Below, piece after piece: positions 1 to 64,000 of a DNA stretch of 64,000 nt. A model generated the notes under the pieces. The model did no database searches. It was not told the DNA's origin and saw nothing but the letters and a program-made list of their open reading frames with translations. A program made the translations under genes and the position numbers. How positions within the stretch are numbered: position 1 is the first letter of the stretch; every line of letters starts with the position of its first letter. Source of the stretch: Massariosphaeria phaeospora (taxonomy: Eukaryota; Ascomycota; Dothideomycetes; Pleosporales); the NCBI GenBank assembly GCA_011032825.1, contig JAADJZ010000024.1, positions 248,001-312,000 of the forward strand, in the 5' to 3' direction.

Positions 1-305
1 TTTCTTGGGAGAAAGGGTATTAGATGGGTTTGGTATGTGCGTGCATGTGTAGTAGTTTGTTAGTTGGGCTATGTTGGACCATGGCACAAGTTAGTATAGA
101 TCTCTCGAGGAACAAATGGGTCCATGGGAGTTTTCATCTCTCCTGCGCCTTTTTTAGCACATCGATAAAAAGGCGAGGTTGTGGAGTTTTGCCGTCAACG
201 CACTCCGGCGATTATCCTAACCCATACGATATGCTGTTTATCGCAATTCAACGTTCAAGCAGTTCAACTCGCTGCCTAACACAACTCTTTCCCGCCCTTC
301 CTCCC
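1..305. other. left edge, no gene seen
   Basis: This stretch lies downstream of the minus-strand F-box gene that ends at 306. Open frames here are short, low in complexity (proline/histidine runs) and show no recognisable domain. It most likely holds the 3' untranslated region of the F-box gene and spacer. Confidence 0.5.
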
Positions 306-1673
306 TCAATCCACAACCCTCAACCGCGGCCTCATCCTCCTCCCCCTCTCCGTATCCTCCCACTCCTCATACACCATCCCCACCGGCACCCCCGCACCCA
401 ACCCCTCATAATGCCACCTGCGGTTCCGCCAATTCTCCTCGTCCACCTCCCACAGCAGCATTTCCAGCGCGCCCAGCTCGGCGCCCTCGCCCGCCACGTG
501 CCAGCCCGTGCTGCGCGCAATCTGCAGCCACCGCAGCCGGCCCAGGAACCGCTCGTCGATCAACGAGTACAGGTCTACGGCGGTGAAGGGGTACGCGGCT
601 AGGTCGGCGTGGCCGGACGAGACGAGCGTGAGGGAGGTGAGGGGTTTGGCTTCGCGCCAGCGGGTGGGGTTGAAGTTGTCGGGGGGTTCGGCGAAGTTCT
701 CGTCTGGGGGGAGGGGCGTGTTAGATGGAGGTTATGTGTAGGTAGAAAGGGAGATGAGTGTACGCACCGATGTAGTCCAGCGCAATCGTCAGCCGCTCCA
801 GCCGCGGCAGCCACTCAAGTATTTCATTGAACCTTCCCTGCTTCACGGCCGGCAGATCCGTCAACTTGACCTCCGTCAGCGCCTGTCCCAAACCCTGCAG
901 CAGCGGCCTTACGCCATGGTGGCTCAGCCCAGGACAATGCGACACGGCCAGCGACGTCAGGCCCGGCGGGAAGTTATCCGGCTGGCGCAGCATGTCGCCG
1001 AGGAACTTGCCATGAATCGACCCCGCGAGCGACAAATGGCGCAACCGCGGCGGCCAGCGGATCGTCACAGCCAGACGCGCAGCATCATACCTGGAGCTAC
1101 ACCTTGGCAAGTACAGCTCCGTCAGCGCGCCCAGCTGGCGCAGCGTCTGCGTCAGGCTCTGGTAGCTGACGCACTCGCTCACAAGCCCGAGATCCAGGCT
1201 GCGCAGCCGGCTGCACTTGCTCAGGCTGGCCCAGCAGTTGACGGCGAAGCTGGCCTGCGGCGCGATGAAGACCTCGAGGCTGCTCTTCATGCGGCCGAGC
1301 AGGCGCGCCGTCGTCGACTTGTTGCCCTGGTGCACGATGTGCGAGAGGTCGAGCACTTTGACGAGCCCGGCGAGTTGCGATTTCTTGATGTGCGCGTTGA
1401 CGGAGGGGCAGACGGTGCGGACGAAGAGGGCGTAGGCGCCGCCGGATAGGTAGGGCGAGGCGTAGAGAAGGGGGATGGAGACGTCGTACCATTGTCTGAG
1501 GGGAGGTTAGAAGAGGGGCTGTATTGGTGGATGAGGGTAGGGGGGTACCTGTTTACTAGACAGCAGTTTACGAGCGTCTTCTGCGTGTCGCATTCGTCTT
1601 TCAGGTAGTCTAGGATCTCGAGGAGGAGCTCGTCGGGGAGGTAACTTGTATGCAAAGGGATGCAATCCGCCAT
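306..1673 (-). CDS. F-box / leucine-rich-repeat protein
   Basis: Three exons (1673-1549, 1495-768, 703-306) give a protein of 416 residues. Both introns (53 and 64 bases) have GT..AG ends and keep the frame. The N-terminus has the F-box pattern LPDELLLEILDYL near residues 10-22, followed by a Trp-Tyr-Asp-Val motif across the first junction. The central part carries irregular leucine-rich repeats (LRSLDLGLV, LTELYLPRC, LRHLSLAG, LTSLAVSHC). F-box/LRR proteins are substrate receptors of SCF ubiquitin ligases: the F-box binds Skp1 and the LRR selects the target. The target cannot be told from sequence. A start at 1712 is also open in frame, but the F-box fits better with the start at 1673. Confidence 0.8.
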
Positions 1674-2297
1674 GATAAGTACTGTGGGTTGTGGCGTGTA
1701 TTCCCGAGCCAAGTAGGGAAAGTAGAGTACCGTAGGAAGTGAAGAGGCTGTGTAGGTGATGGTCGTGGTGGTGGCGGCAAGATGTGGGGTGACGCAGCTC
1801 CAACGATTGATGAGGCGAATCTAATCTGATCGATCGTTATATCCGCTTAATGCCGTTCAACTTCATCCCATCTCTCGCGTTTCACGAGGTGACAAAATTG
1901 AACCATGTTCTGCTTTTGGAACAAAGCCAAGTGCTATTTGAATCTCTATCGATGACTGCTCCTGTGTACGGCACAGAGAGCTGGGTTCGCCATCCCAGTA
2001 GGCATCGTTTCAGTCTCTACTCGTCCCTATCAAAAGCTCGATTGCCCGTGGTAGGAAGCCGCCAGGGGCATTTGCCTTTCGAAATCCGTTCCGTCATTAT
2101 CTCATATCCTCACCTATCTGGCATAGTCCAATTGGATACGCACCTAGGCAAGCCTACCCTCTTGATACAATGTGACTTGCAAAGATTCAGGTAGACTGTC
2201 CACCTGTCGCCACAAACTCCTAGTCTGTCAAAAGAACCCCGTAAAATATGTTTTCGCCGGCAACGAATTGTGCCAGCGAGGGATGAGTCTCCCCGAA
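1674..2297. other. intergenic spacer
   Basis: Between the start of the F-box gene and the stop of the peptide transporter, both read on the minus strand. It should hold the F-box promoter and the transporter 3' UTR. No gene, repeat or RNA is recognisable. The 114-codon open frame at 1850-2194 has no domain. Confidence 0.5.
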
Positions 2298-4682
2298 TCA
2301 CTTCCACGAGCTCTTATCCACACTCCTACCTGAACGCAGCTCCACGTCCGCAGCATGCGCTGGCGTCACGAGATGGCCCGTCGGCAGCAAATTGAGGTGA
2401 TCCTCGCGCTTATCCAGCCCACGATACATGAGCCAGAAGACGCACATGGCCGCGAAGGCGATGAAGCCAGGAATGGCGTAGTTCCAGACCAGCTGATTGG
2501 CATTAGTATCCCAACTCTCGCTGTGTTCGATGATCGTCTGCACTTACAAAAGGATTATCCGCCAGTCCGAGCAGCGCAAAGCCCAATGCCGCAGAGAAGG
2601 CATTTGTCATTAGAGAGAAGGCTTGGACGAGGCTGCGCATGTTCTTGGGCGCTTTGGTGTACGCGTACTCCAGCGAAGTGATCGAGGCAAAGATCTCGGA
2701 GATGGCGACTAGTACGTATATACCAGTTTGTGCCCACACATTAATTGGCGCTTTGCACTTTGCACTGGCTTGCTTTCCGCAGGGTGACATCTTGTAGATG
2801 TAGTGCTGAAGGACCGCAGCCCAGATCATAGCCATGACCGAGAAGAAGAAGCCCACGGTAATTTTCTTGACTGGTGTATATTAGCATCATGTTCTAAGCC
2901 AAGTCCGAGGGGCTTGGTGTCGAAGCTCGGGTGATACGTACTGGGCGTGAACCGGATGCCAAACCTCCGAAGCAGAGGGTAGAATCCAAGGTCCATGACT
3001 GGCACGTAAGTTAGCTTCGCAACATCAACCAGATTCGCTGACTTACGTGGAACAAAGACTATGATCGCGATCGGATTGAGGTTCGACATAACGTCGTTCG
3101 GCACGCCGTGGAGCATCATCGTTTTGGCCTGCGCGCCCAAGTTATTGTTCATTTGATTGTAAGTGAGCCAGTATAGCCTATTATCCCGTTAGTAACAACT
3201 CAGTATCGAGAAGCCCGCTACGTTGCGGAGAGCAAGTCCACGTACGGGTAGAACAAGAAGACGCTGCAGGCAGCCCAACCACGAGCCACTTCATCAACCC
3301 AGGCGTCATCGAAAGTCATCCAAGCAGGTTTGGATGCTCCCAAGTACGACGGATTTATTCATGTCAGCCTTTCTCATGAAGAAGGTATCAAACAGTCGAC
3401 TCACTTTGACATTCTGCCAGAATGTACCATTATTCCATCTCCTGACCGTTGCAATGGGATTCGGACTAAACCCTTTCTTCATGCCTAGGAACAACAACTT
3501 GAAGGCCGGGCCCAGAACGCTGCCCTCTGGAGGGCGCTGCGTGTAGTACTTCTTGCAGAAGAAGAGTACCGGCAAAGTCGTCAGGAACATCAGCGTCGGG
3601 ATGAGGAAGGACAGGTAAAATCCAACATATCGCTCTGCGTAGGACATGCCGAGCGAGCCGACCAACGATCCGACGTTGATGAAGAGATAGAACCAGTTGA
3701 AGATCCGTGACACAGTAATGTTCGGGTCCACGATCACACGCTCGCCCTTCTTAGTGACCTGGACCTGCATGACCGACTGGCCAATCTGCTCAGCAATCAG
3801 CGGAGAGATATTGGGCTTGAAACCTCCGGTGCCGACAGCCATAATGACCAAGCCGATGATGAATAGACCCAGAGCCTGGGGCGGCTTCTCGAGCATTCCC
3901 GGGGCAGCCGAAGCAGTAAGAAGGACGTGGCCAATCTCAGCAATGATGATAGCGTACACGATGGTCTTGAACCGTCCGAGATAGGTGTCGGCAACCCAAG
4001 CTCCCAGAAGGGGGAAGAAATACACCATCATGGAGTTGGTCAGCGTAATGGCCTGGGCTACTCGCTGTCCCAGATTCAGCGCTCCAGGCTGAGCCTCGGG
4101 ATCGTTGGGGTTTGGCGCCGCTCCAGTCCTAGTGCCCGGATTCGGGTCCTGGATGAAGTTGTTGAAGACGGCAGTGGTCCCGTAGAAGGACATGCGCTCC
4201 ACGAGTTCAACAAAGGCGATGGTGTAGACTAAACGGATGACGGAAAGTCAGCCTCGCGTTGAAAGAGCAGCAAATAGCGAGAGAAGTGCGTCGAAGTGTA
4301 GAGGATAATTTGCGTTGTAACAGAGCAAGCTCCACCCAATGCGCTGACATCGAGCGCGCAATATGCACAACAAACATACCCTTCCATGGAATCGGAGCCG
4401 GCACACGCCTCAAAGTAGCCAGCTCCACATCAGTCGGCACAACCACGCCCTCGACCTCGCGATAGACCGGCGGCGCTGCCTCCGGCCCCGCTCCCACAAC
4501 CGCATGCTCAGAAGCCGGCAGCTTGCGGTGCGGGTCGCCCGAGCGGTCCACAAGCGCCAGATCGACCTTGGCCTCGATCGCCTGTAAGAAGCACATTAGC
4601 ATCGAGTGATCTCCCTCGACAGTGTGGACGGCAGCAGCGATCGAGGGCTCTGCACACTTACGTCGCCGACATCGCCAGCCAT
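2298..4682 (-). CDS. PTR2: POT-family proton/peptide transporter
   Basis: Eight exons (4682-4662, 4581-4380, 4228-about 3401, 3336-3246, 3177-3047, 2998-2942, 2870-2548, 2492-2298) give about 615 residues, the usual fungal PTR2 size. Diagnostic motifs are the proton-coupling ExxER motif (ELVERMSFYG), the PTR2 signature FYLFINVGSL, GTGGFKPNI and the late YWLTYNQMNNN segment. The family has 12 membrane helices and imports di/tripeptides across the plasma membrane with protons. All introns but one are clean. The intron after NVK (about 3404-3337) keeps the frame only with the weak donor GTCGAC four bases past a perfect GTGAGT, so either splicing is unusual or there is a small frame defect. The short first exon is supported by GTAAGT and by the restored frame. 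Confidence 0.9.
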
Positions 4683-6326
4683 TTCGAATCACGGTGCTTG
4701 GTTTGGCTTGACGTCGATGCTTTCGCGGGGTCTGGGGGACTGTCGATGAGCGTGTCGTGTGTTGCTGTGCTGGTGTTGCTTGTTGTCGTTCGCGAGCGAA
4801 AGGGTACAACGTTGGGGAGAGGAGGAGCTCGAGAGAAAACAGCAATCGTGGGTAGATGGTGTGAGTGGCGTGCTCGCCCAGTGCTCGCAATCGTTTCGCC
4901 TTCACCGTCAGTCACTATCGCTCAGAGCCGTTTGTGGCCGATAAGCCCTCAGCGTATCAGCGCTATCCGCCACCGCGACGAGCAGAGCAATGTGCAAGAG
5001 GAAGGAAGGAGCGCGCAATCGACGATGACATACATATACAGCACAACCTCCGATAACCGCAACGCAGAGCCGATAGAAACCTACCTACTCTAAAGTATAA
5101 GTATAGGCGGAGAGAAAGTGTGTGCAATCCATCGTCCATCTGGCTGGTATATATATCGCTTTTGACCGTCTATGGAGGGAGCCAACTGCAGCGCCGTTAC
5201 GCAATGCTAGCAGCTAAATGTTGGCCCCCCGGCTACCTATGGTAGCATCGTGACATGTGAGTGGGGTTTAGCAGGTAGCCAACAGCCGCGGATGCCATGA
5301 ACTCGGAATCTACCCGCCGAGGATGGAGATTCCACGTCCACCTGATAATGTCCCTGGCGGCAAGAGCCTCGTGGCCTCGTGGACAACCCACCTGATGGGC
5401 CGGGCCATGCAGGTACACGGAGCGAATACTAAAAGAACTCCCACCAGCTACAGTAGATGTGTACACACACATATGCAGTAAGTAAAGAGAGCCTCGCTCT
5501 TATACGCCAGACAAAAGCCTCCGAGCAACAACAGCAAGACACAATGGTTGTGGCGATATCCATCAGCAAACGGCCAACTACCCACCCGCAACGAATAACA
5601 ACGTGATACCTAACTTGCTTCTCTCTCACCCAACCAAATCCGTGGGGTATTCGGCGAAGCCACCACATACGGAATATAGTCCAACCTACCCCTCCACCTT
5701 GCAACAGAGTACAAACAATGCACGTGGTCCATCTAATGGCACGATCCTCCAGCCGTGTGGTACGATAGCAAGACTCTGTATTACTAGGAACCTAGGAAAC
5801 TGTGCGCCTTTGAATACCTGATGATATTGTAACGAGAACAAAATAATGGCCTACCGCAGAGCGGCAAAACATTGGTACCGTTGACAGATATCTTTTCAGC
5901 ATGCTTGCTTTTTCTCAACCTCCCATCACAGCATGTTTGTCCGTTGCTTCGACCTAACATCCATCCCCAATCATAACCGGAAAGAGCACTGCCTACGCCA
6001 TAGCGCCGTGTGCCGTGTGAAATCATAACCGGTTGCCTGCAAGTGTACAATAAAAGCTCTGTAAACAAGGAAACATAGGGTATTTGTGGAGTTGGTGGAT
6101 TATCACCTTTTTCATGTCGCTGATGAATGGAGCGAACATTTGACAGGATCATATCTGGCCATCGTCATACTTGAAGCGGTTCATGGAAAGGACATGTTTT
6201 CTGATGTACGTCGATTGGCCATCCGAAAGACAAAGAAGATGAACGCCTTTTTTCTCTCGTAGACTGGAGTTACCACAATGCGATTAGCTTGGTAGAAAAA
6301 AGAGTCTGGTAAACTTTACCAGTGAC
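4683..6326. other. long intergenic region
   Basis: Lies upstream of the peptide transporter and downstream of the 802-residue gene, both on the minus strand, so it should contain the transporter promoter and the 3' UTR of the neighbour. A TATA-like tatatatcg sits near 5150-5158. No domain, inverted repeat or tRNA fold was recognised. Open frames on both strands are short and unlike known proteins. Confidence 0.5.
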
Positions 6327-8735
6327 TTAGAACCTATTGGAGCTCTGTCCGCCAATAGGGCCGTTTATAATTGGGCCATGAGTGTGGCTCGGCTGACTGG
6401 GACGAGCAATGACAGGGCCAGTGCTCGTACGCGTGGGTCGGGCATTAGCAATGGCTTCTGCATCAGCACTTTGCTGCAGGATGGAAGATTTGCTCTGAGT
6501 ATCGTTGAAGAAACTGTTGTTGCCGTCCCGTCTCATGTCGCGTAGAGGAAGTCGGGCGGGCTTCCAGGCACGGGTGGAATAGTCTACGGCGCCAATGCCG
6601 TGGGCGCGCGATCCTTCAACATACTCGTATAGGTTTTCGTACAGTCGAACATAGGCGGGGGTGTTTCTGTAGTCGTTAAGATACTGGCCTCCAGCGCGCG
6701 CATCCCCAATAGCCCCAACGCCATGCACACTGCGAGGTTTGGCATTGCCCATGGATGTTGACATGAGGTTTCTAGCGTAATCTTGCTGCCGTGCGGGACG
6801 CTGGCCGTCGCGAAACCAGTTGACGAGCTTCTCCCGTTCGCTCATTTGGACTGCGAGCGAGGCAAGGGGATTCTGAGCGGTCGGGATAGAGTCGACGAAG
6901 AAAGGACCCTCGAGATTCTGAGGTGTAGGTTCTTGTTGACTGAGACCATTTGCTATCTCACGAGCAGCTGTTTGGCCTACAGCATCGGGATCACTGAAAC
7001 GGAGTGTCGCGGCGGGTGGAGCATCCACGGTCGTTTTCTCAGGTTCAGAATGCCCGGACATCTGCGTGACGATAGACGCGCGCTTGTATGGTACTGCAGA
7101 TGCGTTTAAGGTGGAGGATACAGGGTACGGATTCGCGATTGATTTACCTGGAGGTAAGCGGGCAAGGGGCGTGGCGATACGTCGATTGCTCGGTAGAGTT
7201 GCATGACGCGGCTGGTCAAGTTCAGTCAGTCGATCTTTCAACTCAGCACGTATAGATTCAGGATCTACACAAACTTGTGGCTGAGTAGAAGCCTCCTGCT
7301 TCGCCGCCTTCGTCTCTGGGCTCGATGCCTCGTCTTTTCGACCAACCTCGGACACCTGTTCTGGGGACGATGGACCGCCTCGCATCATTCCCAGTCGGTG
7401 CCGTTCTTGCTTGACAAAGGTTGGATTGAGAGGAGGAGTACTAGAGGGCTGATCTGGAAATATTGCAGATGAGGATTCGGTGGGTGCGTCAACTTTGGTC
7501 GGGAACTCGTAACCGAAGTCCATCGAACCCATGGCACCACCAATACCGCCTCCAAAATTCAACGCAATTGGAATTGCTGGTTGCGGAACCTTGGTAGGCG
7601 TCACGAAGGGGTCCTCTAAATAGTCTCCGGTAACATTGCGTGAGGCAGGCGTGACTGCTTGAGGTTCCCTTCGCAGCGACCCGTGAGTTCCAAAGCCGCC
7701 TGAGAGCCCATTCTTGTTCCCAGCCACCGACACTGACGAGCTCGACAGCGACGTCGCTCGCTCAAGGTCAGCAAGTTTGCCACGGCGCGATGAGTTGCGG
7801 CCAGCGCCGCTCGGTGGAGCCGACTTGTCTTCTTCAGGTCGGCCATGGTCTTTAATCAATTGTTCTCGAGTCTCGGCTGCGAGCTTGAAATACTCAATGG
7901 TGTCGTCCGAGTCGTCGGAGCCATTTAACTTGTCCGTCGCTATTGAGCCTTCTATCTTGCTGTGCGCATGAGAGAATTTGCCGATGACAACCCATTGGAA
8001 AGCCTGAGATGACCACTGATGAGCCGTAACGTCGCGATTCGGATGGCCGATGAACACTACTTGCCCATCAAACTCGCCGATCTCTTCGTGCAGAATGATC
8101 AAATCCGGCAATCGCTTTCCAAAAACGCGAGTGTAGTCTGCCATGACACCATAACGCGTATCCGTCGGGCTGATACCCTCGGCGGGCTCTGCCATGTCTG
8201 CAGGTAACTGCTCTCCGACAATAGAGCTGTCCTTATCGAGGCGCCGAGGATGAGAGAGCGGAGATACGCTGGCGCTCGTGTCTGTTTGCAGCTGTGGAAG
8301 GTCGGACGGGGAGGCGCGGGTATAGGTCGAGGCGGGACGGGAAGAGTCGATCTGGAGCATGCCTCTAGGGTCCATGGTGAGGGAGGAGAAGTCACTGACA
8401 TCGAAGTCGTCGCTGTTTTCGCCCTTGTAATTGGTGTCCGCCTCGTATTGATTCGGTTGCAGGGCTTGGCCAGCTTTGGCATGTTTCTTCGGGAATCGAA
8501 TCATATTCAAAATCGACACCGGACCACGACGTTCCGCTCCCGCTGATTCTGTCTCATTGTAGCGGCGTGCCATGTCTGCGAAGGACTTCCTCCGAGTCGG
8601 ATCGTCGATGTCGTTACTTGGTCTCGGCCGCTGTAGCACAGGGGGGGCGAATTGAAGTGAGGGTGAGCGAAATGTAGGCAGGTCGTTGTCCACTGATTGG
8701 AAATCGTCTGTAGAGTCGAGGTTGTCGCGAGGCAC
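6327..8735 (-). CDS. conserved disordered protein, unknown function
   Basis: One uninterrupted frame of 802 residues, rich in Ser, Pro, Gln and charged residues, so mostly disordered. Two parts look folded. Residues about 195-275 (MADYTRVFGKRLPD, VVFIGHPNRDVTAHQW, WVVIGKFSHAHSKI) are compact. A C-terminal segment near residues 620-720 (EREKLVNWFRDGQRPARQQ, YVRLYENLYEYVEG) is rich in aromatic and basic residues and looks like the conserved core. I do not recognise a named domain. The composition is that of fungal scaffold or regulatory proteins, but no function can be assigned. Length and codon use make it a real gene. It could have a short upstream intron near 8736. Confidence 0.75.
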   Translation of the reverse strand: MPRDNLDSTDDFQSVDNDLPTFRSPSLQFAPPVLQRPRPSNDIDDPTRRKSFADMARRYNETESAGAERRGPVSILNMIRFPKKHAKAGQALQPNQYEADTNYKGENSDDFDVSDFSSLTMDPRGMLQIDSSRPASTYTRASPSDLPQLQTDTSASVSPLSHPRRLDKDSSIVGEQLPADMAEPAEGISPTDTRYGVMADYTRVFGKRLPDLIILHEEIGEFDGQVVFIGHPNRDVTAHQWSSQAFQWVVIGKFSHAHSKIEGSIATDKLNGSDDSDDTIEYFKLAAETREQLIKDHGRPEEDKSAPPSGAGRNSSRRGKLADLERATSLSSSSVSVAGNKNGLSGGFGTHGSLRREPQAVTPASRNVTGDYLEDPFVTPTKVPQPAIPIALNFGGGIGGAMGSMDFGYEFPTKVDAPTESSSAIFPDQPSSTPPLNPTFVKQERHRLGMMRGGPSSPEQVSEVGRKDEASSPETKAAKQEASTQPQVCVDPESIRAELKDRLTELDQPRHATLPSNRRIATPLARLPPGKSIANPYPVSSTLNASAVPYKRASIVTQMSGHSEPEKTTVDAPPAATLRFSDPDAVGQTAAREIANGLSQQEPTPQNLEGPFFVDSIPTAQNPLASLAVQMSEREKLVNWFRDGQRPARQQDYARNLMSTSMGNAKPRSVHGVGAIGDARAGGQYLNDYRNTPAYVRLYENLYEYVEGSRAHGIGAVDYSTRAWKPARLPLRDMRRDGNNSFFNDTQSKSSILQQSADAEAIANARPTRTSTGPVIARPSQPSHTHGPIINGPIGGQSSNRF

Positions 8736-10482
8736 GATCTGAATATGCGAGTGCGAAGTGAGGTTAGACTGTTGCGTCGGGGTACCGAGGGGAAGCCGGC
8801 CACTAGCAGTGTGCGCGGCGGGCGGACGGCGGCCTAAAAGTCAGCTACAGTTCCAGTCTTATCCAAATGAAGTGAGAGTTATGGCGGCAGGGTGCCTGGC
8901 CCGGCGAGGGCGAAGGTGAGGGCGAGGTAAGAGGGAGTGGAGAGGCAAAGAGCTACTTACTCCGCCGGCCGCGGGTCCTCGCCCTCGCCGCCAGCTTGAG
9001 AGAGACCCGGGTCAGAAGGCGAAGAAGACGGAGCGGGCAGGTGCAGAGGGGATGCAGTCGTGAACGAGCAGCGACGTGATGCGATGGTGTTGCACGACGA
9101 AAGAAAAAGGCGGGTTGCTTACAGCGACAAACGGGCTATTGCATTTGGAGCCTAGCCTTGCTCTTGGGACCTTTTGGACGTTAGTGTTGCTCCGAAGACG
9201 CAGTGAAGCAGACGGTGGAAGGCGCGAGCAGCATCGGTGGAAGAGGAAGGCGCGGTGGAGCGGTGTGAGTTTTGGGAAGTCGCGACTGCTGTTTTGCTGG
9301 AGACCCTGCGAGTACCCGTCACCCCGAGATTTACGCCCCACCACTCTACTCTGGCCGGATGGAACATGAGCAAACGGAGCGTCTAGTCTGGGCAGTAAAC
9401 AGAGTGGCCCACCAGAACCAACGCGCAGCTTCGCGTGTCTGGTGCAGTCTGGCCGCTGTTCAGACAGCTTCTCTTCCTCCTACGCGCCCTACTCGCTAAA
9501 CATTGCACTTCATACAAAAGACAAAGCAAACGAAAGAAGTGGCAAGACACGGGGAGAAGTTCTAGTTCCACCCTGACATTGTCTCATCCCAAAATCCGGT
9601 TCCGCGCACTTGATGCGTGCCTTCGCCATCCGCCTATGCCAGCCATCAGCGCGGTCATGTATAGAAAGGATGGAGATACGTGTGTAAGATCTAGAGACTT
9701 TGGATCGCCCTTCATGGGCTGCCTCACGGGCCCTACGATTCGTGGTGAAATGATACCGCCATTGTTCTTACGCGACAGCTACATCTACGAAGAGGCAACA
9801 CGCCTCTGTACCATCGGGATGCATCACAAGAAGGGTCTACAAAGCAAGAAGTATATGTTATGATGCTGTCTCATGTCTTGATAGGTGCGGGTCGGGTTAG
9901 AGACGAGGTTAAGCTGAGTGTGAGGTTGACGTTGAGGTCAACATTCGCTTAGCCCGTTCTGTGGATCTAGATCCTCCCGAGGTCGGTGAACGGATGTATA
10001 CATCCGTACGATAATTATTAGTTACAAATTATTACCTCCTAGAAACATCAACTACATAGATTGAGAATTTCTACTATTGATATGGTGTAAATACACAATG
10101 TTTCTTCGAACTCTGTGATGATTATGTTTTCGTTGAGCTCATAAGTAATGATGATAAGCATTTCGCAACCAAACAAGAAAAATAGAAATCGGAAACCGAA
10201 CGAGAGAAGACGAGGAGTAAAGATATAATCAGTTTTGTTCAGCGTGCGCAGACCGAAAAGCACTGATAGCTTGTTGCTAAGATAAGCAGTGCAACTAGAA
10301 CAGGAATCCCCCCAAAGAGTGTTCCGACGGCTAGTGACTGTGATGATGACAATTTTCAAGGTGCAAAGGCCATTGACCTGTCTGGCGAATTTGAATATCG
10401 ATGATAAGAGCTCACTGGCTTCTTGTGCGCTGATCTCGTTCGAGGACTCTCCTCGGTGATGCGTCATTTTATCCCATCTCAA
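8736..10482. other. intergenic region
   Basis: Holds the promoter and 5' leader of the 802-residue gene (GC-rich, with repeated CGCCCTCGCC-like runs near 8900-9000) and the 3' flank of the His-Me finger gene, which is strongly AT-rich at about 9990-10200. The open frame at 9435-9863 (+) was considered and not accepted. No RNA gene or repeat was recognised. Confidence 0.5.
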
Positions 10483-11943
10483 CTATACCTTGGGCCTCAA
10501 TGATTTTCTGTCGACTTTCAATACTTTCAATTCTTTCAAACATTTTGGCGAATGAGAGCAGGGGCCATCCCGATCAGAGAAGCAAGAATTTCTGGTCACG
10601 TTCATACGGCCGTCCTCCGCAGTGATATGGCGGGGATTGAGACAGGTCCAATTGCCACACAGGTGGCTCGCATGCCATGCATGACTGATAATCCCCTGCA
10701 TATGCTCGTTCGTTAAGAGTCCTTTCAGAAGCATTGCAATGAAGCAGATGTTGATGGTCAGCCTCTCGATTTGGTCATTGTGACGAAATCCGATATTTAT
10801 CCCGAGGGTCCCCCCTCTCTTGGATATTCGAGGTCCTGTGTATAGCCAACAATTGGCCCTATTCTTTTCGGCATGAATATGCCAGTGGTATTCCCTTAAG
10901 ACCTTTTCGAGGATGTGTTTTTGCTCCAACCAATATCTACGATAGAAGAGGCGCTTTCGCTCCTCGACTAAAGTCTTTCGGTCACAGGCCGGTTCATCTT
11001 CAAAACCAGTGGGTTTCTTGGCTAGGCTGGCGTTAGGACTAATGGTATGGATGTCAACTTGGTTTTCTTGGGCTGTTTTGCTTTGGATATGGCTAAGATA
11101 AAGCCGATTAGGAGGCGGAGAAAGAGACTGGGAAGCAGTCGGGGTTTCTGGAAGGTCGCTGGATGTGGATCCTTGGGATAGTGTGAGCTCCGGGACATTG
11201 TCGCCATCCTTCTCTTCTTTGATGGACACGGTGAAAGGCTGCCGAGACCGGATCTCCTCGTAGATGCATATGCATTCTCCGTCGTCTTCGTTATGTTCAT
11301 TGAGTTCGTTATCTCCGTCATCTTCATTATCTTCATTATCTTCATGGTCTTCATGGTCTTCGTTGTCACTTTCCTTCCGATCGTCTTTTTCACTATCAAC
11401 TTCAAGGCTTGAATGATCCCCAGGTGACCGGTCGAAGACTTGGAGCGCAGGATCAGGTAAGTGAGACACAGTGGATGGGCTGGGGCTAGGAGAAGGTTCT
11501 GGTGTCGTTAATCCCAGGTTCCTGATCGAGGGTTTAATACGTCGAACCTCTTCCTTGTCTTGGGGCGTATCATCGCTCACGAATCCTTGCTCGCTGTGTA
11601 CCTCATCAAGTACCTCGCTGTGAATCCCGTGTTCGTCCTGAGCCTTCTCTTCATCGTGAACCGCATTCTCGTCTTCTACCCGATCCTCATCTTCATCGTC
11701 CGAAATCAAGATAGGTTCTACGTTATCTTCAACTCTAATGACAGTTCCTGTAGTCCATACTACAAAGGAAAGCGGATCTTGTTCCGATCCCGTCCCTCTA
11801 GGCTTATCATCTTCGACATCGTCGATGACGATTATCGGATTGTTCTTCGGTCTTTTGAACTCTCTACCCTTAGAGCCTGTGCTCGGCTTCCGTTTCCGAG
11901 CGTCGTCCGGTGTGAGGAGCCGGTCCTCGGGCGCCGCAGACAT
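10483..11943 (-). CDS. His-Me finger (HNH-like) zinc-binding protein
   Basis: A single exon of 486 residues. The N-terminus is basic and nuclear-signal-like (KRKPSTGSKGREFKRPK). Residues about 80-230 are extremely acidic, with Glu/Asp/Asn/His runs from near-repeat codons (around 11270-11400). The C-terminus, about residues 360-475, matches the zinc-binding loop family of His-Me finger homing endonucleases (Pfam zf-His_Me_endon, I-PpoI type): CWLYTG, then SHLCGNWTCLNPRHI, then a final Cys/His cluster CSHSPKC. In I-PpoI this fold binds two zinc ions and cuts DNA in the minor groove. Fungal nuclear genomes carry many such domains with unknown roles. Catalysis is not shown here, and the acidic fusion suggests a regulated or chromatin-associated protein. 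No intron is needed. Confidence 0.8.
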   Translation of the reverse strand: MSAAPEDRLLTPDDARKRKPSTGSKGREFKRPKNNPIIVIDDVEDDKPRGTGSEQDPLSFVVWTTGTVIRVEDNVEPILISDDEDEDRVEDENAVHDEEKAQDEHGIHSEVLDEVHSEQGFVSDDTPQDKEEVRRIKPSIRNLGLTTPEPSPSPSPSTVSHLPDPALQVFDRSPGDHSSLEVDSEKDDRKESDNEDHEDHEDNEDNEDDGDNELNEHNEDDGECICIYEEIRSRQPFTVSIKEEKDGDNVPELTLSQGSTSSDLPETPTASQSLSPPPNRLYLSHIQSKTAQENQVDIHTISPNASLAKKPTGFEDEPACDRKTLVEERKRLFYRRYWLEQKHILEKVLREYHWHIHAEKNRANCWLYTGPRISKRGGTLGINIGFRHNDQIERLTINICFIAMLLKGLLTNEHMQGIISHAWHASHLCGNWTCLNPRHITAEDGRMNVTRNSCFSDRDGPCSHSPKCLKELKVLKVDRKSLRPKV

Positions 11944-12349
11944 GACGTGAAGTATGTGTCCCCGTGGGTTATCTCACTGTGATGGAGATTGGAGTAGCGA
12001 AGGGTAGTAGGGCCTGTAAATTCGAGATATCCTGAGATGTAGCCTTGAGGGTCCTAAATGGCATGCGTTAACAGTGGCCAAGTGAGTGATATATCACAAA
12101 GGTGATCCATAAATCTGGGACGAAACGTCTGTGGGTGAGTATTACTCTTGAGGACGTCTGCTTCAATGTCTTACGTCTCGTTAAACGATCTGACGCTTTC
12201 CTTGAGTATATATCTCAAGCCCGACGAATCGAGCATAAGATGAGGTGTAAAACTCTGTCATCATCTCGAGGAGGGTTAGTCAAAGCTGAGAGTGAGTAGT
12301 AACAAAACCCAACGCCGTGTCTATACCCGGAGAAGAGAGGTAATAGCAG
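11944..12349. other. intergenic, promoter side of the His-Me gene
   Basis: Upstream of the minus-strand His-Me finger gene. An open stretch on the plus strand at 12102-12299 ends just before the decayed reading frame that follows and might be its N-terminal part, but no similarity is recognisable. No other feature was seen. Confidence 0.4.
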
Positions 12350-12931
12350 GTTTCCTGTAAACAAGTATTTAGAAGGCTTAAAAGTAAAGTTGATACTGAG
12401 GAGCTGGGGTCTGCTCTATCGGAGCTGAAGGTAAGGTTCTCTGATGCGAGTCGCCCCAAAAGCGCCTCACGTGAAGACTGTACATCCATCCATTGATGGA
12501 GTACGAGAACACTGTTCAGAGACTTGAAGAACGAAAAACACCATAAGCTCTCACTATACCGCTTCGAAGTGGTGAGAGAGGTTGTCATGTATGGTCGGCC
12601 ATGCATATTCGAAGATGATCGAGAGCTGGAAGCTGCATATACTTGAGATGACTTAAGTTTGAAGAGATGCATGGAAATGGGACAAAACTTGAAGAGACGT
12701 GTGAGCATGATTTGACCGGAAACCGAACAGCTCTCATATCTATAGAGCTGACACAAATAAGGCCAAGCCCAGGGAGACATAGAAAAATCAGACAGACGGA
12801 ATAATGAAAGAAGGAAGTTGTTGAGGAGGGCAATAGCCGACTTGAAAAAGGAGAAAACACGTGATAACAAAGACAAACCTGAATAGATGTCTGGCGACAA
12901 AGATCGAAGATGTTAGAACAAGGTCCCTCCA
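12350..12931 (+). pseudogene. decayed protein gene, helix-rich, unknown
   Basis: One plus-strand frame reads as protein-like text between stop codons: KVDTEELGSALSELKVRF, then FRDLKNEKHHKLSLYRFEVV, then MYGRPCIFEDDRELEAAYT, then LKRCMEMGQNLKRRVSM, then a Lys/Arg/Glu-rich tail. At least six in-frame TGA, TAG or TAA codons break it. Several sit where CGA, CAG or CAA would fit, as C-to-T mutation (RIP or plain decay) would produce. The charged heptad-like text looks like an alpha-helical domain of a fungal N-terminal or signalling protein, but I cannot name the family. The minus strand is open here only as the antisense of this frame. No restored sequence is offered. Confidence 0.5.
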
Positions 12932-14540
12932 CATTGTGACAACTATGCACAAAACGTCTGGCGAGATCCCGAGAACAGTCCGCAGCAGCCGTAACGACAT
13001 CGCCTCGTACTCTATCCCAGTGGTCGTTTCGCTCCTCGTTGATCAATCGGTGCCGCCATCTCCCGGAGCGACATGGCCTTCGAGTAAATCGAGTCTGAGG
13101 ATGGCAATTCGTGACCCTCCATTTCCATTCCCCACACCTCTCGATGCACCACCCCAATAACAGGCAATAAAGAATGTCTCTCCCGGTGATTTGCCCCAGC
13201 TAGCAGCGCAGCCTCGCCTTCTTTTGAAAATCCAACAAGATGCCCTACGCCCAGCGGGACTAGCCTGAGTAAGTAGTGCACGGCGCAGTGTCAAACCCGA
13301 GCCAGTAAATCTCCGTAAACTCGGACCCTCTAGCATATTATTAACAGACATTATTGGGAAGCACAAACGGTCTGCGCAGGATCGTATCTATAAGCACACG
13401 CATCTGGACATTATTAGGAGCAATGTGAGGCGCAGTGGGACCAAGTAGGGTAGCGCGCCACGGCTGCACCACAACCGTGCCACAGGCTGTGGCCCTATTT
13501 TGCTGCTCGGAAGCTGTTGGTATTGGGGGACAGCAGCGGTGCAAACCGCTCTCGCGGTAATGGCGCATGGCCGTTGCGGCGATGATCGGCTACAGTGTAA
13601 TTATAGCATGCGCGAGTCTCCGGTAGGTAGGCAGGGAGGAAGAACGGTCGTCAAGGGGGAGCACCTGGTTGACGGTATCGTGTTGATTGCGGTGCGGCGT
13701 AGATGTATGTAGTTGGGACTCTGCCACTGGTTGACAACTAGGACATGTCAACGTCATCACAAGCACAGTGGACAGAGTGGAGAGAGCCAACAGACCGAGT
13801 AGTCCATCGTTGAAGTCGAACATCGCGAGAGTCCCGTATCCCGTAGGCCAGTCCAATCTCTCTCCGAGCCCGAGACAGCTCCTCCGCACGCCATTCCATC
13901 GCTCAACAGCCTCTTGTAGCCTTCTGCCCTCTGCCCTCCAGTTGTGGTCCGTAGCGCTGTTTCAAGCATGTCCGTTTCATCAGGCGGACAGACAACCGGG
14001 CGGGCGCAGCCACCCGTTGATCACCGCCGCCGTCCGCCGTCTTGGTGTCACTAATTACTGGCAGTTAGCGTCTGGGTTGGGCCTTGGCATTGGCCGCGTG
14101 CTTCGCCCCCGCGCCTCAAGTCTGACAGCGCCTCTGAAACTCTGACAATTCCACCCAACAGGGACCACGCCGCTGTGAATGGGCGGCTGAACTGCTCCCT
14201 CACATCTTGTGCCATGCGTAAACTGCCAGCCCCGCGGGAGCGTCAATGCAGCACCTGGCCACGCATCCGCCCCCATTCCAGGCCTCGGGTAGCCGTCGCT
14301 CCAGGTAAAAGACCCGTGTGAAAAAGCCAGGTAAGACGGCGTAGCACAACAGCTCTTTAATATCTATTTAATCTACCCCCGATTCTAGATGACAGATCCC
14401 CCAAACACAACTCAACGCCCAAGCAAACACCCCTGACCAGCCGATCCCCCGCTCATCAAATCCTCCAATCGGACTAGCCCTGTGCTTGCTGCTTACCTTG
14501 TAGTCCCAAATTGTATACCTTGAACCCCGTCGTCCCGCGC
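12932..14540. other. long intergenic region
   Basis: No gene could be supported between the decayed frame and the lactonase promoter. Open frames on both strands overlap each other and lack domains. The stretch from about 14300 on is pyrimidine-rich, as expected ahead of a well-expressed fungal gene. Confidence 0.45.
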
Positions 14541-14544
14541 CATC

Positions 14545-14554
14545 TTATATATAC
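14545..14554 (+). promoter_or_regulatory. TATA-like box upstream of lactonase gene
   Basis: TTATATATAC lies about 330 bases before the start codon at 14884 and is followed by a long pyrimidine-rich leader. The position suits a core promoter with a roughly 300-base 5' leader. This is inferred from the sequence alone. Confidence 0.4.
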
Positions 14555-14883
14555 CCTTACTCCTCGGCGCCCGTCTTCCCCATCATTACATTCACATTTA
14601 GCGGTTTTTACCTGGTTTCTTTCTTCACCAAGCGTGGCATTCACTCATTTTCCCGACCAACCACCTCGATCTTGCTGCACAATACCGACTACCAGTCCAA
14701 TCACCAACGACCAACCTGCGCTTTATTCGGTAGAAAGAGCATCGTAGTGAACAAAGGCATTGTGAGGTCACATCGTCGGCTGCTCGTGCTGGTTTATATT
14801 GCGGCTACCGCCTTCGCTTCTTGCTTTATATTTCTACAACACACTCGCCTTTCTTCTATTCTGCTACCATACTAGCATCTGCA

Positions 14884-16101
14884 ATGGCTTTCTCCAAATT
14901 CCTCCTCTCCGCCCTCGCGGGCTCAGCTTCCGCCGCCAAACTCTACGTGGCCACCTACAACAACGGTACGACAGAACCGGCTCTCGGAGGCGTTACAACG
15001 CTCGAATTCACACCCGGTCTCGCTGAGGGCGCTGGCTCCCTCAAGACCCTCGGCACCAACCAGGAGTGCGGTAGCGCGCCTACATGGCTCGACACCTCTC
15101 TCGGAGCCGGCAAGGTGGTCTGCGTGGACGAGGGTTTCGCAACACCTAATGCTTCCTTCAACATCCTAGGCGCTGTCCCCGAGGGCCTCAAGGCTCAGAA
15201 GAAGCAAGACACGATCCAAGGCCCCGTGCACACCAAGTTCTACAACAACAACACGGTCGTTGCGCTCGCCCACTTCGCCGCTCCCGGCGTCATCCAGACC
15301 TTCAAACTGGCCGGCAACGGCTCCTACAGCCCGCTCGAAAACTTCACCTTCCCCGATACCAAACCCGGCCCCCAGCCCGAGCAGCTCACCTCGCACGTCC
15401 ACCAAGCAGTCCAGGACCCCACGGGCAAGTACCTTGTGTTCCCGGACCTCGGCGCTGACCTCGTCCGCGTGTACTGCATCTGCCCGCAAACCGGCAAGCT
15501 CACCGTCCACAAGTCGCTCGAGTCGACGCCCGGCTACGGGCCCCGCCACGTCGTCTTCTGGTCGCCCGGCCACCAGAACACCAACAGCACCACCACGTAT
15601 ATGTTCGTGATCCACGAGCTGTCGAACAAGATCGTGTCGTACCGCGTCGGCTACCTCGAGGCCGGCGGCCTGACCTTCGAGCCAGTCCACGAAGTCACCA
15701 CGTACGGCGACCGCGACATACCCGCGGGCGCCAAAGCCGCCGAGATCGCCGTCACGCCCGACAACGCCTTCATCATCGCGTCCAACCGCAACGCCACCAT
15801 CGACCAGGTCGCCAACCCGAACCCCACGAACGAGACCAAGATCGACTCGGACACGCTGGCCACGTACAAGCCCTCGCCCGACGGCAAGCTCTCCTTCGTC
15901 CAGCTCAAGCTGTCCGGTGGCAAGTTCCCGCGCCACTTCAGCCTCAACAAGGACGGCTCGCTCATTGCTGTCGCTAACCAGCTCGACATGGCTGTTGACA
16001 TCTACGCGCGCGACCTCGCGACTGGCATGATTGGCGACAAGGTCGCCGGCGCTTTTGGTCTGCCGGGCCCGGTCACCAATGTCGTCTGGGGCGAGGAGTA
16101 G
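14884..16101 (+). CDS. secreted lactonase-type seven-bladed beta-propeller
   Basis: A single exon of 405 residues. A signal peptide (MAFSKFLLSALAGSASA) is followed directly by KLYVATYNNG, the first strand of the 6-phosphogluconolactonase / carboxy-cis,cis-muconate cyclase propeller family. Family marks include HVHQAVQDPTGKYLVFPDLG, YGPRHVVFWSPG, AAEIAVTPDNAFIIASNRN and FPRHFSLNKDGSLIAVANQ, which recur as blades. Secreted fungal members are usually annotated as lactonases or muconate-cycloisomerase-like; their substrates are mostly unknown. Several N-glycosylation sequons (NGT, NAS, NGS, NFT, NST, NAT, NET) agree with secretion. The upstream in-frame ATG at 14821 would hide the signal peptide, so the start at 14884 is preferred. 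Confidence 0.85.
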   Translation: MAFSKFLLSALAGSASAAKLYVATYNNGTTEPALGGVTTLEFTPGLAEGAGSLKTLGTNQECGSAPTWLDTSLGAGKVVCVDEGFATPNASFNILGAVPEGLKAQKKQDTIQGPVHTKFYNNNTVVALAHFAAPGVIQTFKLAGNGSYSPLENFTFPDTKPGPQPEQLTSHVHQAVQDPTGKYLVFPDLGADLVRVYCICPQTGKLTVHKSLESTPGYGPRHVVFWSPGHQNTNSTTTYMFVIHELSNKIVSYRVGYLEAGGLTFEPVHEVTTYGDRDIPAGAKAAEIAVTPDNAFIIASNRNATIDQVANPNPTNETKIDSDTLATYKPSPDGKLSFVQLKLSGGKFPRHFSLNKDGSLIAVANQLDMAVDIYARDLATGMIGDKVAGAFGLPGPVTNVVWGEE

Positions 16102-16526
16102 AGTAGAGTGTGCTGTAGATCTCTTCGCGAGGGAAAGGTTAACGGAGAATCTTTTGTTAATGCTGTGCGGAGATACCCAAACCCCCGAATCCTCTTTCAA
16201 TCCAAAGCATTAGACTATGTGCGCGTGCATGCATTAGTAGCAGGGACAAGTGTGGCCTGCGGAGCGTAATGGCATCCTGTTTAATTCCCGCCTGTTTGCA
16301 CTTTTCTGGTTTAGCATTATAAACAGATTCTTCATCTAGCGTTCTCTTCATCAATCAATGTAGTCGTCAATTGTAGTTCAAAATACGCACCGTGTCCCAT
16401 TTGCTAGATTTACCGTGACAATCCAACCGCCCTTGCCAAAACTCCACGCTTGTATGTGTATGGCCTTTGGTAGCGTGAGGTATTCAATGACGAGCCAGAC
16501 AGACAGACAGACGAACAAATAAATTC
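16102..16526. other. convergent intergenic spacer
   Basis: 3' flanks of the lactonase gene (+) and the HAD hydrolase gene (-). A short (ACAG)n run lies at about 16498-16512. No gene was seen. Confidence 0.5.
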
Positions 16527-17825
16527 CTATGGGTTTGCACTCCACTTCTCCTGTGCGACGGCCCAACTGACCGCATCCCACACATCGCCAACTATCTTCC
16601 GCGGCACATGTGCCGGTGTCGTGCCCTCCACATACACGCCCGTCTGCACCAGTATGCTCGCCCAGTCGGTACCGTGCGGGCTCCGATAGCTGTTCCCGCC
16701 GAGGATGTCGCTCTCCGGGTTATCGCCCACCATGTACACTCTCTTCAAAGGAGCGAGCGCGCCCTCTTGCCGCTGTCCCAGTATCTCCCTCCGATGCGCA
16801 ATCAAGCGCTTCTCGGCGAACTCGTATGTGGGCTGGTGCGGCTTGCCCATGACGATTTTCTGCAGCTCCACGTTTTGTTTCGCGCCGCCCGTCAGCGCGG
16901 TCCAGACGCCCTCGAGGGCGGCGCGGAAGCCGCCTTGGCCGAGGCGCGGCAGGTGGTACTTTGCGGCCCACAGCAGGTCGGGGTTCGAGAAGTAGAGCGG
17001 GGGCTGGCCGTCTTGTTGGTAGCCGTTGTTGGGCAGCGAGGGGTCTCCGTTTTTGGGCGACAGGGTGCCGAGGATGCCGTTGCGCGAGAGGAGCACGTCT
17101 TTGATGATTTGCGTGTCGAGGCCCCAGTCGCGCGGGTCGTTGAAGACGAGCACGGCGTCGATTTTGAGCGATGTAGAGGGAGAGGCGGGGTCGATGGGCG
17201 CGGGTAGCGGGCGCGAGAAGGCCACGTAGTTCTGCAGCAGGTGGTTCGAGAAAGGCCAGACGGTGGGATAGGCGGTGAGGATGTCGCCGGGTGTAACGAC
17301 GGTCGTGTATCCGTATCGCTCTGCCACGACGCGGCATTTGTCTGCGTCGCCGCCTACCACCATGACCGTCTTGTGCTTGAACTCGTCCATGTCGGCGAAG
17401 GGGGTGTGGCTCTGCACGAACATGCTCGTCGCGATCGGCACGTCGAGCTTCGCGCTGAGTTCCTCGACGCGTTCCGACTCGTGCTTGCCGCCGCCATTGG
17501 TGAGGAAGACGAAGGGGATGCGCTGCGACTGGAGGTACGAGAGGGCTTTGTGGGCGCGCGGCAACGGGTCGGAGCTGCGCACCAGCACGCCGTCGATGCT
17601 GCAGGCTATTAGATGCGGTATTGAGGCTGGAGTGGTCTGCTTGCCTTACTCGAAGGCGAAGGCAAACTCCGGGACACGAGCGCGGGGGGAGGCGTCAATC
17701 TGGAGAAGCCGACGCGTCTGTGGTTGGCCCCGGATCCGTGGTTGCAGCGATTGATAGCGAGAGCAGGAGGCGGACAGACAACAGGCCAGCCTGGGGACAC
17801 GGCGGGTGGATGCGAGTGCAGCCAT
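16527..17825 (-). CDS. HAD-family hydrolase, CECR5/HDHD5 type, mitochondrial
   Basis: Two exons (17825-17650, 17598-16527) separated by a 51-base GTAAGG..CAG intron give 415 residues. The intron splits the catalytic motif: joined it reads FAFDIDGVLVRS, the HAD motif I with both aspartates. Later motifs are FVFLTNGGG (motif II Thr/Asn region), the CECR5 signature stretch FNDPRDWGLD and PLYFSNPDLLWAAKY, and motif IV GDNPESDILGGN. The arginine-rich, acid-poor first 50 residues look like a mitochondrial targeting sequence. The subfamily (human HDHD5, yeast YKR070W) is a mitochondrial HAD phosphatase-like group whose substrate is unsettled. It is divergent from the regulator gene at 18152 across a 326-base gap. 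Confidence 0.88.
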
Positions 17826-18151
17826 CGCGTGGTCGTGTTGTGTTGGATTTGAAGTCGGAGTCCCCCGCCGTGTGAGTGGCTGCCCCAGATCTGATCACCC
17901 CTCACACGTGCACGTGCATCTCCCTAGGTATGCCGGCCAACCCCCAGTCACAGTTTTCGGTACACCATTCTGGCTTGGCTTGGCTTGTCTTGAGGCCAGC
18001 CTTACTCACCTCTCTCTCTTCCTCCACCGCCCACTTTCGCAAGCTCATTGCGACGAGCCTCATTTGTTCACAGCGGGAGCTGAGTGCATGGGCATCCTCA
18101 GAGCAGTACTGCAACATCTCAAATACAGCCCTGTCTCATACAGCTGTCGAC
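17826..18151. promoter_or_regulatory. shared divergent promoter region
   Basis: The 326 bases between the start of the HAD hydrolase (-) and the start of the Zn2Cys6 regulator (+). It must hold both core promoters. The regulator frame is open back to 17876, so a longer N-terminus is possible, but the ATG at 18152 sits just before conserved-looking regulator sequence. No specific site was recognised. Confidence 0.4.
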
Positions 18152-20654
18152 ATGTCAGAGACGAGTCCATCTGATACCAGTCCCGGCGCTTTCAGTCTGC
18201 AGCCTGCGTCGCTGGAGCTCCTGTCGCGACCCCCTATCAAACGAGCCAGACCGCAGCTCAGCTGTACACAGTGTCGACAAGGCAAGCTCAAGTGCAACCG
18301 CGAACACCCAGTTTGCGACCAATGTGCCAAGCGCTCGCGACATGAGGATTGCCAATATATGCCTCCGCCTGCGCGGAACAAGCAGGCTCAGAACATGCGG
18401 AGTCGGATCCGGAACCTCGAAAGCTTAGTTGTGAACTTAATCACACAAAAGTCACAGGAGCAGGATGCTATTGATGCTACTGAGCCTGCCGAACCTCAAG
18501 CGCCATTGAAGAACGTTACTGCCGGTCAAGATGTAGAGAAGGAGCCAATCGCGGAAACGTTTGGGCAACTCCGCATCACCAATGCCGGCAGCCAGACGAG
18601 TTATGTTGGGGCTGGTCACTGTAAGTTCGGTTGCCTTTTGTCCCGCATGATTTATTCATATAATTCTCAGGGTCTTCTATTTTGAAAGAGATCGAAGAAG
18701 TCAAAGACAGTCTGGAGACTGAAGAGGGGGTTAGTGAGCTACAAGAGGAAGAATGGAACCACGCCGATGCCCGGTCAACTGTTACATTCGGTATGCCCAG
18801 GCCGATCACCAAAGCACAACTGATCCAAGCAATGCCACCTAAGGAAGTAGTGGACCGGCTTCTCCCCCTTTGGTTCAACAGTGCAGATCCCTTAGTATTC
18901 ATCGTACATCGCCCGACGTTCCAGGAAGAATACAAACAGTTCTGGAAAGATTCATCTGCGACTCCAGTCATGTGGATAGCGCTTCTGTATTCCGTAATGG
19001 CTTTAGCGATTATTCTCGGCCCACGCAGTCCGGAGATAAACATGCAGGTAGCAGCGAGTGACTACCCGGCTGGATCCCCGCATGCCACAGCCGATTACTC
19101 TCAGAGTTTGACGGAGAAATTTCAGCAATTGGCCTCCTCGGCTCTAGTTCTAGGAGACGTAGCCAAAAGCCAGCCCTATACTCTTGAGACGCTCATGATC
19201 TACGGTGAATGTGAGTTTTTGAGAAGGGACGATCATCAATCGAAGGTGTGGTTGATGAACGGTGTGGCGCTGCGAGTGGCCTTGAGAATGGGATATCATC
19301 GTGATCCAAGTAACTTCACCAGCATCTCGCCATTCCATGGGGAGATGAGGCGGCGCGTTTGGCACATCTTGAACATGCTGGACACTCTCATCTCCTTCGC
19401 CATCGGCCTGCCCACACTGATTCGACGTGTCGAAAGCGATGTTAGAGCTCCCCGAAATCTCTACGACTCTGATATTTACCTCAACATGTCGGAGACGCCA
19501 AAGGATCGCCCTGATAGCGAAATGACACCAGCACTATATACGATTGCTAAGTCTAGGGTTTGCGCAGTCTTCGCAGAGGCAGCAGAACTATCACAGAAAG
19601 TTACATTACCTCAACATTCGACTATCATGACTCTAGATGCTCGACTCGAAGAGGCACATAATCTGATTCCGGAGGGCTTGCGCGTTCGATCGATGGAAGA
19701 CAGTGTAATCGAGACCCCCGTCTTGATCATGAGTCGACTCAATATTGAACTACTCTATCAGAAGACCCGAGTTGTGATACATCGCAACTATCTTACTGCT
19801 GGCCAATCAAATTCACGGTTCGCAGATTCCCGAAAGATCTGTGTAGAGGCGGCCCTTCAAATTCTGCATCACCAGAAAAGCATCAGCTATGCATGCCAGC
19901 CTGGGGGGCAACTCAGCAAAGTCTGGTGGTACATGTCATCTTTACAGGTGAGTTAAATCGACATTTAGTCACTTATGCTTCGGAACAAAGTCTAATGGCT
20001 TTATAGACGTATGATTTCCTGCTAGCAGCCATGGTTATTTGCCTTGAGTTGAACCACCTCCGCACTGTAGGAGATAATTTACCGAGGCAAGCCGATCTGC
20101 TTAGCATATTGGAAGAAATTCACCTCATATGGTCAACTTCGTCGAACAGATACCGGGAGTCTGTCAGAGGCGCGGCAATGCTCCAAACAATGCTGAAGAA
20201 ATGCTCTGTCTCTTCTCCTTCGGAAGTAAATTCCAGAGACTCTTTGCCCAGTTTTTCTGGGAACAGTACGTTGTCATTGCTTGTCCGGCCCCCTCGAGTC
20301 ACTGCTGAGCTATACGCAGACAACGACAAAATTCACACCGGAACAACTCCTGAGTTGACATTCGAGGAAGTGTCACCGCAGATTTATGGCGCGCCTGGCA
20401 ATGTGCCCCTCCTCGAAGTTCCGGATATTCGTTCCGAGATTGACTGGCCACTTTGGGACTCTACTATACAAGGTCAAAGCCATATGCTTCCCCAGCAAGA
20501 TTGGGCTATGAACAACGCGACGATGGAATCGTGGATCGGCCCGACGGCAGAGTTTGACAGCATGCTTGCGAACAACTTCCACGATTTCAACGATCCTATG
20601 AACATTCCCCCCGCACCCACCTTCTTTACGCCTAACAACTACATGGACTGGTGA
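18152..20654 (+). CDS. Zn2Cys6 transcription factor, fungal_trans domain
   Basis: Three exons (18152-18620, 18671-19947, 20007-20654) give 797 residues; both introns have GT..AG ends. The binuclear zinc cluster is near residues 38-68 (CTQCRQGKLKCN then CDQCAKRSRHEDCQY), with Cys spacing C-2-C-6-C-6-C-2-C-8-C. A short basic/coiled-coil linker (MRSRIRNLESLVVNLI) suited to dimerisation follows. The middle homology region (Pfam fungal_trans) is recognisable from WFNSADPLVFIVHRPTF through GMPRP, YGECEFLRRDD, ALRMGYHRDPS and MRRRVWH. These proteins bind CGG-type half sites and control metabolic or secondary-metabolite genes. The target is unknown; no biosynthetic cluster is adjacent. Confidence 0.9.
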
Positions 20655-21477
20655 CAAAGCCAATGGTAAATCGTCTTTCCAGGTTCCCGGTTCGAAATTT
20701 CGAGCCTATTCTGCTGGGCACTCAAGAAAGAAACACAGTTAAGAAAGACAAAGTGGACACTATCGTCATAGGCGGTATCGAGTCACACCTAAAGCATCAT
20801 CTCTTTAACTTCAGACTGCTTTCACCGGAACCCACTAAACCGCGACTTATCGACTGACCTCGGGGATCACCCATCCCGTACGGAGTGCCACTAGTCACTG
20901 GCCAAGAACACTTATGACAAGGCTCGGCGATGCACCAATATGTCGAACCGTACAAGATTCGCCCTAAAAGGCTTTGTTACGGGATATGCAGATCTGCTCC
21001 ATGCGTCAAATGAACAGGGGATATCTACTCTACTATGGGACTTCCTATAGGATTCGTATTCAGTAAGATTCAAAGAGCCGGCATGTGTAAAGAGTTTATT
21101 CTATACCTCTCATGGCTTACAGACCCTGTCCGATTACATGAAGAAGCTATCTGGTTCCAAGGTCTACTTCTTCGATACTACATCACAGCAGTGTTGTTGA
21201 GCTTGCATAGGTTATGCTGCACGACCTCCTAGGATACGCCGCGCTCGCACCCGAAATATTTCCTAGAAAGCTGTCTCGTCCCTCTAGAACAACGTGGGAA
21301 CCCTGTGATAGCTGCACAGACCAGAAAAGCTATCGATTTGCGCCTACGATGCGGGCAAGCCGGTATCCGTAGCCACGCGACTACCCTAAATAGCACTAAC
21401 GATCAGCCGCGTGCAGGAAAAGCATCCATTCATTATACGATAAGATTTTCATCGGGCTCAACGTTGTTCATCTGCTA
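20655..21477. other. intergenic region
   Basis: 3' flank of the regulator gene followed by spacer. No gene, tRNA or repeat could be supported. Short open frames at 20651-20857 and 21035-21232 have no recognisable content. Confidence 0.45.
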
Positions 21478-21895
21478 GTGGAATGGTGGTGTTCGCCGAG
21501 AATGTTCTAGTCGCGAGAACAATAGTAAGGAGTACAATACTAAGGGCGCTCGCCACATGGCCAAACACCCAACTCCCCACTACCGAGCCCTCATCACACC
21601 CGCACTCTTCTTTATACCGAACCCTGCAACTCTTGCGCTCCCCTTTGAAGTCTCTCGGACCAATTCTATTTTCAAAGAACCCCATCGTGGAATGGTGGTG
21701 TTCGCCGAGAATGTTCTAGTCGCGAGAACAATAGTAAGGAGTACAATACTAAGGGCGCTCGCCACATGGCCAAACACCCAACTCCCCACTACCGAGCCCT
21801 CATCACACCCGCACTCTTCTTTATACCGAACCCTGCAACTCTTGCGCTCCCCTTTGAAGTCTCTCGGACCAATTCTATTTCAAAAGAACTCCGTC
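21478..21895. repeat. 209-bp tandem duplication upstream of the four-repeat gene
   Basis: Two head-to-tail copies, 21478-21686 and 21687-21895, are offset by exactly 209 bases. They look identical over roughly the first 187 bases and differ at a few positions near the end. Each copy holds a GGACCAATTC sequence (CCAAT box on the plus strand) close to its 3' end. The second copy stops about 25 bases before the TATA-like box at 21921 and about 140 bases before the start of the small gene at 22038, so the duplicated block is the upstream promoter region. Near-identity points to a recent event. Confidence 0.9.
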
Positions 21896-21920
21896 ACCAT
21901 GAGTGGGCCTCCCTCGAAGC

Positions 21921-21928
21921 ATAAATAG
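21921..21928 (+). promoter_or_regulatory. TATA-like box of the four-repeat gene
   Basis: ATAAATAG lies 117 bases upstream of the ATG at 22038, followed by a pyrimidine-rich leader and an A-rich stretch just before the ATG (CAATCGAGATG). This layout is typical of strongly expressed small fungal genes. The role is inferred. Confidence 0.45.
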
Positions 21929-22037
21929 CCCCTCGAATCCCGTCCTTGAAGGTTTTTCTTCCACCCATTCGAACTCACGATCATTTACATACATACCTTA
22001 CTACCACCCCACTCTTTACCAACCCAAATCAATCGAG

Positions 22038-22193
22038 ATGGCCGGACCAATGGGCGGACACACTTGCGTCGTTCAGCGCGGGCCTGTGGGTGGCCATACC
22101 TGCACCGTCCAGCGCGGCCCCATGGGCGGACACACCTGCACCGTTCAGCGTGGGCCCGTGGGCGGTCACACCTGCGTCGTGCAGCGCCAATAG
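22038..22193 (+). CDS. 51-residue protein of four GPxGGHTCxVQR repeats
   Basis: After Met-Ala, the protein is four 12-residue units of the form GP(M/V)GGHTC(V/T)VQR, closed by a single Gln and a stop. Every unit has one His and one Cys in the fixed order H-T-C. The units differ at many silent third positions (GGC GGA, GGT GGC, GGC GGT; CAC/CAT; CAG CGC/CAG CGT) but hardly at the protein level, which argues strongly that it is translated and under selection. There is no signal peptide, membrane helix or dibasic processing site. I know of no named family. His-Thr-Cys repeats could bind metal or form disulfides, but that is conjecture. The start codon follows a TATA-like box and leader, and the upstream region is tandemly duplicated. 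Confidence 0.8.
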   Translation: MAGPMGGHTCVVQRGPVGGHTCTVQRGPMGGHTCTVQRGPVGGHTCVVQRQ

Positions 22194-22980
22194 AAGCGTG
22201 AATGACTTCCAGTGGCGCGATGGCTAGACGGGCTGCGGAATAACGACACACGGTTCTGGCAGTACTTTTCACTTCTTTCGGTGGGAATTTTACTTCTCTT
22301 CAACGACATGAATGACGGTTTCTGAATATATGAGGGTTCACGGGTCGGTCTGACTCTGGTGTTTCCCTCACGCGTTTTCTATCGCACATCCATCCATCCA
22401 TCGGTCAACAGCGACTATCATCGTCATCATCGTCTCGACACCACCACGTTACCAGCCTTCTCGACGACAAGCAACCTCCATGCGTTTCTTTCAACAAGCA
22501 ACACCGCTGGTTCTTGGGACTCACACGGCGGGACACACACGATACGATACGATTTGATTAGACATTACCTTTACGTTGATGGCTGCATGGATTGTCGATA
22601 GAAAAATGCTCTTTTTGTACTTACACATTTCTCACACGATAACGATAACAACAACATAACACCATGCCCGCTTTTTTTACCGGGTTTCTCGACACAAGGT
22701 TCTGAATGGAAGACTTGGATTCTTATTCTGCTTGGCTAGCTGGAAGGAGGCGGCTACTGTTGGGGAGGGTTAATTTACTTATCATTATATATTGATTACG
22801 GATTGGTTTTGAGCTTTATGTTTTGTGTGTGGAGGAGTGTGATGCTGTGATTGGTTATGTTTAACGTGTCGGTTTGCTGACAGTGATATGTTTGGAGATT
22901 TGGAGATGTGATGATGTTTGTACACAGTGCGCACGACGTTGCCCGCTTTGTTTGTCCTTACTATTGTCCCGCTAATCCTA
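22194..22980. other. intergenic, 3' flank of the four-repeat gene
   Basis: Low-complexity, pyrimidine- then T/G-rich DNA with no supported gene. The first few hundred bases are probably the 3' UTR of the small gene. Confidence 0.4.
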
Positions 22981-23410
22981 TAACGTCGATCCCTGCGTGC
23001 CGAGACACCCTGCGTGCCGAGACGCGCCAGACACTCCCTAACATAACAAACTCAACAACAGGTTAGAAGAATAGATATTCTCGGAATAGTAGCCTTGAGT
23101 TATGGAGTCTATTCTCTCCTAATCTTCTGTAGAAGTAACTTCTGCTTACCGTGCAATACGATGAATTGGTATAAGCGTCACGCAACCGCCTCGCTTCAGC
23201 TAGCAGTAGGTGCGTTAAGGGCTCATGTATCTTTTCAAAAATTCGTCAATCTACAGCTTGTTATATTATTATCCTATTCCGAGATTTCTGCTCGTGTTCA
23301 AGACGCTCGCGCGCTTCTGCGCTGGTTCTGACTGCGCCTGCTGGAATTGATAGACGAGAACGATCCGAGCATCCGGCTTCAACTAGCTTAGCTGTAATTT
23401 ATCAGCGCCG
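22981..23410 (+). repeat. dispersed non-coding repeat, copy A
   Basis: Begins TAACGTCGATCCCTGCGTGC and shares with copy B (28931) and, inverted, copy C (near 37246) a common order of blocks: a GAGACACCCTGCGT core, ATAGATATTCTCGG, CTTACCGTGCAATACG, ATAAGCGTC, CAGCTTGTTAT and a TCC(G)AG..GCG block. The copies are diverged and hold no long frame, so this looks like an old, decayed transposon or a non-autonomous element. It sits just downstream of the DUF6601-like gene on the outer side of the NLR island. The far end is approximate. Confidence 0.65.
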
Positions 23411-23592
23411 CACGGCGTTTGCATCATGATTCATGTTAGGCTAGCTGAACTCCAGACTCGGTCGAAGCATGACTCGAACGCCTCAATCGGCCAGCGGACT
23501 TTCTTTGTATGGCAGACTGGCTGACTACCTAACTTACCTATATTACGTGTCATAAGAACTCCCACAGATAAATAATTATATATTGACTATAA

Positions 23593-24696
23593 CTATGCTT
23601 GATTACCACGATTCGCATTGACGCTAATCTTCCCTCGATGCTTAAAGCCCCACGACAACTGCCAGACAAGTACACCTGCGGGGATGACAAACAATAGTAT
23701 CCAGACTAAACCCGAAAGTAGCAACATCATGACTGAGAATATCCAGAATGCCCGTCTCATTGCTGCAAGTGAAGAAGCACCTATGCCGCTAAAGCCTAAC
23801 CCTTCTTCAGGAACTGAGACTAAGACTTGCATAGCTGATAAAACTAAGGACAAGCTAGCAAAGCCAAATATAAATGGCGCTATCGCTCGCTCAACATACA
23901 TGCCTGTTGACCAAAATGGAAGCTCATAGAACCATAATGTTGTAGCAGACGAAGGACGGAATAGGCGAACCGCCCAATCCAATCTCGAAAGACGAAGCTG
24001 GCCGTAGTGATATCGATTCGCGACCTCCTCGTCCTCAATATGTCGAAAAGATGCGATGAACTTAGACCACTCCTCCCACGTAAAGTCGGTTGGAAAGAGG
24101 TGGAATTCGCACGCGAGGACGAAGTCTACGTGATGACGCACAAGTAAGGCGTACGATCGCATGAAACCTAGTGCAACCTTTCGGTCATATGTTGGCTGGG
24201 AAGAGCGTTGTTGTGACACAGAGCTACCCGCGGGTGGAATAATCTCCTCAGCCGGGTTTGGAAGATAGGTCGTCCAGAAGTCGAAGTTGAGCAGACACAG
24301 TGGCATAGGCTTGATATATATTTTGTTGCGGTGCCAAACCAGATGCAGACGAATATCCTCCGCTGCGACGATCTCCCTCGTCTTCACTCTTTGTTTGTTC
24401 AGCGGGTCAACATTTTTGCCAGACTTTCGGGCAACAAGCCAAAGGTGGTTGTAAAGCTCGTCGAGAAGAGTTGTGTCAAGCTGTGAGCTCAGAAAGTCGC
24501 ATACGCTGGCCTCTCTGAGGTCTATGCCGGGTTCGCCAGGGATGTGGTCGATGGACGTATTCGAGTCATCTTGCGGTGGAGAAGGTGCCCGTCCGTCGGC
24601 GCTTGCTGCGGAGTATAAGCGCTGCTTTGCGAGTGCACTTGGTCTAGGGAAGAGAGACGAGAGAGGATGCCGGCTAGCTATGGATGGTTTCGACAT
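23593..24696 (-). CDS. DUF6601-like membrane protein, NLR partner copy 1
   Basis: A single exon of 367 residues. The first 70 residues are basic and disordered. The conserved core starts near residue 70 (LDELYNHLWLVARKSGK) and includes REIVAAEDIRLHLVWHRNKI, YIKPMPLCLLNFDFW, LGFMRSYALLVRHHVDF, the YHYGQLRLSRLDW block and RLFRP. The C-terminal third has two or three membrane spans (FIFGFASLSLVLSAMQVLV; FWIFSVMMLLLSGLVWILL running into VIPAGVLVWQL). The core matches the fungal family I recall as DUF6601, whose function is unknown. It is divergent from the NLR at 25027 with a 330-base gap, and a homologous pair lies in mirror orientation at 35.1 kb, which suggests that the two proteins work together. 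Confidence 0.8.
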   Translation of the reverse strand: MSKPSIASRHPLSSLFPRPSALAKQRLYSAASADGRAPSPPQDDSNTSIDHIPGEPGIDLREASVCDFLSSQLDTTLLDELYNHLWLVARKSGKNVDPLNKQRVKTREIVAAEDIRLHLVWHRNKIYIKPMPLCLLNFDFWTTYLPNPAEEIIPPAGSSVSQQRSSQPTYDRKVALGFMRSYALLVRHHVDFVLACEFHLFPTDFTWEEWSKFIASFRHIEDEEVANRYHYGQLRLSRLDWAVRLFRPSSATTLWFYELPFWSTGMYVERAIAPFIFGFASLSLVLSAMQVLVSVPEEGLGFSGIGASSLAAMRRAFWIFSVMMLLLSGLVWILLFVIPAGVLVWQLSWGFKHRGKISVNANRGNQA

Positions 24697-25026
24697 TTAA
24701 AAGCTCTAAGAATAGATGTGTGTGTAGCCGTTGAGAACAAGAGTTGAGAACAAAGAACGGGTGTGTTTCTGAACAGTTTTTCAGCGTCAGCCGCCACAGC
24801 GTCAGCGGCGACCCTCAGCCGCAGCTGGCCTCAGCCTCGCGCCTAGACGACACGTTGCTTCATCACTGCACGCGCTGTATGCTACTCTCTCTTTACTCTG
24901 CTACCTGCACTACATCTCTGCGACTTGACTAAGTTCTCGTTAAGCTTGAAAATCACATAATCAACAAGCGCCCGCTCCCCACCAGACCCGCTTCCCCGCT
25001 CCGACTAAGCCGCACAGACGCTAGCC
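24697..25026. promoter_or_regulatory. divergent promoter region of NLR pair 1
   Basis: Exactly 330 bases separate the DUF6601-like start (-) from the NLR start (+). It contains repeated CAGCGTCAG / CCTCAGCC-like words at 24780-24840 and a pyrimidine-rich run toward the NLR. The second pair has a gap of the same length. One region driving both genes would allow joint expression. Confidence 0.5.
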
Positions 25027-28000
25027 ATGGCAATATACGCAACAACCACGCTGTGCCTGTGCACCGGCGTCGCACTAGCTGTGCTCTACAACTGGAGTAC
25101 AAAGGGGATCCCGTCGCGACTGCGAGCGGGAGAGGCGCCTCAGAGCGCGTCTGGCTTCGTCAGAGCTGACATGTTCAGCGTGCTCGACAAACCCGCACGT
25201 GCTTACGGGATTGAGCAAGTCCACGCAGCTTATGGGCTCGGAACACACTAACTAGCATCTAGCATTATCTTCGTACACGGCCTCGGCTCAAACCCTGACA
25301 CGACGTGGGGATCTAGAGACAGCAACTGGGTCAACGACTTCCTCCCCCAGGATATTCCTGCAGCCTTCCAGAAGGAGATCCGAGTCTTCTTTTATAATTA
25401 CGACTCATACTGGAAGAGAGATGCTTTGCAGACACGCCTGTGGAGGCTCGGAAGGAGCCTGCTCGATGGCATGTGCTCGCAGATTCGGAGCACAGAGGAG
25501 GTTGGTGCGCGTGCTGCACCTGGCTAGAGCAGATCGCTGACGCTTGTGCTTAGGAGCAGACGCGCAGTCTTATCTTTGTCGGCCACAGCTATGGGGGCCT
25601 TGTTATTAAGCGGGTAGGGCAAATCTTGGCTGCGCAAAGAACGTCTCATTCCACCCTTGCACGACGCTTACTAATACATGTACAACAACGACTGACTACA
25701 GCAGGCAATCATCCTAGCTAACCAGGACCCAGCCTTTACTCATGTTGCTGAACACACGAGAGGCATTGTTTTCTTAGGCACGCCGCACCGAGGATCGAGC
25801 TTCAGCTGGTGGGGCAGCCTAGCCGCACGAGCGCTGGGGCCACTCAGATCAAACCCGTCGCTTCTGCAAGAAGTCGAGTATGACGCGCTCCCTCTTCTTG
25901 AATTGCAGGATGAGTTCGAAAGAGTAAGGAGCGATAAGTTTCAAGTAGTCAACTTCTTTGAGCAGCGCAAGACGCGACTTGTCAAAGTGTGGCTCTTCCA
26001 GTGGGAAAAATTTGTAAGCAAGCTACCAGCAGCTAGAGAGGCAGATGCTAATGTATACGCAGTGCGTTCGGGAGCAGTCAGCGACTTACAGCCGCGTCGA
26101 GAATATTGGCCTTTCTGTCGACCACTACGGCCTTAACAAGTTCCAATCGAAGGATGATAATTATCACAGCATTCTTAGGAAGATTCTTAGCTTGATTGAG
26201 CCTATTGCAGCGCAGAAGCAGCGCCGGCTCTACTCAGTCCCTATCAACACGGTCGATACATATACGGAGCGGCCGAAGCTGTCTGCTGCAGTCGCTAAAG
26301 GTCTGCGCGTGCGCCACGAGAAGGCCAGCGTTCCGTATGCGCTTGCCATCCACGGGCTTGGCGGCACGGGCAAGACGCAGCTGGCGATGAAGTATGTTGA
26401 AGATCACAAAGACGAGTACAGCCCAATCCTCTGGATCGATGCCAAGGACAAGGATTCTGTGCTATCAAGCTACGAGCGATGCGCGCGTGAGCTGCAGCTC
26501 GAGATTGATGATAGACAGCCGCCAAACACTAGCCTTGTGAACTCACCAACCGTGCAAGCAGTGCTCCGATGGCTCGAGGACCGGAAGAGGATAGACGACG
26601 CCTGGCTGGTGTTCGTCGACAATGCCGATGATCTTACTTGGGGAATCAAGGAAGTGCTCCCAAAAGGACATCGAGGAAGTATTATCATCACTAGTCAGGA
26701 CAACAAAGCTCGAAGGCTAGTAGATGGAGGCTGCGAAGCAGTGTGCGTGGACGCGATGGAGCCGTTAGAAGCACGAAGGCTTCTTCTTCAAAAAATTGAG
26801 TTAGACGAAGCTTCGGTGTCAGATCACGTCAAGCACGACTGTGACAGAGTGGCAGGGCAGCTCGGGCACTTGGCTCTTGCTCTTGACCTCGCCGGAGCTT
26901 ACATTCTTGAGGATGACACCGGCCCAACACGAGCTTTACCACGATATCTGCAAAGGTTGGCTCACCACAAAGAAAGTGTACTGAGGGACGAAGACTCTCG
27001 TGGGATCGCGCGGAGCGAGAAAACAGTATGGACGGTGTGGAACATGACGCTTGAGAGGATCGATGCTTTGGAGAAGCTCGAGAATCTCGAGAATCCTCAC
27101 CTAGGTCTACCAGCACGTTTACTGCTTGCTTTCCTCGCTCGATTCAGAGGCACAGTTATACAGGACGAGCTGTTTCGGCTGGCGAGCGCTGCGGTGCTAG
27201 AGACCCGTCACGCGCTGTACGATGGGGCGGAGCTACCGAGCTGGCTTAGTGATGCCCTTACACTTACAGGAACGAACGAATGGGACGACTACTTTTATGA
27301 ACAGACTCGAAATCGACTCGTTCGGTTCAGCCTCTTGCAACGCACTAGGGGCGAGTGGCCAGGGGTGTCGATGCACGGGCTGGTTCAATGGCGAGCAACA
27401 AAGTACGAGGCGGAGCAGCCGTGGGAGAAGTGTTATCTCATAACAGTACTGGCAGCATGTGCACAACTGTCTAAAGAGACAGCTAGACCTCACTTCCGAA
27501 GAGAACTTGTCGCGCAGCTTCCTAGCATGGAAACGAAGTACCTAAGTGACCTAGGGATAAAGGACAAGGACAAAGGCTTTGCGTGGCATACAGTCAGCAC
27601 GGTGTACTTCTATGAGGGACGGTCAAAAGAGGCTGAAGAGCTGGACGTGCAAGTGATGGAGACGAGCTTGAGGGTGCTTGGCAAGGAGCATCCCTCTACG
27701 CTAACCAGCATAGCCAACCTAGCGTCGACGTTTTGGAATCAAGGGCGGTGGAAGGAGGCTGAAGAGCTAGACGTGCAAGTGATGGAGACGAGAAAGAGGG
27801 TGCTTGGCAAGGAGCATCCCTCTACGCTGACCAGCATGGCCAACCTAGCGTCAACGTACAGGAATCAAGGGCGGTGGAAGGAGGCTGAAGAGCTGGAGGT
27901 GCAAGTGATGGAGACGAGGAAGAGAGTGCTTGGGGAGGAGCATCCTTCCACACTGAGCAGCACAGCTAACCTAGCGTTAACGTACAGGGATCAAGGCCAA

Positions 28001-28897
28001 TGGGAGGAGGCCGAAGCGCTGTTTGTGCAAACAATGGAGATAAGAAAGAGGGTGCTTGGGGAGGAGCACCCTTCTACGCTGACCAGCATGGCCAACCTGG
28101 CGTCGACGTACAGGAATCAAGGGCGGTGGAAGGAGGCTGAAGAGCTGGACGTGCAAGTGATGGAGACAAGAAAGAGTGTGCTTGGCAAGGAGCATCCCGA
28201 CACGCTGACCAGCATGGCCAACCTAGCGTCGACGTTTTGGAATCAAGGGCGGTGGAAGGAGGCTGAAGAGCTAGACGTGCAAGTGATGGAGACGAGCTTG
28301 AGGGTGCTTGGCAAGGAGCATCCCTCTACGCTAACCAGCATAGCCAACCTAGCGTCGACGTTTTGGAATCAAGGGCGGTGGAAGGAGGCTGAAGAGCTGG
28401 AGGTGCAAGTGATGGAGACGAGCTCGAGGGTGCTTGGCAAGGAGCATCCCGACACGCTGACCAGCATGGCCAACCTAGCGTCAACGTACAGGAATCAAGG
28501 GCGGTGGAAGGAGGCTGAAGAGCTGGACGTGCAAGTGATGGAGACGAGCTTGAGGGTGCTTGGCAAGGAGCATCCCTCTACGCTAACCAGCATAGCCAAC
28601 CTAGCGTCGACGTTTTGGAATCAAGGGCGGTGGAAGGAGGCTGAAGAGCTAGACGTGCAAGTGATGGAGACGAGAAAGAGGGTGCTTGGCAAGGAACATC
28701 CCGACACGCTGGCCAGCATGAACAATCTCGCCTTTACTTTGAGAGACCGAAGCCGAAACCAAGAAGCCCTCTCTTTACTAGAAACATGCTTTCAGCTGTG
28801 CAAAAATATCCTTGGCGAACAACATCCGCACACAAAATCGGTACACGGCACATTAGGTAAATGGCGGGCAGAGAATAATAGCAAGATAAATCTATAA
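25027..28897 (+). CDS. NLR 1: membrane helix, alpha/beta hydrolase, NB-ARC, TPR
   Basis: Five exons (25027-25214, 25263-25500, 25554-25613, 25705-26013, 26063-28897) give 1209 residues. Order of domains: an N-terminal hydrophobic helix (residues 5-22); an alpha/beta hydrolase of the SERAC1/DUF676 type, residues about 60-260 (VHGLGSNPDTTWG, nucleophile elbow FVGHSYGG, FLGTPHRGSS); NB-ARC with P-loop GLGGTGKTQ near 363 and Walker B WLVFVDNADD near 448; then eight intact 42-residue kinesin-light-chain-like TPRs (about 780-1190). Intron 1 is a GC-AG intron (GCAAGT..CTAG); the homologous intron of NLR 2 has GT. Such STAND proteins act in fungal nonself recognition, opening or oligomerising on ligand binding to trigger the N-terminal effector. 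The ligand is unknown. Confidence 0.88.
27620..28740 (+). repeat. 126-bp TPR-coding tandem repeats of NLR 1
   Basis: About eight consecutive 126-base units code for LGxEHPxTLTSMANLAST-type TPRs. Blocks such as NQGRWKEAEELDVQVMET recur with almost no DNA change, even at silent sites, and units alternate between two versions (FWNQGRW and YRNQGRW). This pattern means recent expansion or conversion of units rather than old duplication. Unit 3 (YRDQGQWEEAEALFVQ) is the most different and is matched by a unit in NLR 2. Confidence 0.9.
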
Positions 28898-28930
28898 TGT
28901 CGTCTTAACGTTAGTCTGTAGTATACAAAG

Positions 28931-29355
28931 TAACGTCCGTCCCTCCGTAGCGGGACACCCTGCGTAACGGGACGCTACAGAGACTCTCCAACATAACAAA
29001 TTCAACAACAGGCTAGAATTATAGATATTCTCGGAATAGTGGCCCTAAGCTATAACGCTTATTCTCTCTTAACTTCTTTTAAAAATTCATTTGGCTTACC
29101 GTGCAATACGGCAATTTGCTATAAGCGTCGCGCAGCTGCCTTGCTTTAGCTAGCAGTAGATGCGTCGCAAGCTCATGCACCTCATTAAAAATCCTTTAAC
29201 GTACAGCTTGTTATACCACCATCCTATCCCGAGCGCTGCGCATGAGCTTGAGAGGTAGTCGTGCGGATGTGCTAAATGCAAGACCGCCCGCCAGACGTGC
29301 CACAGAGGGAGAACCCGCAATCTCAGCTTAAAGCAGGTTAGCGGTAATCTATCGC
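28931..29355 (+). repeat. dispersed non-coding repeat, copy B
   Basis: Begins TAACGTCCGTCCCTCCGTAG and carries the same ordered blocks as copy A, in the same orientation (CGGGACACCCTGCGTAACGG, ATAGATATTCTCGGAATAGT, GGCTTACCGTGCAATACGGC, CTAGCAGTAGATGCGTC, TACAGCTTGTTATACC). It lies between the two convergent NLR genes at the centre of the mirrored island. No coding capacity. The right boundary is approximate. Confidence 0.65.
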
Positions 29356-29753
29356 TGCTGACGCTACTTCGTACGTCTGTGGCCGTGTGGCTGAGTAGCT
29401 GTGCGACGCTTTTGCCAAGTGCTTTAGGACGCCCGAACACTGGCTCGGATTGGGAGCAGGACGAGGTTTGAAGGCCCTGGTGTAATTTTAGCTCATGTTC
29501 ACAAACACACCCAGCAACGAAAGCCTAACCACCTTCTAATACAGCCATCGTGCAACTTCGAGATCATAGCAAGGTCATGGCGAGAGCAGGTCAGCCATCC
29601 TCTCGGTGGCGGTGGCAACTCAAAGTACTGCTCACGTACTCTGCATCTCATGATGTTTAGTAAGCGAACTACTGCGCACACGCTATGCTATCTTGGTAAT
29701 ATGTTAGCTTGCTACTTTACCGCTGTCGCGATCTGCTCTTACGACGGAGTGCT
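29356..29753. other. spacer downstream of both NLR genes
   Basis: No gene or clear repeat. It is bounded by the decayed repeat and the stop of NLR 2. Confidence 0.4.
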
Positions 29754-32700
29754 CTACTCGCTAACTTCCGTTGCCTCTAGTTGCCATGCCGCAAGCGTTG
29801 CCTTGGACGATACGGTGTGAGGGTGAAGAGAGCCCAGGACTTCATCTTGTAGTCTATAGCAGTCCTGCATCAGAACAAATGCCTCCTTCACCTTTCCTAG
29901 GGCTATGAACGTAAATGCGAGGTTGTTCATGCTGGTCAGCGTGTCTGGATGCTCATTGCCAAGCACCCTCTTTCTCGTCTCTATCACTTGCACGTCTAGC
30001 TCTTCAGCCTCCTTCCACCGCCCTTGATTCCTGTACGTCGACGCTAGGTTGGCCATGCTAGCCAGCGTAGAGGGATGCTCCTTGCCAAGCACCCTCAAGC
30101 TCGTCTCCATCACTTGCACGTCTAGCTCTTCAGCCTCCTTCCACCGCCCTTGATTCCTGTACGTCGACGCTAGGTTGGCCATGCTAGCCAGCGTAGAGGG
30201 ATGCTCCTTGCTAAGCACCCTCAAGCTCGTCTCTATCACTTGCACGTCTAGCTCTTCAGCCTCCTTCCACCGCCCTTGATTCCTGTACGTCGACGCCAGG
30301 TTGGCCATGCTGGTCAGCGTAGAGGGATGCTCCTTGCCAAGCACTCTCTTTCTCGTCTCTATCACTTGCACGTCTAGCTCTTCAGCCTCCTTCCACCGCC
30401 CTTGATTCCTGTACGTCGACGCCAGGTTGGCCATGCTGGTCAGCGTAGAAGGGTGCTCCTCCCCAAGCACCCTCTTTCTTATCTCCATTGTTTGCACAAA
30501 CAGCGCTTCGGCCTCCTCCCATTGGCCTTGATCCCTGTACGTTAACGCTAGGTTAGCTGTGCTGCTCAGTGTGGAAGGATGCTCCTCCCCAAGCACTCTC
30601 TTCCTCGTATCCATTACGTGCACCTCCAGCGCTTCAGCCTCCTTCCATCGGCCTTGATCCCTGTACATCGACGCCAGGTTGGCCATGCTGGTGAGATTTG
30701 AAGAATGATCCGGTCCAAGCATCTTTCCGTAGCTTTGAAGTGCCCGTTGATACATCATCTCCGCCTCGTGAAGGCGTCCTAGATCTGCGTAAAGAAGGCC
30801 CAAGTTGTTGACCGCGGATAGTGTTGACGGATGGTCCGGTCCAAGCATCTTTTCGTAGCCTTGAAGTGCCCGTTGATACATCATCTCCGCCTCGTGAAGG
30901 CGTCCTAGATCTGCGTAAAGAAGGCCCAAGTTGTTGACCGCGGATAGTGTTGACGGATGGTCCGGTCCAAGCATCTTTTCGTAGCCTTGAAGTGCCCGTT
31001 GATACATCATCTCCGCCTCGTGAAGGCGTCCTAGATCTGCGTAAAGAAGGCCCAAGTTGTTGACCGCGGATAGTGTTGACGGATGGTCCGGTCCAAGCAT
31101 CTTTTCGTAGCCTTGAAGTGCCCGTTGATACATCATCTCCGCCTCGTGAAGGCGTCCTAGATCTGCGTAAAGAAGGCCCAAGTTGTTGACAGTGTCAAGT
31201 GTCGATGTGTGGTCGGTTCCTAATGCCCTCTCCTCACTATGCAGCGCTCGCTGAAACATCTTCTCCGCATCGCCGTACTTCCCCTGCTGAGCAAATAAAT
31301 ATCCGAGGGAATGTATAGCCCGTGCTCTGCCATCATCATCCAGCAGTCCGTCCTGAATAAATGACCAGCATCTAGCTGCGTGCCGAAGAAGCCGCCGTTG
31401 AATCGCGAAGGAGTCAGGACTGTCCCCGACTGGTATATGTGACACCACACATTCTAGGGCAAGTCCCGCCATGTCGACTTTCCACCTTTTATTTAGGACA
31501 TGTACGGTCCACATGTGCGCAATGCTGTGCAATCCGTATCCTCCCGACTCAATAGCATCGTCTGTAGGCATGTTCACCTTCACTAGACCGTAGTCCAACA
31601 ACAACGTTACCTCTCGGTTGAAACTCGACTCATCCTCCGTCAACTGACAAAGCCAATTCGGACCATGAGAGCTCCCTTTTTGTAGAAGTTCTAGCCATAA
31701 ATCTTGGCTGTCAAAGTACGCCCATAGTTGAAGGAGCTGCGCAGAAAGCTCGCTCTCTTGCCTAATGCGTTCGAATGAGAGCTGCAAAGTCGACGTCGAT
31801 GTTCGATCCATGTACGGCACTACTCCAAGACTTGTTTGTTGGAGCCGCAACCATGTTGCTTTGTAAAGATGCAGATAATCCGCAAAGCTAATCCCGACAT
31901 GGCAGATGTACGCTCCTGCATTGGCTAATGCTTGCGGAAGTCCATGTAACTGTTTGGCAAGCTCGGCCGCATTAGGATCTTGAAGAATGATTAGCTTTGT
32001 ATCAGTACGCAGAGTAAAAACCTCACCGTTTATTGCGGTCTTACGGAGTGATGTATCAGAGAGGACTTCCAGGCTGTCGGATATATCTAGATTCTGAACC
32101 TGAATTCGGCAGCCGATCTTGGCAGTTGATGACCTGGTTGTGATGATGACTGATCCATGATTTGCTTCTGGGAGAAACCAGCGAATACCCTTCGCAGTAC
32201 GATGATCGGATTGATCGCAGATCATCAACCATCGTGTATTCCGAGGATGATTTAGCCATCGTTTGACTGCCGTCATGATCTCATCTTCCTCACCCCCTGT
32301 GGTGATCTTGCCAAACTGAGAGGCCGAAGGATGCTCCTGCACAATTTTCTTCGCGATTCTTGCGTAGCTCATTTTCGCTGAATCCTCCGACCCAGCGTCC
32401 AGCCAGAAGACACCAGAAGAATTGGCGCTGTAGCATTCGGTATAAGTGGTTGCGAGCTGGGTCTTACCAATGCCACCTACGCCGTAAAGGACAACAATCC
32501 CACGTCCATCTGCATCGCTCAGTGTCTTATGGATGTGATATAGCTGTTCTTGTCTGATGTAGTGAACCCTGTTGAATGTTCTTTGCATAAAAAGCCTCGT
32601 CTTTGCTCCGACCTTGTTCCGGTCTAGCCAAGCTTGCGCCATTTCTGGTACGTGTACCAGGAGATGTCGGCGGAATCGAAGACTTTCAAACTTCTGAGGA

Positions 32701-35112
32701 AGTTTATGGCATGCAGCCAGAACAAATAGGGAATGCAACCACTCCCATCTTTCACTTTTATTGTATTGCATTGCGCGCCACTTGACCAGACTGTGCATTG
32801 TGACCCCAGGCCACTCTCCATCCACGCGCTGCGCAAGGTTGTAGCGAACCAGCAAGTCACGGCTCTGTCGATAGGAAAAGCTGTCCCATTCCATACCATC
32901 TAGTGTAAGGAATTGGCGGAAGTCGCTCGGGAGTTTATGCTCTTGGTCTCCGAATTCGTGATAAACTTCGGCCATTCCAAGGCTAGCTAGGCGGAATATC
33001 TCGTCCTGCACAATGCTACCACGAAACCGTGCTAGCAAGGCAAGGAGCAGGCCCGGTCGTAGACCTGCATGGCGCTCCTCGATCTTCTCAAGCGTTGTGT
33101 CCCATACAGTCCACACCGTCTTATCGCTCGCCGACAATCCGCGGAAATGCTCACTCCGTAGAAGATCGTCTTGGTGTTTCTCGTAGTCTGCTAGGTACTG
33201 GCGAAGAGCTTGCTTCTGGTCTGCATCGTTGCTAATGTATGCTCCAGCAAGGTCCACGGCAAGAGCTAGATATCCAAGCTGCTCTGCTATCTTGCCGCAG
33301 TCTTGCTGAATGTCCTCTGGCACTGCAGTGGGATTTAGTCCCAAGTGTCGAAGAAGAAGCTCCTGCGCTTCAAGCGGCTCCATCGTGTCTATGTGCAGCC
33401 CTTCACAGCCCCCACCTACCAGCTTCCGAGACTGTCTGTCTTGGCTAGTAATGATAATGCTTCCACAATCCCCATTCGGGAGTACCTTCTTGATCCCCCA
33501 CGAAATATCGTCTGCATTGTCGAGACTCACCAGCCACGGGTCGTCTGTCTCTTTTCGGCCACGAAGCCATCGGAGCACAGCCTGCACGGTTGGCGAATCT
33601 AGGAGACTAGAGCCTTGGTTCTGCGTCCGGTCTATCGAGAGTTGGAGCTGGCTCGCGCACCGCTCGAAACTCGACCGCACAGAGTCCTCGTCTTTGGCGT
33701 CGATCCAGAGGATAGGACTGTATTCGTCCTTGTGGTCATCTACATACTTTAGCGCTAGCTGGGTCTTCCCCGTGCCACCAAGTCCGTAGATGGCAAGCGC
33801 ATGAGGAACAGTGGCATCTCGATGACGCACGCGCAGCCTCTCCTCGACTGCAGCAGATAGCGTAGGCCGCTCCGTATAGCTGTCTACCGTGCTAACGGGC
33901 ACCGAGTAGAACCGCTCCTGCTTCTGCAGTGCGATAGGCGTGATTGTCTCAATAAGCTTTCCAAGGATAATCTTGTAGTTCTCGTTCTTCGAACTGAACT
34001 TGTTCAGGCCGTAATGGTCGACAGGAAGGCCGACGTTCTCTACCTTGCTGTACTTCGCTGATTGCTCCCGAACGCACTGCATCTACCTTTAGCGTATTAC
34101 CCTTGATTGGCAATGGCCAGCTTACCCATTCTTCCCACTGGAGAAACCATAATTTGAGAATCCGCGTCTTGCGCTGCTCAAAGAAGTTGACTACCCGCAG
34201 CTTGCCACTGAAAACGTTTTCGAACTCTTCGTGAAGATCTAGAAGGGAAAGAGAGTCGTACACCACTTCCTGGAGCAGTGATGGGTTTGAACCAAGTGGC
34301 TGCAACGCTCGGGCAGCGATGCCTCCCCATGTACTAAAGCTGGAACCACGGTGAGGCGTGCCTAGAAAGAAAACGGCTCTTGTGTGCTCGGCCACGGTGG
34401 CAAACAGCTGATTTGTGCTTGCCTGGATGAGCGCCTACTACGGTCAGCCCTCGTAGACGCGCCGACGACGCGTGTCCAGGGAGGCTAGGATGCGTTCAAC
34501 TCGAAGAAAAGAGATATCCCTACCCGCTTGATGACAAGACCTCCATAGCTGTGTCCGACGAATACTAGATTCCGCGTCCGCTCCTACCAAACATGTGTTA
34601 GCCGTTCGCTCTAGCAGGGGCAATAGGCGACCCAACCTGTTCTGTTCCCCGGATCTCCGAAGTGATGCGGTCTAGCAAGCTCTTCCCAAGGCTCCATAGC
34701 CGCCCCTGCACAGCATCCCTCTTCCAGTACGTATCGTAGTTGTAGAAGAAGATGCGGGTGTCTCTGTGGAACGCGGCGGGGATGTCTTCGGAGAGGAAGT
34801 CGCTGACCCAGCATCTGCCGTCTCTCGGGCCCCACGTTGTATCAGGGTTCGATCCAAGGCCGTGGACAAAGATGATACTGGGGGCATAGTTCAGTGCATG
34901 TCCTATACAAGTCGCCGGGCGATGTGAACCTACTCGATCCCCCCCGCGCGTCCACGCGATTCGAGCTTGTCTGCCCTGACAAGACCGAATTCACTCTTTG
35001 GCGCCTCTTCTGCTCGCAGCCGCGACGGGATTCGCTTCGTGAACTGATCGTAGAGCACGGCGACCGATGCGAGGAGGATGCAGAGGTAGAGCGCGATCCA
35101 CAGTCGATCCAT
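29754..35112 (-). CDS. NLR 2: membrane helix, hydrolase, two NB-ARC domains, two TPR types
   Basis: Five exons (35112-34934, 34877-34637, 34583-34524, 34434-34126, 34076-29754) give 1703 residues. Exons 3 and 4 are the same length as in NLR 1 (60 and 309 bases). Order: N-terminal membrane helix (residues 5-21), SERAC1/DUF676-like hydrolase (VHGLGSNPDTTWG, FVGHSYGG, FLGTPHRGSS), NB-ARC 1 with P-loop GLGGTGKTQ near 361, a hinge, then a second, different NB-ARC with P-loop GVGGIGKTQ near 795 and its own LHGLPQALANAGAYI motif. Next come four NNLGLLYADLGRLHEAE TPRs and about seven TPRs of the NLR 1 type. It reads as one receptor inserted into another. The whole frame is open, so the gene is probably functional. 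Confidence 0.88.
29890..31260 (-). repeat. 126-bp TPR-coding repeats of NLR 2, two classes
   Basis: At 30695-31230 four units code for the LGPDHPSTLSAVNNLGLLY class; three consecutive units have a period of exactly 126 bases (the same word recurs at 30821, 30947 and 31073) and read as identical DNA. At 29890-30695 about seven units of the MANLASTYRNQGRWKEAEE class follow, near-identical to those of NLR 1. Identity between genes in opposite orientation suggests recent gene conversion or duplication. Confidence 0.9.
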
Positions 35113-35442
35113 CGTCTCCTCTACCTACCTACCGGCGTGGCCCGATCCGAGCTCTGGGTTACCGGTAGCCTGGCAGTGGCGCACGTCAACCGGGAGCGCA
35201 GAATGTCTGGGTACCGCAAAAGAATTCGTGAGATGGTGTGCTCAGGTTGCAGTGCAGGAGTGGAGGATCACAACAGCAGGTAATATCTCTTTTGATGATT
35301 GTCAGGCTGGCTGAACAGGCAGGCTGCGGCTGAGCTGGTCTTGGCAGGACAGGGCAGGCGTGCTGCTTCTGCGCCCCCAGCTGACAACGGCCAGTTTCCG
35401 CAAACGTCAAATACAGTACCATCACGATTTCCGAGTCCCATT
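35113..35442. promoter_or_regulatory. divergent promoter region of NLR pair 2
   Basis: Also exactly 330 bases from the NLR start (-) to the ATG of the DUF6601-like copy (+). The sequence has diverged from the gap of pair 1, with only short shared CAG/CTG-rich words. The equal spacing supports a mirrored duplication of the whole two-gene module. Confidence 0.5.
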
Positions 35443-36512
35443 ATGAGAGACCTGCCCTTCTCTAAGTCGGCTGCCCTTTCTAAGCATTGTCTTACTCCTC
35501 AATCGAATCTTGGCCAACCAAGTCTTCGCCAGAAGCCTCCTGCAACCGCGAAGAGTCCAGACGAGGCTAACGTATCACCTACATCCCCGGCGAACCTAGC
35601 ATAGACCTCAATAAGACTGCGGTGCACGGCTTCCTCTCATCAGAACTTAGTACGCCGTTCCTCGATGAGCTCTACGACAACCTTTGGCTCGTTGCGCGAA
35701 AGGATGGCAAGATCATCGATCCTCTGCACAGGCAAAAGATCAAAGCAAGGGAGATTGTTGCAACAGAAGATGCGAAGCTGCATCTCGTGTGGCACTACGA
35801 TAAAATATACATCAAGCCGATGCCACTTTGTCTGCTGAACCACGACTTCTGGACAATGTACCTCTTATTGCCGGCCGACAGCACCTCCTCAAACCAGGAA
35901 GCCTCCGCTATTCCAGCTCCTCCCACCCCATCTTTCGATCGGACGATTGCGCTAGGCTTCATGAGGTCGTACGCCTTGCTTGTGCGGCACCACGTGGATT
36001 TTATCCTGGCTCGCGAATCCCATCGTTTCCCCGCCGACCTTGACTGGGTCGAATGGTCCGAGTTCATCGCCAATTTTCGGACCCTAGAGGATGAAGACGT
36101 TGCAAAGCGCTTCCACTATGGGCAGCTCCGCCTTTCGCGATTAAATTGGGCAGTCCGTTTGTATCGCCCTTCGCACGCAACGACTTGGTGGTTCTACGAT
36201 ATCCCTCACTGGTCAACAGCTATGTATGTGGAGTGGGTAGTTGGACCACTGCTCTTTGGCTTCGCCAGCTTGTCTTTGGTTCTGTCATCTATGCAAGTTT
36301 TGCTGTCGATCCCAGATGAAGGGCTAGGATTCCGCCGCGTAGATGCTTCATCGCTTGCAGACATGAGACGAGCTTCTTGGGTATTTTCTGTTATGATGTT
36401 GTTATCGTCGGGATTTGTCTGGTTGTTACTCATCGCCATCCCATGTAGTGCTCTTATCTGGCAGCTCGCATGGGGCTTCAAGAACAAAAGAAAACCCAAA
36501 CTGAAACCCTAG
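35443..36512 (+). pseudogene. DUF6601-like membrane protein copy 2, frameshifted
   Basis: Homologue of the gene at 23593-24696. The ATG at 35443 opens a 53-codon frame with the expected basic N-terminus (PFSKSAALSKHCL). The conserved part (YIPGEPSIDLNKTAV, FLSSELSTPFLDELYDNLW, REIVATEDAKLHLVWHYDKI, HYGQLRLSRLNWAVRLYRP, two or three C-terminal membrane spans) lies in another frame that is open from 35571 to 36512 but has a TAA at 35568 and no early ATG. The two frames meet near 35568-35575, so a one- or two-base indel separates them. No sensible intron fits: a GTATCA..CTAG stretch would be only 28 bases. It may be a recent pseudogene or a sequence error; the long intact second frame suggests recent loss. 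Confidence 0.75.
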
Positions 36513-36819
36513 AACAGTACTGTAGAGAAAGAGAGATGAAAGCTTGGGGCATATGAATTTTTCGTGGCTCGCGAGAGTAAACAATGCAGATATTCGATGA
36601 CCTAGAAGCTTGATAACTATATGGTTTGCGAGATTGCGGTAGGCCAAACGGCGGGTTGACTATTGCGTAGCGACATTTAATCGAGGACGCCGGCCGTCGT
36701 AGCAGCAAACGACAAAGCGCCGCAGCGCTGCAAAGGATAACTAGTCATGCCACAACCAAGCTCGAGCTCTGTTAGTGGCTAGGCGTGATTCAGACAGCCA
36801 AGCTTAGTGTAAGCAGCCA

Positions 36820-37246
36820 TATATAACAGCTAGTCTGCTTTAAGCGACGTGCTCGCATTCTGCTATTCTGCCTATTCCAGCACGCAGGCTTAGAACCAGC
36901 ATAGAAGCACAGCAGCATCTCGTAGTCAAGCGCAACTCTCGGGATACGTCTGCTATGTACTAAGCTACAAGCTGACGGACTTGTGTCAGAATACGTTGGA
37001 TATTAAAGCACCTAGTGCGGACTAAAGCGCAATAGTTGCGCGACGCTCGCAGCACATCGTTAAATTGCACGGTAAGCACAGCGTATACTTGAGCGACACT
37101 TAGCACAGAGGCAGTTTACAGGTCCAAGATGTTATACCGAGAATATCTATGGCTCTGGCTTTTCGTAGAGTGTATTGCGTTGAGAAGCAGTGCTAGCGTC
37201 TCGCTACGCAGGGTGTCTCGCCACGTAGGGACGGACATTACACGTT
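36820..37246 (-). repeat. dispersed non-coding repeat, copy C (inverted)
   Basis: Read on the minus strand from 37246 it begins TAATGTCCGTCCCTACGTGG and follows the block order of copies A and B (GAGACACCCTGCGTAGCGAG, CATAGATATTCTCGGTATA, GCTTACCGTGCAAT, CAGCTTGTA, TATCCCGAGAGTTGCGC, CTTAAAGCAGACTAGCTG). It is inverted relative to copy A, matching the mirror symmetry of the gene pairs, and bounds the NLR island on the right. The inner boundary is approximate. Confidence 0.6.
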
Positions 37247-37805
37247 CTTTTCATGTGTAATGAGACATCCCGGATTCTATACTTACCTTTATGTATTTCA
37301 AAGTTCAAAAGAAACCATAATACATGTTCGAATTAAATATGTTACAGCTACAAAATTACGGAGGTCTTGGGGAGCCGTTACGGCGTTACCCCGCCCTGAC
37401 ACTATGAGATGAACGCCAACCATGGATGCTTGTAACTAATCTTTGTGGGTGTCAATGATGTTTGGGGGAAGGGACTGGGATTGGGTGGGTTCTGTGGTTG
37501 TTACCATCAGCAGTTCTTACCTTGCAAACCGTTTGTGGTTGGCTGGAGATGATATACTTTGTATTCTGGGACCCCGTGTTTTATCGTTGATGTACTTTAT
37601 CGTCGCTTGAGCTGCGTGAAGCAGCTTTTCACGTTCTCATTTTTTTCTAGTAAGTAGCTATGAACCCAACCAGCCAGCGCCGAAGGCCTGGACGTTGCAA
37701 GTGGTCGAATGGAACGGGCAATTATGTTTTCCATAATTTCGAACATCTTCACTGACTATTGTCTCAGCATTGCAATAACCTCCGTGGAACACGCCTCCGA
37801 CAAAG
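37247..37805. other. intergenic, promoter side of the DUF7587-like gene
   Basis: AT-rich beside the repeat, then a pyrimidine-rich leader before the ATG at 37806. No gene was seen. Confidence 0.45.
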
Positions 37806-39121
37806 ATGGAACAAGAGAACGAGACACCGACGGCCACGGTTTTCCAGCCTCAGGGCAGTTTTGAAGATCTGGTTGAGCATTTCGATTCGATCCCCCACTA
37901 CCTGTTCCGCACCTCCTCGCCTCAATCCGCAGGCAACACTACCGAGACTTATATCGAATCAGAGGCAGTAAAACTCAACCTTGATCAGAGGGATCTGCTA
38001 AGACTGGACCGCGCCAAAGCCGTCGCAATGCTCAGGAACCATCTGCTCTGGTCGAAGAATCACCGTTCTGATAATCTCATCTCGTGGACCAGCTCTTTTC
38101 TGTTTGCGGTGCAGCATGGCATTCGGCGACAGGCCACTGGCCATCCCTATCAAGAGTTTAGTGAGATAAAGATATCGATCCTGGATACGCGGAAGGTGCC
38201 CCGAGGGACCTTCCTGCCCGCCGTTGCGCTGCTCAATGCGTACGGTTTCAAGAGCCAGGGCAGGCTGGCACACAAGTACTACTGCGGGGAGTATTTGTCG
38301 CAGGGCAGGTTGGATCTGGGCGGCGAGCGCGGGATCATGGAAACGACGACGTTGGAATCATTCATCAACCACGGCCTCTTTGAACTGTATCCGCCGTTTG
38401 CGGACAAGAATTACGAAACACTACTTTGTTCTCGTGTGCTCCAGCTGCGAGAGGTATTCAGGAGCCCACCGGAAGTGCCCAATTCCGAAGAAATAAGCCT
38501 GGCACAGAGCATTTCTGTGGGCTGTTTTCTCGATATGAGCATGCGGCCTGTTGTCATGATGACCCTGTTGTCGCTCAAACCTCGATTCCGCTTAGACACG
38601 GCCATTTTGGCGGCCTTTAGAGACAACTGCTGGGGTATATATTATACATCTGCCCCAGATGCTTGGTCCGTGGAGCTGATGTGCTAGCAGGAACATTCGT
38701 AGCAGATCACAGCCTGGATTGCTACAAGGCGACTTCAGACCAAGTTCCCGAGCACAAGCAGCTCACGGACATGATGCACGATGTGCATGCCGACACGCAA
38801 CGAAAGCGGCAACTCGACCGTACCAGAGCCCAATGGCTTAAAGAAAAAGGAACTGACTTGTGTCAAATTGAAGCCCTGGCTGATTCAATCGGTCCGTCTC
38901 CTTTGCAGAATCAAGTTTTCCATATACTGAACAGCTCACCATGGAACCTAGCTGGAGAAAGCGGAAGTGACTCACGTATTAATAGCGATGCGTCCGACTT
39001 TCCAGAAAAAGTATGTAGTGTTAGTCGGGAGGAAGGGCGAAGAAGACTACGACTCGTGCGGATAGCCCTGCACGCACGACTGCACGACGTGGATGTCTTA
39101 ATGAACGAAGTAGCTTGTTGA
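37806..39121 (+). CDS. DUF7587-like protein
   Basis: Two exons (37806-38634, 38688-39121) joined over a 53-base GTATAT..CTAG intron in phase 1 give 420 residues. The segment at residues about 25-50 (IPHYLFRTSSPQSAG) followed by SWTSSFLFAVQHGI and KISILDTRKVPRGTF has the layout of the fungal DUF7587 family: a short fold reading x-LFR-xx-P, then a toxin-ADP-ribosyl-like strand order, function unknown. The region RLAHKYYCGEYLSQG is consistent with the core. The C-terminus is charged and helical. Members are common in accessory parts of fungal genomes, and this one lies between the NLR island and a transposon. The domain call is from memory of the family pattern. Confidence 0.65.
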
Positions 39122-39832
39122 AGTCAGGAGAATCGAAATCGAACTCGAAATTGATGGAAGTCTTTGCATGCAGCTAGCATAGCACTATCTTCTTTGTAAT
39201 TGTATGCGGACCATCGGAATCATCAGTGTGCTCAATGTTGGAACTCAGCAAAAAACTAAATTTAAAACTTTCCATAGAAGACGGGTAGGTATGCCATCTG
39301 GGGCGACGTAGAGATGGAACCCGAGCGTGCGGCCTGTCTGCCAGCGTGAATGACGCCTATGCGCAAGCTTGACGTTCTTCACATCCTGATATGTCAACGG
39401 CGCGGAGCAGCAGCAGCGAGAAGATAGCGACGATGTCAGCCCACGTGACGTGTTCCGGCAACGAAGGAGCACACGAGGTTGAAAAGGGTCGGAGAAGGCC
39501 GGCATTCGTACAGGGTGCCAAGATAGAAGTTTTTGTGGAGCGCAATCTCATAACCATGGTTCGTCGATAGATGACTCCTATAAATTTCGCTTCTTTCGTC
39601 CTCATCTCTTTTCACACACAAAAGATCTACCTCTTCATTCTAGTTCCCACACTCGGATTCTGTCCCGTCAGCAGCATCTTCCTGCAGCAGCAATGCAACA
39701 CCCTAACCAATCCATCAACACCCGATATCGCTCCTGTGCCTTATCAAGTGCATATAGGTCGGTTGGCCTGTCGTATTGCTGCTACAGGAAGGCGCTGCCG
39801 ACGGGGCAGGATCCGGGTGTGGGAACTACCGG
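39122..39832. other. intergenic, left flank of the transposon
   Basis: No gene could be supported. The minus-strand frames at 39245-39621 contain some protein-like text (HGYEIALHKNFYLGTLYEC; KNVKLAHRRHSRWQTGRT) in different frames and may be a broken gene, but no family is recognisable. Confidence 0.4.
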
Positions 39833-39834
39833 TA

Positions 39835-39894
39835 CCGGTACCGTGTCCGTGCGCGTGATGCGCCGGTTCGCGTGATGCGCCACCCTCATCAAAA
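39835..39894 (+). repeat. left terminal inverted repeat
   Basis: The 60-bp repeat contains the 12-base word GCGTGATGCGCC twice, separated by GGTTC. Such subterminal direct repeats are probable transposase binding sites. It ends CTCATCAAAA. Confidence 0.9.
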
Positions 39895-39992
39895 CAGCTC
39901 AAGCATAAATGAAGCTATAGAGCCACCCATGATCAATATTATCACGAGATAATTGGGTGGAGTATTATATTAATACTTGCGATTAATTTGTA

Positions 39993-41852
39993 CTACTTAT
40001 ATTTATCTGGAAGCTTGACGCTGCGGCCGCGACGCGTTAGAATAGCTGGGGCAGCAGATACGCCCTCTGAGGCCTCCGCAGCATCTCTAGTATCAACGCT
40101 ACGTTTGCAACGCTTTTTGCTCTGTAGAGATAGCTGCGGAGCCTTCCTCTTACCCTTCTGTGAAGATTGTAGAGCTTTTGTAGCGTCGCGAGCCTCCTTC
40201 TGGCGAGCGCGTTCTGCTGCCTTTTCTGCCTTCTCCTTCTCCTTCGCTACCTTAGCTGCCTCTCGCGCTACACGCTTCTCCTCTGCAATTTTCTCCTTGT
40301 ACAGCTTAGCTGCCTTCCTTAGCTCTGCTGTCTCTGCTTTTTGAAGTTGCTGCTCCTGATTTTCCTGCTCCTTGATTGACTGACGAACACGTGCCTCCCT
40401 CACCTTCCTTGGTGACCAGAAGATAGCCCCACCATGATACTCCTGGCGCTGTTGAAGGTCTAGAGCTTTGCTCTTCTTCTTACGCTTCTTCTTAATAGAT
40501 AGAGCCTGCTTAAGCCCATCCATCTCATGCTTGAGTAGGTCATTTTGGACAGATAGGTGGTGGAGCGATTGACGAAGCTTCTGTGTATCCTTACTACTCT
40601 GATCACTTGCTACAGAGCGTACAAGCCTATCCATCTTTCTCCAATCATAATCGCTAAGTGATGATAAGGAGCTTTCTCTTGATTCTTGAGCTTTGGTGAA
40701 TCTATTGAGGATAGGATTAGGATTAGGAGGTGATATGCCTGTTGCTCTAAAAGAGCTAAAGATTGTTGATTCTTTAAAGGACGTCTCCCATGCCTTCCAG
40801 AATAGTAGGAAGAAGTCGCCTTTGGTAATAGAAAGGAGGCCTTGGCTTGTTTGAAGGTAGTTTGACAGTTCTACTGAGTAGGCGGTTGATAGAGGCTTGA
40901 ACATCGCTACATCGAGTGGCTGAAGCGTATGAGTCGAATGAGGAGGTAGGATAGCAAGGAGAATCTTGTTCTGATCACAGTAGTCGATAAAATCCATGGT
41001 AATATGGGATCCGTGGCCATCTAGGATCAGAAGTCGATAGGACCGTCGGGTCTTCTGTCTTGTACAACGATCAAACACCTGCTCAAGCCAGGCTAGTCCA
41101 ATATCGTTGTTCGTCCAGCCAGAGGGTGATGAGGTGATAAAGACTAGGTGTTCTCCTGCCTGGATATCGTCTACCCAGCTTGATTGAATGCCCTTGTTGG
41201 CAGCTTCATAGATAAGGCTTGGAGGTAGAGCAGATCCATCAGCGCATATACATGCTAGAAGCGTGATCCATGCGCGATTACCATCTTGGAGTGATGCTCT
41301 AACCTCCTTGTTCTCCCACATTTGCCTACTGAATACTCTTTTTGATCTACTAATGATACCAATTAGGAAGCCTTTCTCATCCATATTGTAGATATGACGA
41401 GAATCTATCTGATATTGCTCAATCTTGCTGTGTAGTAGATGAAAATAGAGGCGATATTTATCCTCTAAATCAGCTTTGTGGCGATTGCTGTCCATCCCAG
41501 ATGTCCATTGTAAGATAAGGTAATCGCTCTGTCGGCTGATGAAGCGGGTAACCCAGCTCTCGCTAACTGGCTCCTTGGCTATTCTGGAGGCGAAATTCTG
41601 TATCATCTTTCTTGTAGGTGGCGAGTGTCTCTCTGTAAGTCCTTTTATATATCGTATAAGCTCCTGCTCTTGTTGTGGGCTGAGTTTCTGCTGTTTAAAG
41701 TTCTTCGCCTCTAGGGCGCGCGTTATCCCTCGATGCCTTCGGGTCAACGTGGATCGTACAACACCATGCTTAGCAGCAATCTTTCTATAGGAGAAATCTT
41801 TGCCAGGTCCTAGGGATTCTATCTCTTCAAGTGCGTCGTCTATTGGAGCCAT
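39993..41852 (-). CDS. DDE transposase, pogo/Fot1 type
   Basis: A single uninterrupted frame of 619 residues. The N-terminus holds a psq-type helix-turn-helix (DFSYRKIAAKHGVVRSTLTR, residues about 19-38) and a CENP-B-like second DNA-binding part (HSPPTRKMIQNFASRIA, then WVTRFISR). The catalytic DDE_1 domain shows all three acidic positions: YNMDEKGF (first Asp), LLILDGHGSH (second Asp) and HTLQPLDVAMFKPL (third Asp). The C-terminus is a Lys/Arg/Glu-rich coiled coil with strong nuclear-localisation character. No stop or frameshift is seen, so the enzyme is probably functional. It lies inside the 60-bp inverted repeats. Confidence 0.92.
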   Translation of the reverse strand: MAPIDDALEEIESLGPGKDFSYRKIAAKHGVVRSTLTRRHRGITRALEAKNFKQQKLSPQQEQELIRYIKGLTERHSPPTRKMIQNFASRIAKEPVSESWVTRFISRQSDYLILQWTSGMDSNRHKADLEDKYRLYFHLLHSKIEQYQIDSRHIYNMDEKGFLIGIISRSKRVFSRQMWENKEVRASLQDGNRAWITLLACICADGSALPPSLIYEAANKGIQSSWVDDIQAGEHLVFITSSPSGWTNNDIGLAWLEQVFDRCTRQKTRRSYRLLILDGHGSHITMDFIDYCDQNKILLAILPPHSTHTLQPLDVAMFKPLSTAYSVELSNYLQTSQGLLSITKGDFFLLFWKAWETSFKESTIFSSFRATGISPPNPNPILNRFTKAQESRESSLSSLSDYDWRKMDRLVRSVASDQSSKDTQKLRQSLHHLSVQNDLLKHEMDGLKQALSIKKKRKKKSKALDLQQRQEYHGGAIFWSPRKVREARVRQSIKEQENQEQQLQKAETAELRKAAKLYKEKIAEEKRVAREAAKVAKEKEKAEKAAERARQKEARDATKALQSSQKGKRKAPQLSLQSKKRCKRSVDTRDAAEASEGVSAAPAILTRRGRSVKLPDKYK

Positions 41853-41887
41853 ATTGGTAGAATTATCGCGTGTTGAACTTCTGTTGT

Positions 41888-41947
41888 TTTTGATGAGGGT
41901 GGCGCATCACGCGAACCGGCGCATCACGCGCACGGACACGGTACCGG
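41888..41947 (-). repeat. right terminal inverted repeat
   Basis: Reverse complement of the left 60-bp repeat, without visible difference, including both GCGTGATGCGCC words. A TA follows at 41948. Confidence 0.9.
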
Positions 41948-42113
41948 TAGGGTCGTTACGCAAGCGAGAGAACCCGTCATCAACAGTCAACAGAGAACAA
42001 CGTGAAGCCAACCTCCATAACCATCGACACAAGCGAAGGACCTCTTTGATATTAGGCTTCATCTTCCGTACGGATCCGTCAGCTGAATGAACTATACAAG
42101 AGAAAGCGATAAG

Positions 42114-43379
42114 ATGGGGGTACAGACGAGCGAGTCTCCAATGCCGCGCCTCGAAATCCACATCCAGGGCATACCCAAACTCTCCCTGACTCTACCGTAT
42201 CAAATCGAACTCACCATCACAAGAAGTCCAGACGACGGCACCAGTAAACCTGTGATCTTCCGATGGGGTCCCCATAGTCAAGGTTTTGTACGCTCCGGCT
42301 TCCAACTGCTCCATCACACAGCAAATGGCCTGGAACCACTCGATATCGACCACTCTATGCTCGTCAAACTGGCCGAGCAAGTGGAAACCATGATAGTCAA
42401 CGGCTGGAACCATTTCCTGTGGGAGCTCTCCCCCGGCGAAACCACCGGCAAATTTATAACCACGCTCCTAGCACGCTACCAACAACTCCTCGTGCCAGGC
42501 GAGCGGTACCAGATCATTTGGGCAGAAACCAAGATCACGATGTGGGAATGGGGCACCATCCGCCAGCACATGAACCAACAGCTCAAGGCCAAATCTGAGG
42601 ACAGCGGCCCGAGTTTAGTCCTGCGCAGCAGTGGTCCGGGCATCACGTTCACTGCCCGTGCGGAGCCGAAGCCCTGGCCCCAGCGCGCTGAGCGCGAGGC
42701 TCGCATCGGGTTCGAGCGTGCGAATCGAGAAGAGGAGCAATGGCGGCGCGCGCAGAACCCACCACCGCGAGCGCCACATATTAAGCCGTCCGACCGCAAG
42801 CCGGGCGCACCAAAACTAAGCGTGGAGCTGGAGTGCCCGCCGATACTCCACCGGAAGTCAATATTCGACGTCGCGGTCAAAGTCACGTACGATGCAGACG
42901 CAGCGGCCGCGAAGCCGATGACATTCCACACCCGCAGCATCGCGGGCCACACCGACGGCTTCGACTTCGAGCTGTACCGCTTCTGCGGAGTGGACGACTG
43001 GGAGCTGTGTAAGGATGAGTCGGACGGATGTGGCGGCTTCAGGATCGTAGACGATCCGGACGTGGCTGTCAACGTCGGTCACGACGACCACTTCGTGAGC
43101 TTGCGGCCAGGCGAGTCGTGGAGTACTTCGCACCACCTGCAGCACTTAGGCTGGACGAACCTTCCTGATGATACCGCCGATGGCGAACGGTTTCGGTATG
43201 TGTTTACGGGTACGACGGTGGACTGGTGGGACTGGGGCAGTAAGGCGGAACATGGGGAGACGGTGGTGAAATTGCCGTGTTGGGTATCGGGACTTGTGCA
43301 AGATCCTGCTCATAACGACGGCCGGGTGAAGCTCATAGTGCCGGCGTCTGAGGTAGTGGAATTTTCGGTTGCGGAATAA
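42114..43379 (+). CDS. conserved fungal protein, two-part beta-rich, unknown function
   Basis: A single exon of 421 residues (430 if the in-frame ATG at 42087 is used). It looks like two related halves: each starts with a strand-rich piece after a proline-led sequence (IPKLSLTLPYQIELTI; APKLSVELECPPILH), has an LxPGE turn (ELSPGETTGKF; LRPGESWSTSHHL) and ends with a Trp-rich motif (ITMWEWGTI; TVDWWDWGSKAEHGE). The halves are joined by a charged linker (REARIGFERANREEEQW). I recognise no named domain. The duplicated beta-sandwich appearance suggests a binding protein. The gene starts about 165 bases beyond the transposon, so the element may sit in its promoter. Confidence 0.75.
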   Translation: MGVQTSESPMPRLEIHIQGIPKLSLTLPYQIELTITRSPDDGTSKPVIFRWGPHSQGFVRSGFQLLHHTANGLEPLDIDHSMLVKLAEQVETMIVNGWNHFLWELSPGETTGKFITTLLARYQQLLVPGERYQIIWAETKITMWEWGTIRQHMNQQLKAKSEDSGPSLVLRSSGPGITFTARAEPKPWPQRAEREARIGFERANREEEQWRRAQNPPPRAPHIKPSDRKPGAPKLSVELECPPILHRKSIFDVAVKVTYDADAAAAKPMTFHTRSIAGHTDGFDFELYRFCGVDDWELCKDESDGCGGFRIVDDPDVAVNVGHDDHFVSLRPGESWSTSHHLQHLGWTNLPDDTADGERFRYVFTGTTVDWWDWGSKAEHGETVVKLPCWVSGLVQDPAHNDGRVKLIVPASEVVEFSVAE

Positions 43380-43864
43380 TCACGCATCATATCGTGCCCT
43401 GGTGGTTTGGTATGACGGTTGAAGAAGAGCACATGGAGGACTATGTTATGCTGTAAGAGGTATCATCTGGACATTGGGGTTCCGGTTCGCTGGCCAAGCT
43501 CTAGCAATTCCATGTTGTTGCCTTAGACATCTCTTCGCCCTACCTGATCAGAACCCTGATGTTCTACATGTAATGAACTACAACAACATGCTGGAGCTAA
43601 TTGGTCGTCAGAGAGGCACAGTAAGTTTGTTCGACTTTATTGGCGGATCGTAAACTGTATGCATACGCAACCAACCTCGTGGGAGGGAATGCGCATCGAT
43701 TCAAAGAGGCACAGCACGGCGGAACCTGCAAGAGCTCTTCCTCGAGTCCGACATACGTGCCACAGTACCACGCCGCAGCTGATCGTCTATACTGTGGCCA
43801 AAGGACAAGGCATTTCCTGTCGCCCATCCCATCTGCACCCCTTTCGATCTCACCAGTCGCCCAA
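43380..43864. other. intergenic spacer
   Basis: 3' flank of the previous gene and promoter of the EthD gene. Nothing specific was seen. Confidence 0.45.
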
Positions 43865-44440
43865 ATGCCTGCGACCGACAACGCGTCCGCAGCAAATGCG
43901 TGGGACCAGCACATGATCCGACTTGACATCTACGTGAAGAAACACCCGTCGTTGACCACAGCGGAATTCCACAAGTGCGTGCTGTGTTCCATACCTCAGC
44001 TCAGCTCTCTTTGTTAGAAGTCCATTCATGCTAACGAGGCAACGAAACATAGGCGCTAGTCCACTGTACACGGCACTCTCGTCAAAGGCTGGCTCGCTGA
44101 GAAAGGAATATACCGCTACACGCAGGTACCCTCTCCTCCCTCCAGCAACCACTCACTCAACACATCGCCCGGGTCCGTGCTAACACGTACGCATAAGTAC
44201 CACGCCCCACCGGAGCTCACCCCGCAAGGTCTTGGCATCCACGACGATGCCGGAATCCTAGATTTCGATGGCCATGCTGAGGTTGTGGTTCGCAGCCTCG
44301 ATGTGCTGAGGAAGTTGGTTGAAGATAATTTCTTCTCCGAGTTTGCGAAGCCGGATGAGGCGGAGTTGGTGGACTTGGGGAGCGTGAGGCGCTCGATTGG
44401 GTATGAGGAGCATCATGTGGAGGCTGGCAAGACGGTTTGA
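43865..44440 (+). CDS. EthD-domain protein with in-frame stop or atypical splice
   Basis: Three exons (43865-43974, 44053-44125, 44198-44440) would give 141 residues, the usual size of single-domain fungal EthD proteins. Recognisable blocks are MIRLDIYVKKHPSLTTAEFH, VHGTLVKGWLAEKGIYRYTQ and LDFDGHAEVVV. The family (dimeric ferredoxin-like fold) includes tailoring enzymes of aromatic polyketides. With the best splice sites (AA/GTGCGT and CATAG/G) exon 2 opens with a TAG at 44057-44059, exactly where the conserved Tyr/His-Trp before the VHG motif should end, as a TGG-to-TAG change would cause. A weaker pair (TGC/GTGCTG and GCTAG/TCC) avoids the stop at the cost of that Trp. The gene is therefore either dead or unusually spliced. 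Confidence 0.65.
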
Positions 44441-44793
44441 ATCTGATGATGTGGAGGTTTGGTTGGGTGGCGGATGGATACCGGGAGTGGCTGCGCAGTG
44501 TTAGGATCTTCGTTAGTTATATCGGAGCAATGTCGTTAAGTCGTTCTGAATGAGAACCTCGCTGTTACCCATCTCTTGGTGTTGTGTAGCTGCAGGGATG
44601 CCAGTCACCAAGATCAAGGAAACTAACGCAGTATTACTCCCGTTTGATCATATGTGCGATATGTGGAGTATAGAGTTGAATAATCTCGCATCAGAGATGT
44701 TCGTGGGTATGTACCCCTCATCGCCCCAGGAACCGTGATCCGCTAGCCAGAAGAGATGACGTCTCGTGCATAAATATTCGAATCCACTTAACC
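44441..44793. other. convergent intergenic spacer
   Basis: 3' flanks of the EthD gene (+) and the terpene cyclase gene (-). No feature was seen. Confidence 0.45.
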
Positions 44794-46417
44794 TCATACA
44801 TGTCCATCTCTTACCATTTCTTGTCGGCCTTTGTTGTCTGAAACAGCAACAGCCTTCACAGCCAACGCCGTGGTAACACTCCGATTCCCAATTTTGATTC
44901 CCGTCGAGCCGTATCTGTACATCCATCCCGGTTCCCAACCCCCATCCTGACATTGTAACCGTCGTAGCGTCCGGCAATCATCGCCGTGCTCTATGCCCAG
45001 GGCATCGCAAGCAAGCACGCGCATCGCCAGGTCAAGTGGACTCCCACTTTCCCCGACCCGTTCCGCAACCCGAGATCGAAGAACGGGACCTAGCCTAGCC
45101 TGAAGATGGCCATCATCTGGCGCGGATTGTAGCAGCCGCACAAAGAAACCAAGACAGCAGTCAGCGCTTGGATAGTAACGAGTACCGTCAATATATGTGC
45201 GGTGCAGAAGCACGTCGTGGATGTGCTGCAGCGTGCGCGGAAACTGGTAGCCTCGTCCGTAATGGTAGAAACACGCTAGAACATTCGCACACACAACGTC
45301 ATCGGTTCGAGGTCTTTCACGGTCGAAGTACGTCTATCAACGTGTTAGATAGCAACCGGTAAGCAATTCGTGCAACTAGCCTCTTACCAGAAACGTGCCG
45401 TCGGGACGCACGCATTCCGCCATCTTATCCAACATGGATCTTGTAGACGCAGACGCTGTCGGTCGAAGCACTGTAAGCGCCATAGACGTCGTGTCAAGAT
45501 CGTCTGGGAATTTTCCTCCTGGGACAAGGACGGCTTGGCCTACTCGTGGTCTCTCGTTGGCCTTCTACCACTGGATAACAAATCGCATGAAGGACTGATA
45601 CTTACCCGCGAAAAAATTCCAAGTCTCCTTGAAGTCCAAAGTCACATTGACGAGGGTGCTAACAATCTCCATTAGGATGTGGACAGCCTTGACACCTTTC
45701 ATAAACTCACTGTTCCCGAGTAGCGTCCAGTATGAGCAGCTGCGCGAAGTTGTCCGGCACACGCACGCCAGTGTCTGTGATAGAGTCGAGATTTTTCGCG
45801 TTTCGATGCAAGTACTCGTGGCCCCGGAAAACCGCGCTACTCGACAAGGCATGCTGGGATGCGACACTCGATTCATCGAATACAATGCCTCGGATTCCAA
45901 CGCTCTCTGCGGCCTCGACGTTCACCCTCTTATCGTCCACGAACACAATCTCTTCCGCAGCCAAACAAGTTTCCCTAAGAACGTGACGGAAGAAATCTTT
46001 GTCTGGCTTGCGCATGCCTACAGCTCCCGAAGTGAACACCCGGTCAAAAAGAGCCCAGTCCATCTTATCCGCAAGCACGGCGAAATCCTCTTTGGCGACA
46101 TTGGACATGGCATATACCTTGACCGCATCCTTTTTCAGGCCCCTAATAAGCGACACCAAGGCCCCATTAGCCTTCAACGAGGCTCTAGCTTGCAAAAACG
46201 CCTCAGCAACCTCATCGACAACAACGCCGAACTGTCGGCCCACTTCCCTGTAACAGTTCTTTCGGCCAAGACGACCGCACTCATACTCGAACCATGCCGG
46301 GGACTGAAGTATCTTCCTGAGCGTCGGCGCTGAGATGGCGGTTTTCGTATCGGCCGACCAGTTGAACAGCACGTCGCCGAGATCAAAGATAACCGCCTTG
46401 AGGAGTGGAGAAGACAT
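44794..46417 (-). CDS. HAD-like class II sesquiterpene cyclase (drimane-type)
   Basis: Four exons (46417-45711, 45658-45606, 45539-45388, 45333-44794) give 483 residues; all three introns have GT..AG ends and keep frame. The N-terminal half is HAD-like (VIFDLGDVLFNW motif I, YAMSNVAKEDF, GMRKPDKDFF, FVDDKRVNVEAA). The C-terminal half is an alpha-barrel terpene cyclase with the class II acid motif FPDDLDTTSMAL (DxDTT) and the QDGGWEPGWMYRYGSTGI stretch. This combination is that of AstC-type drimanyl/albicanyl synthases of Aspergillus and relatives, which protonate farnesyl diphosphate at DxDTT and may remove phosphate. The substrate is inferred. Motif I is D-x-G rather than the D-x-D of phosphatases. 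An EthD gene is convergent; no other terpene genes were seen. Confidence 0.87.
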
Positions 46418-47127
46418 GCTGCGAAGCTACTCAATGTATGAAGAGGAAAACTCGACTTCGGGGCAGTCAGCACGCACATGGGCAGCAGAAACGGGCTTCT
46501 ATATTATGTTCAAGGGAAGGGAAGCAATGCGTATAAGCTGCTACGCATATGAGCTGAGACGCACATAAGCTGCCACGCACATCAGTCAGCTGATACGCAC
46601 ATACGTCGAACAGCAGTGGAAGAAATGGCCAGAACCAATCCTGCGGATTTCGAGACCCAAGTCCACATCCTTCGTATCATATAAACTCAGATGGTGGCAA
46701 GGATGTCCAGTGCCAAGCTAGCATGTCCAGAATTCACCCTTGGCTGCATCGCTACACGCGGATATCGATTGTTTACAGCTATCATGATGCATAGCCTTGG
46801 TACATTTTCCGGTTACGATTTCTCATGCTGGAGTTTCCATGGAATGTGTTTCTGGCATCTTATATGCACTGCGCTATCTAGCTTTAGCCATTGCGTATCA
46901 GTGGAAGTGGACTTACATGTGGCCATGACCACTAGATAGATCAACAAGAATACCTAATGATATTCGATTTCATACCCCTCACGACATGTCCAGACGCTAG
47001 CTCGGACTGTCCCTCACCTCTCAAACACAGCTTTTTCTTCACAAGAGAAGATTCCACACACAAGTCCAAAGTTACATACCCAACAACTGGCCAACACTCT
47101 TGTTATCTCCTCCTTTTCCCTTACATA
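46418..47127. other. intergenic region
   Basis: Promoter side of the terpene cyclase gene and 3' flank of the methyltransferase gene. Near 46520-46600 the word ACGCACAT(A/C)AG(C)TG recurs several times in loose form. No gene was supported. Confidence 0.45.
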
Positions 47128-48884
47128 TCACAAGCCCCTCGCATCCCACTGGCTATCCACATACTCCTTCAACAAGCAACACGCATAGTCAACCGCCTCC
47201 TCCGTCCTAATCGTGCGACTCCCCTGTCCCGGCACGAGATTAACCCAGTAATCAAACGCCTGGTGCGCCGTCTCCTTAGTCAGACCCGCTTTGCTCACAA
47301 GCACGGAATCCGCGGCAACAGCTGGCTCGAGGCCGGACACGCCACCAATGACGATGAGCAGGTGGGTGAATGTCGGTGGGAGAAGTTCAGGCTCGGGCGT
47401 AGAGGCTCGGGGCCGGGAGGGGCTTTTGGACTTGGACGACGCGGTGCGTTTTGAGGTTGGGGGAGGAGGTTGCAGGTTCTCGGGCATGATCGACGAGAGC
47501 GGAACGCCACGTTCGGAGGTCGCGATGGCGAACGAGTAGCCCCCTCTGTGGTCGCAGTCGGTTTCGCAAGAGCAGGGGGTGCCTTTGTAAGGGCATTCGG
47601 TGTAGACGGCGCTCAGAGAGTTAGCGCGGCGCACGGTATAACCCCAGTACCAGCCCTCTGCTTCGGGGCGGGAGTCTAGTTCGTCAGCGACGATGATCTC
47701 CAAGTTTTCTACCTCTGCCTGCGAGAGATTCGGCCATGAGGGTGGTGGGTCTGCGTTCGTGAACCGCACGCTGAGGCGCTCTCCGGGCTGTTTGAGGCCT
47801 GGGACTTTGACGGGGAAGGGAAGGCCGCAGTACACGTAGGTGAATTCTTTCAGTGCGGCTGTCTTTGATTTGGAGGACTTGGATTTCGACTTTGGTGTGT
47901 AGTTGGCGTTGCTCGACTCACTGAACGATGCAACCTCACTCTTGTCCAATGCCACACCCTCTCTAAACCGACACCACTCATCCGCGCGCATGTGATGCGG
48001 CATGTCCAGACTTGGCAGTACCCCCGCCTGGCCTAGATTGGGGTGCCGTGGAAACAGACTATCTTTTAGGTACGGTGGCGCTTCCGCATAAGCCAGCACA
48101 TGGTGCAGGAACTGGTCCGGGTTCTGAAAAGGTTGGTCATCTGGCTCTATCGATTCTAATATTTCCTGTTTGGTCTTTTTGGAACCTTTGGGTCTGTATT
48201 TGGGGCTAACCTTGTCAGGGATCGTGGGGGGATCGTCGTCGAAGATTACGATCTCGTCGATGCAGAAAGTAGCGCAGGTACGCGCGATGCGGCCGGCTAG
48301 GATGGTCTTTTGGACCAGGGTAGACACGCTGCGGTGTTGGTTAGTCGAAGTAGAGGAATGATATAGGGGATATGACCGGCGCATAGAATGCGTGATAGTC
48401 AACAGGGAAAGTACCTACTTCGCGATGAAGCTGCCCGGCAGCGCAAGACTGACTGTCCAATTCTTCCGTCGAACGGGCTTGAAGACGGCTGATGGTTTTG
48501 AGGTATCAAGTTCACCCTCTGGCTGAGCCTCCACCTCTACTTCTACCTCTGCCTCTGTCTCTGCCTCTGCTTCATGTGTGCCATTGGTCGTACTCTCCGG
48601 CGCGTTGCGCTGCTTCTTGGCTGCCGAGCTGGACACGCGTTTGGTGCGTTTCTTCGAGGGTGGCTCTGGTGTAACTTCAACATCCCATATCGTATCGTCT
48701 TCGCCATTCTCTGCATCTTTCTTCTGGTGTATAATGACAGTTGGGGACGCGTGCTTGCGTTTCTATCAGCGGGTCAGTGGGATACAATCCGTCGCTCAGG
48801 GAGACAGTGGCTTACCTTTCCTTTCGCGGTCTTCGCCGACGACGTCACTGGTCGCGGCACGACTTCAATGGTATCGTCTCCCAT
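47128..48884 (-). CDS. SPOUT-superfamily RNA methyltransferase (C9orf114/SPOUT1 type)
   Basis: Three exons (48884-48816, 48762-48419, 48328-47128) give 537 residues. The N-terminus is a disordered nuclear-type region with basic clusters (KRKHASP, PPSKKRTKRVSSSAAKKQR) and an alternating Glu/Ala-Val run. The catalytic domain (Pfam Methyltrn_RNA_3) starts at NWTVSLALPGSFIAN, continues with LVQKTILAGRIARTCATFC and DEIVIFDD, an inserted OB-like part (GLPFPVKVPG), WYWGYTVRRANSLSAVY, and ends with the knot HLLIVIGGVSGLE. The family binds SAM through a C-terminal trefoil knot; human SPOUT1 acts in the nucleus and at kinetochores. The second intron has a GTAGGT donor. Confidence 0.88.
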
Positions 48885-48997
48885 TCTGCTAAGCTTAGCA
48901 CTCGGATATGTGGCGTCGACAACGCGGTGTTGAGCGGAGTTGAAGCTGTGACTGTGCTAGTGGTTGGGGAAAAATTCCCATGCGAATCCCACGCGCT

Positions 48998-49021
48998 GGC
49001 GCGTCGTGCATTAGCGCGAAC
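48998..49021. repeat. 24-bp word shared with 56740-56763
   Basis: The 24-base word beginning GGCGCGTCGTGCATTAG occurs here, about 110 bases upstream of the methyltransferase gene, and again without change at 56740-56763. Flanks differ. It begins and ends with GCGCG and may be the end of a small mobile element. Confidence 0.6.
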
Positions 49022-49059
49022 GCCTGGTCCCTACCCTCGACCATGCCTATGCTAAAGCT

Positions 49060-49320
49060 ACCGCATAAACTCATATGTACTGGTATAGCTAGGCCTAATT
49101 AGGCAGTTTGGTCGTATTAGTAGGTAGAAGTTACCCGCCAATTAGATAGCTACGCAGCACGCTTACATAGGCTAGATATATGCCTTAGCGTACACGTTAC
49201 TACGTAGCTAAGGCAGTAGCTAAGGCAGTAGCTAAGAAAGCAGGTTTAAGCTATCTAACTAGTTAGATATAGAAAACTAACTAATTTTCCTATAACGTAG
49301 TTATAAGTGCTTACCTTCAA
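49060..49320. repeat. TA-rich decayed patch with short tandem repeat
   Basis: The base composition changes abruptly to TAG/CTA-rich text (CTAGGCCTAATTAGGC, TAGCTACGTAG) with a short tandem repeat of GTAGCTAAGGCA at 49204-49236. High TpA with few CpA words is what RIP leaves in old repeats. No coding content remains. Confidence 0.45.
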
Positions 49321-49679
49321 TAAGGTAAGCGTAGTAATACGCTCTATTCAAGAGAGGTTTATACCCTTTATAGCTTAACCGTAATAGAACTAGCTTGGGC
49401 CTCGGCCCGTATCTAGCACCTCGCCTAGCAGCTTGGCACGCTAACACACCATAACCTCTCTCTGCATCCAGCTTTTCTCGACCCAGCCACACCACGACGG
49501 TCTTGTGCGACAGACAAGTCCCTGTTCGAGACATGCCAGGTTTTGCTACTGTGATGTCAGACAATATTGCGTCACGTGCTGCGCTGCCCGGTGGGAGAAA
49601 ACTTGATTTTGTGACGAAGTTATACCTAAGTTATCTCTTGGCTACTGCCTAGATGCTCACTGCTGGCGGAGACATGTGT

Positions 49680-49686
49680 TATAAAG
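49680..49686 (+). promoter_or_regulatory. TATA box of the metalloprotease gene
   Basis: TATAAAG lies 88 bases before the ATG at 49768. It makes the upstream in-frame codons from 49693 unlikely to be translated and so supports the start at 49768. Confidence 0.5.
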
Positions 49687-49767
49687 AGCAAGGTGGCTCT
49701 CCTTGAGGAAGTTCTAATATCTGTCTACTACACCTCTTCTTTATATCTAGCTACACCTCTTCTCACG

Positions 49768-50742
49768 ATGGCGGACCCGGAGCTGCCGAACTCATCGTTC
49801 GTCAACAAACCGTCGCTTGCGTCATTGTCGTCTGGCGCGCCGGTGAAATGTCTCGCTCGGAGAGATGCCCTTTGGCCTTCGGACAAACGCTATCTGAGGG
49901 TGAGCTTTCTCAACGGCAATACCTGGGAGAAACACACTGTGAAGAAGATCGTCAGAAAGCACTACCATGCTGTTCCCATGCACATCCGATTCAAGTTTGT
50001 GGACGATGATGCTGTCGACTCATCCGACATTCGCATCACCTTCTGCACGGAAAGCGACTCATATGTTGGCCGTCAAGCTGAGAAACGTCGTCGGAAAACA
50101 ACTATGCAACTCAACCTGCATCCCGAGCTGTGGCTCAGTCTGTATCCCAAGCTGTACCTCAACCTACAATGGTCCAAACAACACAAACTGAATCGTCAAG
50201 CCGATATACTCCACGAGTTTGGTCACGCCTTGGGCCTGGAACACGAACATCAACACCCGGAAAGCAACATCGACTGGCACTTCGCGAAAATCGCTAAGCG
50301 AACTGGCTTGAGTGTCGAGGATGTGAAGCACAACTACAAGAAGATGAGCATCAAGCACGCGAAATTCTCCCCGTACGATACAAAGAGCATCATGCATTAC
50401 TCGGTCGCGCCTGGAGATACGCATAGTGGGCAGACGACGACCCCGGAAAATTATATGCTGTCGAACGGTGACAAGAAATTTTTGAGGTTTTTGTACCCTA
50501 AGAAGGGGAAATCCAAATACACTTCGAAAAGGAAGAAGGGTAAGAATAAGGCAGAGAAGAAGAAGAAGAAGAAGAAGAAGAAGAAGAAGAAGAAGAAGAA
50601 AAAGGATGCAGAGCAGACGAAGAGAAACAAAAAGGATAAAGAACAAAAGAAAAAAAAGAAAAAGAAGAGGAAGAGCAAGCTCAACACGACTCGGGACAAT
50701 CAAACCTACACTCGTCAAGGGCTACGACCGCCCAGTCATTAA
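49768..50742 (+). CDS. metzincin-like (astacin-type) zinc protease with poly-lysine tail
   Basis: A single exon of 324 residues. The zinc site HEFGHALGLEHEHQHPE is near residue 150: three His ligands of HExxHxxGxxH, with the Glu following the third His as in astacins. The Met-turn SIMHYS is about 58 residues later. Both mark a metzincin protease domain (ZnMc). There is no signal peptide, unlike classical astacins, so it may act inside the cell. After residue 240 the protein is nearly all Lys/Arg from an (AAG)n tract (50557-50602). After the tract the +1 frame, not this one, reads as Gly-rich protein (VINGGYDVVNGSGFFDV) to a stop at 50845, so the true C-terminus may be different. Confidence 0.8.
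   Translation: MADPELPNSSFVNKPSLASLSSGAPVKCLARRDALWPSDKRYLRVSFLNGNTWEKHTVKKIVRKHYHAVPMHIRFKFVDDDAVDSSDIRITFCTESDSYVGRQAEKRRRKTTMQLNLHPELWLSLYPKLYLNLQWSKQHKLNRQADILHEFGHALGLEHEHQHPESNIDWHFAKIAKRTGLSVEDVKHNYKKMSIKHAKFSPYDTKSIMHYSVAPGDTHSGQTTTPENYMLSNGDKKFLRFLYPKKGKSKYTSKRKKGKNKAEKKKKKKKKKKKKKKKKDAEQTKRNKKDKEQKKKKKKKRKSKLNTTRDNQTYTRQGLRPPSH
50557..50602 (+). repeat. (AAG)n microsatellite inside the protease gene
   Basis: About 15 AAG units code for lysines and are followed by A-rich tracts at 50643-50665. Gain or loss of bases here would change the C-terminal frame. Confidence 0.95.
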
Positions 50743-50845
50743 CGGCGGCTACGATGTTGTCAATGGGAGCGGATTCTTCGACGTACAAGGCGGCGGGTTC
50801 GTGCGTCTCAACGGAAGCGGCTCGCTCAATTCCTATGTAAACTAG

Positions 50846-51194
50846 TACATGATTTTCAAATACTCAACCTACTCAGGCTTTATCTCATAATCGGACGCTT
50901 CGAAAACATTTCTCGTTGATTGACTGCGTGCGGTGTGACGGTGAGGGTAGCAATGATAATTGCTTGCAATGTGAAGAGGTATGCACACACAACGCAAAGG
51001 CGCAGCAAAAGTCTGACCATAGAACAGTGTCTAGACGACAGTAGCGTGAAGATTTCAGTGACTTGGGTATTATAGAAACACAAATAAACCATGGTGAACG
51101 CCAACGGAAACCGCAACTCTCGAAGCCACGCTCTAAGTCCATGGGAGGTTTTTCGCCTTACACTCTACCCTGTACATCTCACATTCTTCTGGAC
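50846..51194. other. convergent intergenic spacer
   Basis: 3' flanks of the protease gene and the oxidoreductase gene. Nothing else was seen. Confidence 0.45.
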
Positions 51195-52208
51195 TCAAGC
51201 GTTGTCCTGCGGCACCTTGATAATGATCTTCCCCTTCGTCCTTCCAGTCTTGAGCTTCTCGTATGCCTTCGGCGCATCCTCCCACGCAAACACACTGTCA
51301 ATCACGCTCTTGACCTTGCCCTCCCTCATCCACTCCCCCAAAGTCTGCAGACTGCTTGGCGAGTTCTGCCCCATCACCATCTGGTACTTGGCCTTGCCGC
51401 CGCCCAAGCAGCCCGGCCGAAGCATGTTGCCTCCCAGTTGAGCAAGTCCGCTGAGATTCGAGGCCATGCCCACCTGGTTGAATTTGCCGCCAGGGGCGAT
51501 GAAAGCGGAAGAGGCTTTGTAGAGGGTGCTCGGGGAGCCGACGTTGTCGACTGCGAGGTTGAAGAGGGGGCCTTTGGAGGACAGGGCGTTGATGATGTCG
51601 GTGGATTTGTAGTCGATGACTTCGTCGGCGCCGAGGCTCTTGCAGAGCTCGACGTTCGGGGTCGAGCATGAGGTTGTGACATGACAGCCCAGAGCCTTCG
51701 CAATCTGGACGCCGTAGACGCCGGTACCGCCTGAGCCACCATTGATGAAAACCTTGTCTCCGCTCTTGACGTGCGGGCTGACAGCAGCAAATGAGGTCAA
51801 GCCCACAATGCCAATTGTCGCTGCATCTTCTGGCCGCACACCCTTGGGTAGACGCACTGCCTGGTCCTTGCTCACAGCAACATACTGTGCGAGCGTGCCT
51901 TTGCCTGTCGAACCAACTTTGGCGCCGAAAACATATTCTCCTTTGCTGAACCCATCCACCTTCTTTCCCACCTCAGCGACTTGACCGCAAAAATCGAGAC
52001 CAGGGATGAACGTCAAGCCCAGAAGTCGTAATGGTACGCCGCTCTCTGTCACTTTGTAGTCGACGGGATTGAGAGCCATAACATGAACTTGGACCAGAAT
52101 CTCATTTTCAGTAGGCACTGGCTTGGGGGCGCTTTTGTTGATGTGGAGGTTCTTCTCTATGCCGCCAGCGACAGAGATATATTGCCAGGCTTTCATAGTC
52201 CGACTCAT
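51195..52208 (-). CDS. zinc-independent MDR oxidoreductase, quinone reductase-like
   Basis: A single exon of 337 residues, normal for the medium-chain dehydrogenase/reductase superfamily. The N-terminal GroES-like fold is clear (EILVQVHVMALNPVDYKV, PGLDFCGQVAEVG). The catalytic zinc ligands of alcohol dehydrogenases are absent, as in quinone oxidoreductase and RTN4IP1-like enzymes. The Rossmann NADP site is GGSGGTGVYGVQIAKALG (residues about 157-174), followed by CKSLGADEVIDYK and the C-terminal KTGRTKGKIIIKV. It probably reduces a quinone or enone with NADPH; the substrate is unknown. An in-frame Met at residue 5 is also possible as the start. Confidence 0.88.
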   Translation of the reverse strand: MSRTMKAWQYISVAGGIEKNLHINKSAPKPVPTENEILVQVHVMALNPVDYKVTESGVPLRLLGLTFIPGLDFCGQVAEVGKKVDGFSKGEYVFGAKVGSTGKGTLAQYVAVSKDQAVRLPKGVRPEDAATIGIVGLTSFAAVSPHVKSGDKVFINGGSGGTGVYGVQIAKALGCHVTTSCSTPNVELCKSLGADEVIDYKSTDIINALSSKGPLFNLAVDNVGSPSTLYKASSAFIAPGGKFNQVGMASNLSGLAQLGGNMLRPGCLGGGKAKYQMVMGQNSPSSLQTLGEWMREGKVKSVIDSVFAWEDAPKAYEKLKTGRTKGKIIIKVPQDNA

Positions 52209-52722
52209 GTTTTTGATGATGTATTTTGTGTGCGTGGACGAAGATGAGCGGCGGGTAAAGTGTATTGGCGGCTTATCGTTGAGAGATTTGTTTGAAATAG
52301 AAATAGGCTATTGCAGTCGAGATGTCGGATTGTGTACTCATATTCTGCAGCTGAACACAGTTATATTTATATAAACAACGCGTGTTGTCGCAAAACATCA
52401 TCCAAGTAGCCTTACGCCATCCAGTGGGTTTGCACGGCGTTACATACGGCCACCTAACTCAACGCTTGCCCGTTCGTCGTATTCAAGTCGGGCCGGCATT
52501 TTTACGTCGTTGGAGACCGACTCGTATAAGCTGCCAATTGGTTGCTATTCTGGACATAGGTGGTAGGTGCACAATGCGAAAGGACCGATTCTGGTCCGGC
52601 CGCACATGCCCCGCTTCATCAGGTTTAATGCAGTTACACCTTGTTAGTACTACTGCCGACGGGTTTGGCGAACATGTTAGCGCGTGTGTTATGCGTACAT
52701 GTTAGCGCATGTGTTATGGTAA

Positions 52723-53033
52723 GGCCCTGTTGGTTTTCTCGCCATTTGGCAGCGTTTGCATAGGCAGAGGCGGCCTTCGCCAGAACGGCCCCGGTTGAGA
52801 AAACCCCGACGGAAACGGAGAACTGTTCAACTCCGTCTCCGTTGTAATCTGTACTAGCAGAATTAGTATAGACCTTATCAGAACTGCAACGCTACACGCT
52901 TTATGTAATTAAACAGAACACTTGCCAAACACTCTGTTTTTGCAGGAGGCGACACCTTTGCACCTCTAATACGCCATAAAGCTCCTACCCTCTGGAAACG
53001 CAAACGCAGCGAACGGCGAAACTGATCAGGGCT
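52723..53033. mobile_element. MITE-like element with imperfect inverted repeats
   Basis: About 311 bases. The left end reads GGCCCTGTTGGTTTTCTCGC and continues TTGGCAGCGTTTGC; the right end on the other strand reads AGCCCTGATCAGTTTCGCC and continues TCGCTGCGTTTGC. The order of words is the same with small gaps, so these are degraded terminal inverted repeats of roughly 45 bases. There is no coding frame. A GGAAACGGAG / CTCCGTCTCC inverted repeat lies inside. The GGCCCTGTT start resembles PIF-Harbinger or hAT non-autonomous elements; no clear target duplication remains. Confidence 0.55.
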
Positions 53034-53224
53034 TTTTAGATGCAAGATATGACGAGAAAGTAAAACTTATCATGATGGTTCTCTTGTCGATTCAAACGAT
53101 GTGGCCGGTAACCTTGGAAACATCACCCCGCGGGCCCACTATTCTTCCGCGTCTTCAGCTTTTGATGCATTCCACAATTTGTACTGAATCAGAGGTGAGA
53201 CCGCATTATCGGCCCAACAGATGT

Positions 53225-55244
53225 TCATTCCAAGCTAATCATCCTGAAGTTCAGATCTTCTCGCTTCAGTATCTCCCCATTCATGAAGCCATGGACATAC
53301 GATCCTCCAACAAGTCGGTACCGATCGCTGTCTTCGATTGGACGCAGGATCAAAGGAACCGGGCATCCAGGGACAATCCAAACCGTATCTCCTTTGCGCA
53401 GACACAGTGTTCCGACGCCCAAATAGCCGTGTTTTGTGATGAATAGACGAAGCAACATTGCATGCGAATAATGCACGTCGAACAACGAAGCTCGGCGCGC
53501 AAGCTCATCAAGATAGGCAGGATCAACACTGCTCTTTTGATGCGCATCCCGGATCTCGGCTTCGCTTGGTATCAGATTGGAGGCCAAAGGTCGATGAGAG
53601 AAATCCTTCAGTTCTTCGGGCGACGCAGCATATCGCCAAAGCACCCAATTCCGGAATGATGGACCCAGGAACTCCGAGGATGCCGGGTACTGCGGATTGA
53701 TAGGGTTCGAGTGTGTACCTTTTGCTTGCCTATTAGTGATTAGGGTTCGCCAAACAATCTCCTCGCGACTCTGATCCGGACAAGAGATACCTCGATGGTT
53801 TGCGTCTAACTCGGAGATCATTTGCAAGAAATTTGAATTGGGCAGGTTGTCGCGTAAATCCCGCTTTTCCGGACTCACATTCACAATCTCATCAAGCTGT
53901 ACTGCCTTCATAGTAAGGACTCGTGTGCCGTCTTTATCCACGGAGAGGGCACATTCTTTTGGAATTCCGAGGGCGGCATGGAAATCCGGGTACCCAGTTA
54001 TGCGGAGTCCAAGAGTCTTCTTAACACTCCAATCTGGGACCCAAGACGGTAAGCCTGGTATTTGCTGGAAGTCTTCCCCCTCCACGCATGCAAGTAGAAG
54101 TAGACTCTGGGAATGACCGAGAATATACTCCGCTGCGGTAATGTATACTTCGGCAACTGAAATCTGATAGTTAGGATATATGTGAACGTCTGCTAGCCCT
54201 AGTTGCGAGTAAACTTTGTCTCGATCATCTCCTGAGTCCGATGAGCGGGCGCGGATGAGTGCATAGAGGAACCTGCTGTCATGGCCAGACTGCCATGTCT
54301 TTTTTGCAGCGGCTAGCCTAGCAGGTGTGGTATGTCCCATGCTGATGGTTTTCCCGTATTGATTGAGTCCAGCTGACTGCTTGAGTAAACCTGTCCAGCT
54401 GGAAGTGGCAAGGAATTGTGAAAAGAGCAGTAATCGAGACCACGATAGCGAGTGTGCACCACACAGTACGATGACTGATTGTGCAAGGACGACTTCCTGG
54501 ATTCTACCACAGAACAAGGTGCAATGTTAGTGAATGCTATAAATACCTGCTGTTCAATGCGAACACTTACATCCACGCGCGATTAAACCATTCCCTTTGG
54601 AAGAAACGAGCCACCGCTTCCCAATTATTAAAATCCAACAATGGATTCGTATGATTACGTCTGACCTCGGTGGGGTACAAGCCCAAGCGTTCCGATTGCT
54701 CAAGGCAGAGCAGTCCGTTCATTAAGTCGATGGCGGGTTTGGTCGACATGTCTTCGGGACCAAGCCAGACGATTACTCTCTCGGCATTCTGGTAGATTTC
54801 TTTCATGAGCTGGACCTGCTCACTCCGTTCTTGGGTATCTTCTTGGTTGATACACAGAGCGTCGACCCACATATATCCGTGCGAACCGCCGGAGGTGTCG
54901 TGTGCACACTTGTAGAGGAAGTCATACAAGTTCTCTCCGATCTGTGCTTCTCTTCCGTTGCAGTCGATCTGCCGCGTGGCACTAGATGGAATCTTGCGTA
55001 ATTTATGGATCTCTCGATGAGGGACGCCCCAGGTATACGACAACGCCGTGAAGGAAGGAGCGCCTGATAAGGTGTGAATACTGAGATTACATTCCAGTCG
55101 AGCTGTTACATCATTGCGAGAAGGTAAAATGCGAAGGAGTCGTATCTCAGAGTTCTGGATTTTTGTGTATGGCGCTGTAGTAGCCCAGTGCGGGGTTGGA
55201 TCTGGTGCTGATACCAGCGTGCTTGCACCCTGCTTCGCCTCCAT
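53225..55244 (-). CDS. HET-domain protein (heterokaryon incompatibility type)
   Basis: Two exons (55244-54571, 54503-53225) across a 68-base GTAAGT..TAG intron give 650 residues. The HET domain (Pfam PF06985) occupies roughly residues 35-230: IRLLRILPS, FTALSYTWG, ICINGRE-like IDCNGREAQI, YMWVDALCINQEDTQER, EIYQNAERVIVWLGP and, across the intron, RAWIIQEVVLA. The C-terminal part (DKVYSQLGLADVHIYPNY, LPSWVPDWSV, RKGDTVWIVPGCPVP, GGSYVHGFMNGEIL) is typical of full-length HET proteins. The HET domain causes cell death in incompatible fusion cells and is related to TIR domains. It is present here with two NLRs within 30 kb. Confidence 0.92.
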
Positions 55245-55490
55245 CGCGCTAAGAACCTAAAAGGATGAGTGAAGTATCTGTACAGGCCTATACGACTTTT
55301 GGCGCTGCGTTCCTGGGTTGTATGTGATTGCGCTGGTGTCAGGCTGAGAATATCGCGATACCCCATGACGAAGCGCAAGACTAGCAGCTTACGCTCACCG
55401 GAGACAAGGAGACGCGGGCTTTCTTTGAAATCATTGAAAGGTAGGTGGTACAGTATGCGATGTAATACGATGGAAGAGTGATGATTCGAT

Positions 55491-55513
55491 GTTGGTGGTG
55501 GTGGTGGTGGGGG
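55491..55513. repeat. (GGT)n run in the HET gene leader
   Basis: A short GGTGGTGGTGGTGG microsatellite lies about 250 bases upstream of the HET-domain start codon. Confidence 0.8.
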
Positions 55514-55698
55514 CTGAATTATTGATAACAACACCGACCGCAGCCCCCGCCAACGGCTCAGAACCTTCCACTTTCTTTACTCTGCGTTTTCTAGATGTCT
55601 GAATCCCGAAGACCCATACAGTGCGCACTGTAATCCTCGTTAAAAGTCTACCAATCATCTACCATTACTGGCTGCACTGTTCACCCACTGAGGACATT

Positions 55699-56644
55699 AT
55701 GTCAGCTTCAGCGTGGAGTTTTGAGGCACAACGTGGTTACTTCTCCCACGACCATGATCCCGAAAGCTGGGACTTCAGAGCGACAACTCTACCGAGTCTA
55801 GGTCTTCTGGAAAGAAACTATCCAACTGACGACAACCTCTGGGCTGAAGAAGGCCAAGCAAGTGAAGATGTCAATCACAACCAATGGTCTCGTTTCTTAC
55901 GTTTCATTCTGCATCTCAACGAGGAAGGGTCAGGAGATAAGCGATATAAGTTGTTCATCATCATTCGACATGGACAAGGGCTACATAATGTGAAAGAGGC
56001 GGAAGTAGGTCGCGAAGAGTGGAACGTAAGTTGTTTGCCAGTTGTGCGCCCCGAGAGCCACGAAGCTGATTAGCACTTAGCGCCACTGGGCAAAACTACC
56101 CGGAGATGGTGTGACGACATGGCTCGATGCAGAACTCACACCTAAAGGCGAACAGCAAGCCACTGAAATATCAGCTATCTGGGGCATGGGAAACATACCG
56201 CCTCCACAGTCCGTCTATTCGAGTCCACTACGGCGATGTTTACGCACCACTGCACTCGCCTTTGCGCCATGTATCAATAGCGAGCCTGCAACGGTGCCTG
56301 TAGTCAAAGACAAGCTGCGTGAACGACTTGGCGTTCATTCATGCGATCAACGGAGTAGCAGAACCTGGATCGCGATCAACTATCCAAACTTTGAGATCGA
56401 AGCTGACTTTGTTGAAGAGGATGAGTTGTGGAAGGCAGATCACAGGGAAACGCTGGAGGAGCACGCAGCAAGGACTAAAGAGCTCCTGAACGATATCTTT
56501 ACGCACGATGAGAGCCAGTCTGTAGGCCTGGTGGCCCATTCGGGGGCAATTATGGCGCTCTTCGATGCCACAGGGTGGAAGAAGGTGCCTGTTGCAGCTG
56601 GGGCGGTGTATCCTCTATTTGTCGCTCGGACGAGGCTAACGTAG
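55699..56644 (+). CDS. histidine phosphatase (phosphoglycerate mutase-like)
   Basis: Two exons (55699-56025, 56081-56644) over a 55-base intron give 296 residues. The catalytic phosphohistidine motif is IIIRHGQGLHNVKEAE (residues about 92-107); the second family blocks are LTPKGEQQA, the SSPLRRCLRTT arginine motif, RERLGVHSCDQRSS and the second catalytic His in LVAHSGAIMALF. This is the branch 1 histidine phosphatase fold as in fungal PGAM-like proteins such as yeast Pmu1. The substrate is unknown. The start at 55699 is the first ATG in a frame open further upstream. Confidence 0.88.
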
Positions 56645-56739
56645 TGAAAAGAGACAATACAAGAGTACGTGAACTAATGTTGAAAGTCACAAGTAAGATT
56701 AGTTGCCGGAGAGAGAATCCACCAGCCCTGCCAAGACAC

Positions 56740-56763
56740 GGCGCGTCGTGCATTAGCGCGAAC
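56740..56763. repeat. 24-bp word shared with 48998-49021
   Basis: Second exact copy of the word beginning GGCGCGTCGTGCATTAG, about 95 bases after the stop of the histidine phosphatase gene. No further similarity to the first site is visible around it. Confidence 0.6.
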
Positions 56764-56902
56764 ACTGTGTTCCCCACCCAAATCCGTCGCGCTCCCAAGG
56801 CATCGATCCTCAGTCTCGAGGCGCACTCAACCTGTTCAACACACTCTCCTAGAACATAAAACACCACTCCAGACCAACCAAACCAACACACCACCACCCA
56901 CA

Positions 56903-57328
56903 ATGTCCTCCCCACCCAGGTAAGCTAAGCTAAACCAATCTCCCACCCCCACGCCTCCTTCCCCCTACATTCCACCAACTAACCCACCCCCCAGCAAATC
57001 GCTCCTCGGCAGCACCACCTCCACCGTAACCACATTCCTCGCCCTCTACCTCACCACGCTCTTCAGCCTCGACACATGGGCCGCCGCCCGCGCCTCTCCC
57101 TACCGCGCTCCCACAGCCGCAAACGCGAACGCAAACACGTACTTCCGGCCCGCGAGCAACGGCCCCGCGCCAGACAGCTACCAGGCCGGCATGCACGGGC
57201 GCGGCAACGCTGGTCCCCGCGATGACAGTGCAGGTGGACGGCCGGCAGGCAGGGTGCCGGGCGTGGTGGACTCGAGGGCGCCGTTGCGTATGATGGGGTC
57301 GGCGAGCTGTGGGGCGTGTATGACGTAG
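56903..57328 (+). CDS. small single-helix membrane protein, unknown
   Basis: Two exons (56903-56919 and 56995-57328) with a 75-base intron (GTAAGC..CCAG, CTAAC near the branch position) give 116 residues. The first exon codes only for MSSPP plus two bases. After the junction comes one hydrophobic helix (VTTFLALYLTTLFSL), then a Pro/Ala/Asn/Gly-rich soluble tail ending in CGACMT. Steady GC-rich third positions on this strand and a CACAATG start context favour a real gene. No family is recognised. The tail contains two Cys at the very end, which could be lipidated or bind metal, though this is only a possibility. Confidence 0.6.
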
Positions 57329-57942
57329 AGGGAGTGTAGTGCAGGGCATGGATTACGATGGCGGTGGATACTTTGATGGCGGTACATACTTTGCGTGGTG
57401 GTGCATTTCGCACGTTGATACCAGGGCGGTTTACAGGCGTTTGGAATGTGCATATTTCGAGCATGTACCCAAAGGTGGTACATAAACTTCTTTCGTGTGT
57501 ACAAGAGAGAGAACCTGGAACATAGTCAGCCCAGCCCCCTGGCATAATTCATCCCGATTTCAAGACACCTTCAAACCTCTTGGCAGCATTAATTGGTTTA
57601 GTAGTAAATAAACTTGATATCTCTATTATTACGAAGCCCTATCGTATCTAGCATACTATGTAATCTCCGATAGAACTTACAGATATGCGAGGGTAGGTGC
57701 GCACATCAGCAACGAATCATGCAAAGGGTGCAGTCACAAAAGTATGGCCTCACATGCCACCTTTATGAACTCATGAGTTTAACATTTCTTCCGTTCATCA
57801 ACCCATCTAACCCCACCCTCCCAAAGGCAGAGCAGACAGTCCCCCGGCACCAACCCTTCGATGCTGGCTTACTTGCTACTGAAACAAAGGACATCCATCC
57901 ATCCATCCATCCAGGCTTCTGGAAAAAAACGGCAAAATGCAA
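57329..57942. other. convergent intergenic spacer with (CATC)n
   Basis: 3' flanks of the small membrane-protein gene and the coatomer gene. A (CATC)n run lies at about 57892-57912. No gene was seen. Confidence 0.5.
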
Positions 57943-60900
57943 TTACGCCACGCTACCAACTACCAACGCCGCCACGCCTTCTTCCTCGCTCCTTACTTCA
58001 ATCTTCATTGTGATGCCTGTCTTCGCACTGTATGCCATGCGGATCGTACCCGCCACTTTGCCGCCCGTAATCGTCTTGCCATAGAGTTTGAGCGTGTGCG
58101 TCGATGTGGAGAGAGCGACGTCTGTGCCCTCGAGGGGTTGGAGAGACAGCGTCTTGGTGAGCTGTTCTGTCGCATCTGGAAACCGTTAGTTAGACTTGTG
58201 GAACTCCGTATGAACCAATTTAACTTACCGGCTATGCTCTTGATGTTACTCAATTGCAGCGTTTCCACTGCAGAATCGCCATTGGCCTGCTCCCAAACAT
58301 TGTCAAAGCTGCCTGCATAGGCTGGGACAACGTAGTCCGAGCCGTTGAGGTCCAGATCTTCGACCTGGTATTCATCTTCGTACCCATCACCTTCTTCTGG
58401 CTCTTTCGTGCTTGGGTCGATTTCCTTGCTGGTGAACTTCAAAACGTTGGTGAAAGTGGTGGCAATGAAAAGTGATTCTGTCTCCAGTCGCTTGAAGGAG
58501 ACGTACACAGTTCCCGGCTCGTTCGTGTTTAGTCGAGGCGCGGGAATGATAAACTCTTCCTCCAGCTGGACATCGCCGTCGTCTTCCGGGGAGACGACCA
58601 TCTGTACATCTAGGAGGACTGTCTCAGGTAATGTGTTCTTGATATCGTACTGTAGGACGACATGGTCCTTGAAGATATGTTTGATCGCAGATACCACATA
58701 TTCAGTTTCTGACTCAGTAAGCTCGACCACAGCGCTGGACTTGAGAACACCGCCATATGCTGCCAGTTCCGGAATCTTTTGTAATTCTTCAGCATACTTC
58801 TGCGAAGCCGCTGTAGCAGAAGCCACGGCATCGGCGCCAGTCTTTGATGGCGCTTTGGCAGCAGTGGGAGCTTTGATGGTGGGTGTCGCGCCTTCAGTTT
58901 TCTTGTTCAGATCCGCTGCATCTGCCTGTTCGCGCGACACGGTCGGGACCTTCGTGATGTCGAAGGGGTTTTCGAAGGTGTCTCGTTGATCAGACGAGAC
59001 ATACATGGCCAGCTGGTGCTCGAGCACTGGCAATGAAAACATGGAGTCGTTGCGAATGAAATTGATAGCCAACTCATCGTCTTGATCCATTAATCTCAAG
59101 TTCAGCGCGGCGCGGTCGCGTACCTCATCATCGACATCATCGAGACATCGAGTAAGAAGTACATGGACCGACTTCTTAAGCTCACGGTCCTTCTGGCCAA
59201 CACCGAATTTGGCTAGGGCGGAGGTAGCGGCAGCGCGTACGATGGCGTTCTCCAACACAACACGATTGTAGATGTACCTGATGTATTTCGTGGGATGCGG
59301 AGTTGAGGGACCTTCCCTTCCAAGGACGAACAATATCCGAACGGCCAGTTTTGTGAACTCGCAGTCCTCAATGAATTCGCAAAGCGTAGCTAGTGCGTCT
59401 TCCTTGGCCTCCTGTACAAATCGAATCAGGTCCATGATAGCCTCGACCACAGATCGCTTGAATTCATAGCCTCCTTCGTCGCGCAAGATACCGCTGAGGA
59501 ACGCAAGAAATCCAGATTGTTTAGACTTGAACTTTAAGGCCAATGTGCGCACAGCCTCGACAATAGTGACTTTGAACTCGTCGGTGATCTCGGCCATAAA
59601 ACCAGTAATCTGCTTCATCAGTCTGTCGACAGATGACTCGTTGCCTGTCTTTAATAGGGTAGTAATGGCAAAGGTAGCGATACTCCGGTTCGTGTTCGTA
59701 ATGAGGGATTCGATGTCCTGGTTGCATGACCGCACAGCATCCGGCTTAAACGATGCCATGGTCGACAGGATTCTTAGGGCAGCAAACTTGGTGACAGCGC
59801 GGGGAGAAGTAAGGAAAAGCTGAAGGACATGGACCGCTTGTACGAGTTCGCCTTCGGTGACATCCCGCATATCGCAGATCGCTTTTGCAGCTTCGAAGTT
59901 CACCATTTCTGATTTATGGCGCAACCAGCCGTCGAGAAGTTGCATCATGGGCTATGTATTACAGTCAGTATAGCACTCCAAGGTCAAGCCAAGTCCCTAC
60001 CTTGCGCAAGTTTGGATCTTCTTCTGCAAGCTTCGCTGCCAGCCTGACGAGCAGTACAGTAGCGGCAGGGCTCTTAACCACGCCAGCAGCGGAGTATTGC
60101 TGTACCATCTTGACGAGGCTCATCCTGTCGCCTGATCGCATCTGATACAACAATCCGATAGCATGGTACTGCGTCATATAGTTTGTGCTGGCCTGCAGAG
60201 TATTGTGTGTACTGCCCCCGAACCCGCCCAGGAAGCCACTCCCCGACTTGCTACCCGACGCAGCCTCTGCAGCTTCGGACTGCCACCTCCGGACCACATC
60301 CTTTGCAACCGGTAGCAAGTGATACGACGAGACAAGTGCGGCGGAGGACACCGAAGGGTTTTTGTCGACTATGCATGTTTTGACCAGCCGTTCGATTGCT
60401 TGCACGGTAGAAGCGTCGATGACTCGACAGAGGGCGCGTATCGCATTCGGTCGGTATACTACGTCGCTAGCGACCGATGTATCTTTCATGATCGAGGACG
60501 TGACCATGATAACGTCGTCCGCTGAGCCGGCGAGCTCCTTGATGACCAGATACACCATCTGGCGGAGGGAGGCATCTTTGTTCTGGAAGAGCTTCGAAAC
60601 TGAACGACTTTAGCAGTTTCCGGGGTGCTTCGCAACGGGAATCCTTACTGCCAAAGAATAGCGTTGTAGCCTCCTGTCTTCCCCAGTCCTCCCCGGTGAA
60701 CAGCAACAGGGCCAATTTTGTGAGAATCTGGCGCCCAAGTTAGTTTCCAGAAGGATGCCGCAATCCAATGCATAACGTACCACTCGACATTTCCGGGGCG
60801 AAATAGGACTTTGGTTGAATACACGAGCTAGAACTTGTTGTCAGCTCTTCGTCTCATTCTGCCTATGCAACAGCTCCCCCCGCCATAAATGGATACAGTA

Positions 60901-60968
60901 CCTTCTTGAAAGACCGATGTCTTGTCAATCTGAGCCACACCTCCAACGTCCTCGTGCTTCTTGTCCAT
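57943..60968 (-). CDS. SEC21: coatomer subunit gamma
   Basis: Six exons (60968-60902, 60827-60781, 60727-60649, 60599-60001, 59951-58229, 58175-57943) give about 915 residues, the normal length. The N-terminus reads DKTSVFQEARVFNQSPISP and ILTKLALLLFTGE, then LFFGISKLFQNKDASLRQ and YLVIKELAGSADDVIMVTSS: the adaptin/COPI gamma solenoid. The HEAT-like repeats continue to about residue 550. A linker rich in Ala/Lys/Thr is followed by the gamma-COP appendage (YVVSAIKHIFKDHVVLQYDI, the FIIPAPRLN strand, YGKTITGGKVAGTIR at the end). It is the F-subcomplex subunit of the COPI coat, for Golgi-to-ER transport. Yeast Sec21 is essential. A further upstream start exon cannot be excluded. Confidence 0.93.
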
Positions 60969-61380
60969 GTCTGCAACTGGGGGCTGTCACCAGGAGCCGT
61001 CGGCAATTCTGTGTAATATCTCTTGCGCCGCCAAACGTGTCCTCCCCGCGCTCGGGATCTGGAGGTGAGGCTGACGGAGTCACTGGGCGGTAGCGGATTT
61101 AGAGGAGGAAGAAGAAGGACCCGGTGCGGCCGAGTGGGCGAGGAATAGTAGTGGATTGGCGTACGTTGTCGCTGTCCTCAACCCAGAGCCGTGGGAGCAT
61201 GCAGGGATGCCGCCAATTGTGGGTTGTCTGTTTGGCTTGTTTGACAACGGTCTTGGCAAAAAATCGGGATGAATCAGCATCTTCCGGGGGCGGCCAGATG
61301 CGGGAATTCGAGGTTCGCAATCGACATCTTTTAAAACGCTCTCCATCTCTACACACTCGTTTTGGGCAGGCACCCTCGCT
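60969..61380. promoter_or_regulatory. divergent promoter region, SEC21 / lipoyl synthase
   Basis: The 412 bases between two housekeeping genes reading away from each other. It must hold both promoters. No specific binding site could be named with confidence. Confidence 0.45.
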
Positions 61381-62683
61381 ATGGCAGCATCAATACCCCG
61401 CTCTCGATCTCTCCTGTCATCCTCGACATTCTGCGCAGCTTCACGCTCGTTCAAAGCGGCACCGCAGCGCACGCGGACTCTTGCCACTACAGTAGAACCC
61501 ACCTCCCACTCATCAACGCAGACGAAACCTCCACAGCGACGGCAGTCCACATTCCACGACAAACTAAACGCCGGCCCCGCATTCGGCGACTTCGTAAACC
61601 CCAACGCGCCGCTCTCCCCCTCCGAAGCCTACGAGATCAAAACCGCCCAAGTCGGTCCCGAAGGCCGCAAGAGAACCATCACCCGGCTCCCCGAATGGCT
61701 CAAGACGCCCATCCCCTCGAACCAAAACTACAAGAAGATCAAAAACGACCTGCGGGGCCTGAATCTACACACCGTATGCGAAGAGGCGCGATGCCCCAAC
61801 ATCTCCGACTGCTGGGGCGGCAGCTCCAAAAGCGCTGCAACGGCAACCATCATGCTGATGGGCGATACGTGCACGCGCGGGTGCCGCTTCTGCTCCGTGA
61901 AGACGTCGAAGACGCCCCCGCCACTCGATCCCCACGAGCCCGAGAACACCGCCGAAGCACTGCGGAGATGGGGCCTAGGCTACGTGGTGCTGACGTCCGT
62001 GGATCGCGATGACTTGGCCGACGGCGGCGCGCGGCATTGGGCCGAATCAGTCATGAAGATCAAACAGAAAGCGCCGGCGATGCTTGTGGAAACATTGACG
62101 GGCGACTTTGCGGGCGACATGGAGATGGTCAAGCTGGTAGCCGCGAGCGGCATGGACGTGTACGCGCATAATGTCGAGACTGTCAAGGGACTGACGCCGT
62201 ATGTGAGAGACCGGAAGGCGTCGTTTGAACAAAGCTTGGAAGTCTTGCGTACAGCGAAGGAAGTCAAGCCAGAGATGATCACGAAAACCAGTATGATGCT
62301 TGGACTAGGGGAAACGGAGGAGGAAATGTGGGCGGCATTAAGAGGTTGGTTGGCGATGCAGTAGATCCTGGAAGCACATTGTCCGTTGACTAACTATGTG
62401 GATAGAACTGCGCAAGAACAACGTCGACGTAATAACATTTGGCCAGTACATGCGCCCCACGAAGCGACACATGGCCGTTCATGAGTACGTTACACCAGAC
62501 GTCTTTGAGCTCTGGCGACAGCGAGCTTTAGACATGGGCTTCTTATACTGCGCCTCTGGCCCACTCGTTCGCTCGAGTTACAAGGCTGGCGAGGCTTTTA
62601 TTGAAAATGTCCTCAAGAAAAGGGCAGCGAAACGAAACGAAATGGTCGCCGCTCAAAATCTTGAAGAGATGAGGGCTGGGTAG
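61381..62683 (+). CDS. LIP5: lipoyl synthase, mitochondrial
   Basis: Two exons (61381-62344, 62406-62683) with a 61-base intron give 413 residues. The first 40 residues are rich in Ser/Arg with no acid, a mitochondrial presequence. The auxiliary iron-sulfur cluster motif C-x4-C-x5-C reads [12 protein letters not shown], and the radical-SAM motif C-x3-C-x2-C reads CTRGCRFCS. Further family marks are [43 protein letters not shown] and [12 protein letters not shown], and the RSSYKAGE end contains the conserved Arg-Ser-Ser-Tyr. It inserts two sulfurs into octanoyl groups on H protein and 2-oxoacid dehydrogenase subunits. Confidence 0.96.
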
Positions 62684-63110
62684 TGTCCCAGAATAGCAAG
62701 TGTTACAATGTTCATTAGATAGGGTGTATTACTGATAGATTTGCTGAATATCTATAGTCATGTTCTTCAGGCATTAGTGTACGAAGTCCAAGCCACGCCT
62801 ACGTTCCAGCTTATCCTCCTAGACCATCGACGTGGTACTCATGTGTACTATCCATTCCTAATTCCCCAAACTACGCTTAGTCCCAACCGAGTAGTGTACC
62901 TTTTGCATAAGGAGGCTTCCTAAGTCCCCAGGTGAGCGATGTGGACGATTGAATGATCTAGGAACCGCAGAACGATACCAAGGATATCGAAAACGGCCGT
63001 CTGGTCCACATCGTATATAGGCGTCGAACTGGCTTGCGTATCAATCCATCAGCTAAAATCGTTCCGACAAGCAATCCCAGATGGTATAGGGAAGTGAGGA
63101 ATGCATCTCC
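62684..63110. other. convergent intergenic spacer
   Basis: 3' flanks of the lipoyl synthase gene and the EI24-type gene. No gene was seen. Confidence 0.5.
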
Positions 63111-64000
63111 TCACAACTCCGACTTCTTAGCTAGCTCGGCTTGGTTGCGTAAGTTGGGTGCGGTAGTACGGTTCTGCTCCATGTCTGCGGCCCACAAAGC
63201 AGCACCAACAGTATTCGTAAAGGAGAAGAAAATGCCCAGAATGGGGACAAGCTCGAGGAGTACGGCAGGGACACCAAAGCTAGAAGTGCTTGCATTAGTC
63301 ACGCCATTCGATTGACTTGTCGTTATTTTGAGATCGCTTACCTGGTGTATGCAGCCCTTCTCTGCTCGACGAAAGCATCTTGCTCGCCTTTCTTCATCTG
63401 CTTCAGTTGGAAGTAGCGGGCATGCGCGGTCGGACCGAACTTGCGTCCTTGAAGGATGACGAACAAGACCGTGCCGATCACTGGAATGAAGTTCAAGGGG
63501 AGGTACATGAAGTAGCGGATGATGGCTTTCGGCGTGAACTTTTGGAATGGCTTCGTGACAAGCTTGCCGAGTTTGCCAATCGAGTCACCGCCCGACTTGA
63601 CCTGGCGCTCTTTTGCCACGAGATTGTTCTGGTTGCGGGACAGCATAGTGCCGTCGAACGTGTCAATGAGGGCGTCATCAATCAAGAAGTTCTTGCTCAG
63701 CACCGAGAAGATTGTCGAAGCCTCGCTGAGAACGAGCAGTACGGTTGTGAATATCGATAGAGGCCCGTTGACGAGGGCGAGTGCTGCGGCCTGTGGCACG
63801 TAGGTTACCGCGAACATGAAGACTGTCACTCCGAGACCAAGCGATATGGTTGGGATGAGCTTGTCGGCCAAGGGGCGCCATAGGCTACGGTTGGAGACGA
63901 AGTACGCAATGCCCTTTGAACATAATTAGCTCGCTATATACGTGGTATGAGGGGATATAGTCCATACTTTTAGGGGATAGAGGTATGCGCCAGAGCGGAC
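63111..64000 (-). CDS. EI24-type membrane protein (RRT8/outer spore wall-like), partial
   Basis: The 3' part of a gene running off the right edge. Exons visible are 63279-63111, a central exon from 63342 back to about 63914, and a piece near 63970-64000, where SGAYLYPLK leads into GIAYFVSNRSLWRPL across a short intron (GTATGG..AAAG). The central exon has membrane spans (ISLGLGVTVFMFAVTYVPQA; LSIFTTVLLVLSEASTIF) and the block KAIIRYFMYLPLNFIPVIGT. The last exon has VLLELVPILGIFFSFTNTVG and ends with a charged tail. This is the EI24/CysZ-like family with 4-6 helices. Yeast relatives (Rrt8, Lds1, Lds2) sit on lipid droplets and in the spore wall. The start codon is outside the window. Confidence 0.85.

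What the first reader, a model, noticed from the sequence alone, without database searches (positions are those of the whole stretch)
23593..36512. Mirrored two-gene module: NLR plus DUF6601-like membrane protein
Two divergent pairs, each a DUF6601-like membrane protein and a hydrolase/NB-ARC/TPR receptor, stand in opposite orientation. Both pairs have a start-to-start gap of exactly 330 bases, and NLR exons 3 and 4 are the same length in both (60 and 309 bases). Receptor and partner kept together through a duplication suggests that they form one functional unit, comparable in idea to the HET-S/NWD2 and HELLP/SBP/PNT1 gene clusters of fungi. I know of no described NLR-DUF6601 pairing. The link is inferred from gene order.
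Basis: partly seen in the sequence, partly recalled or inferred. Interest (0 to 1): 0.86.

Follow-up and report, generated by a model that had tools for sequence, protein, structure and literature searches.

The report
Mobile-looking NLR and membrane-protein gene pairs
A fungal genome repeatedly carries, back to back, a gene for an immune-type receptor with a lipase-like front end and a gene for a predicted membrane protein of unknown function, and because related gene pairs recur in distant fungi the two proteins likely work together, probably in the self/non-self or defence responses for which such receptors are known.

Summary
In detail: two divergent pairs (DUF6601 membrane protein; hydrolase/NB-ARC/TPR receptor) stand mirrored at 23593-36512. 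In the same genome (Massariosphaeria phaeospora), 4 of 5 full-length DUF6601 domains stand head-to-head with a hydrolase-STAND receptor; two of those receptors are NACHT-ankyrin, not NB-ARC-TPR, so the pairing follows the N-terminal hydrolase. In other fungi, 4 of 9 DUF6601 proteins with serial locus tags carry the tag next to such a receptor, and 7 of 7 long DUF6601 models found by that domain (query included) also hold NB-ARC. DUF6601 and hydrolase diverge in step (r = 0.96, 12 pairs). Not supported: a local duplication (the pairs are old, separate lineages), meaning in the equal 330-base gaps, or a HET-S-type shared motif; the second DUF6601 gene is frame-broken. New: pair 2 lies between inverted terminal repeats; these ends occur at 11 places in the genome, 8 with a STAND gene within 8 kb inward (6 by family cut-off), 1 outward. 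Best reading: a two-gene NLR module with a dedicated membrane partner, here carried in transposon-like cassettes. Mechanism inferred.

The parts
22981..23474 (+). Terminal repeat left of pair 1, outer end at 22981, pointing inward (inner limit approximate)
   Evidence: 0 mismatches to the 35-nt end pattern; 301 of 425 columns identical to the middle copy
23593..24696 (-). MP1: DUF6601 protein, 367 aa, intact, globular N domain then two predicted membrane helices
   Evidence: PF20246 E 3.5e-75; AlphaFold2 mean pLDDT 81, helices 264-294 and 307-352
24697..25026 (.). 330-base shared spacer of pair 1
   Evidence: sequence; little similarity to spacer 2
25027..28897 (+). NLR1: exons 25027-25214, 25263-25500, 25554-25613, 25705-26013, 26063-28897; N-terminal membrane-helix-like segment, alpha/beta hydrolase (GHSYGG), NB-ARC, TPR; 1209 aa
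   Evidence: 1034 aa identical to BDV95DRAFT_598272 (P0134), whose public model matches only from residue 163 on and so lacks about half of the hydrolase
27629..28720 (+). TPR array of NLR1, 126-base units
   Evidence: shares a 233-base exact stretch with the NLR2 array, against 32 at most outside the arrays
28931..29366 (+). Terminal repeat between the pairs, outer end at 28931, 33 bases after the NLR1 stop; left end of the pair 2 cassette (inner limit approximate)
   Evidence: 0 mismatches to the end pattern
29754..35112 (-). NLR2: exons 35112-34934, 34877-34637, 34583-34524, 34434-34126, 34076-29754; hydrolase, NB-ARC (P-loop at 33785), second NB-ARC (P-loop at 32483), two TPR classes; 1703 aa
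29920..31190 (-). TPR arrays of NLR2 (29920-30692 NLR1-like; 30698-31190 a second repeat class)
35113..35442 (.). 330-base shared spacer of pair 2
35443..36512 (+). MP2: DUF6601 gene, start at 35443 in one frame, DUF6601 domain from about 35571 in another; frame-broken in this assembly
   Evidence: PF20246 E 1.7e-73; comparison with P0017, P0019, P0022
36743..37240 (-). Terminal repeat right of pair 2, outer end at 37240, pointing inward (inner limit approximate)
   Evidence: 0 mismatches to the end pattern

Best explanation
This is a two-gene NLR module, present at four places in this fungal genome, in which a receptor made of an N-terminal alpha/beta-hydrolase domain, a nucleotide-binding switch domain and TPR or ankyrin repeats stands head to head with a DUF6601 protein that has two predicted membrane helices, and the DUF6601 protein likely serves as the membrane partner through which the hydrolase would act once the receptor is triggered. 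Shown: the gene arrangement, its recurrence, and matched divergence of the two proteins. Inferred: the repeats sense a non-self or stress cue; nucleotide-driven oligomerisation clusters the hydrolase at the membrane (9 of the 10 NB-ARC-type receptors compared also start with a membrane-helix-like segment); DUF6601 places, restrains or feeds substrate to that hydrolase there; the outcome is membrane damage and local cell death, as for other fungal NLRs with lipase-type front ends. The two window pairs probably came together as separate cassettes rather than by local duplication: pair 2 is enclosed by inverted terminal repeats and pair 1 has one such end.
Against: No interaction, expression or cell-death data. 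In the own genome at least 4 hydrolase-STAND genes have no DUF6601 nearby (C51:125627, C49:1118345, C51:1487418, C1:2356523), and one DUF6601 gene has no receptor (C45). MP2 is frame-broken here. The C16 hydrolase has Cys where the nucleophile Ser is expected, so catalysis may not be needed in all pairs. The C12 and C16 receptors lack the N-terminal membrane-like segment. Within the 10 NB-ARC pairs DUF6601 tracks NB-ARC as well as it tracks the hydrolase (0.831 and 0.835), so only the C12 and C16 pairs single out the hydrolase. Matched divergence is partly shared species history. The DUF6601 fold gave no significant PDB match, so its action is unknown. For 4 of the 8 foreign pairs only a shared contig is shown, three of those contigs over 1 Mb. 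Six of the 9 joined models were found through the receptor, and several may be gene-prediction merges; they then still show adjacency.
Confidence: 0.55

Rival explanations
1. Guard or decoy pair: the NLR watches its DUF6601 neighbour (or, through it, the core DUF6601 copy at C45), and altered or foreign DUF6601 triggers the receptor, as PLP-1 is thought to watch the SNARE SEC-9.
For: Linked NLR plus membrane-associated partner is the PLP-1/SEC-9 arrangement (PMC12881547, PMC11138114, passages). An unpaired DUF6601 copy lies among housekeeping-type genes and could be the guarded original. The two proteins diverge in step, and DUF6601 tracks NB-ARC as well as the hydrolase among the NB-ARC pairs.
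Against: The presumed sensor half (NB-ARC-TPR or NACHT-ankyrin) is exchanged between pairs while hydrolase and DUF6601 stay; a guarded protein would be expected to follow the sensor. One joined protein (P0222) has DUF6601 and hydrolase with no STAND domain detected, though its model may be incomplete.
Confidence: 0.22
2. DUF6601 is the executioner, a membrane-damaging protein switched on by the NLR, as HET-S is by NWD2.
For: Two predicted membrane helices in the listed relatives (118 of 120 two, 2 of 120 three); a long helical hairpin in the model; gene order as in HET-S/NWD2, where divergent and same-strand pairs and all-in-one proteins also occur (PMC3321046, passages).
Against: No HeLo domain, no shared terminal motif (14 comparisons, best reached by 5 of 200 shuffles), no significant fold match; the NLR already has an enzyme domain in the effector position; DUF6601 looks integral rather than recruited.
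Confidence: 0.13
3. Hitchhiking: the genes stay together only because they share a promoter or ride in the same mobile cassettes, without working together.
For: Pair 2 is enclosed by terminal inverted repeats and pair 1 has one such end; DUF6601 occurs without NLR at C45.
Against: No such end was found near the C12 and C16 pairs; the link survives changes of orientation in other fungi and of the receptor's NTPase and repeats.
Confidence: 0.1

Closest known systems
HET-S/NWD2 and relatives (Podospora anserina and other fungi)
   Same: STAND receptor next to a membrane-acting partner gene; divergent in some species, same strand in others; alternative all-in-one proteins (PMC3321046, passages read)
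   Different: Partner is DUF6601, not HeLo; no shared amyloid-type motif found; the NLR N-terminus is a hydrolase, not a short prion-like stretch
[not shown]
   Same: NLR with a lipase-type N-terminal domain, NB-ARC and TPR, tied to a membrane-associated partner encoded nearby (PMC12881547, PMC11138114, passages)
   Different: Patatin there, sesB/SERAC1-like alpha/beta-hydrolase here; partner there a SNARE, here DUF6601; interaction shown there, untested here
sesA/sesB/het-eN locus (sigma element, Nectria haematococca)
   Same: An alpha/beta-hydrolase (sesB) gene beside a STAND gene (PMC3321046, passages)
   Different: There the hydrolase is a separate protein with a sigma motif; here it is the receptor's own N-terminus and the separate protein is DUF6601
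ToxhAT (Pleosporales)
   Same: TIR-bounded 14.3 kb unit carrying host genes, among them a Patatin-TPR gene called NLR family; no target site duplication found (PMC6737239, passages)
   Different: 74-bp TIRs and a hAT-like transposase gene there; here other ends, and no transposase could be assigned
Starship transposons
   Same: Known to carry HET/NACHT genes as cargo (PMC9594970, passages)
   Different: Starships are far larger (recalled) and carry a DUF3435 tyrosine recombinase; the units here are 7-16 kb with inverted ends; the captain gene was not searched for
Curvularia clavata KK-1 cluster flank, orf(-4)/orf(-3)
   Same: DUF6601 gene listed beside an NB-ARC-TPR gene (PMC10512319, table passage)
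   Different: Listed only; nothing about a pairing in the passage I saw; that DUF6601 model is 166 aa

Membership tests
Fungal NLR (STAND receptor) | N-terminal effector-type domain, NB-ARC or NACHT NTPase, superstructure-forming repeats | tested here: met
   Hydrolase, NB-ARC and TPR over cut-off, P-loops GLGGTGKT and GVGGIGKT; C12 and C16: NPHP3_N and ankyrin
sesB/SERAC1-like alpha/beta-hydrolase | DUF676-type domain with nucleophile elbow | tested here: met
   4 of 4 pass the DUF676 cut-off; GHSYGG in NLR1 and NLR2, GHSFGG in C12; C16 has AHCLGG, Cys in place of Ser
sesB/SERAC1-like alpha/beta-hydrolase | Lipase or esterase activity | not testable with these tools
   sequence only
DUF6601 (PF20246) | Match over the curated cut-off of 27 bits | tested here: met
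   253.3 and 247.7 bits
HET-S/NWD2-type amyloid-signalling pair | Partner gene beside the STAND gene | tested here: met
HET-S/NWD2-type amyloid-signalling pair | Motif shared between NLR N-terminus and partner terminus | tested here: not met
   14 terminal comparisons in 7 pairs by simple local alignment, lowest 5 of 200 shuffles; no dedicated motif profiles were run
HET-S/NWD2-type amyloid-signalling pair | HeLo or HeLo-like partner | tested here: not met
   only DUF6601 found in the partners
PLP-1/SEC-9 pair | Patatin N-terminus and SNARE partner | tested here: not met
PLP-1/SEC-9 pair | Physical interaction and death on mismatch | not testable with these tools
   needs bench work
TIR-type DNA transposon (the cassettes) | Inverted termini with a sharp outer boundary, several copies | tested here: met
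   11 ends, 0 for the reversed control; 33-45 of 45 identical inside (35 of these 45 were the search pattern), mean 6.3 of 25 outside
TIR-type DNA transposon (the cassettes) | Target site duplication | tested here: inconclusive
   all 11 ends begin TA, as the search pattern does, compatible with a TA duplication; no longer duplication seen at the inverted pairs
TIR-type DNA transposon (the cassettes) | Own transposase | tested here: inconclusive
   DDE_1 genes inside two elements and near one single end, but of three different families (36-39% identical) and not clearly more than expected (P 0.06); only DDE_1 was searched
Starship | DUF3435 tyrosine recombinase captain | not tested
   no search made

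The most novel reading that the evidence does not exclude
Fungal immune modules travel as cassettes: DUF6601 is the dedicated membrane partner of hydrolase-type NLRs across Pezizomycotina, and NLR genes with their partners (NLR-DUF6601 pairs, a hydrolase/NLR pair, a NACHT-ankyrin gene and a HET-NACHT-WD gene) are shipped around the genome, and perhaps between species, by one family of terminal-inverted-repeat elements that works as a portable allorecognition cartridge.
Probability: 0.35. Interest if true: 0.88.

Novelty: new variant of a known kind. Interest (0 to 1): 0.76.

Why it matters
Most fungal NLRs have no known partner or output (general knowledge). A recurring two-gene unit gives the family of unknown function DUF6601 a testable role, gives hydrolase-type NLRs a membrane partner to test, and offers ready gene pairs to delete or co-express. 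If the cassettes are mobile, they explain how unrelated lineages of the pair come to lie mirrored side by side and how allorecognition repertoires could spread.
Full report
Setting. The window is C17:248001-312000 of a 42.08 Mb fungal assembly. NLR1 is identical over 1034 aa to BDV95DRAFT_598272 of Massariosphaeria phaeospora, whose listed contig length, 664,330, equals that of C17. The public model matches only from residue 163 of my model on and so hides about half of the hydrolase domain.

The observation. Each DUF6601 gene is divergent from a receptor. Spliced models: NLR1 1209 aa, NLR2 1703 aa; exons 3 and 4 are 60 and 309 bases in both, and the other intron positions agree. Both receptors begin with a membrane-helix-like segment, then an alpha/beta-hydrolase with GHSYGG, NB-ARC and TPRs. 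NLR2 has a second NB-ARC unit and a second TPR class. The DUF6601 domain of MP2 and its start codon are in different frames near 35,570, where relatives read through.

Not a fresh duplication. MP1 and MP2 are 65% identical; MP1 is 95% identical to a Setomelanomma holmii protein (Phaeosphaeriaceae; M. phaeospora is unplaced in Pleosporales) and MP2 94.5% to P0017, a protein without a name. In a FastTree tree of 129 sequences their common ancestor spans 47 tips. The spacers show little similarity. The TPR arrays are the exception: 92% over 814 bases with a 233-base exact stretch, against 74% in the NB-ARC part and at most 32 exact bases outside the arrays, which points to gene conversion.

The pairing recurs in the same genome. 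PF20246 gave 6 places: 5 full-length, 1 fragment with a stop. Besides the two window pairs, C16:549334-550368 (-) faces a + strand gene with hydrolase, NPHP3_N and ankyrin repeats, and C12:1144110-1145210 (-) faces one with hydrolase, NPHP3_N/NACHT and ankyrin. The fifth copy, C45, lies among genes for a PI3-kinase, a ZGRF1-like protein, a BAR-SH3 protein and a NUDIX protein with no hydrolase match better than E 0.2 in 19 kb. The fragment at C24 has none better than E 0.8 in 20 kb. So 4 of 5 full-length domains (4 of 6 matches) are paired; one of the four is the frame-broken MP2. Hydrolase relatives occupy 13 places at E up to 0.01; at least 4 hydrolase-STAND genes are unpaired. Chance for 3 of 4 loci, window counted once, is about 1e-11 within 1 kb.

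The pairing recurs in other fungi. No fungal genome other than the own one could be searched, so I used locus tags. Of 120 listed DUF6601 proteins (280 found), 22 are NCBI-sourced and 9 of these have serial tags. Consecutive tags with a listed hydrolase-NLR (120 listed of 424): N0V90_011277/011276, M1816_004380/004381, M1816_005777/005776, BP5796_13136/13135, that is 4 of 9. For the other 5 of the 9, no receptor of the named species is among the listed 120, so they are untested. Four more share organism and contig length (Dothidotthia, Periconia, Aspergillus glaucus, Delitschia). Six of the 120 receptor hits carry PF20246 in the same model; a search for long proteins with the DUF6601 part of P0240 gave 7 of 7 with NB-ARC, the query and 3 known ones included, so 3 new; it did not find P0211 and P0222. 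In all, 9 joined models, from aspergilli (section Flavi, recalled), Phialophora, Xylaria and Chaetomium. Of the 6 scanned for order, DUF6601 is upstream in 5 and downstream in Phialophora. Several lack DUF6601's second helix or the receptor's first exon, so some may be merges of same-strand neighbours. Either way adjacency holds and orientation varies, as reported for HET-S/NWD2 (PMC3321046, passages). Curvularia clavata shows the same neighbours in a table (PMC10512319).

Matched divergence. Identity matrices of DUF6601 and hydrolase correlate at r = 0.96 over 12 separate pairs and 0.89 with 5 joined ones. Within 10 NB-ARC pairs r is 0.835, and DUF6601 versus NB-ARC 0.831, both as high as hydrolase versus NB-ARC inside one protein, 0.827. 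Shared species history contributes, but paralogous pairs within the genome behave alike in most cases: DUF6601/hydrolase identity is 0.65/0.66 for P1-P2, 0.31/0.33 for P1-C16, 0.27/0.24 for P1-C12, and less alike, 0.33/0.21, for C12-C16.

Mechanism. Because NTPase and repeats are exchanged between pairs while hydrolase and DUF6601 stay, DUF6601 most likely works with the hydrolase; this rests on the C12 and C16 pairs. Of 120 listed relatives 118 have two separate membrane-like windows and 2 have three. The model has a globular N domain and two long helices (pLDDT 81, pTM 0.71) with no significant fold match. Two helices would put its N domain and its tail on one side, and I infer that this is the side of the hydrolase. 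Restraint, substrate delivery and anchoring cannot be told apart.

Cassettes. A repeat lies left of pair 1, between the pairs and, inverted, right of pair 2. Its 35-nt end matches 11 places genome-wide with up to 3 mismatches and none for the reversed control. Inside the boundary 33-45 of 45 bases agree (35 of them by the search pattern); outside, 6.3 of 25 on average. Inverted pairs: C17:276931/285240 (pair 2, 8.3 kb), C49:1398354/1405515, C9:464317/476626, C5:81792/97868. Content: C49 a hydrolase gene divergent from a NACHT-type NLR (21 bits, under Pfam's cut-off); C9 a NACHT-ankyrin gene; next to the single C20 end a HET-NACHT gene followed by WD-like repeats read by eye. By the family searches (74 STAND matches) 6 of 11 ends have a STAND match within 8 kb inward and 1 of 11 outward, the latter being the middle end, whose outside is pair 1; with the weak C49 gene it is 8 of 11 inward. 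None was seen at C5 and C9:832054. Expected are 0.014 per 8 kb; 4 of 6 loci, C49 included, has P about 6e-7. All 11 ends begin with TA, as the pattern does; no transposase could be assigned. Small TIR units and Starships with NLR-type cargo are known (PMC6737239, PMC9594970, passages); a TIR family tied mainly to NLR genes was not in what I saw, and one search was made for it. No such end lies near the C12 and C16 pairs. Mobility is inferred from structure only.

Verdict. A new variant of a known kind: a recurring NLR two-gene module with a partner family that I found in no description.

Noticed in passing
window 22981, 28931, 37240; C49:1398354/1405515; C9:464317/476626; C5:81792/97868; C9:832054; C20:473435: 11 copies of a terminal-repeat end, 8 with a STAND gene within 8 kb inward (6 by family cut-off); a possible NLR-carrying mobile element family.
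   Followed up: partly
C20:474313-476658 (L037): HET-NACHT gene followed by WD-like repeats (read by eye), about 0.9 kb inside a terminal-repeat end; as far as I recall the architecture of the Podospora het-e/het-d allorecognition genes.
   Followed up: partly
27629-28720 and 29920-30692: TPR arrays of the two receptors share a 233-base exact stretch while the NB-ARC part is about 74% identical: likely gene conversion between inverted copies.
   Followed up: yes
29754-35112: NLR2 holds two NB-ARC units and two TPR classes in one open frame, as if two receptors were fused.
   Followed up: partly
23593-24696: MP1 is 95% identical to a Setomelanomma holmii protein although the fungi are not placed in the same family; transfer or trans-species retention is possible.
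   Followed up: no
35443-36512: The DUF6601 gene of pair 2 is frame-broken near 35,570, while NLR2 is open throughout.
   Followed up: yes
39996-41906: Open pogo-like transposase (DDE_1 and Tc5-type HTH, 637 aa) with 62-base perfect inverted repeats at 39833-39894 and 41888-41949; 5 other DDE_1 matches in the genome lie in stop-free frames of the same 637 aa.
   Followed up: partly
C17:227909-228577: Another NB-ARC match lies about 19 kb left of the window.
   Followed up: no
37782-38684: DUF7587 gene about 0.5 kb outside the right-hand terminal repeat.
   Followed up: no
C24:160098-160331 (L013, L014): DUF6601 fragment with a stop near a reverse transcriptase gene.
   Followed up: partly
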